This document shows positions 1-64,000 of a stretch of 64,000 nucleotides of DNA, in pieces. The notes below the pieces were generated by a model that searched no databases, had not been told where the DNA came from, and saw nothing but the letters and a program-made list of their open reading frames with translations. The first letter of the stretch is position 1, and each line of letters starts with the position of its first letter. A program made the position numbers and the translations under genes. The stretch is from positions 4,092,001-4,156,000 of the forward strand of contig NZ_CP130610.1 of the NCBI RefSeq assembly GCF_030544485.1, given 5' to 3'. This DNA comes from Halomonas sp. HAL1 (GTDB lineage: Bacteria > Pseudomonadota > Gammaproteobacteria > Pseudomonadales > Halomonadaceae).

Positions 1-632
1 AGCGCCAATTCATCCACCGGTGCGAGCGCGGAGCGACAGCCCAGCCACTCCGCCAGTGCCTGCTGGGCGCGCCGCCCGACGGGCACTTGGCGCGGTTTAC
101 CGCCTTTGCCGATCACCCTTACCCGGCTGTTTTGCAAATCGCCAAGTTCAAGGGCCGCAAGCTCTGCCAGACGCAGGCCGCTGGAGTAAAACAGCTCAAG
201 GATGGCCTGATCCCGCACGCCCAGCGGCGAGCCGTCGTGAGGGGTATCGAGAAAGCGCGCCAGGGCGTCAACATCCACCGGACGAGGCAAATGGCTCGGC
301 TGTTTGGGCGTACGCAATAACCCCACCGGGTTATCGGCCAGTACGCCTTGTTTAACCAAATAATCAGCAAATTTGGAAAGTGCCGCCCGTCGCCGGGCAA
401 GGCTTCTTGGCGCTAAGCCCCGGCTGCGCTCCGACCCTAAAAATGCCCGCAGCAGCGCGGTATCTAATGCCGCGGGGTCCGTCACCTCGCGGCGCTCGGT
501 AAAGGCACACAGCGCGGCCAGATCATGCCGATAGGCCTCCACCGTTGCAGGACTTGCATGGGATGACAATGCGGCTAAAAAGCCGTCAATGTGCTTGGCA
601 ATCGACACTTCACCCAAGGGAGCCTCAACCAT
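1..632 (-). CDS. xerC: Tyrosine recombinase XerC (3' end outside window)
   Basis: Site-specific tyrosine recombinase that, with XerD, resolves chromosome dimers at dif. The first 210 codons are visible and the gene runs off the left edge. Seen are the N-terminal core-binding domain (about residues 8-95) and the start of the catalytic domain, with the first catalytic arginine in SGLRLAEL and the lysine strand GKGGKPRQVPVG. The H-x-x-R box and the nucleophilic tyrosine lie outside. The ATG overlaps the 3' end of the DUF484 gene by 8 bases, the usual coupling in dapF-DUF484-xerC clusters. XerD is possible on sequence alone, but the neighbours favour XerC. Confidence 0.9.
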   Translation of the reverse strand, partial: MVEAPLGEVSIAKHIDGFLAALSSHASPATVEAYRHDLAALCAFTERREVTDPAALDTALLRAFLGSERSRGLAPRSLARRRAALSKFADYLVKQGVLADNPVGLLRTPKQPSHLPRPVDVDALARFLDTPHDGSPLGVRDQAILELFYSSGLRLAELAALELGDLQNSRVRVIGKGGKPRQVPVGRRAQQALAEWLGCRSALAPVDELA

Positions 633-1335
633 GATCACCCAGGCGCACCAGTAGCCGTGCGACGATATCGCCCAAATATTCGGTGAAGAGTGTGTCCATG
701 CTGGCCCGATAGGCATCCGGGCTGGGGCTTGCCAGCAATAGATAACCGAGCGGGTCGCCTGCGGATAGGCGGGAAATGGCACAGGAGCCCGCTTTACGCG
801 GCGCTTTAACGTGAGGCAGCAGGCACTTCCAATCGCTAACGCTAAGCTTAACGCAGCGACTGGTGCGGCCATCCAACAGCGCTGCCAGCCGAGCGCTGGC
901 GTGTTGATCCAACACATGGCGCGGAGGCTGAGGCGGTGTTGGCTCACTGTCGCTTAATGTGGCCGGGCACCATAGCGCCATGGCAGGCGTTTCAAAGCGC
1001 TCGCTGAGTTGGGTAGCCAACGCTTGCGCCAGCGCATCGCGGTCTTGCGCTTCCACCAGCGCAATCAGCGTTTCGCGCAACCGACGGTATTGGGACTCGT
1101 TATGGCGAGCGGTTTCCAGCAAGTGCTCCAAGCGGCCTTCCGCGTTTTCAGCGCGCTTGCGTAGATCAAAGACCAAGCGTTCCAGCAGCGATACCGCCCC
1201 GTCGATATGCGGGTGGGGCACCTGCAATTGCTGCAGAAGCCCTTCGCGACCGACGAAAAAATCGGGATGACGCGCCAGCCAGAACGCCACTTGATCAGGA
1301 TCGAGCGTTTTGCGGGGTTCGGGGGCTTGTGACAT
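625..1335 (-). CDS. DUF484 family protein (GAF-like)
   Basis: A 236-residue cytosolic protein of the DUF484 family. The N-terminus (DPDQVAFWLARHPDFF) is the family signature, followed by a helical, probably coiled-coil stretch around residues 45-100 and a GAF-like C-terminal half. The biochemical role of the family is not established. Its constant place between dapF and xerC suggests a link to cell-wall or chromosome maintenance, but that is only context. It lies 16 bases downstream of dapF and its end overlaps xerC, so it is probably cotranscribed with both. Confidence 0.85.
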   Translation of the reverse strand: MSQAPEPRKTLDPDQVAFWLARHPDFFVGREGLLQQLQVPHPHIDGAVSLLERLVFDLRKRAENAEGRLEHLLETARHNESQYRRLRETLIALVEAQDRDALAQALATQLSERFETPAMALWCPATLSDSEPTPPQPPRHVLDQHASARLAALLDGRTSRCVKLSVSDWKCLLPHVKAPRKAGSCAISRLSAGDPLGYLLLASPSPDAYRASMDTLFTEYLGDIVARLLVRLGDHG

Positions 1336-1351
1336 CGCCGTTCTCCTCGAA

Positions 1352-2185
1352 TTAATTAAGGGCTACGCGGCCATCGAAGACGCGTGTAGCCGGTCCCACC
1401 ATCGTTAGCGCCCCTTCAGGATCAGGCCACTCAATGCTGAGTTCTCCACCGGGCAAATGAACCTTCACGGGACTTTTCAGCAGCCCCTGACGGATACCGC
1501 TGGCAACGGCGGCGCAAGCACCGGTACCGCAAGCCAGCGTTTCGCCACTGCCGCGCTCATACACGCGCAGACGGATTTCGCTGGGCGAGACGACCTGCAT
1601 AAAGCCCACGTTAACACGCTTGGGAAAACGAGGATGCGCCTCCACCAACGGCCCCAGGCGCTCGACCGGCGCAGTGTCCACATTGTCGACCTGAATCACC
1701 GCATGAGGATTACCCATGGAAACCACACCGATCTGCAGTGTTTCATCGCCCACTGCCAGCTGGTGCAGGGGTTGATCCCCAGAGGCATCGAACGGCAGCG
1801 CCAAAGGACTAAACCGCGGGCGACCCATATCCACTCGCACCATGCCATCGAGCTGCACGGTCAGCACCAACGGGCCTCCGGCGGTTTCTACGTGGATTTC
1901 ATGCTTATGAGTTAGCCGCTGATCGCGAACGAAACGGGCAAAGCAGCGCGCCCCGTTGCCACAGTTTTCCACTTCACTGCCGTCGGCATTATAAATGCGG
2001 TAGCGAAAATCCATTTCCGGATCACGGGGCGGCTCGACGACCAACAACTGGTCAAAGCCAATGCCGAAACGCCGGTCAGCCAGCGCGCGGACCTGGGCTT
2101 CGTCCAGCCGGGCGCGCTGAGTGACCAGGTCCACCATGACAAAGTCATTGCCCAGGCCATGCATTTTGGTGAAGTGTAAAAGCAT
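1352..2185 (-). CDS. dapF: Diaminopimelate epimerase
   Basis: Converts LL-diaminopimelate to the meso form, the last step before lysine and the source of the peptidoglycan cross-linking residue. The 277-residue length is normal. Both active-site cysteine motifs are present: ENCGNGARC near residue 75 and ACGTGACA near residue 220. The N-terminus [12 protein letters not shown] is typical. The start overlaps the stop of lysA by one base (TGATG), which implies translational coupling. The enzyme is cytosolic and does not use PLP. Confidence 0.97.
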
Positions 2186-3456
2186 CAGCGCTCCCCTTCT
2201 GGCAGCAGCGCTTCACCCGCCCACAGGCTGGCAACGGTTTCCCGCGCGCGCACAACATGGCAGCTATCGCCATCGACCATCAACTCGGCGGCACGAGGGC
2301 GACTGTTGTAGTTCGACGCCATGACAAAGCCGTAGGCCCCCGCCGAGCGCACCGCCAGAAGATCTCCTTCGGCAATTGCCAGCTCGCGCTCTTTGCCCAG
2401 GAAATCACCGGTTTCGCACACGGGGCCGACTACGTCATAAAGGGCGCTTTCGCGCGTTTGGCGAGTATCCACCGGGACAATCGCCTGCCACGCCTGATAC
2501 AGCGCCGGGCGAATCAAGTCGTTCATGGCGGCATCGACAATGGCGAAGTTTTTGGTTTCGCCGGGCTTGAGAAACTCTACCCGAGTGAGCATGACACCGG
2601 CATTGGCGGCGATGGAACGGCCGGGCTCAAACAACAGTGTCAGCGCTTCACCACCTTCCCAGCGCGATAACCGTGCCAACAACTGGCTGGCGTAATCAAA
2701 CGGCTGGGGCGGTTTTTCATCGCGGTAAGGCACACCCAAACCGCCGCCTAAATCGAGATGTTCGATTTCGATGCCCCGCTCGCGCAGGCGCTCCATGAGC
2801 ATCAGCAAGCGATCAAGGGCGTCCAAAAAGGGTGCCGTTTCAGTGAGCTGTGAACCAATGTGACAATCGAGCCCCTTCACCTTCAGATTAGGCAGGCTCG
2901 CGGCTAGTTCGTAAACATCCAACGCTTCATCCACCGGGATACCGAACTTATTGTCCTTCAAACCGGTGGAGATATACGGATGGGTGCCCGCGTCCACATC
3001 CGGGTTCACTCGTAGCGAGACCGGCGCGGTTTTTCCCAGCTCACCGGCAACGCGGTTCAAGCGCTCAAGCTCCGGACGCGACTCAACATTAAAGCATTTA
3101 ATGCCGACCTCGAGCGCACGGGCCATTTCGTGAGCCTGCTTGGCCACGCCGGAAAACACCACGTTGGCCGGGTCACCACCGGCTTTAAGCACGCGCTCAA
3201 GCTCGCCGATGGAGACAATATCAAACCCCGCGCCCAGCTTGGCCAGAAGGCCTAGCACCGCCAGGTTGGAATTCGCCTTCACCGCGTAACAAATCAGGTG
3301 CGGGTGGCCGCCCAGCGCTTCAGTGTAAGCGCGAAAGTGACGCTCAAACGTCGCTTTTGAGTAGACGTAGCAGGGCGTGCCGTGCTCGTCGGCAATCCGT
3401 GATAGCGGCACGTCTTCGGCATACAGCACGCCATCGCGGTAATTAAAATGATCCAT
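2185..3456 (-). CDS. lysA: Diaminopimelate decarboxylase
   Basis: PLP-dependent fold-type III decarboxylase that makes L-lysine from meso-diaminopimelate. The 423 residues carry the PLP lysine in YAVKANSN (about residue 60), the HIGSQ motif, the phosphate-binding EPGRS motif and the C-terminal active-site motif GPVCETGDF. It lies between lptM and dapF in one minus-strand operon, so lysine synthesis and its immediate precursor enzyme are coupled. No frame problem is visible. Confidence 0.97.
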
Positions 3457-3488
3457 AGTGCTTTCCCCTTCTCCTGGCCTGCAACGGT

Positions 3489-3620
3489 CTATTCAGACGC
3501 CTGACTAGACTGCTCATCAGCAGGTGCATCGTCCGGCAAATACAGCGGCCCTTTTTGCCCACAGCCTGCCAACCCGGTTAACAGCAGTGTGGTAAGGGTC
3601 AAGATTGCCAACGTTTTCAT
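3489..3620 (-). CDS. lptM: LPS-translocon maturation lipoprotein LptM (YifL-type)
   Basis: A 43-residue lipoprotein. A short hydrophobic signal ends in the lipobox LAGC with the lipidated cysteine at residue 20, followed by GQKGPLYLP, the hallmark of the LptM/YifL family. In Escherichia coli LptM helps mature LptD of the LPS translocon, and its gene lies just upstream of dapF, as here upstream of lysA-dapF. The ATG overlaps the stop of argH by 4 bases (ATGA). It acts at the inner leaflet of the outer membrane. Confidence 0.88.
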
Positions 3621-5020
3621 GCGCCCGCCTTGAGTGCGCTGAGTGCCTCACGCGCTCGCTGGGCGGCAGCCCGCACTTGGTTTGGCGCGGTGCCGCCAAT
3701 GTGGTTACGGGCAGCTACCGAACCTTCCAGGGTAAGTACCTCGAACACATCCTGCTCGATGGTAGCGGAGAACTGCTTGAGCTCATCAAGGCTCATTTCA
3801 GACAGATCTTTTTCAGTTTTTAGGCCATAGGCTACTGACTGACCAACAATTTCATGAGCATCGCGGAAGGCCACGCCTTTGCGCACCAGGTAGTCAGCCA
3901 AATCCGTCGCGGTGGAGAAGCCGCGCCGCGCCGCTTCATACATGCTGACTTTTTTGGGTTCAATCGCGGGCACCATGTCGGCGAAGGCTTTTAAGCAGTC
4001 GCGCACGGTATCCACCGCATCGAACAGCGGCTCTTTATCTTCCTGGTTGTCTTTGTTGTAAGCCAACGGCTGCGACTTCATCAGCGTAAGTAGCGACATC
4101 AGGTGACCATATACCCGGCCCGTCTTGCCCCGCACCAGCTCGGGCACGTCAGGGTTCTTCTTCTGCGGCATGATCGAAGAGCCGGTGCAGAAACGGTCAG
4201 GTAGATCGATAAAGTTGAACTGGGCGCTGGTCCACAGCACCAGTTCCTCACTCATGCGCGACAGGTGCATCAGTAGAATGCTGGCAAAGCTGGTAAATTC
4301 AATCGCAAAGTCGCGGTCTGAAACGGCATCCAGAGAATTTTCTGACGGGCGGTCAAAGCCTAGTAGCTCTGCGGTCACGTGGCGGTCAATTGGATAAGTA
4401 GTGCCAGCCAATGCGGCCGCGCCCAGCGGCATCACATTGACGCGCTTGCGACAGTCCAGCAGGCGCTCATGGTCACGCGCCAGCATCTCTTGCCAGGCTA
4501 AAATATGGTGCCCAAAGGTAACCGGCTGGGCGGTTTGCAAGTGGGTAAAGCCGGGCATGATGGTCTCGGCTTCACGATCAGCCAACTCGATCATGCCTTC
4601 GCGCAGGCGCTTTAGCTCCACTTCGATCACATCGATCTCGTCGCGCATAAACAGGCGAATATCGGTGGCGACCTGGTCGTTACGCGAACGCCCGGTGTGG
4701 AGTTTTTTGCCGGTAATGCCGATCTTTTCGGTCAGCCGCGCCTCGATATTCATGTGCACGTCTTCCAACGGCACCGACCAGTTAAACTCGCCGCGCTCGA
4801 TTTCGCCCTGAATCTCGTTTAGGCCGTTAATGATGGCGTCGCGTTCATCATCGGTGAGTACGCCTACACGGGCTAACATGGTGGCGTGGGCAATAGAGCC
4901 CTGAATATCCTGGCGCGCCAGGCGCTGGTCGAAAGTCACAGACGCGGTGAAACGTGCGACAAAGGCATCGGTGGGCTCGCTAAAGCGACCGCCCCAAGAC
5001 TGATTCGTAGCTTGGCTCAT
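3617..5020 (-). CDS. argH: Argininosuccinate lyase
   Basis: Splits argininosuccinate into arginine and fumarate, the last step of arginine synthesis. The 467-residue protein belongs to the fumarase/aspartase superfamily and carries the signature loop [12 protein letters not shown], with the catalytic serine, near residue 280. HTGRSRNDQ near residue 110 is also typical. It is the first gene of the minus-strand run argH-lptM-lysA-dapF-DUF484-xerC and overlaps lptM by 4 bases. Its 5' region holds an imperfect tandem repeat. Confidence 0.97.
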
Positions 5021-5050
5021 CGAAGGTATATCCTGCTGACAAAGCGTAAA

Positions 5051-5088
5051 AGTCGTTATGGAAAGTGGGAGTCGTTGCGGAAAGTGTA
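5051..5088. repeat. Imperfect 19-base tandem repeat upstream of argH
   Basis: Two adjacent copies of a 19-base unit (AGTCGTTATGGAAAGTGGG and AGTCGTTGCGGAAAGTGTA) lie just upstream of the argH start, between argH and the LOV/GGDEF-EAL gene. They fall where the argH promoter or leader should be and could be a paired binding site. No regulator is identified. Confidence 0.6.
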
Positions 5089-5101
5089 CCAGAGTCGCCG
5101 G

Positions 5102-7885
5102 TCAGCGAGCAGCAAACACAGGGGGGGATGCCAAAAATGCGCAGAGGGCATCTAAGGGCATAGGACGAGCGAAGTAGTAGCCTTGAAAGTAGTGGCAGTG
5201 GCACTGCTCAAGGTAGGTAAACTGCTCCAGTGTCTCTACCCCTTCCACTAGCACTCCTAGCCCCATTTTTCCCGCCATGGCGACAATACCATCAATAATG
5301 GCCGCATCGTTGCGATCGGTAATAACATCGCGCACAAACGAACGGTCAATTTTGATTTTATTAATTGGCAGACGCTTAAGGTAGCTCAAGCTAGAGAAGC
5401 CGGTGCCAAAATCGTCTAAGGCAATATGAACGCCCAGCGCAGACAAATCCTCTAATGCCTGAATTGCTTGTTCGGCGCTGTCCATTAAAACCCCCTCGGT
5501 AATTTCAAGCTCTAGCAGGACTGGCGCTAAGCTACTCTGGGCCAACACCTGTTCAATAGAGGCCAGAAAACCGGGGCGTTGAAACTGCATCGGGGAGATA
5601 TTGACCGCCATGGTGATCGGGCCAACGCCCATGGCATTTAGCTGCTGGGCATCTCGGCAAGCGGTCGCTAGCACCCAATTGCTGATCGGCATGATCTGCC
5701 CGGTATCTTCTGCCAAGCTGATGAAATCAGACGGCGGAACATTACCGCGCTCTGGGTGTTGCCAGCGGATTAATGCTTCTACGCCTACCACGCGGCCACT
5801 CGGGGCATGGATTTGTGGCTGGTAATAAAGCGTAAACTGTTGTTGCTCAATGGCTTGCTGAAGCGCGCTGCGTAAACTAACCCGCTCACTCACCTTGCGA
5901 TTTAAGTCTTCGGTATACCAGTGGTAGGTGTTGCGTCCACGTCGCTTGGCCTTGTACATGGCCAAATCTGCTTGTTGGATAAGTTGGCGAGGGTTTTTCA
6001 TATTGCCATCGTTGATAGCAATGCCGATGCTGGCGGTAATACGCAGCTCGCTGCCGCGATACCAGTAGGGCGGCGAAAGCCTCTGCAGCACGCGCTCCAC
6101 CACCTGTATCACGTCTTTTTCATGGGCTAAGTCGGGCAGTAAAACAACAAACTCGTCGCTGCCAAAGCGCGCCACGGTGTCCCAAGGACGTAGTTCATCT
6201 TCAAGGCGCTTGGCAACCTCGACTAAGATAAAGTCGCCCACCTCATGGCCGAGCGTATCGTTAATGGGTTTGAAATCATCCAGATCGATAAACAGAACAG
6301 CGATAAAGCGCTGATAGCGGCGTGCTAACACGCACCCCTCTTCCAAGCGCTGACCCAGCATTACTCGATTAGGCAGCCCGGTAAGCGCATCGTGATTGGC
6401 GTTATAGGTAAGCTGGGCCTGATATTCGCGCTGTTCAGATACATCGTTTTGAACACCCAGATAGTGAGTCACGTCTCCTGTTTCGTCGCGCACTGGCGAA
6501 ATATACAAGTCGTTCCAAAAAATCGAACCATCACGCCGATAGTTACGGATCACTACGTGCACTTCGTGTTGTTCAGTAACACCTTCCCGCAGCAGTTTGA
6601 CGGTAGCGGGGTCGGTATCTTCGCCCTGCAAAAACCGGCAATTACGCCCCAGCGCCTCACTGCGCGAATAGCCGGTTATGCGCTCAAAGGCGGCATTGAC
6701 GTAGACCATGGGGAGAGCGCTGCTTTGGGCATCGACAATAATCACCCCATTGGTGCTTGATTCCACACTACGCTCTAGCAGCTTCAGCTGATGCTCACTC
6801 GCTTTGCGCTCGCTAATGTCGCGAAAATAGACGGTAAGCCCTTCAGCTGAAGGGTAAACATGCACTTCCAGCCATAACTCTAACCGCGGATTGAAAGCTT
6901 CAAAATGTACCGCCGTTTGTTGGCTAGCCGCACGTTGATATTCGTCGTCAAAGTAGCTGCCTTTTGCATCAGGAAAGCTCTGCCAAATATGCTGGCCCAG
7001 CAGCTCGCCTTCGCGGCGCTTTAAAATACGCTCCGCCTCACTATTAACGTAGGTAAAGCGCCAATCCGTATCTAAAGTGAAGAAACCATCGGTGATACTG
7101 TCAAGCGTGATGGTGAGTCGTTGCGCAAGCTGGGTTAGATTTTCACGCAGCTGTTTTTGCTCAGTAATATCTTGCGTCGAGCCCTCCACCTGACTAATTT
7201 CCCCCCGCTCATCGCGCACGGCCTTACCAATAACACGCACCCAGATATGCTTACCTTGGTAAGTAATCACCTCTAGCTCTTCGTCAAAACTTACTCCCTG
7301 TTGGCAGCAGGCGGTAAAGACTTCCAAAATACGCGGCTGAGAGGCGGGCGCATAAAACCCTATTGCCTGTTCAACGGTCGGTTGGAAACCGGGAGCCATA
7401 CCATGCAGGCGGGAAACTTCAACCGACCAGTTAGGCAGCCCTACGGCCATGTCCATGTACCAACCGCCTATCAGCGCCGTTTCACCGGCTATTTTAAATA
7501 GCCGCTGGTTGCTTAATAACTGTGCTTCTGCCAACTTACGCTGTGTAATGACCCGGGCAATAATATAAATAACATCACCACCGGCAGTTGGGGTGATTTC
7601 AATCCAATGGACCTCCCCAGACACGGAGATGGCGCGGACTTCAAAGGGGGCAACAATTCCCCTGTGCTGCATACGCACCAGCGCCGCTTCAATCACCGGA
7701 TAATCCTGTGGATCTACCACCACTCCGCAGCGGCGCCCGATCAACGCACCGGCTGAATACCCCAACAGCGACTCAAAAGCCGGATTAACCTCAAGCAGTG
7801 TGCCCTGAAAGTCGATACAGCAGAACAGATCCTGCGAGAGCAGAAAGAACTGATCCAACTGACCTTTAGTAAGCACTGAGGGCAT
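5102..7885 (-). CDS. Multi-PAS protein with a LOV domain, GGDEF and EAL domains
   Basis: Probable cytosolic cyclic-di-GMP signalling protein of 927 residues from the ATG at 7885 (AGGA about 7 bases upstream); an in-frame GTG at 7912 would add nine residues. No membrane segment is seen. Order: PAS at about 8-115, PAS/PAC 130-245, PAS 260-365, LOV-like PAS 375-490, GGDEF 500-660, EAL 680-920. The LOV part has GRNCRFLQ with the photoactive cysteine at residue 416 (codon 6638-6640) and NYRRDGSIFWN for flavin contacts. The GGDEF signature reads GSDEF, and an RxxD product-inhibition site (RPWD) sits five residues before it. EAL residues VEALIRW, DDFGTGFSS and EGVE are intact. I infer blue-light input and net phosphodiesterase or dual activity. 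Confidence 0.88.
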   Translation of the reverse strand: MPSVLTKGQLDQFFLLSQDLFCCIDFQGTLLEVNPAFESLLGYSAGALIGRRCGVVVDPQDYPVIEAALVRMQHRGIVAPFEVRAISVSGEVHWIEITPTAGGDVIYIIARVITQRKLAEAQLLSNQRLFKIAGETALIGGWYMDMAVGLPNWSVEVSRLHGMAPGFQPTVEQAIGFYAPASQPRILEVFTACCQQGVSFDEELEVITYQGKHIWVRVIGKAVRDERGEISQVEGSTQDITEQKQLRENLTQLAQRLTITLDSITDGFFTLDTDWRFTYVNSEAERILKRREGELLGQHIWQSFPDAKGSYFDDEYQRAASQQTAVHFEAFNPRLELWLEVHVYPSAEGLTVYFRDISERKASEHQLKLLERSVESSTNGVIIVDAQSSALPMVYVNAAFERITGYSRSEALGRNCRFLQGEDTDPATVKLLREGVTEQHEVHVVIRNYRRDGSIFWNDLYISPVRDETGDVTHYLGVQNDVSEQREYQAQLTYNANHDALTGLPNRVMLGQRLEEGCVLARRYQRFIAVLFIDLDDFKPINDTLGHEVGDFILVEVAKRLEDELRPWDTVARFGSDEFVVLLPDLAHEKDVIQVVERVLQRLSPPYWYRGSELRITASIGIAINDGNMKNPRQLIQQADLAMYKAKRRGRNTYHWYTEDLNRKVSERVSLRSALQQAIEQQQFTLYYQPQIHAPSGRVVGVEALIRWQHPERGNVPPSDFISLAEDTGQIMPISNWVLATACRDAQQLNAMGVGPITMAVNISPMQFQRPGFLASIEQVLAQSSLAPVLLELEITEGVLMDSAEQAIQALEDLSALGVHIALDDFGTGFSSLSYLKRLPINKIKIDRSFVRDVITDRNDAAIIDGIVAMAGKMGLGVLVEGVETLEQFTYLEQCHCHYFQGYYFARPMPLDALCAFLASPPVFAAR

Positions 7886-8020
7886 ACGATTTCCTAGGCA
7901 ATGAAAAGACACGTTGCGAGAGCATAATTGGCTCCGTTATTTTTACTGTGACGCTCGGTGCTTTATGATGAGGTTTATCATAGTTTGACTCGCCGTGTCT
8001 GCGGTATTAGGGAGAATAAC

Positions 8021-8965
8021 GTGCTATCTATCACCAAACTGCGCATTGCCACGCGTAAAAGCCAACTGGCTATGTGGCAGGCTGAGTACGTTCGCGACCG
8101 CTTAATGGCGGAGCACAGTGGCTTGGAAGTCGAGCTTGTAGCACTTTCAACCAAGGGCGATAAAATTCTTGATACGCCGCTTTCAAAGATTGGCGGCAAG
8201 GGTTTGTTCGTCAAAGAACTGGAAGACGCTATGCTGGACGGTCGCGCCGATATTGCCGTTCACTCCATGAAGGATGTGCCGATGCACTTTCCTGAAGGAC
8301 TGGGCTTGTCGGTCATTCTAGAGGGCGCCGACCCAACTGATGCATTTGTATCCAACCACTACTCTAGCATTGATGAGCTTCCAGAAGGGGCGCGTATTGG
8401 TACAGCCAGCCTACGCCGTGGCCTGCAAATGCGAGAAGCCCGCCCTGACCTGCAAATTCTTAATCTACGCGGCAATGTGCAAACGCGGTTGGCCAAGCTA
8501 GATGCGGGCGAATTCGACGCCATCATTCTGGCAACCTCGGGCCTTAAACGCTTGGGTTTGGATGAGCGCATTGCTCAGGCGCTTCCACCGGAAGTGTGCT
8601 TGCCCGCCTGCGGCCAAGGCGCGTTAGGTATCGAATGCCGTCTGCATGACCCCGAACTCGTCGCGTTACTGGCGCCGCTGGATGACGCCGATACTGCCAC
8701 GCGCGTGCGTGCAGAGCGGGCCATGAACACGCGCTTAGAAGGCGGTTGCCAAGTGCCTATTGCGGGCCATGCGGTGCTGGACCTGGATAATGAAACCTTG
8801 TGGCTGCGCGGCCTGGTCGGCAACCCTGAGGGTACAGAAGTGCTACGCGCCGAAGGGCGAGGCTCGATGCATGAACCTGAAGCGCTGGGTATTCGCATTG
8901 CCGAAGAGCTGCTCGACCAAGGCGCTGGCGATATTTTGGCAGAGGTTTACGGCCGCGAAATATGA
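8021..8965 (+). CDS. hemC: Hydroxymethylbilane synthase (porphobilinogen deaminase)
   Basis: Joins four porphobilinogens into hydroxymethylbilane in haem synthesis. I choose the GTG at 8021, with GGGAG seven bases upstream, which gives 314 residues, the normal family length; an ATG at 7958 in frame would add a non-conserved leader. The N-terminus [15 protein letters not shown] and the dipyrromethane-binding cysteine in LEGGCQVPI are present, as is [10 protein letters not shown]. It overlaps hemD by 4 bases (ATGA) and heads hemC-hemD-hemX-hemY. It is divergent from the LOV/GGDEF-EAL gene. Confidence 0.96.
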
Positions 8966-9741
8966 GCCAACCGGTACTGATCTGCCGCCCAGGGGAACGC
9001 GGCGAAGCGTTAGCGGCGGCGTTGCGCAACCAGGGCGAAAGCGTTGAATCACTCAATGTGATGCAGCTTGAAGCACTGCCAGAAGACACCGCCATGCGGC
9101 AAATTTGGCTGGATATTGATCAGTACCGTAAGATAATTGTCATCAGCCCTTTTGCTGCCACCTGCTTAAGTGAGGCGCTGGATCGCTTCTGGCCGCAGCT
9201 ACCGGTGGGAATTGACTACTATAGTGTTGGCAGCGCCACCGCGAGTACGCTTTACGATCAATTGGGAATCCGCGTCCATGTGCATTCACCCACCGCGGGC
9301 GAAGATACCAGCGAAGCGCTGCTGGCGCTTGCATCGCTGCAGCAATTAGCGCATCAGCGTGTTCTACTGGTGGCCGGTGAAGGCGGCCGGCCCCTGCTCG
9401 CTGAAACGCTTGCCGAGCGGGGTGCAAAGGTGACGCGCCTTGCCGTGTATCGGCGCACCTTTCATGCTCTAGCACCTGCTCAGCAGGCGCGCCTTTTTTC
9501 AGGTAATTATCGGGCGTTGATCGTCACCAGCAGCGAACTGCTGGAACATCTGGCAAAATGGTGTAATCAGGCGGCCTTGAACCAACCGCTAATCGTTTCC
9601 AGTCGCCGTTTGGCTACACTGGCTGGCATACTGGGGTTTTGTAACCTCAAGGTGGCGTCCGGAGCAACGCCAGCTGCGTTGATAGCGGCGTTGGAGACCT
9701 GCGACCCACAGGGTGCCGATGTCGATCAAGGAACTTACTAA
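8962..9741 (+). CDS. hemD: Uroporphyrinogen-III synthase
   Basis: Cyclises and inverts ring D of hydroxymethylbilane to uroporphyrinogen III, the branch point to haem, sirohaem and cobalamin. The 259 residues show the two-domain family pattern: an early [14 protein letters not shown] strand-helix, SPFAA near residue 60, YSVGSATA near 85, and [14 protein letters not shown] followed by VYRR. Sequence conservation in this family is low, so position after hemC is important support. The start overlaps hemC, and hemX follows after 13 bases. Confidence 0.93.
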
Positions 9742-9754
9742 GGGCTAGCGACAG

Positions 9755-11320
9755 ATGAGCAAACAAGTAAACGATCAGGACGATGTACAACCTACGTCCG
9801 CCGATGCCTCCCAAGGCGTCCCTACGACGACTAACAAAGCAGCTTCCACTACCGACGCCACTGAGCCTAGCACGCAGTCTCCCCCGTCTAGCTCAGCAAC
9901 ACCGTCTACTAATAGTGGGGCTAAAAATAGTCGTTCACGGCGGCGTGGAAAAGGATCCCAGAATACGGGCTCAACTGCTACTAGCTCTTCAGATAGCACC
10001 TCAAACAGCGCCTCAGAAAAGAACCCTGCCGTGACCGGCACTTCACAGGCGGGGGCAAAACCGGCGGATGCAACGCCGACGACGACTTCCAGCGCGGCTA
10101 AAGGCAGCAGCACAGCTTCTCCGAGCGCGGCTGCACCAAGCCCTTCAAGCACCACTGCTAACGCTTCTTCAGGTTCCACTGCTGCAAAACCTGCTACCGG
10201 CAAGGCTGGCAGCGCGGGCAATGGCAGTGGAAATAGTGGTGGTGGAAACAGTGGTAGTGGAAATAGTAGCGGTGGGAATAGCGGTAAAAAGGGCAGCGGT
10301 CTCGCCATCGCCCTGGTACTTATCTTAGCCATTGCCTTAGCGCTCGTTGCTTGGCAAGGCTGGCAGCGTCTGGAAAGCCAGCAACAACGCCTCGACGAAC
10401 TGGCGCAACAGGCTGAAGGTAGCGCTTCGCAACAGGCAGTCAGCGACCTTGAGTCGCGTTTAGACAGCGGTGAAGCGGAGCGCAATGAAGCAACTCAAAG
10501 CACCATGGAAGAGCTGCGCAGTGAGTTTGACAGCTACCGTAGTGATGTCGACGAGACGCTGGGCCAAGTGCTTGACCAGCTCTCACAAGAGCAGGACACC
10601 GACGAGCGGGAATGGCTGCATGCCGAAGCCGCTTATCTACTACGCCTAGCCAACCAACGCCTGCAGCTAGAAGGCGACGTTGATGGCGCCGCCGCGCTAC
10701 TGCGCACTGCCGATGCACGCTTGGTCGATGCGGATAACCCCGCGCTGACCCCCGTTCGCGAAGCGATTGCCAATGAGCTAGCCGCGCTTGACGCCGTGCC
10801 CCAGGTTGACCGTACAGGGCTCTACCTAGCACTGAATGCGCAGCAGGAGCGCATTTCTGAACTGCGTCTCTCGCAAGAAATTGAAGAGCAGGCGGTAACG
10901 TCGAGTATCGAGCAGCCGCCTACCGGCACGTTCCAGCGCCAGCTAGCGCGTTTCGGTGAAGAGCTCAAAGACTTGGTGGTGGTTCGCCATCACGACGAAG
11001 CCCTGGAAGCACTGATTACCCCGGAGCAAGAGTCTTACCTGCGCCAAAGCCTGCGCTTAGTACTGGAGCAGACTCAGCTAGCCCTGCTCAATGAAGAAAA
11101 AGAGCTTTATGATGCGAGTATCGATAAAGCGCTACAGCTGCTAAACGACTACTACGACACCACTCGCGAAGAGACGCAAAGCGTTATTACTCGTCTAGAG
11201 GAGCTACAGCAAGCCGAGGTTAAACCGGAGCTGCCGGATATCAGCGCTTCTCAGCAGGAACTGGCACGCTTTATCGAGAACCGCTATGAGACGCGTGGCC
11301 AAAGCGGAGGTGATGCATGA
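9755..11320 (+). CDS. hemX: HemX-like membrane protein with long low-complexity N-terminus
   Basis: A 521-residue protein of the HemX family, often labelled uroporphyrinogen C-methyltransferase, though no methyltransferase domain is visible. Residues 1-180 are almost entirely Ser, Thr, Ala, Pro and Gly, ending in an Asn/Ser/Gly-rich stretch. One membrane segment follows at about 182-200, then a periplasmic coiled-coil and helical domain. The orientation agrees with an inner-membrane anchor and the bulk in the periplasm. Its ATG is 13 bases after hemD and its end overlaps hemY by 4 bases. A scaffold role for the haem enzymes is a suggestion from the family and context only. Confidence 0.85.
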   Translation: MSKQVNDQDDVQPTSADASQGVPTTTNKAASTTDATEPSTQSPPSSSATPSTNSGAKNSRSRRRGKGSQNTGSTATSSSDSTSNSASEKNPAVTGTSQAGAKPADATPTTTSSAAKGSSTASPSAAAPSPSSTTANASSGSTAAKPATGKAGSAGNGSGNSGGGNSGSGNSSGGNSGKKGSGLAIALVLILAIALALVAWQGWQRLESQQQRLDELAQQAEGSASQQAVSDLESRLDSGEAERNEATQSTMEELRSEFDSYRSDVDETLGQVLDQLSQEQDTDEREWLHAEAAYLLRLANQRLQLEGDVDGAAALLRTADARLVDADNPALTPVREAIANELAALDAVPQVDRTGLYLALNAQQERISELRLSQEIEEQAVTSSIEQPPTGTFQRQLARFGEELKDLVVVRHHDEALEALITPEQESYLRQSLRLVLEQTQLALLNEEKELYDASIDKALQLLNDYYDTTREETQSVITRLEELQQAEVKPELPDISASQQELARFIENRYETRGQSGGDA

Positions 11321-12594
11321 GAAAGCTTGTCCTCCTTATTGTCGCGGGCCTTGCCGTCGGCGCTCTGTTTGGGCACCTGATGATGTCGGTGCCCGGCTAT
11401 TGGCTCATCCGGGTAGGTGACTCCTCCATCCAAACCTCGTTTTGGTTTGGCTTGGTGCTGCTCTTCGCTGCGTTTATTGTGCTGCACTTTGTCCTGCGTT
11501 TACTCAGCGGCATTATTCGCCCCATGGGGCACTTTCGCAGCTGGAACAGCCGTGCCCGGAACCGCCGCGCCATGCAGCGCACCGTGCGTGGCTTAGTAGC
11601 GCTGACGGAAGGTCGTTGGAAAAAGGCGGAAAAAACCCTTATGAATGCCGCCGACGACTCCAGCACACCGTTGGTGAACTATCTCTCGGCAGCGCTGGCC
11701 GCTCATTACCAGGGCCACCACGCGAAATCCCAGGAGCACCTGAATCAAGCGCAGTTAACCACCGAAGGTGCTGATACGGCGGTGGGCTTGATGCAGGCGC
11801 AAATGATGATTGAACGTCAGCAGCCGGAAGAAGCGCTGGCGATTCTTAATCGTCTAGATAAGAAGCTCTCCAACCACCCGCAGGTGCTCAAGCTGCTCAA
11901 GCAGGTGCATTTGAGCGTCAACGATTGGGAAGGCCTTCGGCGCCTGATTCCACGCCTAGCGGCGCAGAAGCTAATTACTCAGCAAGAGCGCGAGCAGTTG
12001 GAGTTTAAGGCCTATCGCGAGCTCATCGTGTTTGAAGCCCAAAACCCAACCAACATTGAGCGCGTGCGCAGCCTTTGGGCAGATATGCCCGACTACCTAC
12101 GCGGCAATACCGAGCTGATCGTGCTCTACACCGAAGCGCTGATTCAAGCCAACGAAGAACCCATTGCCGAACGCTTACTCAACCACTCACTGGATAATCA
12201 TTGGGACGCGCGTTTAGTAAAACGCTACGGTCTGCTGAATGTAAACGCAGGGCGTCAGTTAGCTAAAGCGGAGAAGTGGCTGCAAGAACGCCCCAATGAC
12301 CCCGAGCTACTGCTCGCCTGTGGTCGTCTCTCGTTGCGCACTGGCCAGTGGCAAAAGGCGCTTGAGTACTTCGAGGCCAGCCAACGTCAACGCCCCAATG
12401 GCGAAGTCTGTGCTGAGCTTGCGCGCCTTTATGCAAGCCTTGGTGAGCATAATAAGAGCCAGCTCTACTACCGCCATAGCGTTGAGATGCTGGCTAAATC
12501 GCTGCCATCGCTGCCGCAACCTAGCGATGCTAGCGACAGCAAAAGTCCGGCTAATAAACACACAGACAGCAAAACGCTTAAGAAAAGAGCGTAA
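11317..12594 (+). CDS. hemY: HemY-like TPR protein of the haem operon
   Basis: A 425-residue inner-membrane protein of the proteobacterial HemY family, which is not the Bacillus protoporphyrinogen oxidase of the same name. Two membrane segments lie near residues 3-22 and 41-65. The rest is helical with TPR-like pairs, for example EQPEEALAIL-type repeats and the final GRLSLRTGQWQKALEYFEAS unit. It closes the hemCDXY operon, is coupled to hemX by a 4-base overlap and is followed by a strong terminator. A role in holding late haem enzymes together is inferred for the family. Confidence 0.9.
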   Translation: MRKLVLLIVAGLAVGALFGHLMMSVPGYWLIRVGDSSIQTSFWFGLVLLFAAFIVLHFVLRLLSGIIRPMGHFRSWNSRARNRRAMQRTVRGLVALTEGRWKKAEKTLMNAADDSSTPLVNYLSAALAAHYQGHHAKSQEHLNQAQLTTEGADTAVGLMQAQMMIERQQPEEALAILNRLDKKLSNHPQVLKLLKQVHLSVNDWEGLRRLIPRLAAQKLITQQEREQLEFKAYRELIVFEAQNPTNIERVRSLWADMPDYLRGNTELIVLYTEALIQANEEPIAERLLNHSLDNHWDARLVKRYGLLNVNAGRQLAKAEKWLQERPNDPELLLACGRLSLRTGQWQKALEYFEASQRQRPNGEVCAELARLYASLGEHNKSQLYYRHSVEMLAKSLPSLPQPSDASDSKSPANKHTDSKTLKKRA

Positions 12595-12612
12595 CAACGC
12601 GGTTCGAAAAAA

Positions 12613-12649
12613 CAAAAGGGGGCCGTTCATAATGAACGGCCCCCTTTTG
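12613..12649. terminator. Bidirectional terminator between hemY and mscL
   Basis: Perfect 18-base inverted repeat around position 12631, GC-rich in the middle with A and T runs on both sides. It can end transcription of hemY on the plus strand and of mscL on the minus strand. Confidence 0.93.
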
Positions 12650-12674
12650 CGTTGGGTTACTCTTCCACTATCAC

Positions 12675-13190
12675 TTACTTTGCAGGTGGGGCGGCAGACG
12701 GCGTATCAACCATTGTTTCAACTGCCTCTGGCTTAGACAGCGTTGCCGTGCAGTGGCCGCACCGCGTGGCTTTAATCGGCACCACCATCAAACAGTAAGG
12801 GCAAGGCTGCTCGGTAGGGCTTGCGGGTGCCACAGCCTCTTCGCGCTTTAACCGATTGATAGTACGCACCAATAGAAAAACGACAAAGGCGACGATCGTA
12901 AAACTCACCACCGCATTGATAAACAGCCCAAGGTTTAGCGTTACCGCCCCTGCTGCCTGTGCATCCGCCAACGTTGCATAAGGGCCACCCACCGCCCCTT
13001 GGCGTAGCACTACAAACAGATTGGAAAAATCCACACCGCCCACCAACAAGCCAATCAGCGGGTTCATCACATCCGCCACCAGGCTCTGCACAATCAGCGT
13101 AAACGCCCCGCCGATGATGATGCCCACCGCCATATCGACCACATTGCCTTTTACCGCAAACTCTCGAAATTCCTGGAAAAATTTTGTCAT
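12675..13190 (-). CDS. mscL: Large-conductance mechanosensitive channel with zinc-ribbon tail
   Basis: MscL opens a large pore when membrane tension rises and so protects cells from osmotic downshock, a role fitting a halophile. The first 115 residues are a normal Msc[17 protein letters not shown], the first membrane helix to residue 48, a periplasmic loop, and the second helix at about 87-110. Beyond the usual C-terminal helix there is an extra tail with CPYC at 130-133 and CGHC at 144-147, a CX2C-X10-CX2C zinc-ribbon pattern. The total of 171 residues exceeds the 136 of the Escherichia coli channel. A single gene facing hemY. Confidence 0.95.
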
Positions 13191-13289
13191 TTTGTCGACG
13201 TCCTAGCGTTTCGTTTTAACCAACACTCAGTACTACTTCTTTCAATTAAGAGCATGGGCAACAGCGTGCTAGGCGGCAAGTAAGAAACA

Positions 13290-13317
13290 CAAAAAGCCCA
13301 AGCGTCAGCCTGGGCAA
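13290..13317 (-). terminator. Rho-independent terminator after pobA
   Basis: On the minus strand an 8-base stem (GCCCAGGC with GCTTGGGC, one G-U pair, loop TGAC) is followed by TTTTTG. It lies about 30 bases beyond the pobA stop. Confidence 0.8.
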
Positions 13318-13345
13318 GAAGTATAAATGGACAAGGGGGTAGAGA

Positions 13346-14676
<1,331 letters not shown>

Positions 14677-15603
14677 ATGGCCACCTCATCGGCAACCTCC
14701 GTTCCGGTATTTAAACTCTATGGCGAGACCCAGCACTGGCCGACACCCGACTTGCTTCACTGCGAATCGATTCCCGAGCGCAGCCGGCTACATGACTGGC
14801 TTATTCGCCCGCATCGTCACGCCGACCTGGTGCATATTCTCTTTATTAGCCAAGGAAGCGTTGAGTTAGCGCTGGAGGGAACGAGCCATCACTTACAGGG
14901 TATCGTCGCGATTATTGTGCCCGCGATGGCGATTCACGGCTTCCGCTTCTCGCCTGATGTACAAGGGCACATTATTACCCTGGCCAAACCGCTGGCAGAC
15001 CACTTACATAGCCTCATGGGTGAGAGCAGCGCGCTTAAAAAAGCCGACTTTTATCACCTACCCCTTTCGAGCCAAAGGGGGGGAAACCAGCCAGCGCGCA
15101 TTGCCACGCTGGTGTCGCAGATCGACCAGGAGTACCGCCAGCCTGCCCCAGGGAGAGACAGGCTGCTCGAAGCACTTATTCAAGCCTTAGTGGTCGAACT
15201 ATCGCGCCTAAGTGCTGCTGATACTCCCGCGAAACGTTATGGCCCGCGCCAGCGCGACACGGGGCGGCAACATTTAGAGCATTATCAGGCACTGGTCGAA
15301 GCACACTACCGTCAGCAGCCCAGTATTGAAGCGTTAGCCGAGCAGGTAGGAGTGAGTAGCGCACACTTGAATATGCTGTGCCGCCAAATCGCCGGTCGCA
15401 GCGCCCTGCAGCTGTTGCATGAGCGCCTACTGCTAGAAGCCAAGCGTCAGCTTACCTATACCAATATGACCATAGGCCAAGTCTCTGACAGCTTAGGCTT
15501 CTCTGAACCCGCCTACTTCACGCGCTTTTTTAAGCGCAATACAGCGTTTTCGCCACGTGAGTTTCGGCTGCGTCAAACGGCGGTTAACCACATCGCTAAA
15601 TAG
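14677..15603 (+). CDS. pobR: AraC-family activator, PobR type
   Basis: A 308-residue transcription regulator with a cupin-like effector domain (about 25-150) and an AraC/XylS double helix-turn-helix (about 205-300), including IEALAEQVGVSSAHLN and the second-helix signature IGQVSDSLGFSEPAYFTRFFKR. AAAGGAGA precedes the ATG. Being divergent from pobA, it most likely activates pobA when 4-hydroxybenzoate is present, as AraC-type PobR does in other bacteria. Its 3' end overlaps the convergent aldehyde dehydrogenase gene by 8 bases. Confidence 0.87.
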   Translation: MATSSATSVPVFKLYGETQHWPTPDLLHCESIPERSRLHDWLIRPHRHADLVHILFISQGSVELALEGTSHHLQGIVAIIVPAMAIHGFRFSPDVQGHIITLAKPLADHLHSLMGESSALKKADFYHLPLSSQRGGNQPARIATLVSQIDQEYRQPAPGRDRLLEALIQALVVELSRLSAADTPAKRYGPRQRDTGRQHLEHYQALVEAHYRQQPSIEALAEQVGVSSAHLNMLCRQIAGRSALQLLHERLLLEAKRQLTYTNMTIGQVSDSLGFSEPAYFTRFFKRNTAFSPREFRLRQTAVNHIAK

Positions 15604-17047
15604 GATAATGCCGTGGCCCCAGCTGCATCGTCATCCAGCGTAGTTCGGTGAATTCTTCGATGCCTGCTTTACCGCCAAAGCGTCCGTAGCCGCTGGATTT
15701 GACGCCGCCGAAGGGCATTTGCGGTTCATCGTGTACCGTGGGAGCGTTGATATGGCAGATACCCGTTTGTAAGCGGCCTGCCACCTTCATGGCGCGTGCG
15801 CTATCGCGGCTGAACACCGCCGATGAGAGACCGTACTCGCTATCGTTGGCGATGCGCACTGCCTCTTCTTCACCATTAACGCGAATCACCGCCACAACCG
15901 GGCCAAACGACTCTTCGCTATACAGCCGCATAGCACTGGTCACGCCATCAATGACCGTGGCCTGCATCACCACGCCTTCGGCTTTGCCACCCGCGGCTAA
16001 GCGGGCGCCTTGAGTCACTGCGTCATCGATGAGGCTATTTAGTTTTTCACCTGACTGTGTATTGATTAACGTGCCGAGCGCGTTGCTTTCATCACGCGGG
16101 TCGCCTGCTTTTAGCGCCTGAGCCCGCGCGGCAAATTTTTCTACAAAAGTATCCGCCACTTGTTTATCGACAATCACCCGCTCGGTGGACATGCAGATCT
16201 GGCCTTGGTTAAAGAACGCGCCAAAAATCGCTGCGTCCACGGCCGCGTCTATATCCGCATCATTCAATACCAAAAAAGGCGCCTTACCACCCAATTCAAG
16301 TAGCACAGGCTTTAAATGTTTGGCCGCTTGCTCGGCAATGATTTTGCCTACACCGGTGGAGCCAGTGAAGTTAATCCGGCGTACCGCAGGGTGAGCAATC
16401 AGCGCGCTTACGACATCAGCGGCGTTATCCGGTGCGTTGGTAATCACATTGACGACACCATCGCCAAACCCTGCTTCCTGTAGCACTTCACCAATCAAAT
16501 GGTGCGTCGCTGGGCACTGCTCGGAAGCTTTCAAGATAACGCTATTGCCGCAGGCCAAAGGCGTAGCGATGGCTCGCGTACCTAGAATAATCGGCGCATT
16601 CCAGGGTGCGATGCCCACCACGACGCCACAAGGTACACGCACGCCCATCGCCATACTGTCAGGTACGTTCGAGGGGATGATATCGCCCTGGATTTGCGTC
16701 GTTAACGCCGCGGCTTCACGCAATACATCGGCCGCCACTTTAACGTTAAACCCTGCCCAGCCTAGCGTGGCACCGGTCTCTTCCACCATTCGATCGATGA
16801 AATCACCCTGACGTGCTTCCATTAGCTCAGCTGCTTTAAGCAGTTTGGCGCGCCGCTCCCCTGGGCCCGTTTTTGACCATGCTTCAAACGCCCTGCCTGC
16901 GGCGTCCGCTGCCGTGTTCGCATCACCGACACTTGCCGCCGCAGCGGTGGTGACCACTTCACCGCTTAAAGGATTCGCGCGGGTAAAGGTGGCCGTTTGC
17001 TCAGCAGCGGTTGATTGGCCCGCCGACAATAGCTGAGTGGTGAACAT
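15596..17047 (-). CDS. vdh: Vanillin / hydroxybenzaldehyde-type aldehyde dehydrogenase
   Basis: NAD(P)-dependent aldehyde dehydrogenase of 483 residues. Catalytic residues are visible: the glutamate in LELGGKAPF and the cysteine in NQGQICMSTER. The stretch TTQIQGDIIPSNVP, IAPWNAPIILG and the C-terminal GPRHYPI closely match vanillin dehydrogenases as I remember them. It would oxidise vanillin, 4-hydroxybenzaldehyde or a related aldehyde to the acid, giving 4-hydroxybenzoate or vanillate. No vanillate demethylase is in the window, so 4-hydroxybenzaldehyde is the substrate that fits the neighbours best; that is inference. The TRAP genes lie upstream on the same strand. Confidence 0.85.
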   Translation of the reverse strand: MFTTQLLSAGQSTAAEQTATFTRANPLSGEVVTTAAAASVGDANTAADAAGRAFEAWSKTGPGERRAKLLKAAELMEARQGDFIDRMVEETGATLGWAGFNVKVAADVLREAAALTTQIQGDIIPSNVPDSMAMGVRVPCGVVVGIAPWNAPIILGTRAIATPLACGNSVILKASEQCPATHHLIGEVLQEAGFGDGVVNVITNAPDNAADVVSALIAHPAVRRINFTGSTGVGKIIAEQAAKHLKPVLLELGGKAPFLVLNDADIDAAVDAAIFGAFFNQGQICMSTERVIVDKQVADTFVEKFAARAQALKAGDPRDESNALGTLINTQSGEKLNSLIDDAVTQGARLAAGGKAEGVVMQATVIDGVTSAMRLYSEESFGPVVAVIRVNGEEEAVRIANDSEYGLSSAVFSRDSARAMKVAGRLQTGICHINAPTVHDEPQMPFGGVKSSGYGRFGGKAGIEEFTELRWMTMQLGPRHYPI

Positions 17048-17074
17048 GGCCTTAACTCCTTGTAGTAAAAAAGC

Positions 17075-18364
17075 CTACAGCAGAAACATCGTACTCAAGA
17101 TGGGGAAAGCGATGAGCAACGCTAGGCGTAGTAAGTCAGAGACCACGAACGGCGCGACGCCTTTAAAAATCTCACCTAGCCCAACATGCGGCGCCATCGC
17201 TTTAATCACAAACACGTTCATCCCCACCGGTGGCGTCATCAGCCCCAGCTCTACCGTCAGTACGGTCAAAATACCGAACCAGACTGGATCGATGCCCATC
17301 GCCTGAATGATCGGATACACCACAGGAACGGTGATCACCAGCATCGCGATGGAGTCCATAAACATACCCAGCACAAAGTAGAGCGCCAGGATGCACAGCA
17401 CGACGACGAGTGGCGTGAGATCCATGCCGTAGAGCACGTCGGTAATAGAGAACGAAATGCGCGAGACTGAGATGAAATAACCCAGCGTTTCCGCCCCCAC
17501 CAGCATAAAGAACACCACGGCAGAGAGCGCCAAGGTCTCTTGGACGCTGGCCCATAGCTGCGCACCGCGCATTCCTTTTACCAGGGCGTAAAGCAGCGTG
17601 GCGAACGCCCCGACACTAGCCCCTTCTGTTGGCGTAAAGGCACCAAAATAGATGCCTAAAATCATCACCAGGAAAACGCCAAAAAAGGGCACCAAGCCGG
17701 TGAGAGAGAGCAGTTTTTCTTTCCAAGCCGTAGGCTCACCGGCCACCGCAAGTGAGGGGCGCAACCACATCACCACGGTAACGGTAAGGGAGTACATCAC
17801 TAGCCCCAAGAGGCCAGGGATCAGACCCGCCATGAACATATCGCCCACGGACTGCTCAGTAAGGATGGCGTAGATAAGCAGTGCAATACTGGGCGGAATC
17901 ATAATACCCAGCGTGCCGCCCGCAGCAAGCGCCCCGGTGGCCAAGCCACGGTTGTAGCCATAGCGCTCCATCTCCGGCAACGCTACCCGGGTCATGGTAC
18001 TGGCTGTTGCCAATGAGGAACCGGAAATCGCCGAGAAGATACCGCATGAGCCCACCGCTGCAATCGCTAGGCCTCCCTTCCAGCCACCGCAAATGACCCG
18101 CGTTGAATCAAACAGTTTACCGGCCATGCCCGAATGGGCTGCCAGCACGCCCATTAAGATAAACATGGGTACGGCACTAAAGCTGTAGTTAGAGAGCACT
18201 TCTACCGGCACTGTTTTTAACTGCGCAACGGCTGCGTCCCAACTAATGATTTGCGCAAAGCCCACCACGCCCACGATCAGCATCGTGAGGGCAACGGGCA
18301 CACGCAGAATCATCAATACCAATAAAAGCCCTAGCCCGATGGCGCCAATCGCTTCACTCCCCAT
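17075..18364 (-). CDS. TRAP transporter large permease (DctM type)
   Basis: Large membrane subunit of a tripartite ATP-independent periplasmic transporter, with about 12 hydrophobic segments over 429 residues. Start chosen at the ATG at 18364 (MGSEAIGAIGLGLL), which overlaps the end of the small permease gene by 11 bases; the longer frame would begin with a charged, non-conserved leader. Motifs such as GTLGIMIPPSI and the C-terminal GLMTPPVGMNVFVIK are typical of DctM. It couples sodium entry to solute uptake. The substrate is not set by sequence; the neighbours suggest an aromatic acid or aldehyde. Confidence 0.92.
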   Translation of the reverse strand: MGSEAIGAIGLGLLLVLMILRVPVALTMLIVGVVGFAQIISWDAAVAQLKTVPVEVLSNYSFSAVPMFILMGVLAAHSGMAGKLFDSTRVICGGWKGGLAIAAVGSCGIFSAISGSSLATASTMTRVALPEMERYGYNRGLATGALAAGGTLGIMIPPSIALLIYAILTEQSVGDMFMAGLIPGLLGLVMYSLTVTVVMWLRPSLAVAGEPTAWKEKLLSLTGLVPFFGVFLVMILGIYFGAFTPTEGASVGAFATLLYALVKGMRGAQLWASVQETLALSAVVFFMLVGAETLGYFISVSRISFSITDVLYGMDLTPLVVVLCILALYFVLGMFMDSIAMLVITVPVVYPIIQAMGIDPVWFGILTVLTVELGLMTPPVGMNVFVIKAMAPHVGLGEIFKGVAPFVVSDLLRLALLIAFPILSTMFLL

Positions 18365-18899
18365 GAGCCGCCTCCTCACCTGTGGCATAGATCATGCCCA
18401 GCAGCGCATGCATAAAACTTCGCAACCCCAGCAGTAAGCTGAGCACCGCTGCCAATTGGAAAATAGGGCCCATGGGCAAGCGCAGATCTTGAGTGACTTC
18501 TCCGTACTGCGTGGCGGCAGCAGCAGAGTCCAGTAATCCCATAAACAGGATCAGCCCCAGCGCCGTAAAGCCAAGCAAAAAAAGACCTTGGATACGATTT
18601 TTTATCGCCTGGGGTAAGCGGTGCGAGAAAGCTTCCACCACCACTTGGCTTTTCTCGACATTAGCGGCCATCGCCGCCAATAGCGCGAACAGCATCAAAT
18701 AGCTAACCAACTCAACGCTGCCGGAAACACGCAACGCAATGGCGCCTTCCGTTAGCCGGGAAAGATAGCGAGTACTGACATCGGCAATGGTCACCGCCAA
18801 AAGCCCAATCAGTGCGACACCCGCCACCAAGCGACACACAAGGGCCAGCCAATGGCTGGCCCGATAGAGGAGTTGTTGAAAAGAGGGAGTAGACTGCAT
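18354..18899 (-). CDS. TRAP transporter small permease (DctQ type)
   Basis: Four-helix small membrane subunit of 181 residues, with hydrophobic segments near residues 18-40, 60-80, 100-125 and 140-165. It pairs with the large permease encoded directly downstream, whose start lies inside this gene's end. Only six bases separate it from the binding-protein gene. Small TRAP subunits diverge strongly, so gene order is the main evidence. Confidence 0.9.
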   Translation of the reverse strand: MQSTPSFQQLLYRASHWLALVCRLVAGVALIGLLAVTIADVSTRYLSRLTEGAIALRVSGSVELVSYLMLFALLAAMAANVEKSQVVVEAFSHRLPQAIKNRIQGLFLLGFTALGLILFMGLLDSAAAATQYGEVTQDLRLPMGPIFQLAAVLSLLLGLRSFMHALLGMIYATGEEAAHGE

Positions 18900-18905
18900 G
18901 AAAAC

Positions 18906-19937
18906 TTATCCCTCTTGGGTACCACAAGACTCGCTAGCGGCCAGTGCAGCCTCATACACCTCGCGGGCTTGGCTCAAACCGCGCTCTTCCAACTGCGTTA
19001 GGTAGTTTTCGATACCGGTTTCGAGCGGCTCTTGCCAGTCAGGATGTTGAAGCGGGTTTTCGATTTCACGAATGGTGTGGCCCGCATCAACCGCTTCCTG
19101 CTTTCCTTCCACATCTAGACGATCAAACACTTCACCGGCCTTTTCAGCCCATTTCATGCCGGAGTTATCATCAATAACGGCTTGCTGCTCGGGGGTCAGA
19201 CCGTCATAGGCACGCTGGTTCATGGTAGCGACAAAGATCAGCGTGTAGAACGGCACTTCGGTGTGGTAACTGACGAGCTCATTAACACGAAAACCTTTCA
19301 GGCCTTCCCAAGGGAAGCTCAGGCCATCAATAACGCCGCGCTGCATGGAGGTATAAATATCAGGCGCAGGCATGCCCACCGGGCTTGCGCCCATATTTTC
19401 AAGCATTTCACCCGCGACGGCAGTGGGGCGACGAATACGCAATCCTTCCAGGTCCGCAGGCGTTTGCACATCGGTATCGATGGTATGAATGCCGCCAGGT
19501 CCAGTGGTAAACATAAACAGCGGACGGGTATCTTCGTATTCGCTATCTAAGTGGCCGTCGTCGTAGAGCGTTTGAAGCACACACGCCCCTTGCGTTGCCG
19601 TTGAAGCCACCCCTGGCAGTTCAACAATTTGTGATAGCGGGAAACGGCCAGCGGTATAGCCCTGGGCGGTGGCGCCGATATCGGCAATCCCGTTGGCGGC
19701 GGCCTCATAGATGGAGTCCGGCTTGGCTAACGTGCCTGCCGGGAACATCTGAATCGTCAAATCGCCATTAGACTCTTCAGCAATGGTATCCGTCCATGCT
19801 TGCAAAACATCTTGGTTAACGCCTGAAGGACCAGGCCAAAAATGTGCCATACGTAGCGTGGTTTCTGCCTGCACCGAACTGACGGTAAGGCCAGCAATCG
19901 CTGCCGCCAAAACACACCGGGATAAGGTCATTTTCAT
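18906..19937 (-). CDS. TRAP transporter solute-binding protein (DctP type)
   Basis: A 343-residue periplasmic binding protein. A Sec signal peptide ends around residue 24 (SSVQA-ET). The mature part shows the DctP pattern: RMAHFWPG, PDSIYEAAANGIADIG, LRIRRPT with the arginine that usually binds the carboxylate, and an IDGLSFPWEG segment. First gene of a dctP-dctQ-dctM operon. A GTTCG-type palindrome 35 bases upstream of the start matches the sites at the pca promoters, so I infer uptake of a substrate of the protocatechuate route under the same regulator. Confidence 0.92.
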   Translation of the reverse strand: MKMTLSRCVLAAAIAGLTVSSVQAETTLRMAHFWPGPSGVNQDVLQAWTDTIAEESNGDLTIQMFPAGTLAKPDSIYEAAANGIADIGATAQGYTAGRFPLSQIVELPGVASTATQGACVLQTLYDDGHLDSEYEDTRPLFMFTTGPGGIHTIDTDVQTPADLEGLRIRRPTAVAGEMLENMGASPVGMPAPDIYTSMQRGVIDGLSFPWEGLKGFRVNELVSYHTEVPFYTLIFVATMNQRAYDGLTPEQQAVIDDNSGMKWAEKAGEVFDRLDVEGKQEAVDAGHTIREIENPLQHPDWQEPLETGIENYLTQLEERGLSQAREVYEAALAASESCGTQEG

Positions 19938-19971
19938 AGGAGGCCTCCAGGACTTTTTTGGATTATTGTAA

Positions 19972-19995
19972 GTTCGTATAGCGAATAGTAGTTCG
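19972..19995 (-). promoter_or_regulatory. Putative IclR-type operator at the TRAP promoter
   Basis: Palindrome GTTCG-TATAG-CGAAT (one mismatch) at 19972-19986, then after four bases a third half GTTCG at 19991-19995. The third half lies 19 bases from the first in the same orientation, and upstream of the palindrome as seen from dctP. See the sites near 25773, 27302, 33543 and 33691. Confidence 0.7.
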
Positions 19996-20196
19996 CTTTA
20001 AGCTACTACATTAGTTCACTATGAAGCGTAGAGCTAATCGACATTCGTCTATGTTTAAGCACCTGAAAGCACCTTTAATAGACGTCTTACCGCGTTCAGC
20101 TAGTGTTGATGTTCTATAGCACTTCTAGAAAGGCACAATGGTAGTAGAAAGTTAGATTTTTCCAAGATTTCGTCACGACCATGGTCGAAGCTGAAT

Positions 20197-20229
20197 AAAA
20201 AAAGCGCTGCTCCAAAGAGCAACGCTTTT
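20197..20229 (-). terminator. Terminator of the pca operon
   Basis: Minus-strand hairpin: GAGCA and TGCTC with CGCTTT/AAAGCG arms and a TTTG loop, followed by a run of seven T residues. It lies about 30 bases after the pcaG stop. Confidence 0.88.
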
Positions 20230-20260
20230 CCTTAATTTATATAGCTTGCCAATGCTATGG

Positions 20261-20893
20261 CTAGAAATCAAAAAACACCGTTTCGCCTTCGCCCTGCAGG
20301 CGGATATCTAGTCTGTAACGCACCTTGCCATCGACCTCTTCGCGCTTGGCGATCAGGGTCTGGCGGCGTGCTGGTGACTCAATGCGTGTTAGCACCGGGC
20401 ACTGAGCGTTCGCCTCAGCTTCGTCATCGAAGTAGAGCCGTGTTTGCAGGTGAATATTCACCCCGCGGGCAAACAGCGTCAGGTTAATGTGCGGGGCCAT
20501 TAGTTGGCCGCTGGGGTGCTTCACCGCGCCGGGTTTGATGGTAGTTAGCGACCATTCGCTACCGTGATCGAAGGTGGTGGCGGTACGGCCAAAGCTATTA
20601 AATGGCTTGCTCAGGTCGTAATCGGCCTGGTAGTCGCCGTTAGCATCGGCTTGCCACGCTTCCACGAAAGCATCGCGAACTAGGTCGCCGTTGCCGTCGA
20701 TGACAATGCCGACCACTTCGATATGCTCACCCTCGGCGTCGGGTTTAGCCATCTCATTCCAGATCTCTTCATCCCGCACGGGGTTACCGGCAGCGGCGAG
20801 GGCAAGGCCAATATGCACGTAGGGGCCAGCGGTTTGCGAGGCGGTTTCCCGTAGCATCAATTCGCTGGTTGGCTGACTATTAGGCTGATTCAT
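20261..20893 (-). CDS. pcaG: Protocatechuate 3,4-dioxygenase alpha subunit
   Basis: Non-catalytic partner of PcaH in the intradiol ring-cleaving dioxygenase that forms 3-carboxy-cis,cis-muconate. The 210 residues show the family core: ETASQTAGPYVHIGL, VIDGNGDLVRDAFVEAWQ and TTIKPGAV. The alpha chain lacks the iron ligands, as expected: where PcaH has HIH it reads APHINL. It is the last gene of the operon, 30 bases after pcaH, and a terminator follows. Confidence 0.96.
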   Translation of the reverse strand: MNQPNSQPTSELMLRETASQTAGPYVHIGLALAAAGNPVRDEEIWNEMAKPDAEGEHIEVVGIVIDGNGDLVRDAFVEAWQADANGDYQADYDLSKPFNSFGRTATTFDHGSEWSLTTIKPGAVKHPSGQLMAPHINLTLFARGVNIHLQTRLYFDDEAEANAQCPVLTRIESPARRQTLIAKREEVDGKVRYRLDIRLQGEGETVFFDF

Positions 20894-20923
20894 AATGTAT
20901 TACCTGCCCTTATTGGTTTTCAG

Positions 20924-21655
20924 CTATTGATTTTCAAAGTAGGTCTGCAGCTCACCGCGTACGACCACATCAAAGCGATAGGCCAGACAGTCCATCGGCT
21001 TGCTGTGAGCCATATCGAGCCGCCCAATCATCGTCTCAACCGCAAGTGGGTCTTTCAGGGTATGCACGATGGGACACAGGGGAATCAGCGGATCGCCCTC
21101 AAAATACATTTGAGTGATCAGTCGGGTAGAGATCGAAGGGCCAGTCACCGATACGTGGATATGCGCGGGTCGCCAGCTGTTCATATCATTGGGCCACGGG
21201 TAAGGGCCGGGCTTGATGGTGCGGAAACGGTACATACCCTGCTCATCGGTCAAGCAGCGACCTACACCGCCGAAGTTGGGATCCAGTGGTGCCAGATACT
21301 TATCGTTCTTATGCCGATAGCGGCCGCCTGCATTGGCCTGCCACATCTCTACCAGGGTGTGCGGTATAGGCTTGCCGAACTGATCGACCACCCGGCCAAA
21401 CATGATAATTCGCTCACCCTGGGGGAGCCTGCCCTGGTTTGAATCCTGGCGGAAGTTCAGCAGCAGGTCATTATCGTGGGGCCCCATGCGCAGGTGGCTA
21501 AAATCGGGGCCGGTCAGTTCGGATGCGGTCGGTTGCTGCATGCTTACCAGCGCCTGCTGGGGCGAACGCGCCACCGAGGTTTTATAGCCCGGCGCGTAGG
21601 CAGGCGGATGCCAGTTGCGGTCGCGTGCCACAAAGCGTTTATTGTCGTGGGTCAT
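20924..21655 (-). CDS. pcaH: Protocatechuate 3,4-dioxygenase beta subunit
   Basis: Iron-binding subunit of protocatechuate 3,4-dioxygenase, 243 residues. The four ferric-iron ligands are recognisable: a tyrosine in [14 protein letters not shown], a tyrosine in GPYPWPNDM and both histidines in [28 protein letters not shown] is the usual intradiol core. AGAGGTAACGGGCG precedes the ATG. The enzyme acts in the cytosol on the product of PobA. The order H-G after pcaDC matches many gammaproteobacterial clusters. Confidence 0.97.
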
Positions 21656-21688
21656 CGCCCGTTACCTCTTATCAATTATTTTGATTTG

Positions 21689-22870
21689 CTACTCGCCCCA
21701 ACCCAGCTCCTTGGCAAGAGCAAAGGCGTGATTCGCCGCTGGAACGCCGCCGTAAATCGCCACGTGCATCAATACTTGACGCAGCTCGGCTTCCGTTAGG
21801 CCAATCCGTTTAGCGGTTTTTAGGTGCAGCGTTAGCTCTTCACGGCCAAGCGCGGCGAGAATCCCGGTGGTGATCATGCTGCGCTCGCGGCGGGTTAGGT
21901 CGTCGTTACTCCACAGCTCGCCCCAGGCCAGGCGAGTAATCATCTGCTGGAAGGGGGCGTCCAGGCTGTTGGAATTGGCGGTGGAGCGCTCAACGTGCTC
22001 GCTACCCAGTACCTGCTTGCGGGTCTCCAGGCCGGTAGCGTAGGCCACGCCGTGGTTGGCCACATCGCCCAGATCCGTTGCCAGCACGACGAGTAGCTTT
22101 TGTGCAAATAGCGCCGGGGCTTCTACCGCAGGCACATGGCCGACGCCGTCAAAAATCTCCAGCGGTGCGTCATCTAGCTCTGCCGCCAGGGCTTCCAGCG
22201 TCGCGGGCGGCGTAGCCATATCTTCACTGCCGCCAAATAGCTGCACCCTGAACTTATGAGGGACGCTCTTACCTGAGAGCTTTCCGGTGAACGTATCGCG
22301 ACCAAGCATTTCGCACAGTTGTGCGTAGGACTCATCGTCACCACGGCCCATCTGGGTGCACCAGCCCGCTTTCAGCGCCGGGCTTGCCTCAAAGGCCGCC
22401 GGGGCAAACCAGCGCGGCACTATCTCTTCAGACATCGCCGCCAAGCCTTCCAGACGCACGCGACCTGCGCGGGTGTTCCAGAGATCCGGATTACCAATCA
22501 CCGCACCGGTGTTGGTCAGCGTAGCGGAGAGCAGGCGATCACCATGCTCGGCAATCAACTGCTGGCCGACGACACCGCCAATGGACGTACCGGCAAAGTG
22601 AAAGCGCTCAGCGCCCGCCAGTTCTGCCAATACCAGAGCCTCAGCGGCTAAATCAGCGGGAGTGATTTGTACACCGCTGACCGCCTGACTAGCACCGTGG
22701 CCGGGAAGATCCCAGGTAAGCACTCGGTAGCGGGGCAGCAGCGCGGGAATCACGTCATCCCATACTGCCTGGCTCATACCCAAAGGGTGCGCCAGCACGA
22801 CCAGCGGGTTCACTTCTGCGCCGAGCAGCCGATAGGCCACGCTGCGGCCGTTGATGCTATGAAATGCCAT
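21689..22870 (-). CDS. pcaDC: Fused 3-oxoadipate enol-lactonase / 4-carboxymuconolactone decarboxylase
   Basis: One 393-residue chain with two enzymes of the pathway. Residues 1-262 are an alpha/beta hydrolase (PcaD) with nucleophile Ser96 in GTSIGG, Asp217 in GGSEDM and His245 in GVGHVP. Residues about 268-393 are a carboxymuconolactone decarboxylase (PcaC) with RRERSMITTGILAALGR and MHVAIYGGVPAANHA. The two steps are consecutive, with the decarboxylase acting first and its lactone passed to the hydrolase. No separate pcaC or pcaD is in the window. Gaps are 11 bases to pcaF and 33 to pcaH. Confidence 0.95.
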   Translation of the reverse strand: MAFHSINGRSVAYRLLGAEVNPLVVLAHPLGMSQAVWDDVIPALLPRYRVLTWDLPGHGASQAVSGVQITPADLAAEALVLAELAGAERFHFAGTSIGGVVGQQLIAEHGDRLLSATLTNTGAVIGNPDLWNTRAGRVRLEGLAAMSEEIVPRWFAPAAFEASPALKAGWCTQMGRGDDESYAQLCEMLGRDTFTGKLSGKSVPHKFRVQLFGGSEDMATPPATLEALAAELDDAPLEIFDGVGHVPAVEAPALFAQKLLVVLATDLGDVANHGVAYATGLETRKQVLGSEHVERSTANSNSLDAPFQQMITRLAWGELWSNDDLTRRERSMITTGILAALGREELTLHLKTAKRIGLTEAELRQVLMHVAIYGGVPAANHAFALAKELGWGE

Positions 22871-22881
22871 GACGGTCTCCG

Positions 22882-24099
22882 TTAAACACGTTCAATCAAC
22901 GTAGCGATACCCTGACCCACACCTACACACATGGTGCACAGCGCATAACGCTTGCCGCTGTTTTGCAGCTCATGGGCGGCGGTCAACAACAGGCGGGCTC
23001 CGGACATGCCCAGCGGGTGGCCCAGCGCGATCGCGCCACCGTTGGGGTTAACCCGTGGGTCGTCGTCTTTAAGACCCAGGTCGCGCATACAGGCTAACGC
23101 CTGGGCGGCGAACGCTTCGTTAAACTCAAACACATCGATCTCATCCATCGAGATGCCGGTGCGCTTGAGTAGCTTCTGCACTGCCGGTACCGGGCCATAG
23201 CCCATAATGCGCGGCTCAACGCCTGCCGTGGCCATGCCGATGATTTTCGCCATCGGCTTAAGACCATGCTGTTTGACCGCTGCTTCGCTGGCCACCAGCA
23301 TCGCCGCCGCACCGTCGTTAACGCCCGACGCATTGCCTGCGGTAACGCTGCCGCCTTCACGGAAAGGTGTGGGCAAACCTGCCAGCTTTTCCAAGGTGGT
23401 TTCCCGCAGATGCTCGTCCTTGTCAAAGAACAGCGGCTCCTGCTTGCGGCGCGGGATCTCAATGGCGGTGATCTCCTGGGCAAAGCGCCCCGCTTTTTGA
23501 GCGGCAGCAGCTTTCTGCTGGGAGCGCAGGGCAAAGGCATCCTGGTCTTCGCGAGAGATATTGAACTGCTCGGCGACGTTCTCTGCGGTCTCCGGCATGG
23601 AATCGACCCCAAACGCTTTCTTCATCAATGGGTTGATCAAGCGCCAGCCAATAGTGGTGTCTTCGAGCTTTTGATTGCGGCCGAAGGCGCTATCGGCCTT
23701 GCCCATGACGTAAGGCGCGCGGGACATGGACTCCACGCCGCCTGCCAGCGCCAGCTCCATCTCACCCGCTTTAATGGCGCGAAACGCGGTGCCCACCGCG
23801 TCCATACCCGAGCCGCACAGGCGGTTCATGGTCGTGCCGGGCACTGAGGTAGGAATGCCCGCCAGCAGCGAGGACATACGCGCCACGTTACGGTTATCTT
23901 CCCCGGCCTGGTTGGCGCAGCCCATAAAGACTTCTTCAATGGCAGTAGGGTCGAGATCCGGCGCTTCTGCCAGTACGGCTTTAAAAATTGTCGCGGCGAA
24001 ATCATCTGGGCGTACGCTGGCCAGGGTGCCACCAAAGCGTCCCACGGCGGTGCGGCGGGGATGACATAGAAAGACGTCTTGCATCACAACATCGCTCAT
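22882..24099 (-). CDS. pcaF: 3-oxoadipyl-CoA thiolase
   Basis: Cleaves beta-ketoadipyl-CoA to succinyl-CoA and acetyl-CoA, the last step. The 405-residue thiolase has the acyl-accepting cysteine in NRLCGSGMDA near residue 93, the histidine in ALGHPLGMSG near 357 and the second cysteine in CTMCVGVGQG near 390. The length and the N-terminal FLCHPRRTAVGRFGGTLA match PcaF/CatF rather than general acetyl-CoA acetyltransferases. It lies 11 bases after the CoA-transferase beta gene. Confidence 0.95.
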   Translation of the reverse strand: MSDVVMQDVFLCHPRRTAVGRFGGTLASVRPDDFAATIFKAVLAEAPDLDPTAIEEVFMGCANQAGEDNRNVARMSSLLAGIPTSVPGTTMNRLCGSGMDAVGTAFRAIKAGEMELALAGGVESMSRAPYVMGKADSAFGRNQKLEDTTIGWRLINPLMKKAFGVDSMPETAENVAEQFNISREDQDAFALRSQQKAAAAQKAGRFAQEITAIEIPRRKQEPLFFDKDEHLRETTLEKLAGLPTPFREGGSVTAGNASGVNDGAAAMLVASEAAVKQHGLKPMAKIIGMATAGVEPRIMGYGPVPAVQKLLKRTGISMDEIDVFEFNEAFAAQALACMRDLGLKDDDPRVNPNGGAIALGHPLGMSGARLLLTAAHELQNSGKRYALCTMCVGVGQGIATLIERV

Positions 24100-24110
24100 A
24101 AATAGCTCCT

Positions 24111-24884
24111 TTATGCGTCCGCGTGGGCCCGCTCAGTGCGCGCTTTGAGCTCACGCAAAATCGTCAGCTCGTTTTCGCTGGGCTCTGGGGTACTCTCAAG
24201 CTGTTCGGCAAAGCGAATTTCCCAGCCGGTTGCGTCAATGACGTCTTCACGGGTTACGCCGGGATGTAGCGATACGACGACAAGCTCTTTGGTCTCCGGG
24301 TCGGGTTTCATCACGCATAGGTCGGTGATCACCCGGGTGGGGCCTTTGCCGATATTAGGTACGTTGTCGCGCCCTTTGCCGTCGCGGCCAAAGCCTAGCG
24401 TGGTGACAAAGTCGACATCTTTCACAAAGGCACGCTTCGAGTGCTTCAAAGTGATAAACACTTCACCGGCGTTGGTGGCAATTTCCGGCGCACCGCCGCC
24501 GCCCGGCAGACGAACCTTGGGCGCTTTGTAATCGCCGATCAGCGTGGTGTTAAGGTTAGCAAAACGGTCGATTTGCGCAGTGCCTAAAAAGCCCACATCG
24601 ACTTTGCCGCCCTGCAGCCAGTAGCGGAACATCTCTGGCACCGCCACGGTGGTGAGCGCTGATTCGCACAGCTCACCGTCACCGATGGACAACGGCAGAA
24701 TATCCGGCTTGGTCTGCAACGTGCCGGACTCGTAAATCAGCACTACATCAGGGGCGTGGGTCAGACGCGCCAAATTCGCGGCTTCAGAGGGCAGCCCGAT
24801 GCCTACAAAACAGGTCATGCCGTTTTCCAGCGCCCGTGCGGCGGTCACCGACATCATTTCAGAAGAGGTATATTCGAGACTCAT
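24111..24884 (-). CDS. pcaJ: 3-oxoadipate CoA-transferase beta subunit (CatJ/PcaJ type)
   Basis: With the alpha subunit it moves CoA from succinyl-CoA to 3-oxoadipate. The 257-residue length and the motifs CFVGIGLPSEAANLAR, YESGTL (with the likely glutamate nucleophile) and RLPGGGGAPEIA fit the longer CatJ type rather than the roughly 213-residue PcaJ of Pseudomonas putida. The ATG shares one base with the alpha-subunit stop (TAATG), so translation is coupled. The symbol catJ would be equally defensible; the pca neighbours decide. Confidence 0.93.
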   Translation of the reverse strand: MSLEYTSSEMMSVTAARALENGMTCFVGIGLPSEAANLARLTHAPDVVLIYESGTLQTKPDILPLSIGDGELCESALTTVAVPEMFRYWLQGGKVDVGFLGTAQIDRFANLNTTLIGDYKAPKVRLPGGGGAPEIATNAGEVFITLKHSKRAFVKDVDFVTTLGFGRDGKGRDNVPNIGKGPTRVITDLCVMKPDPETKELVVVSLHPGVTREDVIDATGWEIRFAEQLESTPEPSENELTILRELKARTERAHADA

Positions 24885-25717
24885 TAGCTGTTCTCCCCTG
24901 CATGATTTTGGACAGCGTTAAAGACGTTGTCGACGAGCCACTGGGTAAAGGTGTCGCGATCGCGGGCGATGGCATCCCACTCTTTATAGAAGCGGTTGCT
25001 GCGGCCGTAATAGCCGTGGGTGTACGAGGGCAGCGCGCCTTTCTCAGCTACCGCAATGGCGCTGATGGCCCAGCTGGGAATCACACAGGCATTCGGGTGG
25101 GCGTTGAGGTCATCGACGATCTCTTCCACCGTCACGATGCTGTTCTTGGCAGCCAAGACTGCCTCTTTCTGTACGCCCACGATACCTTCTACCAGCACGT
25201 TGCCCTGGCGATCCGCCCGCTGGGCGTGGATGATCGAAACGTCCGGGCGCACCGAAGGCACAGCGGCCAGGCGTTCACCGGTAAACGGGCACTCGATGAA
25301 TTTGATTTGATCGTTGACGCTGGGCAGTTCGCTACCGATGTAGCCGCGAAAAACCGCCAGCGGTAGACCGGCGGCACCCGCTTCAAAGGCACAGGCCATG
25401 GCGGCGTGGCTGTGCTCAAGAATCTCGATCTTGCGCGGCCAGCCTTTCTCAACCGCGTCACGCAGTCGATGCAGCGAGCCCACGCCGGGGTTACCACCCC
25501 AGGAGAAGATCACCTTTTTAGCGCAGCCAGCGCCAATCATCTGATCGTAGATGATATCGGGGGTCATGCGGATCAGGGTCAGGTCGCGCTTTTTCTGGCG
25601 GATCACTTCGTGACCAGCGGCAAACGGAATCAGGTGGGTAAAACCTTCCATGGCCACGGTGGCGCCGTCTTGGACGTAGCGCGCTACCGCGTCATGCAAG
25701 CTGAGAAACTCGGCCAT
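24884..25717 (-). CDS. pcaI: 3-oxoadipate CoA-transferase alpha subunit (CatI/PcaI type)
   Basis: Alpha chain (277 residues) of the succinyl-CoA:3-oxoadipate CoA-transferase. It has VAMEGFTHLIPFAAGHE near residue 20 and RMTPDIIYDQMIGAG, typical of the CatI type. First gene of the operon pcaI-pcaJ-pcaF-pcaDC-pcaH-pcaG, which is packed with gaps of 33 bases or less. An IclR-type operator lies 56 bases upstream. Since all six genes follow one promoter region, ring cleavage and the lower pathway should be induced together. Confidence 0.93.
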   Translation of the reverse strand: MAEFLSLHDAVARYVQDGATVAMEGFTHLIPFAAGHEVIRQKKRDLTLIRMTPDIIYDQMIGAGCAKKVIFSWGGNPGVGSLHRLRDAVEKGWPRKIEILEHSHAAMACAFEAGAAGLPLAVFRGYIGSELPSVNDQIKFIECPFTGERLAAVPSVRPDVSIIHAQRADRQGNVLVEGIVGVQKEAVLAAKNSIVTVEEIVDDLNAHPNACVIPSWAISAIAVAEKGALPSYTHGYYGRSNRFYKEWDAIARDRDTFTQWLVDNVFNAVQNHAGENS

Positions 25718-25772
25718 GATGGGTGCCTCTTAGCGGGTCATTGGTGTACTGGTTAGTGAACTGCAGCAGATT

Positions 25773-25806
25773 GTTCGTTGAGCGAACATAGATCCTCTAT
25801 ACGAAC
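25773..25806 (-). promoter_or_regulatory. Putative IclR-type operator at the pcaI promoter
   Basis: Perfect palindrome GTTCG-TTGAG-CGAAC at 25773-25787, with a third half CGAAC at 25802-25806, 19 bases from the right half in the same orientation. A longer imperfect inverted repeat (GCAGATTGTTCGT near 25766 and ACGAACAATCTACTGC at 25801) includes the outer halves. The layout recalls the three-repeat sites of PcaU/PobR in Acinetobacter. Confidence 0.8.
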
Positions 25807-25916
25807 AATCTACTGCTGAACATTAATTGGGTCAAACCCAACCGCGCCCGCCTAACGACCTGCCGAACCCATCACTCATTTCACGGCCGCACTTAACGCT
25901 TTGTTTTTAAATACGC

Positions 25917-27245
25917 TTATTGGGATTCTAGCCATTTTGTAGTGCGCATGACCTGGGCTGCGCTGCTACCAAGGTATAAAGCGGGGTCGCAGGCATTACG
26001 CAGCGCATCGGGGTCTACGATCCCTTTCACATCAGGATGCTCGGCAAGCACCTCTGAAGAGGGACGTGCTGTCTGGCGTGAGGTTTCTGCCGCTTCCGCG
26101 CTGACCTCTTTGGCTTTCTCCACGCCTAGCGTCGGTGCCAGCAAACGTGCGACTGGCTCGGCCATAATGCCGCCACCGGTGGCCGCCAGGTTGCGCCACA
26201 TGTTGTCGGGGTACACCTCGAGTCCCTCCAGCAGCACGGCCACTTGCTCTAGCGCACCTTCTACCAGCAGAGCGCTCTCCATCAACGGCGCCCACTCCGC
26301 ATGCCACTCGCCCAAGCCACGCTCAAGGGGCTGAGCGGCAGCATTGATCAACACGCTGGTATGGCCATGCACTTGCCGCGCCGCGCCGCGGATCAGCGCG
26401 CTGCGTACCGGGTTACGCTTATGGGGCATGGATGACGACTCCCCCATCCCTGGCGCGGAGGGTTCTGCTACTTCACCTACTTCGGTTTGGGTAAGCAGCG
26501 AGACATCCAGGGCGATTTTTTCAGCGGCCCCGGCAACGGCATCAAACGCCGTGCCGAGGGCATGGATCGGGTAGCGGTCGGTATGCCAGGGCAGTACCGG
26601 CACCGCCAAGCCTAACCGCTCGGCCAATGCATCCATCCACTCAAGCCCGAGGTTATCCCAACCCGAGTGCACGCCCACCGCACCACCAAACTGAACGGGT
26701 AGCTCAATAGCGCTTAAACGGCGGCGCGTTTGCTCCAGACCAATTGCCCAGTGAGCCACCTTGACCCCAAAGGTGATTGGCAGCGCCTGCTGCATTAAGG
26801 TGCGTCCCACCATGGGCGTGTCGATATGAGCATCCATCAGCGCTATCGACGCCGAACGGCAGCGCAGCAGTAAGTCATCCAGCGCCGCTAAGCGCGGTTT
26901 AAGCAGCAGCATCAGCGCGGAGTCGACCACATCCTGGCTCGTCGCCCCCTGGTGCCAGTAGCGCTTGAGGTCATCGGCGAGCAGCGCACGGCTCTGTTTT
27001 ACGAAGGGGATAGCCACATTGCCACCGCTGGCGATACCCTCCTCTATGTCGGCGATATTGAAGGTGGCGCTTTGCATTAGCGCGCGCATTTGCTGGCTAA
27101 CGCCATTCGGCATGGCACCGCTGGCTTCTTGCACTTCTGCTAATGCCAACTCAAAGGCCAGCATGGCATTCACCATGGCCTCGTCGTCACCCTCAGCTAA
27201 TGCGTGCTGACTCATAAACGGATGCTTTAAAAACGCAGCGGGCAT
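25917..27245 (-). CDS. pcaB: 3-carboxy-cis,cis-muconate cycloisomerase
   Basis: Lactonises 3-carboxy-cis,cis-muconate, the product of PcaHG, to 4-carboxymuconolactone, the substrate of the PcaC half of PcaDC. The 442-residue protein belongs to the fumarase/aspartase superfamily with the signature loop GESSSMPHKRNPVRS near residue 270 and TSQDVVDSALM near 140. It stands apart from the main operon: 199 bases with an operator separate its stop from pcaI, so pcaB seems to have its own promoter, shared back to back with the AEC transporter gene. Confidence 0.95.
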   Translation of the reverse strand: MPAAFLKHPFMSQHALAEGDDEAMVNAMLAFELALAEVQEASGAMPNGVSQQMRALMQSATFNIADIEEGIASGGNVAIPFVKQSRALLADDLKRYWHQGATSQDVVDSALMLLLKPRLAALDDLLLRCRSASIALMDAHIDTPMVGRTLMQQALPITFGVKVAHWAIGLEQTRRRLSAIELPVQFGGAVGVHSGWDNLGLEWMDALAERLGLAVPVLPWHTDRYPIHALGTAFDAVAGAAEKIALDVSLLTQTEVGEVAEPSAPGMGESSSMPHKRNPVRSALIRGAARQVHGHTSVLINAAAQPLERGLGEWHAEWAPLMESALLVEGALEQVAVLLEGLEVYPDNMWRNLAATGGGIMAEPVARLLAPTLGVEKAKEVSAEAAETSRQTARPSSEVLAEHPDVKGIVDPDALRNACDPALYLGSSAAQVMRTTKWLESQ

Positions 27246-27292
27246 AAATAAACCTCGTTAATGGAAGCAACGGCGGTACCACACTGAACAAA

Positions 27293-27316
27293 CGTACAAT
27301 TGTTCGTGATTCGAAC
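27293..27316. promoter_or_regulatory. Putative IclR-type operator between pcaB and the AEC gene
   Basis: Perfect palindrome GTTCG-TGATT-CGAAC at 27302-27316, with a third half CGTAC at 27293-27297, 19 bases from the right half. The layout is the mirror image of the TRAP and tctC sites, so it faces the plus-strand AEC gene. It lies 57 bases from the pcaB start and 69 from the AEC start and may serve both. Confidence 0.75.
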
Positions 27317-27384
27317 GCCATGCTAAATTGGTCTGATATTCGGGGCTATGTTTACTTTTCCATCACCGACAAGACAGAGACTCT

Positions 27385-28335
27385 ATGCTCGCTATTCTTG
27401 CCATTACTACCCCTATTTTTCTATTGATCAGCACGGGTTATATCGCTAGGTGGAGCGGGCTTATACAACGTGAACAGATGCAAGGTGTTAGCGTTTTTGT
27501 GCTGTACTTCGCACTGCCTGCGCTGGTTATCAGAGCGTTAACCCAGCACCCTTTAGAGGAAATACTGCAAATCAACTATTTGGTGGCCTATGGATTGGGC
27601 ACAGTAGTGGTATTTGGGGGCGGGCTGCTGCTCACCCTGAAGTATCAGCGTCAACCTCTCAATGCCAGCGCTATGCAGGCGCTGGGTATGGCAGCGGCCA
27701 ACAGTGGCTTTGTTGGCTACCCCGTCGCCGTTATGGTGATTGGCTCACCTGCTGCGGTGCTTTTGGCGCTGAACATGGTCATTGAAACGCTGATTATTAT
27801 TCCCGCTGCACTCATCTTGGCTGAAATGGCTTCTCAGCAAGGGGTCAGCGTATGGAAAACCGTTAAGCAGACCGCCCTGAGCCTGGCCAAAAATCCTGTT
27901 CTTATGGGCTTACTGATCGGTATTTTTTTAGCCGTCACAGGACTACAAATTCCTGTTCCGCTGTTTAAAGCCATTGATATGCTGGCCAATGCCGCAGGTC
28001 CGGCGGCTCTCTTTGTCATCGGCGGCGCGCTGTTTGGCCTGCAGGTTAAAGGTATGACCAAAGACGTGGGGCAAATTGTGATCGGTAAACTGATCATTCA
28101 CCCACTCGTCATCTTAATCGCATTTTTGATTATCCCCGGCATTGATCCTCTCTACATGGTGGGTGCCGTGCTCTTCGCCGCCGCACCGATGATTAGTATT
28201 TACCCGCTACTGGGGCAGCGCTATGGCTTAGGCGGTGTAAGTGCTGCCACGATGCTGGTGGCAACAGTGGCCTCCTTCTTCACGCTTAGCCTGATCATCT
28301 GGTTAATGACCATGTCAGGGCTAATGGCGTTTTAA
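27385..28335 (+). CDS. AEC-family transporter
   Basis: Membrane protein of 316 residues with about ten hydrophobic segments in two sets of five, the pattern of the auxin efflux carrier (AEC) family. The N-terminus LAILAITTPIFLLISTGYIA and the mid-protein GLLIGIFLAVTGLQIPVPL are typical. Bacterial members carry dicarboxylates such as malonate, or unknown acids. It is probably cotranscribed with the SDR gene 33 bases downstream. The operator upstream ties it to protocatechuate degradation, so uptake or export of an acidic aromatic or pathway intermediate is my inference. Confidence 0.88.
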   Translation: MLAILAITTPIFLLISTGYIARWSGLIQREQMQGVSVFVLYFALPALVIRALTQHPLEEILQINYLVAYGLGTVVVFGGGLLLTLKYQRQPLNASAMQALGMAAANSGFVGYPVAVMVIGSPAAVLLALNMVIETLIIIPAALILAEMASQQGVSVWKTVKQTALSLAKNPVLMGLLIGIFLAVTGLQIPVPLFKAIDMLANAAGPAALFVIGGALFGLQVKGMTKDVGQIVIGKLIIHPLVILIAFLIIPGIDPLYMVGAVLFAAAPMISIYPLLGQRYGLGGVSAATMLVATVASFFTLSLIIWLMTMSGLMAF

Positions 28336-28368
28336 AAAACAGTTTTATCGCGAACAAGGATAACAACA

Positions 28369-29097
28369 ATGAGCCAACCGACTTCTCAACTTCACTGCGC
28401 CGTCGTGACCGGCGGGGCAAGAAATATCGGCCAAGCTATTGCCCTGCGTCTTCAGCAGGATGGCTATCACGTTATTGTGGTGGATATCGTCGAGCCCGAA
28501 GCGCCGACCCTGCAAGCCGATGCTTATCAGGTCGATCTGGCTGATGCAGACGCTACTCGCCGTGTCATGGCAGAAATCGCCGAGCGTTATACGGTGACTC
28601 GGTTGGTCAATAACGTCGGTATCGTTGCGCCTGCGCTGATTGAAGAGGCAAAGCTTGAGGACTTCGACAAATTAATGCATCTGAACGTACGTTCGGCATT
28701 GATCTGCACCCAGGCGCTGCTACCTGCGATGAAGGCAAACGGCATGGGCCGCATCGTGCTGAATACTAGCCGTGTGGTGCTGGGCAAAGAGGCGCGCTCA
28801 ATCTATAGCGCCACCAAAGGCGCGCTGCAATCCATGGCCCGCACCTGGGCGCTGGAGCTGGCTGAACACGGCATCACGGTCAACTGCGTTGCCCCTGGGC
28901 CTATCGCCACCAGCGCCTTCTGGCAGAACAACCCGCCCGACTCCGAGCGCGCTCGCCGCATCATCGATAATATCCCGCTACAGCGCATGGGTCAGCCTGA
29001 AGACGTGGCCCAAGCCATCAGTTTCTTCTGTGACGAACGCAGCGGCTTCATCACCGGCCAAACCCTTTTCGTGTGCGGCGGTGTAACGGTCGGTTAG
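28369..29097 (+). CDS. SDR-family oxidoreductase
   Basis: A 242-residue short-chain dehydrogenase/reductase. The cofactor loop is degenerate but recognisable (TGGARNIGQAIAL), followed by NNVG (family NNAG), the catalytic serine in LNTSRVV, and the YxxxK pair in SIYSATKGA. The acidic residue after beta-2 (VVDIVEPE) suggests NAD(H). The substrate is unknown; the FabG-like shape is common to many SDRs. It follows the AEC transporter, and the convergent CoA-transferase gene starts its 3' end 13 bases later. Confidence 0.85.
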   Translation: MSQPTSQLHCAVVTGGARNIGQAIALRLQQDGYHVIVVDIVEPEAPTLQADAYQVDLADADATRRVMAEIAERYTVTRLVNNVGIVAPALIEEAKLEDFDKLMHLNVRSALICTQALLPAMKANGMGRIVLNTSRVVLGKEARSIYSATKGALQSMARTWALELAEHGITVNCVAPGPIATSAFWQNNPPDSERARRIIDNIPLQRMGQPEDVAQAISFFCDERSGFITGQTLFVCGGVTVG

Positions 29098-29110
29098 GCA
29101 AACCAATGGC

Positions 29111-30337
29111 TTATTTCACTACGCCCTTTTGGCGTAAGGCGCTAATTTCCTCAGCGCCTTTGTGCAATAAGCGCTCCAACACGCTATCGGTATCTTCACC
29201 CAGTCGCGGCGGTGGCTTGTGATACTCCAAGGGTGTTCTGGAGTATTTGATCGGATTGGCCACCCCGGGCACTGTACCGGTGTCGGTTTCCAGCTCAATC
29301 TGCATATTCCGCGCTTGAACCTGAGGGTCAGCAAAGACCTGGGCAATATTCTGGATCGGCCCGCAGGGCACACTAATGGCACCCAGCATCTCTATCCATT
29401 CATGGCTGGTACGACGCTGAGTAATCTGCACCATAAGCGGAATCAACTCGAGTCGATGTTTGACCCGCTCGGGGTTGGTGCTAAAACGGGGATCAACGGC
29501 TAGCTCGGGCCGCCCCACTGCCTCACAGAAACGCTTGAACTGGCCATCGTTGCCAATGGCAATAATAACCTTTTCGCCGTCCGCGGTAGGGAATGGCTGA
29601 TAAGGCACCAGGTTGGGGTGATACTCACCGGTGCGGGTTGGCGGGGTGCCGCTGCAGAAGTAATTAAGCGCCTGATTAGCCAACCAACTGACCTGAACAT
29701 CCAGCAGCGCCATATCAATATATTGCCCCAGGCCGGTAGCGTGCCGGTGATGCAACGCGCCGAGGATGGCAATGGTGGCATTCATGCCCGTGGTCAGGTC
29801 GGAGACGGCCATACCCACCCGCTGTGGCCCGGCTCCGGGTTCACCGTCTGCCGCGCCGGTAATACTCATTAACCCAGCCTGCGCTTGGATCAAGTAGTCA
29901 TAGCCCGCCATGGAGGCCATTGGCCCCGTCTGCCCGAACCCGGTAATTGAGCAGTAAATCAAACTCGGATTAATCGCCTCTAATGTGGCGTAGTCGAGCC
30001 CCTTGCATGCTAGGCCGCCACTCTTAAAGTTCTCTACCAGAATATCGCTTTCAGCGGCTAGCTCACGCACCAGCGCCTGGCCTTCCGGCTGACCAATATC
30101 CACGGTCACCGAATGCTTGCCGCGATTAGCGGAAAGGTAGTAGGCCGACTCGCGAGTATCGTTGCCCTCTTTATCTTTTAACCAGGGAGGCCCCCAATGG
30201 CGCGTATCGTCACCAAGCAGCGGATGCTCAATTTTAATCACTTCGGCGCCCATATCGGCCAGTATCTGCGTACACCAGGGGCCAGCCATTACACGGCTTA
30301 AATCCAGTACCCGCAGCCCTGTCAGTGGTCCCGCCAT
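29111..30337 (-). CDS. Family III CoA-transferase (CaiB/BaiF type)
   Basis: A 408-residue CoA-transferase from the ATG at 30337, preceded by GGAG. Family marks include the N-terminus LRVLDLSRVMAGPWCTQILADMGAEVIKIE (shown here only as a landmark, residues about 9-37), NRGKHSV, VENFKSGG and the catalytic aspartate in MAGYDYLIQ. The enzyme would move CoA between carboxylic acids; the substrate cannot be read from sequence. It lies 19 bases after tctA in the same direction, so tctC-tctB-tctA and this gene look like one operon: import of an acid followed by activation to its CoA ester. Confidence 0.87.
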   Translation of the reverse strand: MAGPLTGLRVLDLSRVMAGPWCTQILADMGAEVIKIEHPLLGDDTRHWGPPWLKDKEGNDTRESAYYLSANRGKHSVTVDIGQPEGQALVRELAAESDILVENFKSGGLACKGLDYATLEAINPSLIYCSITGFGQTGPMASMAGYDYLIQAQAGLMSITGAADGEPGAGPQRVGMAVSDLTTGMNATIAILGALHHRHATGLGQYIDMALLDVQVSWLANQALNYFCSGTPPTRTGEYHPNLVPYQPFPTADGEKVIIAIGNDGQFKRFCEAVGRPELAVDPRFSTNPERVKHRLELIPLMVQITQRRTSHEWIEMLGAISVPCGPIQNIAQVFADPQVQARNMQIELETDTGTVPGVANPIKYSRTPLEYHKPPPRLGEDTDSVLERLLHKGAEEISALRQKGVVK

Positions 30338-30356
30338 TGCACTTCTCCGAAGAACA

Positions 30357-31862
30357 TCAAACTTCTTGTGATTTGGCGGCAGCATTGCGCGCTTCACGGC
30401 GCGCGGAAATAAAGCGGTAGAGTGCCAGGGAAATGGAGCCCACCGTCAATGCAATGAAAACCCAGGTAATGGGACCGCGCACGAAGATCGACAGATCGTT
30501 ATGTCCGATCAATAAAGAGCGGCGCAGATTATCTTCGAACATTGGCCCGAGGATAAACCCGATCAAAAAGGGCGCAGCCGGTATCGCGGCGCGATTGAAG
30601 ATATAGCCCATGACGCCAAAGGCCATCATCACCCATATGTCAAAGGTGTCGTTATTAACGGCGTAAGCGCCATAAACGCAGAACATCAATACGATGGGAA
30701 AGAGGACAGATTTAGGGATATCAGCAATCAAAGAGAAGTACTTGATGGCCACATTACCCACCAACAGCAATACGACAGAGCTGAACATAATGCCCATAAA
30801 CAGGGCGTAGATCAGGGATAGATTCTCTTGGAACATAAGGGGGCCAGGCGTAAGCCCATGAACCATAAAGGCACCAAGGATAATGGCCGTGATGACATCC
30901 CCTGGAATACCTAGAGATAGCAGAGGAATCATCGTCGCCCCGGCGACGCCATTATTACCAGCCTCGGCGGCGGCAACACCCTCTACCTCGCCTTTACCAA
31001 AGTTAGCCTTATTGGGCGACCGCCTACGTGCATCGCTATAGGAAATAAAAGCAGCCGCAGTAGCGCCAGTACCTGGGATTGCCCCAATAATCACGCCAAT
31101 CAAACTGCCCCGCACAATGGTGGTCATGCAGCGCTTCAGCTCAGAAAAAGCAAGACCGGCACCGCTCGCCTTAGCCTTAATATGAGGAAGCGCTTTTTTG
31201 CGGTAGAACTCTATAATCTCGGGGATGGCAAACAGACCAATCAACAGCGGGATAAAGGAGATGCTGTCCATCAAGTTGTAATTGCCAAAGGTAAACCGTT
31301 GAGAACCGAAGACTTCATCCAGCCCTACCAGGGAAAGCAGAATACCCAATAGCGCTGCCATCAAGCCCTTGATCATAGAGCCGCTGGCCAAAGAAATAAT
31401 GATGGTAAGCGAAAAGCAGATCAGCCAGAAAAACTCTGGCGCGCCAAAGTTCAGGGCAATTTTTGCCAAATAGGCAGCAAAAAAGATCAGGGCAATATTA
31501 GAGATGAAGTCGGCAATGACCGACGAATAAAGTGCTGTCTTAAGTGCCTTCTTCGCATGCCCCTGTTGCGCCATGGGGTAGCCGTCCAACAAGGTACAGG
31601 CGGAGGCAGGTGATCCGGGGGTTCTTATCAAAATGGCCGTAATTGAACCACCGTACATTCCCCCTTTATAGATACCTACCAGCAGCAAAATAGCGGCGAC
31701 AGGCTGCATGGAGAAGGTAAAGGGCAATGCCAGTGCCACCGCCATCGTGGCGGTCAAGCCAGGAATCGACCCCACCACCACGCCGATGACGACCCCCACA
31801 GCGATAGCGATGAAGTTATCTAAACTAAAGAATAACTCTATGACTTCCGAAAAATTTTCCAT
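30357..31862 (-). CDS. tctA: Tripartite tricarboxylate transporter, TctA permease
   Basis: Large membrane subunit (501 residues, about 12 hydrophobic segments) of a TTT-family transporter. The duplicated glycine-proline motifs VVGSIPGLTATMAV (near residue 30) and IGAIPGTGATAAAFISY (near 260) are diagnostic. It works with the TctB-like and TctC-like proteins encoded upstream. Family members carry citrate, tartrate, or aromatic acids such as terephthalate. The IclR-type operator at tctC points to an aromatic acid here, which is inference. Confidence 0.94.
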   Translation of the reverse strand: MENFSEVIELFFSLDNFIAIAVGVVIGVVVGSIPGLTATMAVALALPFTFSMQPVAAILLLVGIYKGGMYGGSITAILIRTPGSPASACTLLDGYPMAQQGHAKKALKTALYSSVIADFISNIALIFFAAYLAKIALNFGAPEFFWLICFSLTIIISLASGSMIKGLMAALLGILLSLVGLDEVFGSQRFTFGNYNLMDSISFIPLLIGLFAIPEIIEFYRKKALPHIKAKASGAGLAFSELKRCMTTIVRGSLIGVIIGAIPGTGATAAAFISYSDARRRSPNKANFGKGEVEGVAAAEAGNNGVAGATMIPLLSLGIPGDVITAIILGAFMVHGLTPGPLMFQENLSLIYALFMGIMFSSVVLLLVGNVAIKYFSLIADIPKSVLFPIVLMFCVYGAYAVNNDTFDIWVMMAFGVMGYIFNRAAIPAAPFLIGFILGPMFEDNLRRSLLIGHNDLSIFVRGPITWVFIALTVGSISLALYRFISARREARNAAAKSQEV

Positions 31863-31889
31863 AGATCACCCAGCAGAATAAGTAGCCAA

Positions 31890-32390
31890 TCAGAAGCCGA
31901 TTGGCGATATCGGAAGCGGCACATTCATGACTTCTACAAATATGAATGTCACAACGATAGGAAATACAAATGCCATGCTATAGACCCACCACGTGCGAAC
32001 AGGGTGCGCCACAAACAGCACCAGCGTCGCGAGAATGCCGGTAAACACCGCTCCCATCGATTCAAACAAAGCGACATATATCAACAGGGCGCCCACCATC
32101 AATACAAAGCGCCGCGTCGAACCCTTCTCAATATTTCGTTCATCCTCCTCACTGCTTCTGTCTAACAGGAAGCCTTGCAGGATGAGCAGGATAGAAAACA
32201 GCAGTATCAACCAGCCAACAATTTCTGGCAGCCAACGAGGCGACATCATGGGGTTTTGCATGATGGGCGGTTCATTGATGTAGTTAGGCACCAGATAAAA
32301 GACCAGCGCAATGGAAAAGCAAAGCAGAATAACGCCCGCCAATACGTCAGCCGGGTCTTTCACGCTGCGCTTATAATCCGAGGTAGTCAT
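31890..32390 (-). CDS. tctB: Tripartite tricarboxylate transporter, TctB small permease
   Basis: Four-helix small subunit of 166 residues. I take the ATG at 32390, which has GGAGAAGG upstream; an in-frame TTG would add five residues that overlap this ribosome-binding site. Hydrophobic segments lie near residues 16-36, 60-80, 95-125 and 135-155. It lies between tctC and tctA with 27 bases to tctA. TctB sequences are poorly conserved and the call depends on gene order and topology. Confidence 0.88.
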   Translation of the reverse strand: MTTSDYKRSVKDPADVLAGVILLCFSIALVFYLVPNYINEPPIMQNPMMSPRWLPEIVGWLILLFSILLILQGFLLDRSSEEDERNIEKGSTRRFVLMVGALLIYVALFESMGAVFTGILATLVLFVAHPVRTWWVYSMAFVFPIVVTFIFVEVMNVPLPISPIGF

Positions 32391-32458
32391 CACTGCCTTC
32401 TCCAAAGAACCAAGTAATATAGAGCTAAGAGATATAGAGCTAAAAGACTTTGAAACAA

Positions 32459-32488
32459 GAGAGGCGAGGACGCTTGCCCTCGCCTCTC
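32459..32488 (-). terminator. Hairpin between tctC and tctB
   Basis: Eleven-base GC-rich stem (GAGAGGCGAGG with CCTCGCCTCTC, loop of 8) in the tctC-tctB gap. It lacks a good T tract on the minus strand. It may be a weak terminator or an mRNA-stabilising structure that raises the amount of binding protein relative to the permeases. Confidence 0.6.
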
Positions 32489-32511
32489 CGTTAGATCAAA
32501 GGCTGCCTTGC

Positions 32512-33498
32512 TTACTGGCTAATACCCGCCTGCTCAGCTACGTTTTCCCAACGCTCCAAGTCTTCAACAATGAACTGCTTGAACTCTTCACCCGACACTT
32601 GACCCGGCTCAGCACCCAGTTGGTCCGCGAAGTCCACAAACTCTTCGCGCTCCATCACCTTGGCCAGTGCATCTTGCATGACGCTTTGAGCTTCTTCCGG
32701 GAAGGAGTTGTGTGCTATCAGACCGAACCAGGCAGTCGTGATGAACTGGTCAAGGTTGTATTCACCGATTTCTGACAGTGTCGGGACATCGGGCAGATAC
32801 TCGGAGCGTTCGGCAGAAGTGACTGCAAGCGCCCGTAGATCACCGGAACGTATATGCGAAAGCACCGTCGGCATATTCTCGAACGCCACATCAACATCGC
32901 CACCCAGCAACGCCGGAAGCGCCGCACCACTGCCAGCAAAAGGCACTGCCGTCAGGTTGGTTTCGGTCAGTGTTTTGAACAGTTCGCCCGACATATGAAT
33001 GGAGCTACCCACGCCACTGTGACTGAAGGTCATGCTTTCTTCTTTAGCCGCTTCTACGAACTCAATAACGCTTTCATAAGGGCTGTCTGCAGGGACCACC
33101 ATGACGTTAGGTATGTCGACCATGTTTTGCAGGAAAACGAAATCTTCGACCGGATCGTAGCTAAGATCTGGATAGATGGCAGCACCAATGGTGTGCCCTG
33201 GCGAGGCCATCAAAATGGTGTGTTCAGCATCGCGGCCACCGCGAGCGAGACGCCCGGTTCCGACCGTAGAACCTGCGCCGGGGCGATTTTCTACAATGAC
33301 ATTAGTGTCGAGTTCTTGCTGAAGAAGATCGGCAACGCGACGCGACAGTACATCGGTAGTGCCGCCAGGAGCGTAAGGCACTACCAAGCGTACATCATTT
33401 GTCGGCCACTCATCAGCGCTGACAGAGGTAACGGTAAGGCCGAGCGCCAGAGCGCTTCCACAAGCAGCCAGATATGCAGAGCCAAGGAGTTTTTTCAT
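32512..33498 (-). CDS. tctC: Tripartite tricarboxylate transporter, TctC binding protein
   Basis: Periplasmic solute-binding protein of the Bug/TctC family, 328 residues from the ATG at 33498 (GGAAG upstream). The signal peptide ends at about residue 29 (SVSA-DEWP). Family motifs: VRLVVPYAPGGTTDVLSRR, VENRPGAGSTVG and FSHSGVGSSIHMSGELF. First gene of tctC-tctB-tctA. It is divergent from the IclR regulator gene, and the gap carries two palindromes of the GTTCG type, so control by that regulator is likely. Confidence 0.94.
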   Translation of the reverse strand: MKKLLGSAYLAACGSALALGLTVTSVSADEWPTNDVRLVVPYAPGGTTDVLSRRVADLLQQELDTNVIVENRPGAGSTVGTGRLARGGRDAEHTILMASPGHTIGAAIYPDLSYDPVEDFVFLQNMVDIPNVMVVPADSPYESVIEFVEAAKEESMTFSHSGVGSSIHMSGELFKTLTETNLTAVPFAGSGAALPALLGGDVDVAFENMPTVLSHIRSGDLRALAVTSAERSEYLPDVPTLSEIGEYNLDQFITTAWFGLIAHNSFPEEAQSVMQDALAKVMEREEFVDFADQLGAEPGQVSGEEFKQFIVEDLERWENVAEQAGISQ

Positions 33499-33542
33499 TT
33501 TTCTTCCTATGCGTTGTTTAGCCATTATTATGCTTAATTATT

Positions 33543-33566
33543 GTTCGCAATACGTACATGTATTCG
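33543..33566 (-). promoter_or_regulatory. Putative IclR-type operator at the tctC promoter
   Basis: Imperfect palindrome GTTCG-CAATA-CGTAC at 33543-33557, and after four bases a third half ATTCG at 33562-33566, 19 bases from the first half. It starts 45 bases upstream of the tctC ATG. Same layout as the TRAP site. Confidence 0.65.
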
Positions 33567-33690
33567 TAATCTGATCGGTGAGGTTACTTTGTTGCCAGTC
33601 TATTAAAAAACACAACTTTAGTAGCAGGGAGTATCAAAAAGCGTTTTAGGGGCCGCAGCATGCCGTCGGAAAGGCTTTAATAACGCACAA

Positions 33691-33705
33691 GTTCGCAATG
33701 CGAAC
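33691..33705 (+). promoter_or_regulatory. Putative IclR-type operator at the iclR promoter
   Basis: Perfect palindrome GTTCGC-AAT-GCGAAC, the best of the five. It lies about 42 bases before the first possible start of the regulator gene and fits autoregulation. No third half-site is found at the 19-base spacing seen in the other four. Confidence 0.8.
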
Positions 33706-33746
33706 ATTTTTGCGCTAATCTTTTCTATCAAACGTTAAGGTAAGGG

Positions 33747-34535
33747 ATGATAACAATGCAGGAAGAGATGTTGAGTGAAGATAGCCGTGATTTTGTAACA
33801 GCATTAGCCAGCGGCTTAGAGGTAATACAGGCATTCGATCACGAACACCCGCGTATGACATTGAGCGAGGTCGCAACGCGGACGGGAATGAATAGAGCAA
33901 AAGCTAGGCGTTTCTTACTCACCCTACATGCACTGGGCTTCGTGCGTAAGCAACAGCGTTACTTTGAATTAGCACCTCGCGTCCTTCAGCTCGGCTATGC
34001 ATTTTTATCGGCTAATAATTACAGAGACGTTATTCAACACTATTTAGAAGATATTACCGCTGAAACGGGGGAGTCATCGTCACTTGGCGTGTTAGATGGT
34101 AATGATGTTATCTATGTCGCCCGCTCGGCAGCCAAACATCGCTTAATGGCGATCACACTTTCAGTGGGCACCCGACTGCCAGCAGCTCATACTTCTATGG
34201 GGCGCATACTTCTTGCTCAGCTCAACGATACGGCTCTTGATCATTTTCTATCGTCGATTTCTTTAGAGCCCTACACCGATAAAACGGTAACTGATGTTAA
34301 AGAATTACGCAGACAAATAGTTAACGCACGGCAACAAGGCTATGCGATTTCTGATCAAGAGCTAGACTCTGGGTTACGCTCTATCGCTGTTCCAGTTTTT
34401 GATGCCAAGCAGCACTTAATGGGCGCAATCAATATTAGTACCAACGCGGCTCGGGTCGACCTCGACACGTTGATTAATATTTACTTACCGGTGCTCCAAG
34501 ATAAAGTCGCGCAAATACGTTCGCATATTAATTAA
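33747..34535 (+). CDS. IclR-family regulator (PcaR/PcaU-like)
   Basis: A 262-residue transcription regulator with an N-terminal winged helix (about residues 17-75; [20 protein letters not shown]) and a C-terminal effector domain. [26 protein letters not shown] is close to PcaR/PcaU proteins; only part is quoted as a landmark. Two ATGs compete, 33747 and 33756, both near AAGG/AAGGG. Family members sense 3-oxoadipate or protocatechuate and activate pca genes. The GTTCG-N5-CGAAC sites at five promoters in this window are its most likely targets. It overlaps aroQ tail to tail by 8 bases. Confidence 0.88.
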
Positions 34536-34965
34536 CCATTACCGCGTCTAACGCCGCACGATAACCTTGCACACCTAAGCCAGCAATCACACCATCAGCA
34601 CGCAGTGAAACGTAGGAGTGGTGCCGAAAGGCTTCACGTTTGTGCACATTCGACAAATGCACCTCAATCACTTTGCCATCAAAAGCATTGAGTGCATCAA
34701 GAATCGCCACTGAGGTATGCGTATAAGCAGCAGGATTGATAATAATTGCTTGGGTGCCATCAAGACGCGCGACGTGAATGGCGTCGATTAACTCTCCTTC
34801 GTGGTTGCTCTGAAGGCATTGTATATCCCAGTCGGCCATCACCGCTCTCTCCCGCAGAATGTTATTCACATCCTCTAATGTCTCGTAGCCGTATATCTCC
34901 GGCTGGCGAGTACCCAGCAAATTTAGATTGGGCCCATGTAATACCAATACCTTGCCTTGACTCAT
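34528..34965 (-). CDS. aroQ: Type II 3-dehydroquinate dehydratase
   Basis: Cytosolic dodecameric dehydroquinase of 145 residues. Motifs: [18 protein letters not shown] with the catalytic arginine and tyrosine, [12 protein letters not shown], and [18 protein letters not shown]. It interconverts 3-dehydroquinate and 3-dehydroshikimate. In the shikimate pathway it works in synthesis; in quinate-using bacteria the type II enzyme is catabolic and leads to protocatechuate. Its place beside the pca regulator suggests the second role, but no quinate dehydrogenase or dehydroshikimate dehydratase is seen nearby. Confidence 0.95.
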
Positions 34966-35050
34966 GACTTCTCCACTCTTTGCCTTGCCATCTAAATTGG
35001 CGAGTTAGCTCATCTGAACAACTGCATTAGTCGATCAGCTGTTCTATCAC

Positions 35051-36412
35051 TTAACCCGCCAATTGCGCTAGCGCCTGTTCAAGCGATGCCTGCTGGCGCT
35101 GGGCATACAGCTCAATCTCATCAGTTACTTTAGCCCCTAAAGCCTGCTCAAACTGCTGCTGACTTGCACTACTGGTGTAATTTTCATGGCTGCTTCCACC
35201 CAAGTTGGACTGGAAAATTCCGGCCGCGCTAACAGGTAAGAAGTCTTCATAAATCATGGGTGCTATCGTGAGAGCGCCTTGTTCGATCAGGCTTTCCACC
35301 TGCTCTAACGTCACTGATCCTGCTACAGATGCACCCTGGGCCGCCTGATAATGAAAAAACGCTAGCCCGTCACGATGTAGCGTAGCGTAATCATCAGGGA
35401 AGGCCTTAAACACTTCGGCTAGATGCGCCTGATGGGCGTCGTTATCCGCAGCCGTCGGTGCATTTTCTCGGGCAGCCGCTAGCAGGCGATCATAGAGCGC
35501 ACGCCCCTTATGGGTTAAGGCGATACCGCGCTGCTCGATTTCACCAAAGCGAGCGGTGTGCTTGCCCTCGGCGGCATCAGCGAAAGCGATGGTCTCCTCT
35601 AACGCTTTAAAGCTGGTTTGACGCAGCAGTATCGGGCAATTACGACGAGGAGGTCCTTCGATAGTCGCTTTAGGGTCAATGCCGACACTGGGCATGCGCC
35701 GCTGCACTTCGTCAATGTCTAACGTGCGCGGCGTTAGGTGATTAATGTGCGGGCCGCGGAAACAGACCACGTCGGCGATCAGGCGATGCTCATTATGCAA
35801 ACGGTCATAAGTAGCCAAATCGACCGTGGCGTTGTCATGCCAACGGAACGTTTCCAGCGCTTCCTGAACGAACTGCTCGGCATCGGCGGCGCTAAGCCCA
35901 CCCTGCTGCTCGAAGCGTTCAATGAGCGTTTTCACATTAGCAGTAAAAATATCCCGTGAGCTTAAAATGGCGCTTGCCTGTTCGCGGAGTTCGGCCTTTT
36001 CGATGAGTTCCAGGCGCAGCAGCGAGGTAAAGACGCGAAAGGGATTCCGTTTGAGCGCACGATCGGCGACCGGACGAAATGCCGTGGAGTGCACCGGCAC
36101 GCCCGCCGCCGCCAGGTCGTAATAGCCCACCGGCTCCATTCCCATTACTGCGAACATTCGCCGTAGCATGGCAAGCTCGTTAGCGCTGCCCACGCGAATC
36201 GCGCCGTGGCGTTCAACATTGATGCGGGCCAGCTCGTCGCCCTCCTGCAGCGCACCGTTAAGTTCTGGATTAGCAGCTAGCATCTCTCGATTAACAGCCT
36301 CGACCAGCGACAACAAGGTGCCGTATTGCGGCACTTCCTGCTGATACATCGCTGACATTGCGCTGGAAAATTGGTCGCGGATTTCATCACTGCTAACGTA
36401 CGCTGAACTCAT
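35051..36412 (-). CDS. hglS: 2-oxoadipate dioxygenase/decarboxylase-like protein (DUF1338, HglS type)
   Basis: A 453-residue DUF1338 protein related to YdcJ and to HglS of Pseudomonas putida, a non-haem iron enzyme that converts 2-oxoadipate to D-2-hydroxyglutarate in D-lysine breakdown. Probable metal ligands are the histidine in VERHGAIRVG (about residue 70), the one in RGPHINHLTPR (about 225) and the glutamate in MIYEDFLPVSAAGIF (near 390). It stands alone, 85 bases before aroQ on the same strand. No other lysine-degradation gene is visible, so the substrate rests on family knowledge. Confidence 0.82.
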   Translation of the reverse strand: MSSAYVSSDEIRDQFSSAMSAMYQQEVPQYGTLLSLVEAVNREMLAANPELNGALQEGDELARINVERHGAIRVGSANELAMLRRMFAVMGMEPVGYYDLAAAGVPVHSTAFRPVADRALKRNPFRVFTSLLRLELIEKAELREQASAILSSRDIFTANVKTLIERFEQQGGLSAADAEQFVQEALETFRWHDNATVDLATYDRLHNEHRLIADVVCFRGPHINHLTPRTLDIDEVQRRMPSVGIDPKATIEGPPRRNCPILLRQTSFKALEETIAFADAAEGKHTARFGEIEQRGIALTHKGRALYDRLLAAARENAPTAADNDAHQAHLAEVFKAFPDDYATLHRDGLAFFHYQAAQGASVAGSVTLEQVESLIEQGALTIAPMIYEDFLPVSAAGIFQSNLGGSSHENYTSSASQQQFEQALGAKVTDEIELYAQRQQASLEQALAQLAG

Positions 36413-36580
36413 GGAATTGTCCTATTTATAAACGGCTATATCTGCCCATAGAAGGCTATATCTACATAGTAGCGCTATCGGTGCCTTAACAATTTCACTT
36501 TTTCCGCACCTTGCTACACCTAAAAGCCCCCTCACCTTAACGAGTAGGTATTTTAAACTGTTACATTAGCGCTTGATCTT

Positions 36581-37456
36581 ATGAACCTAGGCACGCCATC
36601 AATGACGCTTCCGCTTTATTTAGGTTTGCCCATGTGGGCCAATCAAGACTGGCTCGGCAGCCTTTATCCGCGCCATGCCAAAACCGAGCTATTAAGCGAT
36701 TATGCCGCGGTGTTTTCGAGCGTTGAAGGTAACACTACGTTTTATAGCGGTATTCCAAAACCGGAAACCGTGGCCGCTTGGGCACGCCAGGCGCCACCCC
36801 ACTTTCGTTTTTGTTTTAAATTACCGGCAACCGTCACTCACGATCAACGGCTTACCCATTTAGAAGACGCATGGGCATTTTTAGCCGCCCTTGAACCGCT
36901 GCACGATCGCTTTGGACCCACCATGGTTCAACTACCGCGCGATTTTGGCCCTCAAGAACTCCCTCAGCTGGAAGCGTTACTCGCCGATTGGCCTGCTCAT
37001 TTGCCTTGCGCGGTAGAAGTACGCCATCCTGATTTTTTCCACAAAGGGGCCGCTGAAATCGCCCTTAACCGCCTGTTGATAACTTATTCGGCCAACCGCG
37101 TGATGCTCGACGTCCGTCCGCTCTTCTCAACCCCGCCAAATGACCATATGGGCCTGGCTCATGCCCAGCAAGAAAAGCCAAAACTCCCACTACACGTGCT
37201 TTCCACGGCAAATTATCCGGTGATTCGCTTTATTGGCCATATTGACAAAACAATAAATAGTGACTACTTCACCGCTTGGAAGGCTCGTCTAAAGCTGTGG
37301 ATAAATCAGGGGAAAACCCCTTTCTTATTTGTGCATACTGCAGATAACCGTGAGTCTCCTCACATGGCTCGGCTACTTTATAACGCCCTCGGAGAGGAGA
37401 CGCCCTTACCCTCGCTTGAGCCCTTTGCAGGTGAAAAGCAAAGCCAACTCTTTTAG
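36581..37456 (+). CDS. DUF72 family protein
   Basis: A 291-residue member of the DUF72 (YecE-like) family, TIM-barrel proteins of unknown function. Conserved traits: FSSVEGNTTFYSGIP near residue 45, FRFCFKLPATVTHD near 85, and a late VHTADNRESPHMARLLY. The start could also be the ATG at 36602, which gives MTLPLYLGLPMW. It stands alone, divergent from the DUF1338 gene. No function can be assigned. Confidence 0.88.
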   Translation: MNLGTPSMTLPLYLGLPMWANQDWLGSLYPRHAKTELLSDYAAVFSSVEGNTTFYSGIPKPETVAAWARQAPPHFRFCFKLPATVTHDQRLTHLEDAWAFLAALEPLHDRFGPTMVQLPRDFGPQELPQLEALLADWPAHLPCAVEVRHPDFFHKGAAEIALNRLLITYSANRVMLDVRPLFSTPPNDHMGLAHAQQEKPKLPLHVLSTANYPVIRFIGHIDKTINSDYFTAWKARLKLWINQGKTPFLFVHTADNRESPHMARLLYNALGEETPLPSLEPFAGEKQSQLF

Positions 37457-37611
37457 ACCACCTTTTTAGGTGAGCTAACTGGCATGCTTGCGGTTGATCA
37501 GATAAATTGCGCTTACTTTTGGAAAAGGACGTCAGCAATGACTCCATTTTCCGATAACTAGCGTGCTCAACACGTAGTGACTTACACAACAATCGACTTA
37601 ATGGGTGATGT

Positions 37612-38955
37612 ATGGCGAAGCTTGCGCATGCGCAGTGGTCATCGCGAATGACCTTTGTGCTGGCCGCCGCTGGTTCAGCGGTGGGTCTAGGGAATATATG
37701 GAAATTTCCGTATATGGTGGGTGAAAGCGGCGGCGCTGCTTTCGTCTTTGTGTATTTACTTTGTATCGCGCTGATTGGCTTGCCTATTCTCGTCTCCGAG
37801 TGGCTACTGGGGCGGCGTGGACAGAAGAACCCTGCCAGCACGATGTCAGAACTGGCCCGCACCGCAAACAAGCCAAAAGCATGGGCCATTGTCGGCATTA
37901 GCGGCATTGTTGGGGCCTTTTTGATTTTGTCGTTTTACAGCGTGATTGGTGGCTGGTCGCTCTACTACACCGTTAACTCAGTGAGCGGTGCCTTTAGCGG
38001 TCAAGACGCCGACGGGATTGGCGCCCTGTTTAATGGCATGCTGAGTAACCCAAGCTTACTGCTGTTGGGCCATTCGATCTTTATGCTACTGGTGATTGGC
38101 ATTGTCGCCCGCGGTGTTACCAAAGGGCTTGAAGGCGCTGTACGCATTCTAATGCCAGTACTCGCGCTGCTGCTCGTTGTGCTGATCGGTTACGGCATGT
38201 CGACCGGCCACTTTGGTGAAGCGTTGACGTACATGTTCAACCCGGACTGGAGCAAGCTCAGCGCAGAAACCGTGCTGGCCGCCTTAGGTCACGCCTTCTT
38301 CACCCTCTCACTGGGTATGGGCATCATGATGGCTTACGGCTCTTACTTGGGCAAAGAGATCAACCTGCTACAAACCGCCCGCACGGTCATCATCATGGAC
38401 ACCGTCATTGCCCTAGGCGCCGGTTTAGCCATTTTCCCGATTGTGTTTGCCAACAACCTGGATCTTGCCTCAGGCCCTGGGCTGATTTTCGTCACTCTGC
38501 CGCTAGCATTTGGCAATATGGATGGTGGCTTGATCCTAGGCTTGATGTTCTTCTTGCTGCTTACGTTTGCGGCGCTGACTTCGGCGATTTCACTGCTTGA
38601 GCCCGTAGTTGAGTTTATTGAAGAGCGCACGCCGCTCAGACGTGTCATGGCAACTGTTGTGGCCGGCGTGGGGGCTTGGTTGCTCGGCATTGCGGCTCTG
38701 CTATCGTTCAACGTATGGAGCGAACCGCTCATGTTTGGACTGGGCGTGTTCGATCTGCTGGATACGCTGACCAGCAAAATAATGCTGCCGCTAACCGGAC
38801 TAGGCGCGATTCTCTTCGCCGCTTGGTGCCTGGATCGCAAAAGTGTCGAAGCCGAGCTTGAACTTTCAGCGACCGGTAAAAGCGTATGGAACATCATCGC
38901 GCGCTATGTAGCGCCCGCTGGCGTTATTGCGGTGTTCGTGACAGGGCTTATTTAA
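37612..38955 (+). CDS. Sodium-dependent transporter of the NSS (SNF) family
   Basis: Inner-membrane sodium symporter of 447 residues with 11 or 12 membrane segments. The N-terminal sodium-site motif LAAAGSAVGLGNIWKFPY is clear, followed by LLCIALIGLPILVSEWLLG. Bacterial relatives such as LeuT, MhsT and Tyt1 carry hydrophobic amino acids. The substrate here is not determined. The first TM region and the SISLLEPVVEFI segment are well kept. A single gene with its own promoter. Confidence 0.93.
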   Translation: MAKLAHAQWSSRMTFVLAAAGSAVGLGNIWKFPYMVGESGGAAFVFVYLLCIALIGLPILVSEWLLGRRGQKNPASTMSELARTANKPKAWAIVGISGIVGAFLILSFYSVIGGWSLYYTVNSVSGAFSGQDADGIGALFNGMLSNPSLLLLGHSIFMLLVIGIVARGVTKGLEGAVRILMPVLALLLVVLIGYGMSTGHFGEALTYMFNPDWSKLSAETVLAALGHAFFTLSLGMGIMMAYGSYLGKEINLLQTARTVIIMDTVIALGAGLAIFPIVFANNLDLASGPGLIFVTLPLAFGNMDGGLILGLMFFLLLTFAALTSAISLLEPVVEFIEERTPLRRVMATVVAGVGAWLLGIAALLSFNVWSEPLMFGLGVFDLLDTLTSKIMLPLTGLGAILFAAWCLDRKSVEAELELSATGKSVWNIIARYVAPAGVIAVFVTGLI

Positions 38956-38988
38956 GGTAAGCCGTCACTTCCCTGCTGTTTGCTAACC

Positions 38989-39204
38989 TCAGTGCAATTC
39001 GCTCTCTTGCCGATCTTCATCGGGCAAGGGGGCGATGTCCCGCGATAGCTTCTGAAATTCTCGATGCAATTCAATCCCACGACGCGCTCTTAGGCTACGC
39101 TGGGCAGCGCTGCGCTGACGCTGGGCATGTTCATCTACTTGCATACTCATAAAGATGTCGAGCAGTTCGCTTTTAACCGAGGTGATGCGTTCGACGTTTC
39201 TCAT
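38989..39204 (-). CDS. Small basic conserved-looking protein, possibly PA3496-like
   Basis: A 71-residue cytosolic protein read from the ATG at 39204, which has GGAGGA nine bases upstream; the open frame extends further but without a better start. It is rich in Arg, Gln and Glu and mostly helical, with RARRGIELHREFQ in the middle. This weakly recalls the PA3496 family of small Pseudomonas proteins. It lies between the NSS transporter (convergent) and hexR (divergent). No function is proposed. Confidence 0.6.
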   Translation of the reverse strand: MRNVERITSVKSELLDIFMSMQVDEHAQRQRSAAQRSLRARRGIELHREFQKLSRDIAPLPDEDRQESELH

Positions 39205-39457
39205 AATCGACGTTCCTCCAGGTGAATATGCCTTCGTCCACCTGCATCCGTGACGACTGTTTGATGCAGTGCGGCACTTCACTTCTTACTATAACCTACT
39301 TGACAAAATGATGAACATTCTTAAAAAAAGTGCCTAACGGCATTTTAACGCTAACCTTAAACAACGCTTTTCATGCCCATTTGCGCTATCAGTCAGGCAT
39401 ACTGTGGCAAATGCTAGAAGTAAGCCAAGTGTGTGCTGAAGAGCCAAGGAGCTGAAC

Positions 39458-40312
39458 GTGAGTCGCGCCCTGTTCGATGAAATGAGACGCCGCATGGAGC
39501 ACTTTCGACGCTCCGAGCAAAAAGTGGCACGGTTTGTACTGCGCAACCCCGAAGAGGTTATCCACATGCGTATTGTGGATTTGGCCACTGAAGCCACCGT
39601 CAGCGAACCGACCGTGGTGCGCTTTTGCCGTGCGCTGGGGTGTAACGGCTTTCAGGACTTCAAGCTACAGCTAGCACAAATGCTGGCCAGCGGCAGTCAG
39701 TTTGCACAGTTTTCCATGAACGATAGCGACTCGGTCGCTGAGTTTTCCCATAGCATCTTTGACTCGACCGTGGGCACGCTGCTCTCTGTGCGTGACCGGC
39801 TAGATAACGACGCCCTGGGCCGAGCGGTTAATGCGCTAGCGATGGCTAATCGCGTGGAGTTCTATGGCTTTGGCGCCTCAGGCGCGGTCGCCTTTGACGC
39901 CCAGCACAAGTTTTTCCGGCTGCAAATTTCCACCTCAGCCTACGCCGACCCCCATATGCAGAATATGTCGGCAGTGACCTTGAACGATGGCGATGTGGTG
40001 GTGGCAATTTCACAAACCGGCCGTACCAAAGCGCTAGTCGCCAGCGTACGCCTAGCTCGCGAAGCGGGCGCGACAGTGATTGGCTTGTGCCCCAGCGGTT
40101 CACCGCTGGCCGATGAGGTCAGCCTGCCGCTGTATATTGATGTCCACGAAGACACCGAAATCTACACGCCGCTTAGCTCACGCATTGCCCATCTGGTGCT
40201 GATTGATGTGCTCGCCGTCGGGGTCGCTAAAACCCGCGGCCCAAAACTCGCCGAACAGCTCAAAGCGGTTAAAAAGAGCCTTAATACGCTGCGCTTTCCG
40301 GAAGATCCTTAA
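39458..40312 (+). CDS. hexR: HexR-type RpiR-family regulator
   Basis: A 284-residue regulator with an N-terminal RpiR helix-turn-helix (about 1-77; EQKVARFVLRNPEEV and TVSEPTVVRFCRALGCNGFQDFK) and a SIS sugar-phosphate domain (about 120-260, with AISQTGRTK). HexR in Pseudomonas and related bacteria represses Entner-Doudoroff and central sugar genes and is released by 2-keto-3-deoxy-6-phosphogluconate. No sugar gene adjoins it here, so the regulon lies elsewhere. uvrD follows after a hairpin. Confidence 0.92.
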   Translation: MSRALFDEMRRRMEHFRRSEQKVARFVLRNPEEVIHMRIVDLATEATVSEPTVVRFCRALGCNGFQDFKLQLAQMLASGSQFAQFSMNDSDSVAEFSHSIFDSTVGTLLSVRDRLDNDALGRAVNALAMANRVEFYGFGASGAVAFDAQHKFFRLQISTSAYADPHMQNMSAVTLNDGDVVVAISQTGRTKALVASVRLAREAGATVIGLCPSGSPLADEVSLPLYIDVHEDTEIYTPLSSRIAHLVLIDVLAVGVAKTRGPKLAEQLKAVKKSLNTLRFPEDP

Positions 40313-40327
40313 TCGTTAACCTGTATA

Positions 40328-40349
40328 CACAGCCAGTTTGCTGGCTGTG
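40328..40349. terminator. Hairpin between hexR and uvrD
   Basis: Perfect nine-base stem CACAGCCAG/CTGGCTGTG with a TTTG loop, 15 bases after the hexR stop. A run of six T residues follows only about 15 bases later, so it is a weak terminator candidate. Confidence 0.5.
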
Positions 40350-40389
40350 CTAGACTAGCCGCCTATTTTTTGATCCGGCAGCGGCTACT

Positions 40390-42588
40390 ATGGACGACGT
40401 CACGGCGATTCTCGATCAGCTCAACTCCGCCCAGCGCGAAGCAGTGAGCGCCCCCCAAGGTAACCTGTTGGTGCTCGCGGGCGCAGGCTCCGGCAAAACC
40501 CGCGTGCTGGTTCATCGCATCGCCTGGCTGATGCAGGCCGAAGGGTTGTCTCCCTACGCGCTGCTGGCGGTCACCTTTACCAATAAAGCCGCCAAAGAGA
40601 TGCGTACGCGGCTTGAGACGCTGCTGAGCCTCTCGCTGCGCCACGTCTGGGTGGGCACCTTTCACTCCATTGCCCACCGCCTGCTGCGCACCCACTGGCA
40701 GGACGCTCGGCTGCCGCAGCACTTCCAGATTATCGATTCCGACGATCAGCTACGCCTAGTCAAACGGCTGCTGAAAGATTACTCGATCGACGCCGAACGC
40801 TATCCGCCGCGCCAGGTGCAGGGGTTTATTTCCGGCTGCAAAGAAGAAGGGCTGCGCCCGCATCAGGTCAACGTCGATGGCGATGCCTACATGGGGCAAA
40901 TGGTCGAGCTCTACGAGCGTTACCAGCTCACCTGTGAGCGCGGCGGCCTGGTCGATTTCGGTGAACTGCTGCTGCGAAGCCTGGAGTTACTGCGCGATAA
41001 CCCAGCACTGTTAAAACACTACCAGGAGCGCTTTGGCCACGTACTGGTTGATGAGTTTCAAGATACCAATACCCTGCAATACGCCTGGCTAAAACTGCTC
41101 ACCGGCATGAAGACACCGATGACCGCCGTCGGTGATGACGATCAGTCGATCTACGGCTGGCGCGGCGCCAAAGTGGAAAATATCAGCCGCTTTGAGCAGG
41201 AGTTTCCGCAAACCCATACCGTGCGCCTAGAGCAGAACTATCGTTCCACCAGCGCGATTCTGGAAGCCGCCAATACGCTGATCAGCCACAACAGCGAGCG
41301 GATGGGTAAAAACCTGTGGACTGATGGCATCGAAGGCGAGCCGATCTCGATCTACGCCGGGTTTAACGACCTGGAAGAAGCGCGTTATATCGTTGATACC
41401 ATCAAAGAGAAGGTCGACGAAGGCTTTAACCGCCGAGATATCGCGATTCTCTACCGCTCCAATGCCCAGTCGCGGCTGCTGGAAGAGACCCTGATTCGCC
41501 AAGGCATGCCCTACCGTATTTACGGTGGCCACCGTTTTTATGAACGCTTAGAAATCAAAAATGCCTTGGCTTACCTTCGCCTGATGCTCAACCGCGATGA
41601 CGATGCCTCCCTTGAGCGGGTCATTAACGTCCCCACTCGTGGCATCGGCACGCGCACGGTCGAGATTGTCCGCTTGCGTGCCCGTGAACAAGGTATTCAG
41701 CTGTGGCAGGCACTCCACGATGCGATTAACGACGGTACCTTGAAAGGTCGCGCTGCCAATGCCGTGCAAACCTTCGCCAACCTGATCGAGCAGCTCGATA
41801 ACGACGCCTCCGGCATGGCACTGCACGAGATTATCGATCACGTTACCGTTCATACGGGGTTAATCGAGCATCACAAAAGTGAACGCGGCGAGAAAGGCCA
41901 GGCCCGCGTCGAAAACTTGGAAGAGCTGGTCACTGCTGCCCGCGCCTTTACCCAAGGCGATGTCTTTGAAGCCCCTGAAGCGGGCGAAGGCATGGCCGCA
42001 CTGGAAGCATTTCTCTCTGAAGCCGCCCTTAACGCTGGCGACCATGAAGCTGAAGAGTTCGAAGACAGTGTGCAGTTAATGACGTTGCACTCCGCCAAAG
42101 GCCTGGAGTTTCCCGTGGTGTTCATTGCCGGGGTCGAGGAGGGACTTTTCCCGCACAAGATGTCCCTGGAAGAGCCGGGCAGGCTCGAAGAGGAGCGCCG
42201 GCTGTGTTACGTCGGCGTCACTCGCGCCATGCAGAAGCTCTACCTGACCCACGCAGAAACACGCCGCCTGCACGGCAAAGAAGTGTTTCCACGCCCCTCA
42301 CGCTTCTTACGCGAGCTACCTCCACACCTGCTGGAAGAAGTCCGCCTGCGCGGGCATATTTCACGCCCAGTGACCGCGTCGCGCACTTCCTTTGCCCAGC
42401 AAAGCGTTGAGAGCAGCGGCGACCTTCCCAGCCTGCACGTCGGCCAGGGGGTTGAGCATCCAGTGTTCGGTGAAGGCATTATTCTCAACGCGGAAGGCGA
42501 AGGTGCCCGCGCCCGTGTACAGGTCAGCTTTGAAGGCGAAGGGGTAAAATGGCTGGTACTTGGCTTTGCTAAGCTGACGCCGCTATAG
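40390..42588 (+). CDS. uvrD: DNA helicase II
   Basis: Superfamily 1A 3'-5' helicase of nucleotide-excision and mismatch repair, 732 residues. All SF1 motifs are present: I (LAGAGSGKTRVL), Ia (AVTFTNKAAKEMR), II (VDEFQDTN), III (AVGDDDQSIYGWRGA), IV (LEQNYRST), V (LMTLHSAKGLEFPVVF) and VI (CYVGVTRAM). The C-terminal end is the Tudor-like region LHVGQGVEHPVFGEGII. The length and Tudor region agree with UvrD rather than Rep. Confidence 0.97.
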   Translation: MDDVTAILDQLNSAQREAVSAPQGNLLVLAGAGSGKTRVLVHRIAWLMQAEGLSPYALLAVTFTNKAAKEMRTRLETLLSLSLRHVWVGTFHSIAHRLLRTHWQDARLPQHFQIIDSDDQLRLVKRLLKDYSIDAERYPPRQVQGFISGCKEEGLRPHQVNVDGDAYMGQMVELYERYQLTCERGGLVDFGELLLRSLELLRDNPALLKHYQERFGHVLVDEFQDTNTLQYAWLKLLTGMKTPMTAVGDDDQSIYGWRGAKVENISRFEQEFPQTHTVRLEQNYRSTSAILEAANTLISHNSERMGKNLWTDGIEGEPISIYAGFNDLEEARYIVDTIKEKVDEGFNRRDIAILYRSNAQSRLLEETLIRQGMPYRIYGGHRFYERLEIKNALAYLRLMLNRDDDASLERVINVPTRGIGTRTVEIVRLRAREQGIQLWQALHDAINDGTLKGRAANAVQTFANLIEQLDNDASGMALHEIIDHVTVHTGLIEHHKSERGEKGQARVENLEELVTAARAFTQGDVFEAPEAGEGMAALEAFLSEAALNAGDHEAEEFEDSVQLMTLHSAKGLEFPVVFIAGVEEGLFPHKMSLEEPGRLEEERRLCYVGVTRAMQKLYLTHAETRRLHGKEVFPRPSRFLRELPPHLLEEVRLRGHISRPVTASRTSFAQQSVESSGDLPSLHVGQGVEHPVFGEGIILNAEGEGARARVQVSFEGEGVKWLVLGFAKLTPL

Positions 42589-42643
42589 CGATCTGTTCAC
42601 TTACGTCCCATTGAATGCGCCCAGGCGCCATGTAGAGGTCATT

Positions 42644-43123
42644 ATGAAACAGCGCTTAAAACGCCTATTTCCAGAAGTGAGTAACGGCTGGCAGGCACTC
42701 AGCGGCTACCAGCGTTTTGAACGCTTAGTATCGATGGTACTGACCCTCGCCATCGGCGGCGCTGTGCTGGTCGCCATGTATTATCTGGTCATTCATGTGG
42801 TACAGCTGCTGTTTATTCAAAGCCGCGACCCCTTTGACTACCGCGTGTTTCAAGCCTTGTTCGACATGATTCTTACCGTCTTGATTGCCATGGAGTTCAA
42901 CAACTCCATTATCCGCACAATGACCAGCGGGAAAGGCTTCATTCACGTTGAAATCGTCGTGCTGATTGCCATTATGGCGCTGGTGCGCAAGTTTATGGTG
43001 CTGGATATGGAAGTCATCGACCCTTGGCAAATTGGTGCGCTATCGGTCGCGGTCTTGGCGTTAGGCGGTTGCTATTGGCTGGTGCGCCATGGCAACAGTA
43101 TGAAAGACGCAGCGGATGATTGA
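42644..43123 (+). CDS. psiE: PsiE-like phosphate-starvation-inducible membrane protein
   Basis: A 159-residue inner-membrane protein from the ATG at 42644 (AGAGG upstream), with four hydrophobic segments at about 28-55, 68-88, 100-120 and 130-150. The sequence LFDMILTVLIAMEFNNSI and the HVEIVVLIAIMALVRKFMVLD region are family marks. PsiE is induced by phosphate starvation in Escherichia coli, and its function is unknown. I see no Pho box in the short gap after uvrD. Confidence 0.85.
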   Translation: MKQRLKRLFPEVSNGWQALSGYQRFERLVSMVLTLAIGGAVLVAMYYLVIHVVQLLFIQSRDPFDYRVFQALFDMILTVLIAMEFNNSIIRTMTSGKGFIHVEIVVLIAIMALVRKFMVLDMEVIDPWQIGALSVAVLALGGCYWLVRHGNSMKDAADD

Positions 43124-43229
43124 TCAGAAGGCTTGCGAGCTAAATTCGCTATAAAGCATACTAACCAGCGGACACGGCGCGCACAGCGCCCTATAACAAC
43201 AGTATGATTACTTTTGGAGTTTTGCTCAC

Positions 43230-44324
43230 ATGCAACGCCGTAACTTTCTTAAAACCGTTGGCCTAGGTGCCGCCGGTGTCGCTGCTGCCCCCTTTGTAAC
43301 CACCTCTAGCGCCCGCGCTCAAGAGACCTATACCTGGGACATGGTCACCTCGTGGCCGAAAAACTTTCCCGCCCTGGGTACAGGTGCAAATGATTTTGCC
43401 CGCCGGGTCGAGCAGCTTTCCAACGGCCGCATGCAGATTCGTGTACATGGCGCAGGTGAGTTGGTACCTGCACTTGAAGTATTCGACGCCGTGGCGGCGG
43501 GAACCGCTGAGATGGGTCACTCTGCGTCGTATTACTGGCGCGGCAAAGTGGCCGCCTCGCAGTTTTTCACCGCTGTACCGTTCGGCATGAATACCACCGA
43601 AATGAACGCTTGGCTGTACCATGGTGGCGGCCAAGAACTGTGGGATGAAATCTATGCCAATCACAACCTGAAACCCTTTGCTGTCGGTAACACTGGCACG
43701 CAGATGGCGGGCTGGTTCAAGAAAGAGATCAACTCGCTAGACGATATGCAGGGGCTGAAATTACGCCTGCCAGGCCTCGCGGGTGAAGCGATGAACGGCA
43801 TCGGTGTCAGCACCGTCAACATGCCGGGATCCGAGATTTTCACCTCGCTACAAACCGGCGCTTTGGATGCCGCTGACTGGGTGGGGCCGTATAACGATTT
43901 GGCGTTCGGTCTCCACCAGGTCGCTGATTACTACTACACGTCGGCGTGGAACGAGCCCTCAGCGGTACTGGAAGGCACGATCAACCTGGATGCCTGGAAC
44001 GCGCTGCCGGAAGACCTGCAGGACGTCATTCGCGAAGCCGCACGTGCATCTAACCTAGCGATGATCAGCGAATTCGCCTTCCGCAATGCCCAGGCACTAG
44101 AAGCATTGGTCGATGAGCATGGCGTTCAGCTGCGCACCTTCCCTGAAGACGTGATGGCAGCGCTTTACACCTCCTCCCAGGATGCCATCCAGCGCCAAAT
44201 CGAGGACGATGAAGAGTCCCGCCGCGTGTATGAATCTTACTCGGCGTTTCAGAAACTACTGCGTCCGTTTAGCGACGTGGGTGAATACGCCTATCTCAAG
44301 AACCGCGACAACGTAGGTGCCTGA
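43230..44324 (+). CDS. TRAP solute-binding protein with Tat signal (TakP-like)
   Basis: A 364-residue periplasmic binding protein of the DctP superfamily. The signal has a twin-arginine motif (QRRNFLK) and a hydrophobic stretch ending near residue 30 (SSARA-QE), so it probably crosses the membrane folded. MVTSWPKNFPALGTGANDFARRV, ARGININE-containing LKLRLPGLAGE and ADWVGPYNDLAFG resemble TakP-type proteins that bind 2-oxo acids. No TRAP permease genes lie beside it, so it must use membrane subunits encoded elsewhere. Confidence 0.88.
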   Translation: MQRRNFLKTVGLGAAGVAAAPFVTTSSARAQETYTWDMVTSWPKNFPALGTGANDFARRVEQLSNGRMQIRVHGAGELVPALEVFDAVAAGTAEMGHSASYYWRGKVAASQFFTAVPFGMNTTEMNAWLYHGGGQELWDEIYANHNLKPFAVGNTGTQMAGWFKKEINSLDDMQGLKLRLPGLAGEAMNGIGVSTVNMPGSEIFTSLQTGALDAADWVGPYNDLAFGLHQVADYYYTSAWNEPSAVLEGTINLDAWNALPEDLQDVIREAARASNLAMISEFAFRNAQALEALVDEHGVQLRTFPEDVMAALYTSSQDAIQRQIEDDEESRRVYESYSAFQKLLRPFSDVGEYAYLKNRDNVGA

Positions 44325-44352
44325 TTATCCAGTCAGGTAAGCAGCAAGTACG

Positions 44353-44380
44353 GCAAAGGGCGCACTGAGCGCCCTTTTGC
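44353..44380. terminator. Bidirectional terminator after the TRAP binding-protein gene
   Basis: Eleven-base stem GCAAAGGGCGC/GCGCCCTTTTGC around a five-base loop (ACTGA). It lies between the convergent binding-protein and thioesterase genes and has A and T tracts on both sides. Confidence 0.85.
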
Positions 44381-44419
44381 TATTTAAGGGGGGAACATTG
44401 AAGGGGTTGATAAGAAGGG

Positions 44420-44836
44420 CTATTCGCTGTGTACCGCTCGGATCCGTCCGTTATCGTCTAATGCGACCATTACAAAACGCGCCTCTGTCACCTTTTGACG
44501 CTCTTCAATCCGTTGCCCATGGGGCGGGCGTACCCATACTTCCACATCAATTTTGATTGAGCTATGACCGATCTCTTGTACCTGGGTGTAGACACTGACC
44601 ATTGAGCCGACGCGCACCGGGCTTAAAAAATCCATGGCTTCAATCGCCACGGTGGCCGTTCGCCCACCCGCTTCGCGGCAGGCTGCAAGCTCCGCTGCCT
44701 GGTCCATTTGATTGACTAGCCAACCACCGGGTATATCACCATAAAGATTGGTATCTTGGCGGGAAGCCAGTAATTTTAAAGTAAGCTGCCCTTGAGGGGC
44801 CGGTACGTCATCCAAATCGGTTTCCAGAAGAGTCAT
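44420..44836 (-). CDS. Acyl-CoA thioesterase, hotdog fold (YciA-like)
   Basis: A 138-residue single-hotdog protein of the acyl-CoA thioester hydrolase family. DTNLYGDIPGGWLVNQMDQAA is the active-site helix with the catalytic aspartate, and the block AMDFLSPVRVGSMVSVYTQV is the conserved strand pair. Members hydrolyse short to long acyl-CoAs. It stands alone, divergent from pstS. Confidence 0.9.
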   Translation of the reverse strand: MTLLETDLDDVPAPQGQLTLKLLASRQDTNLYGDIPGGWLVNQMDQAAELAACREAGGRTATVAIEAMDFLSPVRVGSMVSVYTQVQEIGHSSIKIDVEVWVRPPHGQRIEERQKVTEARFVMVALDDNGRIRAVHSE

Positions 44837-44954
44837 GGGTTCGTCGCTTAGTCAGTTTATTGTTGTAAACGTTGCAGTAAGGCACATTGCCAAGAGGCGT
44901 TGCTGCGTCGCAACACAAGTGAATGGATTCAGTTAACCATAAGAGGACGCTTGT

Positions 44955-45917
44955 TTGAATACTCTTTCATCTCATAGAAGCTACCTTTTATCGCTACGGC
45001 ACACCTTAGGTTGCTGGGTGATGATGGCTCTGCTGCTGGTGACGCCACCTACTTGGGGGCAATCACTGCCGATAACCGGCACGTTAGGTGCCGTCGGTTC
45101 TGACACCATGGCTGGGCTCATGCTGCGCTGGGGCGAAACACTGACTTCCCGCTACCCAGAGGTAAAGCTGCAATTTCAAGCCAGCGGCTCGGCCAGCGCG
45201 CCAACCGCGCTAATGGCAGGTACCACCCGGCTGGGGCCGATGTCGCGGCCGATGAGCACCGAAGAGCAGGATAACTTTATTGAGCGCTACGGCTACCCGC
45301 CGCTAGAGTTAAAAGTTGCCCGTGACGCGCTGATTGTGGTCGTCCATCGCCATAACCCGCTGCGCGCGCTCACCCGCCAGCAGGTCGATGCCATCTTCTC
45401 GACCTCACGCGCCTGCGGTGCCGAGGCGCCGATACGACGCTGGGATCAGCTCTCGGCAACGCGTGACTGGTCATTTGGCAGTATTGCGTTACATGGTCGC
45501 AACCTTGCCTCCGGCACTCACGGGCTATTTCAAGAACGGGCGCTGTGCGGCGGCCTCTTTCGCAACGATATTAGCGAACACCCCGGCTCATCGGCCGTCG
45601 TCGCTGCAGTGGGCGAGTCTGCCAATGCAATGGGATACGCCGGGTTTAACCACCTAACGCCGGCCGTGCGCGCATTAAGCCTTTATGACGATGACGGCAT
45701 CGCTATACCGCCCGATGAAGCAGCGATACAGAGCGGTGATTATCCGCTGTCGCGCTACCTCTACCTCTACGTGAACCTGCCGCCCGGGGCATCCTTACCG
45801 CCCGCCGAGCAGGCACTACTGACGCTGATCATGTCCGATGAGGGCCAGCAAATTGCACGCGCATCCGGTTTTGTCCCCTTAACCCCAAGCGTCCTTGACG
45901 CGCAGCAAAGGTGGTAA
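44955..45917 (+). CDS. pstS: Phosphate-binding protein (PstS-like)
   Basis: Periplasmic phosphate-binding protein of 320 residues; start TTG at 44955 with AGAGGA nine bases upstream. The signal peptide ends near residue 36 (TPPTWG-QS). The phosphate-contacting segments are recognisable: TLGAVGSDTMAGLM, the FQASGSASAPTALMAGT loop, and GRNLASGTHGLF. First gene of a pstS-pstC-pstA-pstB-phoU set, though 161 bases with a possible Pho box separate it from pstC. Confidence 0.92.
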   Translation: MNTLSSHRSYLLSLRHTLGCWVMMALLLVTPPTWGQSLPITGTLGAVGSDTMAGLMLRWGETLTSRYPEVKLQFQASGSASAPTALMAGTTRLGPMSRPMSTEEQDNFIERYGYPPLELKVARDALIVVVHRHNPLRALTRQQVDAIFSTSRACGAEAPIRRWDQLSATRDWSFGSIALHGRNLASGTHGLFQERALCGGLFRNDISEHPGSSAVVAAVGESANAMGYAGFNHLTPAVRALSLYDDDGIAIPPDEAAIQSGDYPLSRYLYLYVNLPPGASLPPAEQALLTLIMSDEGQQIARASGFVPLTPSVLDAQQRW

Positions 45918-45921
45918 GCCG

Positions 45922-45939
45922 CTGTCATCTAATTGACAC
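45922..45939 (+). promoter_or_regulatory. Possible Pho box upstream of pstC
   Basis: CTGTCAT, four bases, then TTGACAC just after the pstS stop. The first repeat is perfect and the second imperfect against the PhoB consensus CTGTCAT-N4-CTGTCAT. It lies 140 bases before the pstC start and could give an internal PhoB-dependent promoter. Confidence 0.45.
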
Positions 45940-46078
45940 ATAATCGTCTTAGAGTAGGGAATCATTCTATGCACCGTTTTCACTATAAGCTCTCTTCACG
46001 ACCCACTCTTTCAATACATGCTGGTCAGTACTGTGATCACCCCGGTTTTGCCATGCCTAGTTTTGTCATGATAGCGAC

Positions 46079-47197
46079 ATGACCCCACCTCGGTTAACCT
46101 CTTCTCGGCAGCCATTGCGCTTGCTTCAGGATCGTGTGGCCACCGGGTTAATCACCGCTGGTGGTGTCGGCGTGCTGCTGGCGATTCTCGCTATCGGCAT
46201 CTTTCTGATATGGGAAACTTTGCCGCTACTGGCGATGGAAGATACCTTGGCCCTGGCCAAGCTCTCTCCGCTGGCGTGGGGCACCCTTAAAGCCGCGTTA
46301 GCTGCACTGCTGTTCGCGATTCCCGTCGCCTTAGGGGCGGCGATCTACTCTGCGCTGTTTATTTCAGCGCGCTTGCGTGCGCGTATCAAGCCCGCGCTCG
46401 AAATGATGGAGGCCATTCCCGGCGTGGTGGTGGGCTTTATTGCCGGGCTCATTTTGGCACCGTGGGTAGAGCGACACCTAGCCAGCGCTTTGGTACTGAT
46501 AATCTGGCTACCGCTCAGTGCCGGGCTAGCGGGCTTGCTCTGGCAACTGGCCAAAGCCCGCCTGCAGCGCCGTTTGCCGCTCTCCTGGGCAGGCCTCTGG
46601 CTAATACCGTGGCTTGCTCTGATGGTGGCAATAGCGCTATGGCTTGCGCCGTGGATGGAGCAGCTGTGGCTGGGCGGGGATCTGCGTCAGTTGCTCGACC
46701 AGCGCTTTGGGATGGATTACGCCACCCGCAATGCCCTGATTGTCGGTCTGGCGATGGGGTTTGCCGTTATCCCCAGCATCTACTCATTGGCAGAAGATGC
46801 CCTTGCCGATGTGCCTTCGACCCTGATAGAGGGCGCCCAGGCGCTGGGTGCCAGCCGTTGGCAGGCGCTGTGGAAGGTGGCGCTGGCGGCGGCGGGACCA
46901 GGTATTTTCTCGGCGGTGATGATCGGCGCGGGCCGGGCAGTGGGCGAAACCATGATTGTACTGATGGCCAGTGGCAACACCGCTCTGTTTAGCGCCAGCC
47001 CTTTCGAAGGTATGCGCTCCATGGCAGCGGCTATTGCCATCGAGCTTCCTGAAGCGTCACCCGGCGGCCAGACCTATCATCTGCTGATTTTTGCCGCGCT
47101 GGTGCTGTTTATCTTCACGTTCCTGGTTAACACCCTAGCCGAGGTTGTCCGCCAGCGCCTGCGCCGCCGTTATCGCCAGATGGGAGGCACTTCATGA
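46079..47197 (+). CDS. pstC: Phosphate ABC transporter permease PstC
   Basis: Inner-membrane permease of the high-affinity phosphate importer, 372 residues. It has an N-terminal hydrophobic helix, the first permease half (AIPVALGAAIYSALFIS and MMEAIPGVVVGFIAG), an inserted pair of hydrophobic segments around residues 165-205, and the EAA-type loop GAQALGASRWQALWKVALAAAGPG near 260. FSAVMIGAGRAVGETMIV is also typical. Its end overlaps pstA by 4 bases. Confidence 0.94.
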   Translation: MTPPRLTSSRQPLRLLQDRVATGLITAGGVGVLLAILAIGIFLIWETLPLLAMEDTLALAKLSPLAWGTLKAALAALLFAIPVALGAAIYSALFISARLRARIKPALEMMEAIPGVVVGFIAGLILAPWVERHLASALVLIIWLPLSAGLAGLLWQLAKARLQRRLPLSWAGLWLIPWLALMVAIALWLAPWMEQLWLGGDLRQLLDQRFGMDYATRNALIVGLAMGFAVIPSIYSLAEDALADVPSTLIEGAQALGASRWQALWKVALAAAGPGIFSAVMIGAGRAVGETMIVLMASGNTALFSASPFEGMRSMAAAIAIELPEASPGGQTYHLLIFAALVLFIFTFLVNTLAEVVRQRLRRRYRQMGGTS

Positions 47198-48618
47198 AAG
47201 CTGGCACGGTCAACACTGCCTCTCGCCGCCCTCGTTTTAACTGGCTGAATGACTTATGGCCTTGGCTATGCGCGGCCAGCGTAGCGCTCTCCTTGCTGAT
47301 GCTGGGTGCTCTACTGGCGCTATTGTTAGTGCGTGGGCTTGGACACTTCTGGCCCGCGACGCTTGAAGAGGTCACTCTGAATTCGGGTGATACCTTTGCT
47401 GGCCATGCCGTGCGCGAGGTCGAGCTCCCCCAGCAAGCGGGAGATGAACGGCTTTACTTTACCGGCAATCAGGACATAGAGGGCGCCCGCTGGCGCTGGG
47501 TGGCGATTGAGGAGATTGCCGAACGCGCGCAGCCAGATGACTTGATTCGCCTGGAGCGAAGCCCCTGGGGAGATTTTATTGGCCGCTTGGTGGCCATTGA
47601 GCAAGACGACCAGCGCTGGGAGGGCGACGCTGCCTGGCAACGGTTAACGACTTTATTGGCGCTCCCCGCCAGCCAACGCCAAGAGAGCCAGCTACTGCTG
47701 ACCACCGTGGATGGCCAAATCTTACGCCAGCCGTTGGCCAGTATCGTCAGCGCTCAAGCCCCAAATGCGATGAGCTGGTGGCAGAAAGCCCATGTCTGGG
47801 GCGATGGGGTATGGCGGTTTCTCAGCGAAGGGCCCCGAGCAGCCAATACCGACGGTGGCGTGTGGCCGGCGATATTTGGCACCGTGCTAATGGTGATTTT
47901 AATGTCCGTCATGGTCACGCCATTTGGCGTGCTGGCCGCTATTTATCTTAATGAAATTGCTCACCAGGGGCGGCTGACGCGCCTGGTGCGCATCGGCGTG
48001 CGCAATCTAGCGGGGGTGCCGTCCATCGTGTATGGCGTTTTCGGCTTGGGAGTGTTCGTTTACGGCATTGGCGGCTCGCTGGATGAGTGGTTTTTCAGCG
48101 ATACATTGCCTTCGCCCACGTTTGGCACTGGCGGCCTGCTGTGGGCCTCGTTAACCCTCGCCCTACTAACCCTACCCGTCGTCATTGTGGCAACCGAAGA
48201 GGGGCTCGCGCGGATTCCTGAGGCCCAGCGCGAAGGCGCCGTGGCGCTCGGGGCTACTCGCCTTGAGATGCTTACCCGCATCGTACTGCCCATGGCGGCA
48301 CCGGCCATGCTGACAGGCGTTATTTTAGCGATCGCCCGCGCGGCAGGCGAAGTGGCGCCACTGATGCTCGTCGGCGTTGCCAAACTAGCGCCACAAATGC
48401 CGATTGACGGTGAGTTTCCTTACCTACATTTAGAGCGCAAGTTCATGCACCTTGGCTATCATTTATTTGATACCGCCTTTCACGGCGAAGATGTACAAGC
48501 TGCGATCCCGCTGGTTTACGCCACGGCGCTACTTTTAGTGTTGATTGTGCTAGTGCTTAATCTAACTGCCATATTTCTGCGACATTATCTTAGGCGTCAA
48601 CGGGGAAACGAATGCTAG
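47194..48618 (+). CDS. pstA: Phosphate ABC transporter permease PstA, long form
   Basis: Second permease of the phosphate importer, 474 residues. After the first membrane helix (about 24-50) an extra region of about 170 residues, mostly polar and probably periplasmic, precedes the normal permease core that begins near residue 225. The core has [31 protein letters not shown], of which only the GVPSIVYG end is diagnostic, and the EAA loop [20 protein letters not shown]. Longer PstA proteins of this kind occur in Pseudomonas and Vibrio. Overlaps pstC and pstB. Confidence 0.93.
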
Positions 48619-49427
48619 CGCCTTTACATTCAGCCAATACCGCTCAGGTACCAGTGGCGCACTTTTCGTCCGAGCACAGCTGCCTGAGCATCGATCACTT
48701 AAGCCTCGCCTATGCGGGGAAAGAGGCGTTGCGCGACTTAACCCTCAGTGTTCCGCGACATCGTGTGACGGCCTTCATTGGCCCGTCGGGATGCGGTAAG
48801 TCAACGCTGTTACGGGCAATTAATCGGCTGCATGATCTCAATGAGACAGTGACCCATAGCGGCAAAATCACGCTGGAAGGGCAGGACATTCACGACCCGC
48901 AAACGAACGTGACCGAGCTGCGGCGGCGAGTAGGGATGGTGTTTCAAACCCCCAACCCCTTCCCTATGTCGATCTATGAAAACGTGGCCTTTGGCCTGCG
49001 GTTGCAGCAGCGCCTTCCCAAGCGCAAAAGGGACGATATTATTGAGTGGGCATTAACCTCCGCCGCGCTATGGGATGAAGTGAAAGACCGCCTGCACCGC
49101 TCCGCCTGGCAGCTTTCCGGTGGACAGCAGCAGCGACTAGTCATCGCCCGCACCTTAGCAGTACAGCCCGATGTGCTGCTGCTTGATGAACCCGCGTCAG
49201 CGCTAGACCCGATTTCAACGCTCAAAATTGAGGAGTTGATCCGTAACCTAAAGTCGGAGCTAACGCTGGTACTGGTCACCCACAATATGCAACAAGCGGC
49301 GCGCGTATCGGACTACACCGCCTTTTTGCATCAAGGTGAGCTGGTTGAGTACGGACCTACCGATCAGGTCTTCACCAACCCCCGTTTGCAACACACCGAA
49401 AACTACATCACCGGCCGCATTACCTAG
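48612..49427 (+). CDS. pstB: Phosphate ABC transporter ATP-binding protein PstB
   Basis: ATPase of the phosphate importer, 271 residues. Walker [11 protein letters not shown]-loop [21 protein letters not shown], signature LSGGQQQRL, Walker [14 protein letters not shown] and the H-loop VTHNM are all intact. The Q-loop [11 protein letters not shown] is the PstB hallmark. The N-terminal 25 residues are extra and poorly conserved, so a later start is possible. Overlaps pstA by 7 bases; phoU follows after 31. Confidence 0.97.
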
Positions 49428-49458
49428 GCCTTAGCGACTGAAACGTCAGGAGTGCTCC

Positions 49459-50184
49459 ATGGATATTACTAGCGACTCTCACAGCCAGCATATCTCTCGC
49501 CAGTTCAACCAGGAGCTGGAAGAGCTAAAAACCCATCTGATGGCCATGGGCGGTCTGGTAGAGAAGCAAGTGCAGGATGCCGTCTTTGCGCTTCTGGAAG
49601 GCGACACCCGCCTAGCCGAACAAGTGCGCGACAATGATCGTCAGGTCAACGATCTGCAGCTGCAAATCGACGACGAATGCACCCGGGTACTGGCGCGGCG
49701 TCAGCCTGCAGCTTCCGACCTACGCCTGGTGCTCGCCGTTATCCGCGCCACCTCTGATCTTGAGCGAATCGGCGATGAGGCCAGCAAAATCGCCCGTAAC
49801 GCCCTGCTGCTGAGTGAAAGTACCAGCACCATTCGTGGCTTGGTGGAAGTGCGCCACATCAGCGAGCATGTGCGCAAAATGCTGCGCGATGCGCTCACCG
49901 CCTTTGCCCGCTTTGACACCGACCTTGCGATGCAGGTAGTGCGTGAAGACGAGCTGGTTGACGATGAGTACAGCAGCGCAATGCGTTCACTAATGACGTT
50001 TATGATGGAAGACTCGCGCTCGATTACCTCGGTACTCAGCATCATGTGGGTATTGCGCGCTCTGGAGCGTGTGGGCGACCACGCTGACAACCTTGCTGAG
50101 TACGTGGTTTATCTTGTCAAAGGCCTGGATATCCGCCACAGCGACCCCGACAACCTTGACCCGCAAGTGCTAAAAAAGTCTTGA
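49459..50184 (+). CDS. phoU: Phosphate signalling protein PhoU
   Basis: Cytosolic regulator of 241 residues made of two three-helix PhoU repeats, with the metal-binding E/D-x-x-x-D motifs recognisable (ATSDLERIGDEASKIAR and ALERVGDHADNLAEYVV). It passes phosphate status from the Pst transporter to PhoR and dampens the Pho response when phosphate is plentiful. PhoR and PhoB are encoded about 6 kb further on. Last gene of the pst operon. Confidence 0.96.
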   Translation: MDITSDSHSQHISRQFNQELEELKTHLMAMGGLVEKQVQDAVFALLEGDTRLAEQVRDNDRQVNDLQLQIDDECTRVLARRQPAASDLRLVLAVIRATSDLERIGDEASKIARNALLLSESTSTIRGLVEVRHISEHVRKMLRDALTAFARFDTDLAMQVVREDELVDDEYSSAMRSLMTFMMEDSRSITSVLSIMWVLRALERVGDHADNLAEYVVYLVKGLDIRHSDPDNLDPQVLKKS

Positions 50185-50210
50185 CCTGAAAGGGGTTTCC
50201 TCCTGCAATA

Positions 50211-50240
50211 CGTCCAGGCTGTTATGCGGCCTGGACGTTT
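50211..50240 (+). terminator. Terminator after phoU
   Basis: Nine-base stem CGTCCAGGC/GCCTGGACG with a nine-base loop, followed by TTTG, between phoU and cysZ. The T tract is short, so strength is uncertain. Confidence 0.6.
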
Positions 50241-50264
50241 GAATCATAAGGAGTCTCCCCCACC

Positions 50265-51008
50265 ATGCTGGATGCTGTCACTGCGCTTAGCCGAGGTACA
50301 CGATGTGTGTATCAGCCGGGTATGCGCCGCTATATTTTTCTGCCTATTTTAGTCAACCTGATTGTTTACGTCAGCATGTTCAGCTTCGTGCTCAACCGCT
50401 TCGGTGGTTGGCTAGATCATTGGATGAACATGGTGCCAATCTGGCTTGATTGGCTCTCCTGGCTTATCTGGCCTCTTTTCGTGATTAGCCTGTTAGTAGT
50501 GGTGTTTTTTACCTTCACGCTGGTGACCAGCCTGATCGCCGCGCCTTTTTACGGTTTTTTGGCCGCTAAAGTCGAAACCCAATTGACTGGCCGTGAACCG
50601 ATTGATGACCGCAACCTTACTAAAACAGCCATTGATGCCATTGGCCGCGAATTTGTTAAGCTCGCCTATATTTTGCCCCGTGCCGCCGGTCTGTTTGTGC
50701 TTAGCTGGATTCCAGGGCTGAACTTAGTATCCCCCCTGCTGTGGGCGCTATTCTCCGCCTGGATCATGGCCATTACTTATCTAGACTACCCAATGGATAA
50801 CAATAAGGTGACGTTTGCCGATATGCGCCAACGGCTCTCGAAACGCTGGTGGCAAAGCTTAAGCTTTGGGGGCTTAGTCACGCTCATCACCTGGATTCCG
50901 CTGGCCAATCTCTTTCTGATTCCCGGCGCCGTAGCGGGTGCCGTACTGCTCTGGGATGATCACTACAGAGACGTGCATGGAGATGCCCGTGGCATCGCGC
51001 CGCAGTAG
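50265..51008 (+). CDS. cysZ: Sulfate transporter CysZ / EI24-domain protein
   Basis: Inner-membrane protein of 247 residues with four to six hydrophobic segments. The family marks are GTRCVYQPGMRRYIFLPILVNL near the start, TSLIAAPFYGFLAAKVE, and YLDYPMDNNKVTF in the last third. CysZ supplies sulfate for cysteine synthesis in Escherichia coli. It has its own ribosome-binding site (AAGGAG) and a probable terminator in front of it, so it seems independent of the pst genes. Confidence 0.9.
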   Translation: MLDAVTALSRGTRCVYQPGMRRYIFLPILVNLIVYVSMFSFVLNRFGGWLDHWMNMVPIWLDWLSWLIWPLFVISLLVVVFFTFTLVTSLIAAPFYGFLAAKVETQLTGREPIDDRNLTKTAIDAIGREFVKLAYILPRAAGLFVLSWIPGLNLVSPLLWALFSAWIMAITYLDYPMDNNKVTFADMRQRLSKRWWQSLSFGGLVTLITWIPLANLFLIPGAVAGAVLLWDDHYRDVHGDARGIAPQ

Positions 51009-51094
51009 CGCTTATTACCTATGCTCGGCTACTTTGCTACTTTTACGTTCTAAATCGCTCTCCTGCATTCAATCAACAATAAAGGAATAAACGT

Positions 51095-51586
51095 ATGTTC
51101 AAACCCATCGCCTGGCTGGGTGTATGTTTAGTCAGCACTCTCTCTATGGTGGCGTCAGTAGCGATAGCTCACGACGTACAAACAGACACGATGCGTATCG
51201 CACACCCCTTTGCCATACCGACCCCTCCGGGTGCGGCCAATGGGGCCGCCTATTTGGATATCACCGCCTTTTCAGACCCGGTTGCCTTGATTGGCGCAAG
51301 TAGCCCTGCAAGCAAAACAGTGGAGCTTCACGATATGCGAATGGACGGCGACATGATGCGGATGCGTCATGTGGGCGAGCTTCTTATTGAGGCTGGGAAA
51401 ACATACACCATGCGTCCTGGTGGTGGCTTTCACTTAATGCTGATTGGGTTAAGCGAACCATTGACAGAAGGTGACCGATTTCCCATCACACTCACCTTTG
51501 CTGAACAAGGTGATGTGGACATTGAGGTCTGGGTACAAAGCGCCCAGGAAGGTAGTGAAGCCGCGGATGGGCATCACCATCACTGA
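51095..51586 (+). CDS. Periplasmic copper chaperone PCu(A)C family
   Basis: A 163-residue exported protein with a signal peptide ending near residue 26 (AIA-HD). The copper-site pattern is present: histidine and methionine in VELHDMRMDGDMM, a methionine in TYTMRPGG, and HLM in GGGFHLMLIGL. The tail ends in GHHHH, a second possible metal site. Relatives deliver Cu(I) to the CuA centre of cytochrome oxidase. A single gene, followed by a bidirectional terminator shared with the small secreted-protein gene. Confidence 0.92.
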   Translation: MFKPIAWLGVCLVSTLSMVASVAIAHDVQTDTMRIAHPFAIPTPPGAANGAAYLDITAFSDPVALIGASSPASKTVELHDMRMDGDMMRMRHVGELLIEAGKTYTMRPGGGFHLMLIGLSEPLTEGDRFPITLTFAEQGDVDIEVWVQSAQEGSEAADGHHHH

Positions 51587-51612
51587 AAGCTATTTTGTGC
51601 TCAAGATAAACT

Positions 51613-51640
51613 ACAAAGCCCCGCTTAAGCGGGGCTTTGT
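51613..51640. terminator. Bidirectional terminator
   Basis: Perfect 28-base palindrome (ACAAAGCCCCGCTT and its complement) with A and T flanks, between the convergent copper-chaperone gene and the first small acidic protein gene. Confidence 0.93.
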
Positions 51641-51667
51641 ATGTTAGCCGCTACATTCGAATACTCA

Positions 51668-51997
51668 TTACCAGTCAGTGCTATCACCCTCTTCCCGAGT
51701 CAAGTCTTCCGGGCTGATATTGGCCCCACGGGGGTTGCTCCCGTTGCTCTCAGGTGCATCCGATGCCCTGCTAGAGGGAGAAAAATCAAGGCTATCACCA
51801 TCATCACGCGTTAAGTCACGGGTAGCAGGTTGCCGGGTATTGCCAGAAGACGTACGTGGTTTATCGATCACATCCTGCCCAGCTGAGCGATCTTTGTTCA
51901 GTTCAATGGATGAGTGCGCCATTGCCAATGGGCTAGCGATTAAGCCAAAGGAAATACCTGCAACTGCTGCTTTTTTACCCATTTCTTTCAACAACAT
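51668..51997 (-). CDS. Small exported acidic protein with DLTxDxGD motifs (paralogue 1)
   Basis: A 109-residue protein of no family I recognise. ATG at 51997, with GGAGA upstream. The signal peptide (KKAAVAGISFGLIASPLAMA) should be cut near residue 27. The mature part is hydrophilic and carries two copies of a short acidic motif, RDLTRDDGDSLDF and EDLTREEGDSTDW, the second at the C-terminus. The alternating D-x-T-x-D-x-G spacing looks a little like a calcium loop, which is speculation. Two related genes lie upstream on the same strand. Confidence 0.75.
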   Translation of the reverse strand: MLLKEMGKKAAVAGISFGLIASPLAMAHSSIELNKDRSAGQDVIDKPRTSSGNTRQPATRDLTRDDGDSLDFSPSSRASDAPESNGSNPRGANISPEDLTREEGDSTDW

Positions 51998-52449
51998 GAC
52001 GTTCTCCTGATTATCACCAAATACCACTCATGATTCATAAGAGCGGCTATTACTTCTTTACTGTTACAAGTGCTTGTTAGGCCTTGTATGAAAACTGCCC
52101 ACGTTCGACGAACTATTCGTACAAGCCCTCTACTTGTTGCTACCAAAGCACGCATCGTACCAAAACAATAAGTTAAAATATTAATTTATAAAAAACCAAT
52201 AGCTTGAAAAAAAGCACACAATTAAAACTCTCGCAATCTATTTTTGTCAAAAATACTTGTGCAATAATTGCGTATGTGACTTCTGTTACAGAAGCAACTG
52301 AAGCACACAGCACAACAAGTTACGAAAATTTGTTCACTGTAACGGCATTCATACTGTGTGAAGCAGCAGGGAGAGACAATATCTACCACAACAGCACGTA
52401 GTATCTTGAAGCGGATAACCGAAAACAAATTTCGATATACCAGAAAAGC

Positions 52450-52473
52450 TAGACCCCGCATAAGCGGGGTCTA
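52450..52473 (-). terminator. Terminator of paralogue 2
   Basis: Perfect ten-base stem TAGACCCCGC/GCGGGGTCTA with an ATAA loop, followed on the minus strand by GCTTTTC. It lies about 200 bases after the stop of paralogue 2, at the far end of the duplicated 3' element. Confidence 0.85.
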
Positions 52474-52587
52474 AGGACACAATATCTGGACAATAACTAA
52501 CGCTAGCTTCCTTTCCTTTTGCGGGACTCCAGCCTTGGAATTTAACCCTGACCAGCGTTTTGATTGTCGTTTGATTCATTCCTTGAA
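52474..52587 (-). ncRNA. Duplicated 3' element, copy A (possible structured RNA)
   Basis: A block of roughly 110 bases whose close copy lies at 54571-54685, each between a small-protein stop codon and its terminator. The central part, GCGGGACTCCAGCCTTGGAA, differs from the other copy at one position. Arms AACGCT (52499-52504) and AGCGTT (52554-52559) can pair; in the other copy the same arms read AACGTT/AACGTT, so one base pair has changed on both sides. It may be a folded 3' UTR, a small RNA, or simply a recent duplication. In copy A one frame stays open as 76 codons, but in copy B that frame has stops. Confidence 0.4.
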
Positions 52588-52676
52588 TCGACCTATATCC
52601 CTATCGGTGTGACACGCTTCTGCGTGGTTAACTCACACCTCAATCGTAATACATTCCGCTTAATTGCAAACTTTTG

Positions 52677-52979
52677 TTACCAAGCGTTTCCATCGCCTAC
52701 GTCATGCGTCAAATCTTTAGCGGTATATTCTGCTTGAACACTAGTACGCTGGGACTCTGCCTTAATAACATTAGGGCGATCACCTACGTCGTACATCAAA
52801 TCAGATGGGGTAAAATCTGCTTGTTCATGTGTGTGCTGTGATTGAGCCTGAATTGGTTCATCATTAACAGACAGATCTTGATTAGCTTTGATGGAAAAAT
52901 TTGCGAATGCAACTGGGCTCGCCAGCAAACCGAATGCAAGTCCTACAACAGCTGATTTTTTAACAAGGACGTTAAACAT
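52677..52979 (-). CDS. Small exported acidic protein with DLTxDxGD motifs (paralogue 2)
   Basis: A 100-residue exported protein. The signal (KKSAVVGLAFGLLASPVAFA) matches those of the other two paralogues and should be cut near residue 26. The mature part has two motif copies, SDLMYDVGDRPN and KDLTHDVGDGNAW, the second at the C-terminus and ending in tryptophan as in paralogue 1. Upstream are a folded-looking leader and a 17-base palindrome shared with paralogue 3. Function unknown. An envelope or surface-attached place is inferred from the signal only. Confidence 0.75.
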   Translation of the reverse strand: MFNVLVKKSAVVGLAFGLLASPVAFANFSIKANQDLSVNDEPIQAQSQHTHEQADFTPSDLMYDVGDRPNVIKAESQRTSVQAEYTAKDLTHDVGDGNAW

Positions 52980-53007
52980 AGTTAATTACTCCAAATGACT
53001 GCTTAAT

Positions 53008-53057
53008 ACCGCTGAAGTGAAGAAAGAAGGGCCTGCTGGCTTGCTTCTCTCTGCGGT
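53008..53057 (-). promoter_or_regulatory. Shared 5' leader, copy before paralogue 2
   Basis: On the minus strand an outer pair ACCGC...GCGGT encloses about 40 bases with an inner hairpin (GCC-AGCA-GGC) followed by CCTTCTTTCTT. The same plan and spacing recur before paralogue 3. It ends 28 bases before the start codon, so it may be a structured 5' UTR. Confidence 0.45.
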
Positions 53058-53223
53058 GACCTCACTGCCCTGATAAAGCACATACAGTGCCAACTTCTAC
53101 TAAATTTAATAAAATTAAACAAAAACAATTACTTATTTATTATTGTTTGCGCACAATATTAAGCCACTAAAAACAAAACCGCGCAAAATACATGTGCACA
53201 AATGACACATGCGCAAAATTGTC

Positions 53224-53240
53224 TGTGCCTTTATGGCACA
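53224..53240. promoter_or_regulatory. 17-base palindrome upstream of paralogue 2
   Basis: Perfect palindrome TGTGCC-TTTAT-GGCACA, 245 bases upstream of the start codon. A version with two changed bases in one arm stands 216 bases upstream of paralogue 3. It may be a shared operator; the protein that binds is unknown. Confidence 0.5.
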
Positions 53241-53363
53241 CTTATCCTCAAACGCTAATGTTAGAAATTACTTTTAAAGCTAACCTCATCGCGCCGGTCT
53301 ACGTTATCGAGTAATAGACTACTCATGGATGAAAGGGTCGAGAATAGCTCTCGATATGCACGG

Positions 53364-54460
53364 TGGATGCAGTCTCTGAGTGCAACGCTACTTAATGAAT
53401 GGCTGGTGGGCTTTCTTGGTGTTCGCCAATATTTCGCCCAGCACTTCAACTGGGCACCTGAAGTCAAAGCGCTTTCGAGGCCGCATATTCAGCTGTAATG
53501 CAATGGCATCAAGTTCCTCTTGGGTGTGGTGCGACAGATCCGTCCCTTTCGGTAAATACTGCCGTATCAAGCCATTGATGTTTTCATTGCTACCGCGTTG
53601 CCATGGGCTGTGAGGGTCACAAAAGTAGATTGCAACACCCGTTGCTTGGGTAATCTGTGCATGCTTCGCCATTTCTCGGCCTTGGTCATACGTCATGCTC
53701 TTGCGTGCGGCTAGTGGCATTCGGTTGAGTGCTGCGCTAAATCCCTCAACAGCTGAGGTCGCTGTGGCGTCATGTAATTTGGCGAGGATGACGTAGCCAC
53801 TGCTGAGTTCAACTAACGTGCCGACGGCAGAGGCATTGTTCTTACCTTTGATTAAATCGCCCTCCCAGTGGCCTGGCATTTCGCGCTTCTCTATCTCCGG
53901 TGGACGAAGGTGAATGCTCACCATGTCGGGTATTTGGCCACGGCGATCGACCTGACCACGGCGAGGCTTACGGGTCGATTTGCCTTGGCGCAGGCAGTGA
54001 ATCAACTCTTTCTTAAGCTGGCCCACAGGCAAGGCGTAAATGGCGTTGTAGACCGTCTCACGGCAGACGTAAGCATCTTCAAAACTGGGCGTCATCATGC
54101 GTTTGAGCTTGCCTGCTATTTGTTCTGGAGACAAGCGGTTGCGAAGCATATGAATGACCAGCTCAAAGCGTTCACTCCCCAACAGCAGCTTACGTTTTGG
54201 GCGACAAACCATGCGTCGAGCGCAGCGGTGCGTCTGCGCACTATGAGCACAGTAGGCACCTGACTGAGTTTGGTTGCGCCGTACTTCACGGCTGAGGGTA
54301 GACGGAGAACGCCTCAACATGTGAGCAATCTGGCGGAGCCTCATGCCTTGCCTGAGGCTTACCTGTATGGTGGCACGTTCTTCGATGCTGAGTTCTGAAT
54401 AGGACATAAATCCAACACCTTACTAAAATTCTTAGGTGTTGCACTCAGTTTCTGCGGCCA
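53364..54460 (-). mobile_element. IS30-family insertion sequence
   Basis: About 1.1 kb element with one transposase gene. Terminal inverted repeats of about 23 bases: 53364-53386 and 54438-54460, identical in GTTGCACTCAG and CTGC and differing at a few inner and outer positions. No target-site duplication is visible in the flanks, so the ends may have decayed or rearranged. It lies in the gap between paralogue 2 and paralogue 3 and interrupts neither gene. Confidence 0.85.
53388..54407 (-). CDS. IS30-family transposase
   Basis: DDE transposase of 339 residues. The N-terminal helix-turn-helix (SIEERATIQVSLRQGMRLRQIA) is typical of IS30. The catalytic acids are in GHWEGDLIKG (first D), MTYDQGREM (second D) and the last E in RGSNENINGLIRQYLPKGTD. 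The frame is complete, so the element may still be active. The stop codon sits only two bases inside the left inverted repeat. Confidence 0.95.
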   Translation of the reverse strand: MSYSELSIEERATIQVSLRQGMRLRQIAHMLRRSPSTLSREVRRNQTQSGAYCAHSAQTHRCARRMVCRPKRKLLLGSERFELVIHMLRNRLSPEQIAGKLKRMMTPSFEDAYVCRETVYNAIYALPVGQLKKELIHCLRQGKSTRKPRRGQVDRRGQIPDMVSIHLRPPEIEKREMPGHWEGDLIKGKNNASAVGTLVELSSGYVILAKLHDATATSAVEGFSAALNRMPLAARKSMTYDQGREMAKHAQITQATGVAIYFCDPHSPWQRGSNENINGLIRQYLPKGTDLSHHTQEELDAIALQLNMRPRKRFDFRCPVEVLGEILANTKKAHQPFIK

Positions 54461-54472
54461 AGCACTCAAAAA

Positions 54473-54508
54473 GGTAGGTAGGTAGGTAGGTAGGTAGGTA
54501 GGTAGGTA
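54473..54508. repeat. (GGTA)9 tetranucleotide tract
   Basis: Nine perfect tandem copies of GGTA, 13 bases beyond the right end of the IS element and outside any gene. Tracts like this change length by slippage. It lies between the transposase start and the paralogue 3 terminator. Confidence 0.97.
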
Positions 54509-54540
54509 AAAATAGCGAAATGCCCACAAAAAGCAGGCAG

Positions 54541-54570
54541 AAAAAAATTAGACCCCGACTGGCGAGGCCC
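54541..54570 (-). terminator. Terminator of paralogue 3
   Basis: On the minus strand an eight-pair stem with some G-U pairs (GGGCCTCG/CGGGGTCT, loop CCAGT) is followed by AATTTTTTT. It closes the transcription unit beyond the duplicated 3' element. Confidence 0.8.
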
Positions 54571-54685
54571 GATATCAGAATAGACTATAGGTAATAACTA
54601 ACGTTAGCTTCCACTCCTTGTGCGGGACTCCAACCTTGGAATTAACCCTGACTAACGTTTGATTTCCTAGTGATTCATCCTTGAA
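54571..54685 (-). ncRNA. Duplicated 3' element, copy B (possible structured RNA)
   Basis: Second copy of the block at 52474-52587. Arms AACGTTAG (54600-54607) and CTAACGTT (54652-54659) form a perfect eight-base stem around a loop that contains GCGGGACTCCAACCTTGGAA. A good terminator lies directly downstream on the minus strand, so either a 3' UTR or a short independent RNA is possible. Stops in all relevant frames argue against a peptide. Confidence 0.4.
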
Positions 54686-54777
54686 CCTGAAAAGCATCCT
54701 TGCCTTTGTAACATCCTGTCAATCACCCTTTCATCCGTTGAAAGGACATTCTTTGATATCTAAATGATAATTAACAA

Positions 54778-55092
54778 TTAGCTACCGCTGTTTTCTTCTA
54801 CAAGCTCATCGTCGTCATACTCAGCATCATCTGAGTGACCGCTTGACTGAGGATCCATGTCGCTGGCTTCATCACCTTCGTCATGGGTTAAATCATTAGT
54901 CATGTCTTTGGTATTATGACCGTCTGAACTATCAGTACCTTGGGGATCCATTGGTTGCTCTTCAGCTGTAATTCCCTGATTTTCATCAATAGCTGAATTT
55001 TCATCTGTTTGAGCAAATGCTAACGGGCTTGCCATCAAACCAAAAGATACACCTAAAATGCCAGCTTTCTTGAGTAAATCCTTGGACATCAT
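54778..55092 (-). CDS. Small exported acidic protein with a DLTxDxGD motif (paralogue 3)
   Basis: A 104-residue exported protein read from the ATG at 55092, which has GGAGG six bases upstream; a second ATG follows directly. The signal (KKAGILGVSFGLMASPLAFA) is cut near residue 27. The mature protein is very acidic and lacks cysteine. It has one motif copy, NDLTHDEGDEASDM, and a tail rich in Asp, Glu and Ser. It differs from paralogues 1 and 2 in lacking the C-terminal motif and tryptophan. Function unknown. Confidence 0.72.
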   Translation of the reverse strand: MMSKDLLKKAGILGVSFGLMASPLAFAQTDENSAIDENQGITAEEQPMDPQGTDSSDGHNTKDMTNDLTHDEGDEASDMDPQSSGHSDDAEYDDDELVEENSGS

Positions 55093-55117
55093 ATTCCACC
55101 TCCGATCGCTGTTTATT

Positions 55118-55170
55118 ACCGCTTGGTTAAGAAAGAAGGGCTTATTATAAAAGCCAGCATTTCCTGCGGT
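55118..55170 (-). promoter_or_regulatory. Shared 5' leader, copy before paralogue 3
   Basis: Outer pair ACCGC...GCGGT as before paralogue 2, with an inner hairpin GGCTT-TTATAAT-AAGCC whose arms differ in sequence from the other copy but still pair, followed by CCTTCTTTCTT. It ends 25 bases before the start codon. Confidence 0.45.
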
Positions 55171-55307
55171 CGTCTTCCTTATCTTTAACAATGCAGCGGG
55201 CATGCCAAATGCCAAAAAACAGGATAAAGCAATTAAAAATCAATGTATTAATTAAAACAAGCCAAGCTGTAGCGTTCTGTTAAAATAGAAATACCAAGCT
55301 TAAAAGC

Positions 55308-55324
55308 TGTGTAAAAATGGCACA
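55308..55324. promoter_or_regulatory. 17-base palindrome-like site upstream of paralogue 3
   Basis: TGTGTA-AAAAT-GGCACA, matching the perfect palindrome at 53224 except in two bases of one arm and in the spacer. It lies at a similar distance from the start codon. Confidence 0.4.
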
Positions 55325-55402
55325 TGAGTAAACTCTTACCAACCTTACATGCCAATATTACACACCTTTACAGGTATGGTGCGAGAGGTCGCTTACGGAG
55401 CC

Positions 55403-56689
55403 CTATACAAGACGTGAAGCGGGAAATGAGCAGCGAAAAAGCGCCCCTTTACCCGGGTGGGATTCAATCTGTAATTGCGCATCGTGGCGTAATAGTACGT
55501 GCTTAACGATCGCCAAGCCTAAGCCCGTGCCGCCAGTTGCGGTGCTACGGCCTTTATCGACACGGTAAAAACGTTCGGTTAGTCGGGGAATATGGACGGG
55601 ATCGATGCCTTCACCATTGTCTTCCACATCAATACAGCCGCCGCCAGTCGCGCTAGCTTTCCAGCGTAAGGTGATGTGGCTACCTGCTGGCGTATAGCGA
55701 ACGGCATTGAAGGCGAGGTTAGAGATGGCGCTACGAATCTCCTGTTCACTACCCAGCAGGCGTGCATCGCTTTCAAGCGCGACAGTAATGGTATGACGCT
55801 GATTCGACAGCGCCAGCGCATCATCACAGATGCTTTGTAGCAAAGGCCCTAGCGACAGCGGATGGTGATCTTTCCCCCCCTGGTCGATTTCTAACCGAGA
55901 GAGCAGCAATAGATCATTGACCAGGTTTTGCATTCGCTGCGTCTGTTCCTGCATCTGGTTGATGCTTTTGCCCAAACGCGGAGGCAACTGGTCAGCAATA
56001 TCGCTGTAGGTTTCCAGATAGCCGGAAAGGACGGTTAGCGGCGTGCGCAGCTCGTGAGAGACGTTGGCAACAAAGTCGCGCCGCATCTGTTCCAGGCGAT
56101 GCAAGCGCGTGATATCCCGGGCCATTACCAGCCGTTCATCGTCACCGTACAGGGTAATTTGATACTGCAGGATTCGACGCTCGTCAATCGGCGATGTCAG
56201 CGTTAGCGGCTCGCCATACTCCCGCGCATTGAAGTAGCGGATGAAACTTGGCTCGCGCAGTAGGTTGGTAATGTGCTGACCACGATCATGGGCAGTTTGT
56301 AGCCCTAGCATGTTCGTTGCAGCGCTGTTCCACCACTCTAGATCACCGTGGCGGTCGAGCATGACCACACTGTCACGCATCGCTTCAGACGACTCTTGAA
56401 TACGGGCCAAGGTAGCACGCAGCCGACTTTGCGTTATACGCTGGCTTTTCTGATAGCGGTATAAACGATCAAACAATTCACCCCACATACCGTGAGCGGC
56501 AGGCGGCTCATCGTGAGGATGTAGGGTTAGCCATAAATAAAGTTCGCGTAGCTGCCGCAAGTGATAAAACAGACATACTGCAAGCCCTGCCGCAAGCCCT
56601 AGCCCTGCTGAGCCCAATAACCAGCCTAAACAAGTACCCAGTGTGGCCAGCCACGCTAGACGCCACAGTTCACGGCTCCATAGGCGCAC
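55403..56689 (-). CDS. phoR: Phosphate regulon sensor kinase PhoR
   Basis: Membrane histidine kinase of 428 residues. A hydrophobic N-terminal hairpin (about residues 10-45) replaces a large periplasmic sensor, as usual in PhoR. Then come a PAS domain (about 95-205), the dimerisation domain with phospho-acceptor histidine in VANVSHELRTPLTV (about residue 215), and the ATPase domain with N-box NLAFNAVRYTP, G1 DNGEGI and G2 GGTGLGLAIVKHV. It follows phoB after 2 bases. It senses phosphate through PstB and PhoU. Confidence 0.95.
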   Translation of the reverse strand: MRLWSRELWRLAWLATLGTCLGWLLGSAGLGLAAGLAVCLFYHLRQLRELYLWLTLHPHDEPPAAHGMWGELFDRLYRYQKSQRITQSRLRATLARIQESSEAMRDSVVMLDRHGDLEWWNSAATNMLGLQTAHDRGQHITNLLREPSFIRYFNAREYGEPLTLTSPIDERRILQYQITLYGDDERLVMARDITRLHRLEQMRRDFVANVSHELRTPLTVLSGYLETYSDIADQLPPRLGKSINQMQEQTQRMQNLVNDLLLLSRLEIDQGGKDHHPLSLGPLLQSICDDALALSNQRHTITVALESDARLLGSEQEIRSAISNLAFNAVRYTPAGSHITLRWKASATGGGCIDVEDNGEGIDPVHIPRLTERFYRVDKGRSTATGGTGLGLAIVKHVLLRHDAQLQIESHPGKGALFRCSFPASRLV

Positions 56690-56691
56690 AT

Positions 56692-57381
56692 TTACACCCG
56701 TGCAGAGAAACGGTATCCGGTACCCCGAACCGTTTGAATCAGGTTTTGATGCACATCGCCCAGCGCTTTTCGTAAGCGTCGAATATGCACATCGACCGTA
56801 CGCTCTTCGACATACACATTACCACCCCATACTTGGTCAAGCAGTTGGCTACGTGTGTAAGCGCGCTCTTGATGGGTCATAAAAAACTGCAGCAGACGAT
56901 ACTCGGTCGGACCCATTTCCAACGCTTTACCGTGAGCGCTTACCCGGTGGCTTACCGGATCAAGCAACAGGCCATTAATCTCAATCGGGTCCTCAACGCC
57001 ACGCGGTGTCGCACGACGCAGCACCGCTTTCAGCCGTGCCACCAATTCGCGTGGAGAAAAAGGCTTGGTGATGTAATCATCGGCACCGGCTTCAAGCCCT
57101 TGGATCTTATTATCCTCTTCGCCTTTAGCGGTCAGCATAATAATCGGGATCTCGGCGGTAGCTTCTTCGCGCTTCAAACGCCTAGCCAGCTCAATACCGC
57201 TGGTGCCAGGCATCATCCAGTCAAGCAGCAATAAATCAGGTTGGTGGTCAACCACCATGGCATGAGCATCCTGGGCGTTATCTGCTTCGAGCACACGGTA
57301 GTCAGCCATTTCCAGCGCTACCGCGATCATCTCGCGAATCGACGATTCATCATCGACAATCAGAACGGTTTTGGCGGTCAT
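56692..57381 (-). CDS. phoB: Phosphate regulon response regulator PhoB
   Basis: OmpR-family response regulator of 229 residues. The receiver has DDESS, the phosphorylated aspartate in [12 protein letters not shown] (about residue 54), and the conserved lysine in FSPRELVAR with KPF just before it. The winged-helix C-terminus has [18 protein letters not shown] and ends [13 protein letters not shown] strong Pho box about 85 bases upstream points to autoregulation. Likely targets in the window are pst and phoBR. Confidence 0.97.
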
Positions 57382-57464
57382 ACCAGAGCCTCACGGTGTG
57401 CAAAAAAGCCAGTTCAAAGAAAAACAGTTCAATGACATGTCAGTGACGATAACACCATGACTTG

Positions 57465-57482
57465 ATGACAGTTACATGACAA
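57465..57482 (-). promoter_or_regulatory. Pho box upstream of phoB
   Basis: On the minus strand TTGTCAT-GTAA-CTGTCAT, one mismatch from the PhoB consensus of two CTGTCAT repeats spaced by four bases. It lies between the ubiA stop and the phoB start. Confidence 0.85.
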
Positions 57483-57488
57483 TGGCAG

Positions 57489-58382
57489 TTACTGACCCGC
57501 CGCAGGCCACCAACTTAGCGCAATACCAGTAAAAATCAGCAGCCCCGACCAGTGATTATTCAGAAACGCCTGGAAACAGGGATCCCGCTCCTGATAACGA
57601 ATTAAGCGCTGCTGATGCAGGAAAGTTGCCGCCATTGCAGCGAGCCCTAGCCAAAAGAACCCACCTAACCCGACCCGCCAGCCTACCCATGCCAGCAACC
57701 CCAGGGTGGCTACCTGGAGTAGGCCGATTATCAGGCGATCCGCGTCGCCAAACAGCACGGCTGTCGATTTAATGCCAATTTTTAAATCATCGTCGCGATC
57801 GACCATGGCGTATTGCGTGTCGTATGCCACCGTCCATAGCACGTTTGCACAGAAAAGCAGCCATGCTTCCAACGGCACATGGCCCAGCACGGCGCCAAAG
57901 GCCATTGGAATTGCCCATGAGAATGCCGCCCCCAGCACCACCTGGGGAAAATGGGTATAACGCTTCATGAACGGGTAAATAACTGCCAGAAATACCCCGC
58001 CCAGCGAGAGCAGCACCGTAAACCAATTAGTCAGTAGCACCAGAATAAACGCTGCGGCCACCAAACCAATAAACAGCAATTGAGCCTCGGTTTCGCTGAT
58101 TCGACCTGTGGCGAGCGGGCGATGCTTAGTGCGTTTCACATGGCCATCGAAATGGCGATCTGCATAATCGTTCACCACGCAGCCAGCCGCGCGCATGACG
58201 TAAACACCGGCCACAAAAATCAGCAGCACATCACGGCCGGGTACCCCTTCAGCGGCAATCCACAGCGCCCAAAGCGTCGGCCACATCAACAGCCAAGTGC
58301 CAATGGGTCGATCCAAACGCATCAGCTGTATAAAATCTGCCACGCGAGCCCATCCCTTCGGCCGCAACAGTGAACGATCCAT
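57489..58382 (-). CDS. ubiA: 4-hydroxybenzoate octaprenyltransferase
   Basis: Membrane prenyltransferase that attaches the polyprenyl tail to 4-hydroxybenzoate in ubiquinone synthesis. The 297 residues contain eight or nine hydrophobic helices and both aspartate motifs: [19 protein letters not shown] (first) and [20 protein letters not shown] (second). It follows ubiC, which makes its substrate, after 35 bases. The order ubiC-ubiA-phoB-phoR is that of Pseudomonas. Confidence 0.96.
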
Positions 58383-58417
58383 GCTTACCTCACGAAAAAT
58401 AAGATGCAGGCGCTAGC

Positions 58418-59041
58418 CTAGCGCGATGGCAGATCAAGGTCATCCGCCATCGCACGCAAAAAATACTCCTGCACCAATAACGACAGCCCACCGTGATTAC
58501 CGCCGTGATAAAACACTGAACGTCGGCCCCAGGTACAGTCACTTTCGATACCGTTCATACGAGCAAATAAGGAGGATTGGGTAGTGGCCTCAAGCGGCCC
58601 GCGAATTAAACCTGGCTGACGAAATAACCAACTGCCTAGCGAGCGCTCACCTAACCCTTCCAAACGCTGGCCCTTTAACTGAGTAAGCGGGGCGACGGAG
58701 CGCGCCACCACCCACGGCGTTTCATCCAAGCACAGCGCGACTTCACGCAGCCATGCATAGCGTTTGGGAGCAATGCCCAACGCCCGTGCCTCATCCGCTC
58801 GCGGCCAGCCTACGCCCTGGCGTAGCAGTCGAACGCGAAACTGCTTTTCACCTCCTGCGGCTATTAAGCGGGCGGTTAATGAGTCGGTTGAGGCAACCCA
58901 CTGCCACCAGGAAGTACTCATGGCAGGTCGCGCCGCATCAACGGGCCGCCAGCGCGAAAAGTGAGGAGTTTGCCGAAAAGCTGCAGGCGTCACCAAGTTC
59001 TCCAGGGCAATAAACGGGTCGGCTAGTGTAACATGCAGCAC
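58418..59041 (-). CDS. ubiC: Chorismate lyase
   Basis: Forms 4-hydroxybenzoate and pyruvate from chorismate, the first committed step of ubiquinone synthesis. Family marks: DSLTARL, RYAWLREVALCLDETPWVVARSV and the late WGRRSVFYH. The frame from 59041 gives 207 residues, longer than the usual 165-190; FSRWRP near residue 28 belongs to the family, so the true start is probably within the first 20 codons and is not settled. It is divergent from the rubredoxin reductase gene. Confidence 0.88.
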   Translation of the reverse strand: MLHVTLADPFIALENLVTPAAFRQTPHFSRWRPVDAARPAMSTSWWQWVASTDSLTARLIAAGGEKQFRVRLLRQGVGWPRADEARALGIAPKRYAWLREVALCLDETPWVVARSVAPLTQLKGQRLEGLGERSLGSWLFRQPGLIRGPLEATTQSSLFARMNGIESDCTWGRRSVFYHGGNHGGLSLLVQEYFLRAMADDLDLPSR

Positions 59042-59079
59042 TAACAGGCTTTTGTTTCAGCGACTTTTTTGGTGTCTGC

Positions 59080-60300
59080 ATGCCCACCTCACAACCAGAG
59101 CTCTCTTCATCCCACGCTGCGCTGGTCATTATTGGCACGGGAATGGCCGGGATTGGCTTAGCCCGGGCACTGCGCCGTCTCGGTGACCAGCGGTCAATCA
59201 CGTTGATTAGTGCTGACAGCGGTGACGATTACAGCAAACCGTTACTCTCCACCGGCTTCGCTAAAGGCCTAGCGCCCAACAAACTGGCCCAGCGAAACGC
59301 TGCCGAGCTGGGCGATGAGTTAAACGCCCGCATCATTACCCACACCCCCGTGGCGGCACTGGATGTGGATAACCGGACACTGCTTCTCGACGCTGGACAA
59401 GCGCCCAACTATGAAAAACTAAGCTCTTCAAAACTAAGCTACGAAACACTGGTATTAGCCACCGGCGCTGCCCCCAGGATGCCGTTCAGCATCGACCCCA
59501 GCGTAGCCCCACGCTGCTTCACCATTAATGACCTAGACGACTACCGACGCTTTCATCAGGCGTTAGGCCAAGGCTCAGCAAGGGTGGCGATTGTTGGCGC
59601 CGGGCTGGTCGGCTGTGAATTTGCTAATGACCTGCACGCCGGAGGTCATCACGTCAGTGTCATAGCGCCTGAAGCTACGCTACTGCCCCGCCTGCTGCCC
59701 ACGCCACTGGGCAACGCCCTGGGCGATGCCTTCAATGAGGCAGGCATCCGACTCTGCTTAGGCCGCACGATAGATTCACTAACACTCAGCAGCGGTGATG
59801 ACATCGTATTACGGTTGGATAACGGCGAGGCTATCAGCGCCGATCTCGTACTAATGGCAACTGGCCTAACACCGCGTACGGCGCTTGCCGAAGCCGCGGG
59901 TCTTAACGTATCGCCGAGCGGCATACAAGTTGACCGCCAACTGCGTACTTCACACCCCGATATTTACGCCCTGGGCGATGTCGCCTGCGTCGATGGCGTT
60001 AACGCCATGTACGTGCAGCCGCTGCAAGCGAGCGCCAAGGCATTGGCGGCAACGCTTGCGGGCACTCCCACGTCGGTCAGCTTTGGCGCTTGGCCAATAG
60101 TCGTTAAAACACCCCTGCTGCCAGTGGTAGCCTACCCGCCAACCACCCCACCTGAACGCTGGCGAATTGAAGGCGAAGGTGGCGATATCAGTGCGTTAGC
60201 CGAAAATAAAGACGGACGTTTGATTGGTTTTGCGTTGACAGGGGGCTGCGTGAGAAGGAAAGTGGAGCTTTCCAGAGCAGCACCTACGCTGCTAGGCTGA
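59080..60300 (+). CDS. Rubredoxin reductase-like FAD oxidoreductase
   Basis: Pyridine nucleotide-disulphide-type flavoprotein of 406 residues without redox-active cysteines. FAD motif VIIGTGMAGIGLARAL at about 17-32, ATGAAP near 127, second dinucleotide motif VAIVGAGLVGCEFANDL near 168-184 and IYALGDVACVDG near 297. In Pseudomonas the rubredoxin genes and rubredoxin reductase lie between ubiC and HU, which is where this gene sits, but no rubredoxin gene accompanies it. A short internal repeat (KLSSSKLSYE, near residue 110) comes from a 15-base tandem duplication. Confidence 0.85.
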   Translation: MPTSQPELSSSHAALVIIGTGMAGIGLARALRRLGDQRSITLISADSGDDYSKPLLSTGFAKGLAPNKLAQRNAAELGDELNARIITHTPVAALDVDNRTLLLDAGQAPNYEKLSSSKLSYETLVLATGAAPRMPFSIDPSVAPRCFTINDLDDYRRFHQALGQGSARVAIVGAGLVGCEFANDLHAGGHHVSVIAPEATLLPRLLPTPLGNALGDAFNEAGIRLCLGRTIDSLTLSSGDDIVLRLDNGEAISADLVLMATGLTPRTALAEAAGLNVSPSGIQVDRQLRTSHPDIYALGDVACVDGVNAMYVQPLQASAKALAATLAGTPTSVSFGAWPIVVKTPLLPVVAYPPTTPPERWRIEGEGGDISALAENKDGRLIGFALTGGCVRRKVELSRAAPTLLG

Positions 60301-60317
60301 TTTTCGTCGCGTTCACG

Positions 60318-60341
60318 ACTAGGCTAGAGAAGCTACCTAGT
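60318..60341. terminator. Hairpin after the rubredoxin reductase gene
   Basis: Inverted repeat ACTAGG/CCTAGT with further TAG/CTA pairing inside, in the gap before the HU gene. No T tract follows, so its role as terminator is uncertain. Confidence 0.4.
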
Positions 60342-60426
60342 GCTAATGACGCGCCCAACAACCTGCATTTGCTTTACGCTCGATTCTTTAACAAAAGTTC
60401 GATTGTTTACTAAAGGGAGATTTCTT

Positions 60427-60699
60427 ATGCGCAAACCTGAACTCGCTGCTGCCATCGCTGAAAGTGCCGACCTGTCAAAAGACAAAGCAGGCCAAGTACT
60501 GAACGTTATTTTGGATGAAATCACTAACAGCGTTGCTAAGGGCGAAGATGTCGCTCTGATCGGCTTTGGTACCTTTACGGTACGTGAGCGCGCAGCACGT
60601 ACTGGTAAAAATCCACAAACCGGTGCCCCACTACAAATTCCGGCCAGCAAAAATGTTGCCTTTAAGCCAGGCAAAGGACTTAAGGACGCCGTTTCCTAA
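60427..60699 (+). CDS. hup: DNA-binding protein HU
   Basis: Histone-like nucleoid protein of 90 residues from the ATG at 60427 (GGGAG upstream). The fold pattern is complete: LAAAIAESADLSKDKAGQVLN, the GFGTFTVRERAARTGKNPQTG arm region and the end KNVAFKPGKGLKDAV. The proline at the arm tip (KNPQTG) is the DNA-bending residue. It shares one base with the next start (TAATG). Whether it is HU-alpha or beta cannot be told. Confidence 0.96.
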   Translation: MRKPELAAAIAESADLSKDKAGQVLNVILDEITNSVAKGEDVALIGFGTFTVRERAARTGKNPQTGAPLQIPASKNVAFKPGKGLKDAVS

Positions 60700-61055
60700 T
60701 GAAGCTCAAGCTGACGCTGTGGCTACTGGGCATATTGCTCAAACGTGCCCTGCGCCGCAAGCCGCGCTTTCGTGAACAGTTAGAACGCATGCGCGGCCTG
60801 GACTGGGGAATTGCCACGGAAGATCTAAGCATAGCCCGCCACTACCGGATGACGCCGAAAGGTATCAGCACCGGTAAAGGGCTGCCCGTCGACTTAGACC
60901 TTGAACTGCGTTTCCGAGACCAAGCCACCGCGTTAAAAGTGCTCAAAAAGCCAACTCAGCAGGCCTTTCTTGACGGCATGATGAGTGGCAACGTGCGTTT
61001 AGTGGGCGACTCCGCCGATATGAACAAGCTGCAGAAGCTGCTCAAATATTTGTAG
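60699..61055 (+). CDS. Small SCP2-like protein
   Basis: A 118-residue basic protein. A hydrophobic N-terminus (LTLWLLGILLKRALRR) is followed by a domain that resembles SCP2 sterol-carrier folds: DLELRFRDQATALKVL and MMSGNVRLVGD, the latter close to the typical SCP2 end G-x-V-x-x-x-G-D. The ATG overlaps the HU stop by one base, so both are likely translated from one mRNA. Family assignment is moderate and the ligand is unknown. Confidence 0.6.
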   Translation: MKLKLTLWLLGILLKRALRRKPRFREQLERMRGLDWGIATEDLSIARHYRMTPKGISTGKGLPVDLDLELRFRDQATALKVLKKPTQQAFLDGMMSGNVRLVGDSADMNKLQKLLKYL

Positions 61056-61119
61056 CCCAGTATTTGCAGTATTGAGCGATCAGCAAAGGGTAAACCAGGC
61101 AGAGGTATAACAGCTATCG

Positions 61120-62034
61120 ATGGACATACCTCATCAACGCTTAGTGTACTTCCGCGTTACCCTGGAGTCTGGTTCAGTGCGCCGTGCTGCGGCGCGTCTG
61201 GACATTGCTCCCTCGGCAGTCAGCAGGCAAATTTCGCTGCTGGAAGAAGCCTTGGGAGCCACCCTCATGGAGCGTCAGCGCGGCGGCATTTCACCGACCC
61301 CGGTCGGTGAAATGCTGCTTGAATACTGCGAGCGTCGCGGCGCACTGGACGAAGGCTTTATCGCGTCACTTGAAGCCTACCAGCGCATGGAAACCGGCAA
61401 GATATCGCTCACCGTCGGTGAAGGATTTGTCAGTGACCTAGTAGCGTCGCCGCTGCACGAATTTACCCAACGCTATGCGGGCATTCAGCTCGACATCCAT
61501 ACCGCAGGCACCTCGGGCATTATTGACGCCATTGTCGGCGATCACAGTCATATCGGCTTGATGTTCCATGAGCGTACCCATCCCCAGCTGCGTTTCTGGT
61601 CATCCAGTCCTCAGCCACTGATGGCTATTCTGCCGCCGGATCACCCATTGACCAGCCAGATGTCACCTCTCACGCTGACTCAGCTTAGCGCCCAGCCGAT
61701 GGCCATGTGGGACACCACCCATGGGGTGCGTCAAATGGTCGACCAAGCATTTCAGCAGTCTCGTATAGTCCCGCGCATGGCAATGAATACAAATTCCATG
61801 GTGGTATTAGCACAGTATGTGCGCAGCGGCATGGGCATTACCCTACTGCCCTCCTTTGCCGTCGCACACGATTTAGAAGCTGGCACGCTAGTGGCGCGTC
61901 AGGTAGATAATCCGCTTTTTCAGCGCTCCCAGGCCCACATGGTCACGCGCGTAGGCCGCCAACAGCCCAAGGCTAGCATTCTGCTGCTACGCCACCTGCA
62001 GCGCTGGATGCAAGCGTTTCGCGATGTGAATTAG
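61120..62034 (+). CDS. LysR-family transcriptional regulator
   Basis: A 304-residue LysR regulator with the winged helix at about 8-65 (ESGSVRRAAARLDIAPSAVSRQI) and a periplasmic-binding-like effector domain (about 92-295). The target is unknown. It is convergent with the serine acetyltransferase gene, sharing 4 bases at the 3' ends, so it is not placed as a classic divergent regulator. Confidence 0.93.
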   Translation: MDIPHQRLVYFRVTLESGSVRRAAARLDIAPSAVSRQISLLEEALGATLMERQRGGISPTPVGEMLLEYCERRGALDEGFIASLEAYQRMETGKISLTVGEGFVSDLVASPLHEFTQRYAGIQLDIHTAGTSGIIDAIVGDHSHIGLMFHERTHPQLRFWSSSPQPLMAILPPDHPLTSQMSPLTLTQLSAQPMAMWDTTHGVRQMVDQAFQQSRIVPRMAMNTNSMVVLAQYVRSGMGITLLPSFAVAHDLEAGTLVARQVDNPLFQRSQAHMVTRVGRQQPKASILLLRHLQRWMQAFRDVN

Positions 62035-62807
62035 CGCGCGGTCGCAGGCAGTCCCACCACCGTCGCTCCAGCGGTTACGCTTTTTGTGACAATGGCGCCA
62101 GCACCGATTCGCGAGCCCTCACCAACTTCAATATTGCCAAGCACAACGGCGTTTGCACCCAAAAAAGCATTCCGCCGAATTTTGGGGTGACGATCACCAT
62201 CAAGCTTACCCGTTCCGCCTAATGTGACGCCCTGAAAAAGGGTGACACCATCTTCGACGACGGCGGTTTCGCCAATAACAATACCCACACCATGGTCAAT
62301 AAAGATGCCTTTACCAATGCGAGCAGCAGGATGTATATCTACGCTGAATGTACAACTACAGCAAAACTGGAGGTAGCTCGCCATACTCTTCCTAGCGGTT
62401 GTCCACCAAACATGACTGACGCGATGACACTGCAGTGCTCGATAACCAGAAAAAAAGAGCAGTGGTGTAAAAGGTTCTGGGATGGCGGCGTCTTCCTGTA
62501 GTAACACCCGCAAATCATCCAGGGCGGACTCAACGATCAGCGGGTTTTCCGCCAGCACAGCACGTATCTCTGCCAGTGCCGAGGCATGCGATATATGGGG
62601 AGATGACAGCGTCTCAGCGATAACAACGGCAAGTGCCGAAGCAAAATCGCTATGATCAAGCAAAGCATGTCGGTAAAAATCCGCTAATAGTGGCTGCGTG
62701 CGGGAAGCTTCAAGGGCGGCTGCCTGAATCTCCCGCCAGAGCGCGTCAGGGTCATTAAAGGCGTGGCCGCCTACATCTGAGGTCGCGGTCATCATTAACG
62801 TTCTCAC
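62031..62807 (-). CDS. cysE: Serine O-acetyltransferase
   Basis: Forms O-acetylserine for cysteine synthesis. The 258 residues show the helical N-terminal domain and the left-handed beta helix of hexapeptide repeats, with catalytic His/Asp in IDIHPAARIGKGIFIDHGVG-like sequence (HPAARIG, IDHGVGIVIGETA) and VTLGGTGK. It stops at GLPATAR right after the helix and so lacks the flexible tail with terminal isoleucine that binds CysK in Escherichia coli CysE (273 residues). Start GTG at 62807 (ATGA-like overlap with the VOC gene) or ATG at 62795; not settled. Confidence 0.9.
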   Translation of the reverse strand: MRTLMMTATSDVGGHAFNDPDALWREIQAAALEASRTQPLLADFYRHALLDHSDFASALAVVIAETLSSPHISHASALAEIRAVLAENPLIVESALDDLRVLLQEDAAIPEPFTPLLFFSGYRALQCHRVSHVWWTTARKSMASYLQFCCSCTFSVDIHPAARIGKGIFIDHGVGIVIGETAVVEDGVTLFQGVTLGGTGKLDGDRHPKIRRNAFLGANAVVLGNIEVGEGSRIGAGAIVTKSVTAGATVVGLPATAR

Positions 62808-63679
62808 ACCGTGATTTGAGAAAAACGCAGCACTGTTCCGCCTAACACTTCAGGCGGTATATCGGCCTCATGGGCGCCCAATGGTGAAAAAGGTAGCGAG
62901 CGCTCCTGCCAGTGATTAATCGCCGCGGCAATATCCTCACAGGCCAGTGTTAACGCCACCGCTCTGGCGGGCACTGACGGGAGCCCTGCCAACATTTCAA
63001 AGCGCTCGCCTATTGCCCAGTCGCTTAATAAGTGGCAAACCCCTTTATCGGTGTGGATTTTAAAGCCTCCTGTTTGCGTTTGAATCGCTTCATCGCCATG
63101 GATACGACGAAACTGCTCCAAGTCTCGAGCAGGGCTATCTGACACATACCAAATATCGGTAATAGACGTCGCCGTATTAGCGTGCCGCTCAAGGGTGGGG
63201 TCTGTGCGAAACAGCTCAGGACGCAATTGCTGGCACAAGAATTGGGTAAGGAAAGGCTGCTGAGGGTCATGGAGGATATTTAACGCTACGCCCACTTCTA
63301 CATCACCACTGGCAAGATGCGCCAGTCGGCGAAACTCAATAGGCGAATGGCCTTCAAAACCACGTACAGTCAACAGCGCATGATCCGTCGACATTGCTTC
63401 ACTTTCTAATGCCAGCATGGCGATCCCCTCGCCAATGGCTAAGCGATCTTCCACCACTTTGGCAAATTGAAAGCCGTTGCTATCCCGATAATCTGTTAGC
63501 TCTGGATGTGCAATGCCAATCAGTTCAATAAAATTATTGTGTAAAAACAGCAGGTGATTATCGGTACCCCAGGGGTGGCTGTGGCGCGGATTGAGGGTAA
63601 AACCCAATGCGGCCGCGCGCTCGGCGGCCACATCTAAATCGGCGACCGCGACTAAGGGGTGATCAATGCCAAAGCTCAT
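62804..63679 (-). CDS. VOC-family glyoxalase-like protein
   Basis: A 291-residue protein of the glyoxalase-like (VOC) superfamily. It starts with FGIDHPLVAVADLDVAAERAAALGF, a typical first VOC beta-alpha unit with a histidine, and has FIELIGI where the metal-binding glutamate is expected. A second VOC half begins near residue 160. The substrate is unknown. It overlaps the serine acetyltransferase gene by 4 bases, and an aldehyde dehydrogenase gene lies 75 bases upstream on the same strand. Confidence 0.8.
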   Translation of the reverse strand: MSFGIDHPLVAVADLDVAAERAAALGFTLNPRHSHPWGTDNHLLFLHNNFIELIGIAHPELTDYRDSNGFQFAKVVEDRLAIGEGIAMLALESEAMSTDHALLTVRGFEGHSPIEFRRLAHLASGDVEVGVALNILHDPQQPFLTQFLCQQLRPELFRTDPTLERHANTATSITDIWYVSDSPARDLEQFRRIHGDEAIQTQTGGFKIHTDKGVCHLLSDWAIGERFEMLAGLPSVPARAVALTLACEDIAAAINHWQERSLPFSPLGAHEADIPPEVLGGTVLRFSQITV

Positions 63680-63754
63680 TGCAGTAACTCCTCACGCTGC
63701 TGGAGCGAAGCGCCCCAGCAAGTTAGAACAATATCCTCAGGTCCCATGGAACAA

Positions 63755-64000
63755 TCAACCAACGCCGCTACCATAACCAAATGCCACACTGGCTTCCGGT
63801 GCCGTTTCCACCCAGACGCTTTGCGGCACCGTGTATTCACGCAGGCCGTCCAAACCGCTTGAGCGACCGAAGCCACTATCGCCAAAGCCACCAAACGGCG
63901 ACATCACGCTGATCGCCTTGTAGCTATTGATCCATACCGTGCCAGCACGCAATTGCCCCGCCACACGATGCGCTCGCGCCACATCCTGACTCCAAACGGC
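63755..64000 (-). CDS. Aldehyde dehydrogenase, C-terminal end (5' part outside window)
   Basis: Last 81 codons of an aldehyde dehydrogenase; the frame is open to the right edge. QLRAGTVWINSYKAISVMSPFGGFGDSGFGRSSG is the conserved C-terminal stretch with the FGGFGDSGFGR box. The catalytic cysteine lies outside. Its substrate cannot be told from this piece. It is the furthest upstream gene of the minus-strand run with the VOC protein and serine acetyltransferase. Confidence 0.9.
   Translation of the reverse strand, partial: AVWSQDVARAHRVAGQLRAGTVWINSYKAISVMSPFGGFGDSGFGRSSGLDGLREYTVPQSVWVETAPEASVAFGYGSGVG

Follow-up and report, generated by a model that had tools for sequence, protein, structure and literature searches.

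Messages for small exported proteins in Halomonas that seem to resemble CsrA decoys

Small RNAs driven by a kinase and an NtrC-type regulator are known from CrcZ/CrcY (CbrAB, sigma-54) and GlmY/GlmZ (GlrKR, sigma-54), all of which are noncoding, with CrcZ acting as a protein decoy. Exported proteins of the PEP-CTERM type are controlled by PrsK/PrsR and RpoN. Messages may also bind or titrate CsrA, as does the Salmonella fim leader, and such CsrA-titrating mRNAs are single messages with leader sites. The flagellin mRNA of Campylobacter is likewise described as binding or titrating CsrA. Dual-function small RNAs, among them SR1 and Spot 42, act as regulators and at the same time code for a small protein, and a 2023 review names decoy-plus-message RNAs among the kinds that are perhaps yet to be discovered (PMC10339803).

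The window analyzed here is a stretch of 64,000 nucleotides from Halomonas sp. HAL1 (contig NZ_CP130610.1, positions 4,092,001 to 4,156,000), and coordinates are counted from its first letter. A preliminary description reported three genes in one orientation sharing a signal peptide, and the minus-strand ORFs (109, 100, and 104 amino acids) and their alignment confirm this; the promoters and RNA elements treated below do not appear in that description. The mRNAs of at least two of these genes seem, from the features listed below, to combine a small acidic exported protein with a CsrA-decoy-like RNA, both under one newly recognized control system.

49459..51586, plus strand: flanking phoU, cysZ-like (EI24), and PCuAC genes; locus side kept among relatives
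51668..51997, minus strand: gene 1 (class A), 109-aa predicted exported protein with two DLTR[DE][DE]GD motifs and a C-terminal W
52148..52162, minus strand: sigma-54-like site of gene 1, TGGTACGATGCGTGC, weak
52443..52473, minus strand: terminator-like hairpin and T-rich tail of the gene 2 module, found by eye and overlapping the module end
52461..52604, minus strand: conserved GGA-rich RNA module in the gene 2 3' region (6 GGA in the 3' 220 nt, of which the criterion used places 1 in a loop)
52677..52979, minus strand: gene 2 (class B), 100-aa predicted exported protein
52980..53077, minus strand: gene 2 5' leader (its one GGA is outside hairpin loops according to the criterion used)
53078..53092, minus strand: gene 2 sigma-54 -24/-12 element, TGGCACTGTATGTGC
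53193..53211, minus strand: gene 2 enhancer, CATGTGTCATTTGTGCACA
53388..54407, minus strand: transposase gene (HTH_38 and rve domains), presumably IS30-type, located between the module of gene 3 and the enhancer of gene 2, with an ORF that overlaps neither
54540..54572, minus strand: terminator-like hairpin and T-run of the gene 3 module, overlapping the module end
54562..54704, minus strand: conserved GGA-rich RNA module in the gene 3 3' region (8 GGA in the 3' 220 nt, 4 in loops)
54778..55092, minus strand: gene 3 (class C), 104-aa predicted exported protein
55093..55192, minus strand: gene 3 5' leader (four GGA, of which one belongs to the Shine-Dalgarno region; all are outside hairpin loops according to the criterion used)
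55193..55207, minus strand: gene 3 sigma-54 -24/-12 element, TGGCATGCCCGCTGC
55308..55326, minus strand: gene 3 enhancer, CATGTGCCATTTTTACACA
55403..57381, minus strand: flanking phoR and phoB; the other locus side, likewise conserved
G000:C1:3078867-3080279, elsewhere in the same genome: NtrC-type regulator

Judged by sequence, the resemblance of the three window genes is not due to chance and they are members of a Halomonadaceae protein family, since an HMM built from the three finds the family in 49 of the 61 genomes of the genus and phmmer, with the gene 1 protein as query, gives 44 proteins at E<=1, a number that includes the query itself. A lack of homologues outside the locus had been named as a refuting outcome, and it is not what is seen, because homologues occur often across the Halomonadaceae (in 81 of 201 genomes). 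That no known family could be recognized agrees with the searches, in which the three proteins had no match in Pfam at E<=1 and none above cut-off in NCBIfam; a literature search of titles and abstract openings found no published description of the family or its RNA. As far as tested, it holds that this exported family without a known domain is undescribed. The member set comprises 185 distinct sequences, after L158 (G445), acid-phosphatase-like by eye, and L117 and L147 (two copies of one gene), with a cleavage site outside the expression used, were dropped; one member with an unread residue was left out of the identity calculations, which cover 184.

The strict sigma-54 consensus TGGCAYN6TGC stands upstream of 100 of the 185 members, whereas the reverse strand gives 1 and shuffled sequences 0.2. 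A relaxed site at 60-140 bp was present for 99 of the 143 members with enough flank (class B 8/8, C 27/27, D 24/24, H 25/44, A 11/24, others 4/16). Genes 2 and 3 have the -24/-12 element, its GG and GC spaced by 12 bp, and gene 1 has the relaxed pattern only, a site regarded as weak because no CATGTG enhancer was found within 403 bp upstream. Among the 99 relatives having a sigma-54 site, picked by consensus score, 95 carry a CATGTGYCA enhancer, at a spacing of 113-119 bp in 75, 106-110 bp in 19, and 83 bp in 1, the two main spacings lying about one helical turn apart. The full enhancer pattern, CATGTGYCA-N4-T-N2-MCA, when joined to that of sigma-54, gave 70 matches in 25 genus genomes vs 6 for a reversed control. 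Candidate IHF sites between enhancer and promoter number 25/99 (strict) or 53/99 (relaxed) as raw counts with no shuffle baseline. A GacA-type upstream box was found within 250 bp upstream in 0 of the 175 promoters with the enhancer pattern, strict or relaxed, and GacA control of the regulon was rejected on this count. Control by PhoB, suggested by location only, was also set aside, and family genes elsewhere have the same enhancer.

Beyond the stop codons, the 3' regions of several classes are enriched in GGA displayed in hairpin loops. Per 220 nt there are 3.14 GGA-loops in class C, 1.11 in B, 1.12 in D, and 1.14 in H vs 0.30 for 825 control ORFs, an excess of about tenfold for class C, and the TCC-loop control gives 0.04-0.48. 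Five-pair hairpins displaying GGA number 137, with 36 arms, vs 10 for TCC, nested arms being counted repeatedly. Class A 3' regions show no excess (0.16), and gene 1 has no conserved 3' module; the single GGA-loop of gene 2 equals its TCC-loop count. Other G-rich triplets are enriched in class C loops too (AGG 110 vs 17.5, GGT 39 vs 12.4), as are GAA and GAG in class B, and the end of the gene 3 transcript folds no better than shuffles (z -0.85). The module itself is present in 52 of the 61 genus genomes.

Ten related genomes have the module without an adjacent family ORF, nine of which keep the enhancer and sigma-54 site, and these ORF-less modules carry 1.88 GGA-loops vs 0.88 TCC-loops. A separate GGA-rich RNA (type-1; fold z -4.5) sits under the same enhancer and sigma-54 promoter, and no family ORF was found at either the type-1 or the ORF-less loci. 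The NtrC gene ends around 1.2 kb before the type-1 promoter, and NtrC may be a further activator. In six loci of other genera, a kinase and NtrC-type regulator pair adjoins a family gene. Across the 201 genomes, both family and regulator occur in 75, the family without a close regulator in six, the regulator only in two, and neither in 118, a table that ignores kinship and leaves aside eight weak regulator homologues (55-57% identity), with which it becomes 75/6/10/110. The RNA and the full-length regulator agree in the 53 good genus genomes (47 with, 6 without, one of these six matching only residues 140-469), and another NtrC-type regulator is found in 53/53. In G047 (80% complete) and G054 (74% complete) the RNA is present and the regulator was not found. 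The lipoprotein gene adjoining the regulator in the HAL1 genome has an imperfect -12 element.

The explanation leaned toward, with moderate confidence, is that genes 2 and 3 belong to a sigma-54 regulon whose mRNAs code for protein and also serve as CsrA decoys. It draws on what is seen in sequence, namely the promoter architecture, the 3' module, the ORF-less versions, and the linkage and co-occurrence with the kinase/regulator pair. A two-component system of histidine kinase and NtrC-type enhancer-binding protein would activate the sigma-54 promoters through the enhancer, which this particular regulator presumably binds. The regulon would yield GGA-rich CsrB/RsmZ-type RNAs without an evident protein gene, as well as RNAs that run from a leader through a short ORF, coding for an acidic, low-complexity exported protein, to a comparable GGA-rich module at the 3' end, with promoter, ORF, and module belonging to one putative transcript. 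On firing of the kinase, these GGA-rich RNAs would be bound by CsrA and titrate it, so that their function would be decoying, beyond translational control alone; the CsrA block would then be lifted from messages with GGA in their leaders, a feed-forward effect, and the exported protein would be made with its strongly conserved signal peptide. This protein probably protects the envelope or, from its place in the periplasm, feeds back on the kinase. A fuller version, which is considered rather improbable, has the signal peptide coupling the state of the RNA to Sec export while the CsrB-like 3' module of the same sigma-54 transcript titrates CsrA. The RNA's capacity for CsrA would in that case depend on translation and membrane targeting, the exported protein or the linked lipoprotein would feed back on the kinase, and the result would be an envelope-export sensor driving the whole Csr network.

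The alternative that survives best keeps the same sigma-54 regulon, but takes the GGA hairpins to serve CsrA translational control or mRNA stability only, with no meaningful decoying, and is judged unlikely. It does agree with the occurrence of GGA in leaders and Shine-Dalgarno regions, and known CsrA targets often have leader sites (PMC7652899). The loops of the leaders count against the favored explanation: neither that of gene 2 nor that of gene 3 has a GGA-loop, there is no excess in the leaders of class B (2 vs 2.8) and little in those of the "other" class (11 vs 7.2); for class C leaders the enrichment of GAA loops equals that of GGA loops (30 vs 11.0; 29 vs 9.4), and in class D GAA and AGA loops are enriched besides GGA. 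The class C loop sites are concentrated 3' of the stop codon, which argues against the translational-control alternative, as do the ten genomes that have the module and no adjacent family ORF. An H-type pseudoknot-like feature was also noticed by eye in leaders.

Slightly less likely again is that the module is a structured RNA of another role, either an Hfq-dependent base-pairing small RNA from the 3' end or the target of a protein other than CsrA, its GGA being incidental. The core holds a long invariant primary sequence, AGGGT..TCCANGG.TGGA..CCC, longer than CsrA requires, the gene 2 module has little GGA in its loops, and small RNAs from mRNA 3' ends are known (PMC9438474). Against it, class H and L051 show no module, yet their 3' regions have GGA loops in common, carried on different stems, and the type-1 RNAs, which have the same enhancer, are GGA-rich as well.

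Turning to the proteins, the three-way alignment has 21 invariant columns, around half of them within the signal peptide. Signal peptides usually evolve fast, contrary to which the signal peptide is the best conserved part of these predicted exported proteins (mean pairwise identity 0.87 vs 0.40 for the mature part in 41 gene-3-type sequences). At fourfold sites of the signal-coding region, third-base identity is 0.53 in class C (9 sites), 0.48 in D (8), and 0.60 in H (7), few sites on which to rest a comparison, vs 0.38-0.49 for phoR, phoB, phoU, cysZ, and PCuAC. Since the amino acids are conserved while third-base identity is just slightly above that of these controls, the signal peptide is likely under protein-level selection, and RNA-level constraint, which may contribute, was rejected as the main cause. 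The suggestion of selection on nothing but signal and motif is thus upheld for the signal, but the motif is missing from several subfamilies. One or two copies of DLT[RH][DE]xGD had been described; motifs of the wider form D-L-x-x-[DE]-x-G-D number two in gene 1 (DLTRDDGD and DLTREEGD), two in gene 2 (DLMYDVGD, which departs from the consensus, and DLTHDVGD), and one in gene 3 (DLTHDEGD). Genes 1 and 2 do end in tryptophan, as stated (GDSTDW and GDGNAW), and gene 3 does not; the last residue is W in 108 of the 185 members and W, S, or M in 149, and mature parts are acidic. What recurs across the family instead of the motif is the signal peptide, the C-terminal tryptophan, and a sigma-54 promoter of the enhancer-dependent kind; several classes also share the GGA-rich 3' region. 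No sorting signal of the PEP-CTERM/LPXTG type, with its TM helix and basic C-terminal tail, was seen by eye, nor an EF-hand-type DxDxDG loop, and Pfam gave no match. That DLTxDxGD is a binding or sorting tag, or a calcium tag, with the RNA features incidental, is highly improbable despite the motif being repeated and C-terminal in two of the three window genes and the frequent final tryptophan, because by eye the Glu-rich and other-genus members lack it yet keep promoter and signal.

Halomonas is an industrial host, and if the regulon of CsrA-decoy mRNAs is real, its Csr network would be linked with a two-component system acting through sigma-54, whether in addition to GacA or in its place. 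Decoy RNAs doubling as messages would then form a regulon of a kind that the 2023 review counts among those perhaps still to be discovered (PMC10339803). Sister genomes with the same promoter and RNA, and the ORF present or absent, offer a natural experiment.

Compared with the known systems, these RNAs resemble CsrB/CsrC and RsmX/Y/Z in having several hairpin-loop GGA motifs, a terminator-like end, and an occurrence of more than one in a genome, the loop GGA being strong in class C, weaker in B, D, H, type-1, and the ORF-less modules, and lacking in class A. They differ in the presence of an ORF in genes 2 and 3, in the use of sigma-54 and an enhancer with no GacA-type box in the 175 promoters, and in having no Rfam family at gathering score; weak RsmY matches (up to 36.8 bits, cut-off 57) carry no evidential weight because they fall on either strand, mainly over the terminator. 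A kinase and NtrC-type regulator driving an RNA through sigma-54 is shared with CrcZ/CrcY and GlmY/GlmZ, but here the RNA is also coding, and the regulator lies below the cut-off of the NCBIfam models shown, such as GlrR (369.1 of 763 bits). PrsK/PrsR-RpoN is alike in that such a pair controls exported proteins with sigma-54, whereas the proteins here have no PEP-CTERM-like tail by eye and the regulator scores 381.1 against a cut-off of 502.6 for PEP_resp_reg. Known dual-function small RNAs differ in acting by base pairing, according to the review (PMC10339803). With the CsrA-titrating mRNAs there is the likeness of a message tied into the control of CsrA activity, but here it would be a whole regulon with a 3' module, one that also occurs without the ORF.

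What is seen in the sequence of the loci described here is a shared promoter logic, together with GGA-rich RNA, an optional ORF and a linked two-component system. The three ORFs of the window, proposed in the preliminary description to encode small exported proteins with nearly the same signal sequence, are real, encode 109, 100 and 104 aa with similar signal peptides, and contain D-L-x-x-[DE]-x-G-D motifs; Trp is the last residue of the gene 1 and gene 2 products.

51668–51997, minus strand: gene 1 (class A)
52677–52979, minus strand: gene 2 (class B)
54778–55092, minus strand: gene 3 (class C)

None of the three has a Pfam match at E ≤ 1 or reaches an NCBIfam cut-off. They are flanked by phoU-cysZ-PCuAC on one side and phoR-phoB on the other, and a transposase gene separates genes 2 and 3. 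Over the 29 pho-locus stretches of the genus the order is phoB-phoR-[C]-[B]-[A]-(PCuAC)-cysZ-phoU, where B, A and PCuAC may each be missing, and a class C gene adjoins phoR in 28 of the 28 where phoR was found. A GGTA tetranucleotide tract, possibly variable, lies at 54473–54508 between the transposase gene and the gene 3 module (a conserved GGA-rich RNA 3' of genes 2 and 3); the tract has other lengths in relatives G019 and G020. In several genus genomes a Glu-rich (class D) gene directly precedes a gene for an acyltransferase-like membrane protein (L035 7684–7983 and some relatives, by eye).

The expectation of homologues beyond this locus was borne out, with a three-sequence HMM finding them in 49 of 61 genus genomes and a 20-sequence HMM in 81 of 201 Halomonadaceae genomes (10 of 24 genera). 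Order-wide, the latter matched 7 of 244 genomes, six within Halomonadaceae; the seventh match (G445), over 43 positions at the start, is to a 261-aa protein that looks unrelated. The fetched loci hold 185 distinct members. Their signal peptides are mostly variants of MMSKEFLKKLGILGVSFGLxASPLAFA, and for the most part the mature region is acidic and of low complexity (net charge −51 to +4, median −23; Glu+Asp 30.9%; Cys in one member). A C-terminal Trp ends 108 of the 185, in several classes, the C-terminus otherwise differing. Mean pairwise identity (184 members) is 0.63 for the signal versus 0.17 for the mature part, and by the class values C, D and H show this contrast strongly, A and B weakly. 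In the signal-coding part, fourfold sites have a third-base identity of 0.48–0.60 on 7–9 sites, versus 0.38–0.49 in control genes, which suggests that mainly the amino-acid sequence is conserved. Signal peptides of the neighbouring PCuAC are variable (by eye).

Table. Properties by class (H, mostly other genera; O, others): relaxed sigma-54 sites; mean identity, signal/mature; GGA-in-loop counts in 3' regions vs dinucleotide shuffles (limited to the 97 of 146 regions with a terminator found); GGA-loops per 220 nt of 3' region; leader GGA-loops vs mononucleotide shuffles.
A: 11/24; 0.53/0.41; 3 vs 1.6; 0.16; 8 vs 3.6
B: 8/8; 0.76/0.74; 9 vs 3.0; 1.11; 2 vs 2.8
C: 27/27; 0.87/0.40; 89 vs 14.4 (sd 3.5); 3.14; 29 vs 9.4
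D: 24/24; 0.88/0.54; 12 vs 1.9; 1.12; 19 vs 5.8
H: 25/44; 0.79/0.27; 27 vs 5.4; 1.14; –
O: 4/16; –; 4 vs 1.6; 0.62; 11 vs 7.2

A strict sigma-54 site lies upstream of 100 of the 185 members (reverse strand 1, shuffles 0.2), and a relaxed site 60–140 bp before the start in 99 of the 143 with enough flank. An enhancer, a CATGTGYCA-type element, accompanies 95 of these 99; it was called as the best-scoring site with ATGTG required, so that its conserved letters, but not its position, are partly by construction. Its spacing to the −24 element is 113–119 bp in 75, 106–110 in 19 and 83 in one, and it is common to subfamilies without alignable mature parts, orthologues within the counts not being independent. 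The joined pattern of enhancer and sigma-54 site gave four matches at three promoters in the genome of the window (G000; control none), 70 versus 6 with the reversed control in 25 genus genomes, some of the 70 being one promoter matched twice or lying in apparent coding stretches, and 2 against a control of 8 in 13 genomes of other families. It missed a fourth family gene of G000 (G000:C1:3557701), whose enhancer is CATGTGCCT; upstream of gene 1 there is a relaxed sigma-54 site, with no CATGTG found. Members L050, L054 and L093, in which the family signal is combined with repeats (e.g. PRGAAAPTGNKEEWEEGGGEGEGPV), yielded no enhancer promoter.

These promoters very probably form a sigma-54 regulon run by the NtrC-type regulator at G000:C1:3078867–3080279, picked among eight strong enhancer-binding-protein matches in G000, with three weaker ones left out; it reaches the cut-off of none of the 25 NCBIfam models shown. 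A histidine kinase gene precedes it, and another gene faces it 163 bp on.

G000:C1 about 3080445–3080921 (L215:2641–3117), minus strand: acidic lipoprotein gene, adjoining the regulator gene

This gene has an enhancer upstream with an imperfect −12 element, and its product is perhaps a kinase accessory protein. The product has the motif GFGEGTDPMPGD, with similarity to stretches of other-genus family members (L132, L154, L126, L147).

In six loci of other genera, which had been fetched for the family signal, regulator orthologues (71–73%) and family genes are 56–220 bp apart, and the kinase (66–74%) lies behind the regulator. Upstream of these family genes, enhancer and sigma-54 site are present in L126 and L152 (by eye), a sigma-54 site alone in L147 and L157, where the searched stretch ends near the site, and neither in L132 and L154 (by eye); a lipoprotein reading frame separates promoter and family gene in L147, L152 and L157 (by eye). 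Across 201 genomes, family and regulator occur together in 75, the family only in 6, the regulator only in 2 and neither in 118 (Fisher p 3e-45, uncorrected for ancestry), or 75/6/10/110 (p 2e-36) with eight regulator homologues of 55–57% counted. Both regulator-only genomes (G014, G052) have the RNA, and among nine genus genomes without it the regulator is missing in eight and matched only over residues 140–469 in G030. The RNA is present and the regulator not found in G047 (80% complete) and G054 (74% complete). A second NtrC-type regulator occurs in 60 of 61 genus genomes.

The module model spans 143 positions, built from 29 copies; its 13 predicted pairs comprise three with two-sided changes, one with one-sided changes only and nine invariant. 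Under strict filters it occurs in 52 of 61 genus genomes, and none was found in other genera among 121 Halomonadaceae genomes. Ten genomes, some with family genes elsewhere, have a module without an adjoining family ORF (no signal-HMM hit at E ≤ 0.1 in the surrounding 2.3–3 kb). At nine of these ten loci the C of CATGTG lies 117–121 bp before a sigma-54 site, itself 69–183 nt before the module; in the tenth genome, G033, with two modules, no sigma-54 site was found by pattern within 700 nt. In three of these genomes the module was seen between phoR and cysZ. Thus the ORF is less constant than promoter and RNA.

No evident protein gene follows the third promoter in G000 (G000:C1:203314), but a stretch of ~230 nt that contains seven GGA, has a terminator-like end and folds with z −4.5; several relatives have RNAs of this kind behind the enhancer (by eye). 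In genes 2 and 3, too, the stop codon is followed by a GGA-rich stretch, and the window 3' regions hold four (gene 3), one (gene 2) and one (gene 1) GGA-loops. In the shuffle test of 3' regions, TCC in loops stayed close to the chance level or under it; class C showed a rise in further G-rich triplets (AGG 110 vs 17.5, GGT 39 vs 12.4) and class B in GAA and GAG. The control set, 825 3' regions taken from the remaining large ORFs of the fetched loci, has 0.30 GGA-loops per 220 nt, and GGA- and TCC-loops number 1.88 and 0.88 in ORF-less modules and 1.75 and 0.00 in type-1 RNAs, the separate GGA-rich RNAs behind an enhancer promoter (eight sequences each). There are 137 five-pair GGA hairpins with 36 left arms versus 10 for TCC, nested arms being counted more than once, and their commonest loops are AGGA or AAGGAT. 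GAA was raised as much as GGA in class C leaders (30 vs 11.0), and GAA and AGA were raised in those of class D. Class C pho-locus 5' leaders carry AAGGAAGA/TCTTCCTT and ACCGC/GCGGT arms in a possible pseudoknot layout (by eye).

In the mechanism proposed, the regulator would bind the enhancer, promoter, ORF and module would form one transcript, and the family protein would act in the periplasm, while CsrA would bind the GGA-rich RNAs and be titrated by them. GGA in stem-loops is the CsrA recognition target (PMC10339803), and the CsrA proteins of E. coli and one Halomonas species share 86.44% identity (PMC12889724). CsrA is the likely partner of the GGA-rich RNAs, and decoying it is slightly more likely than not a real function of these RNAs. 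There are separate precedents for GGA-rich decoys, for sigma-54-driven sRNAs and for dual-function sRNAs; the union of GGA-rich decoy, sigma-54 drive and dual-function RNA in one regulon appears to be new, as far as the literature was searched.
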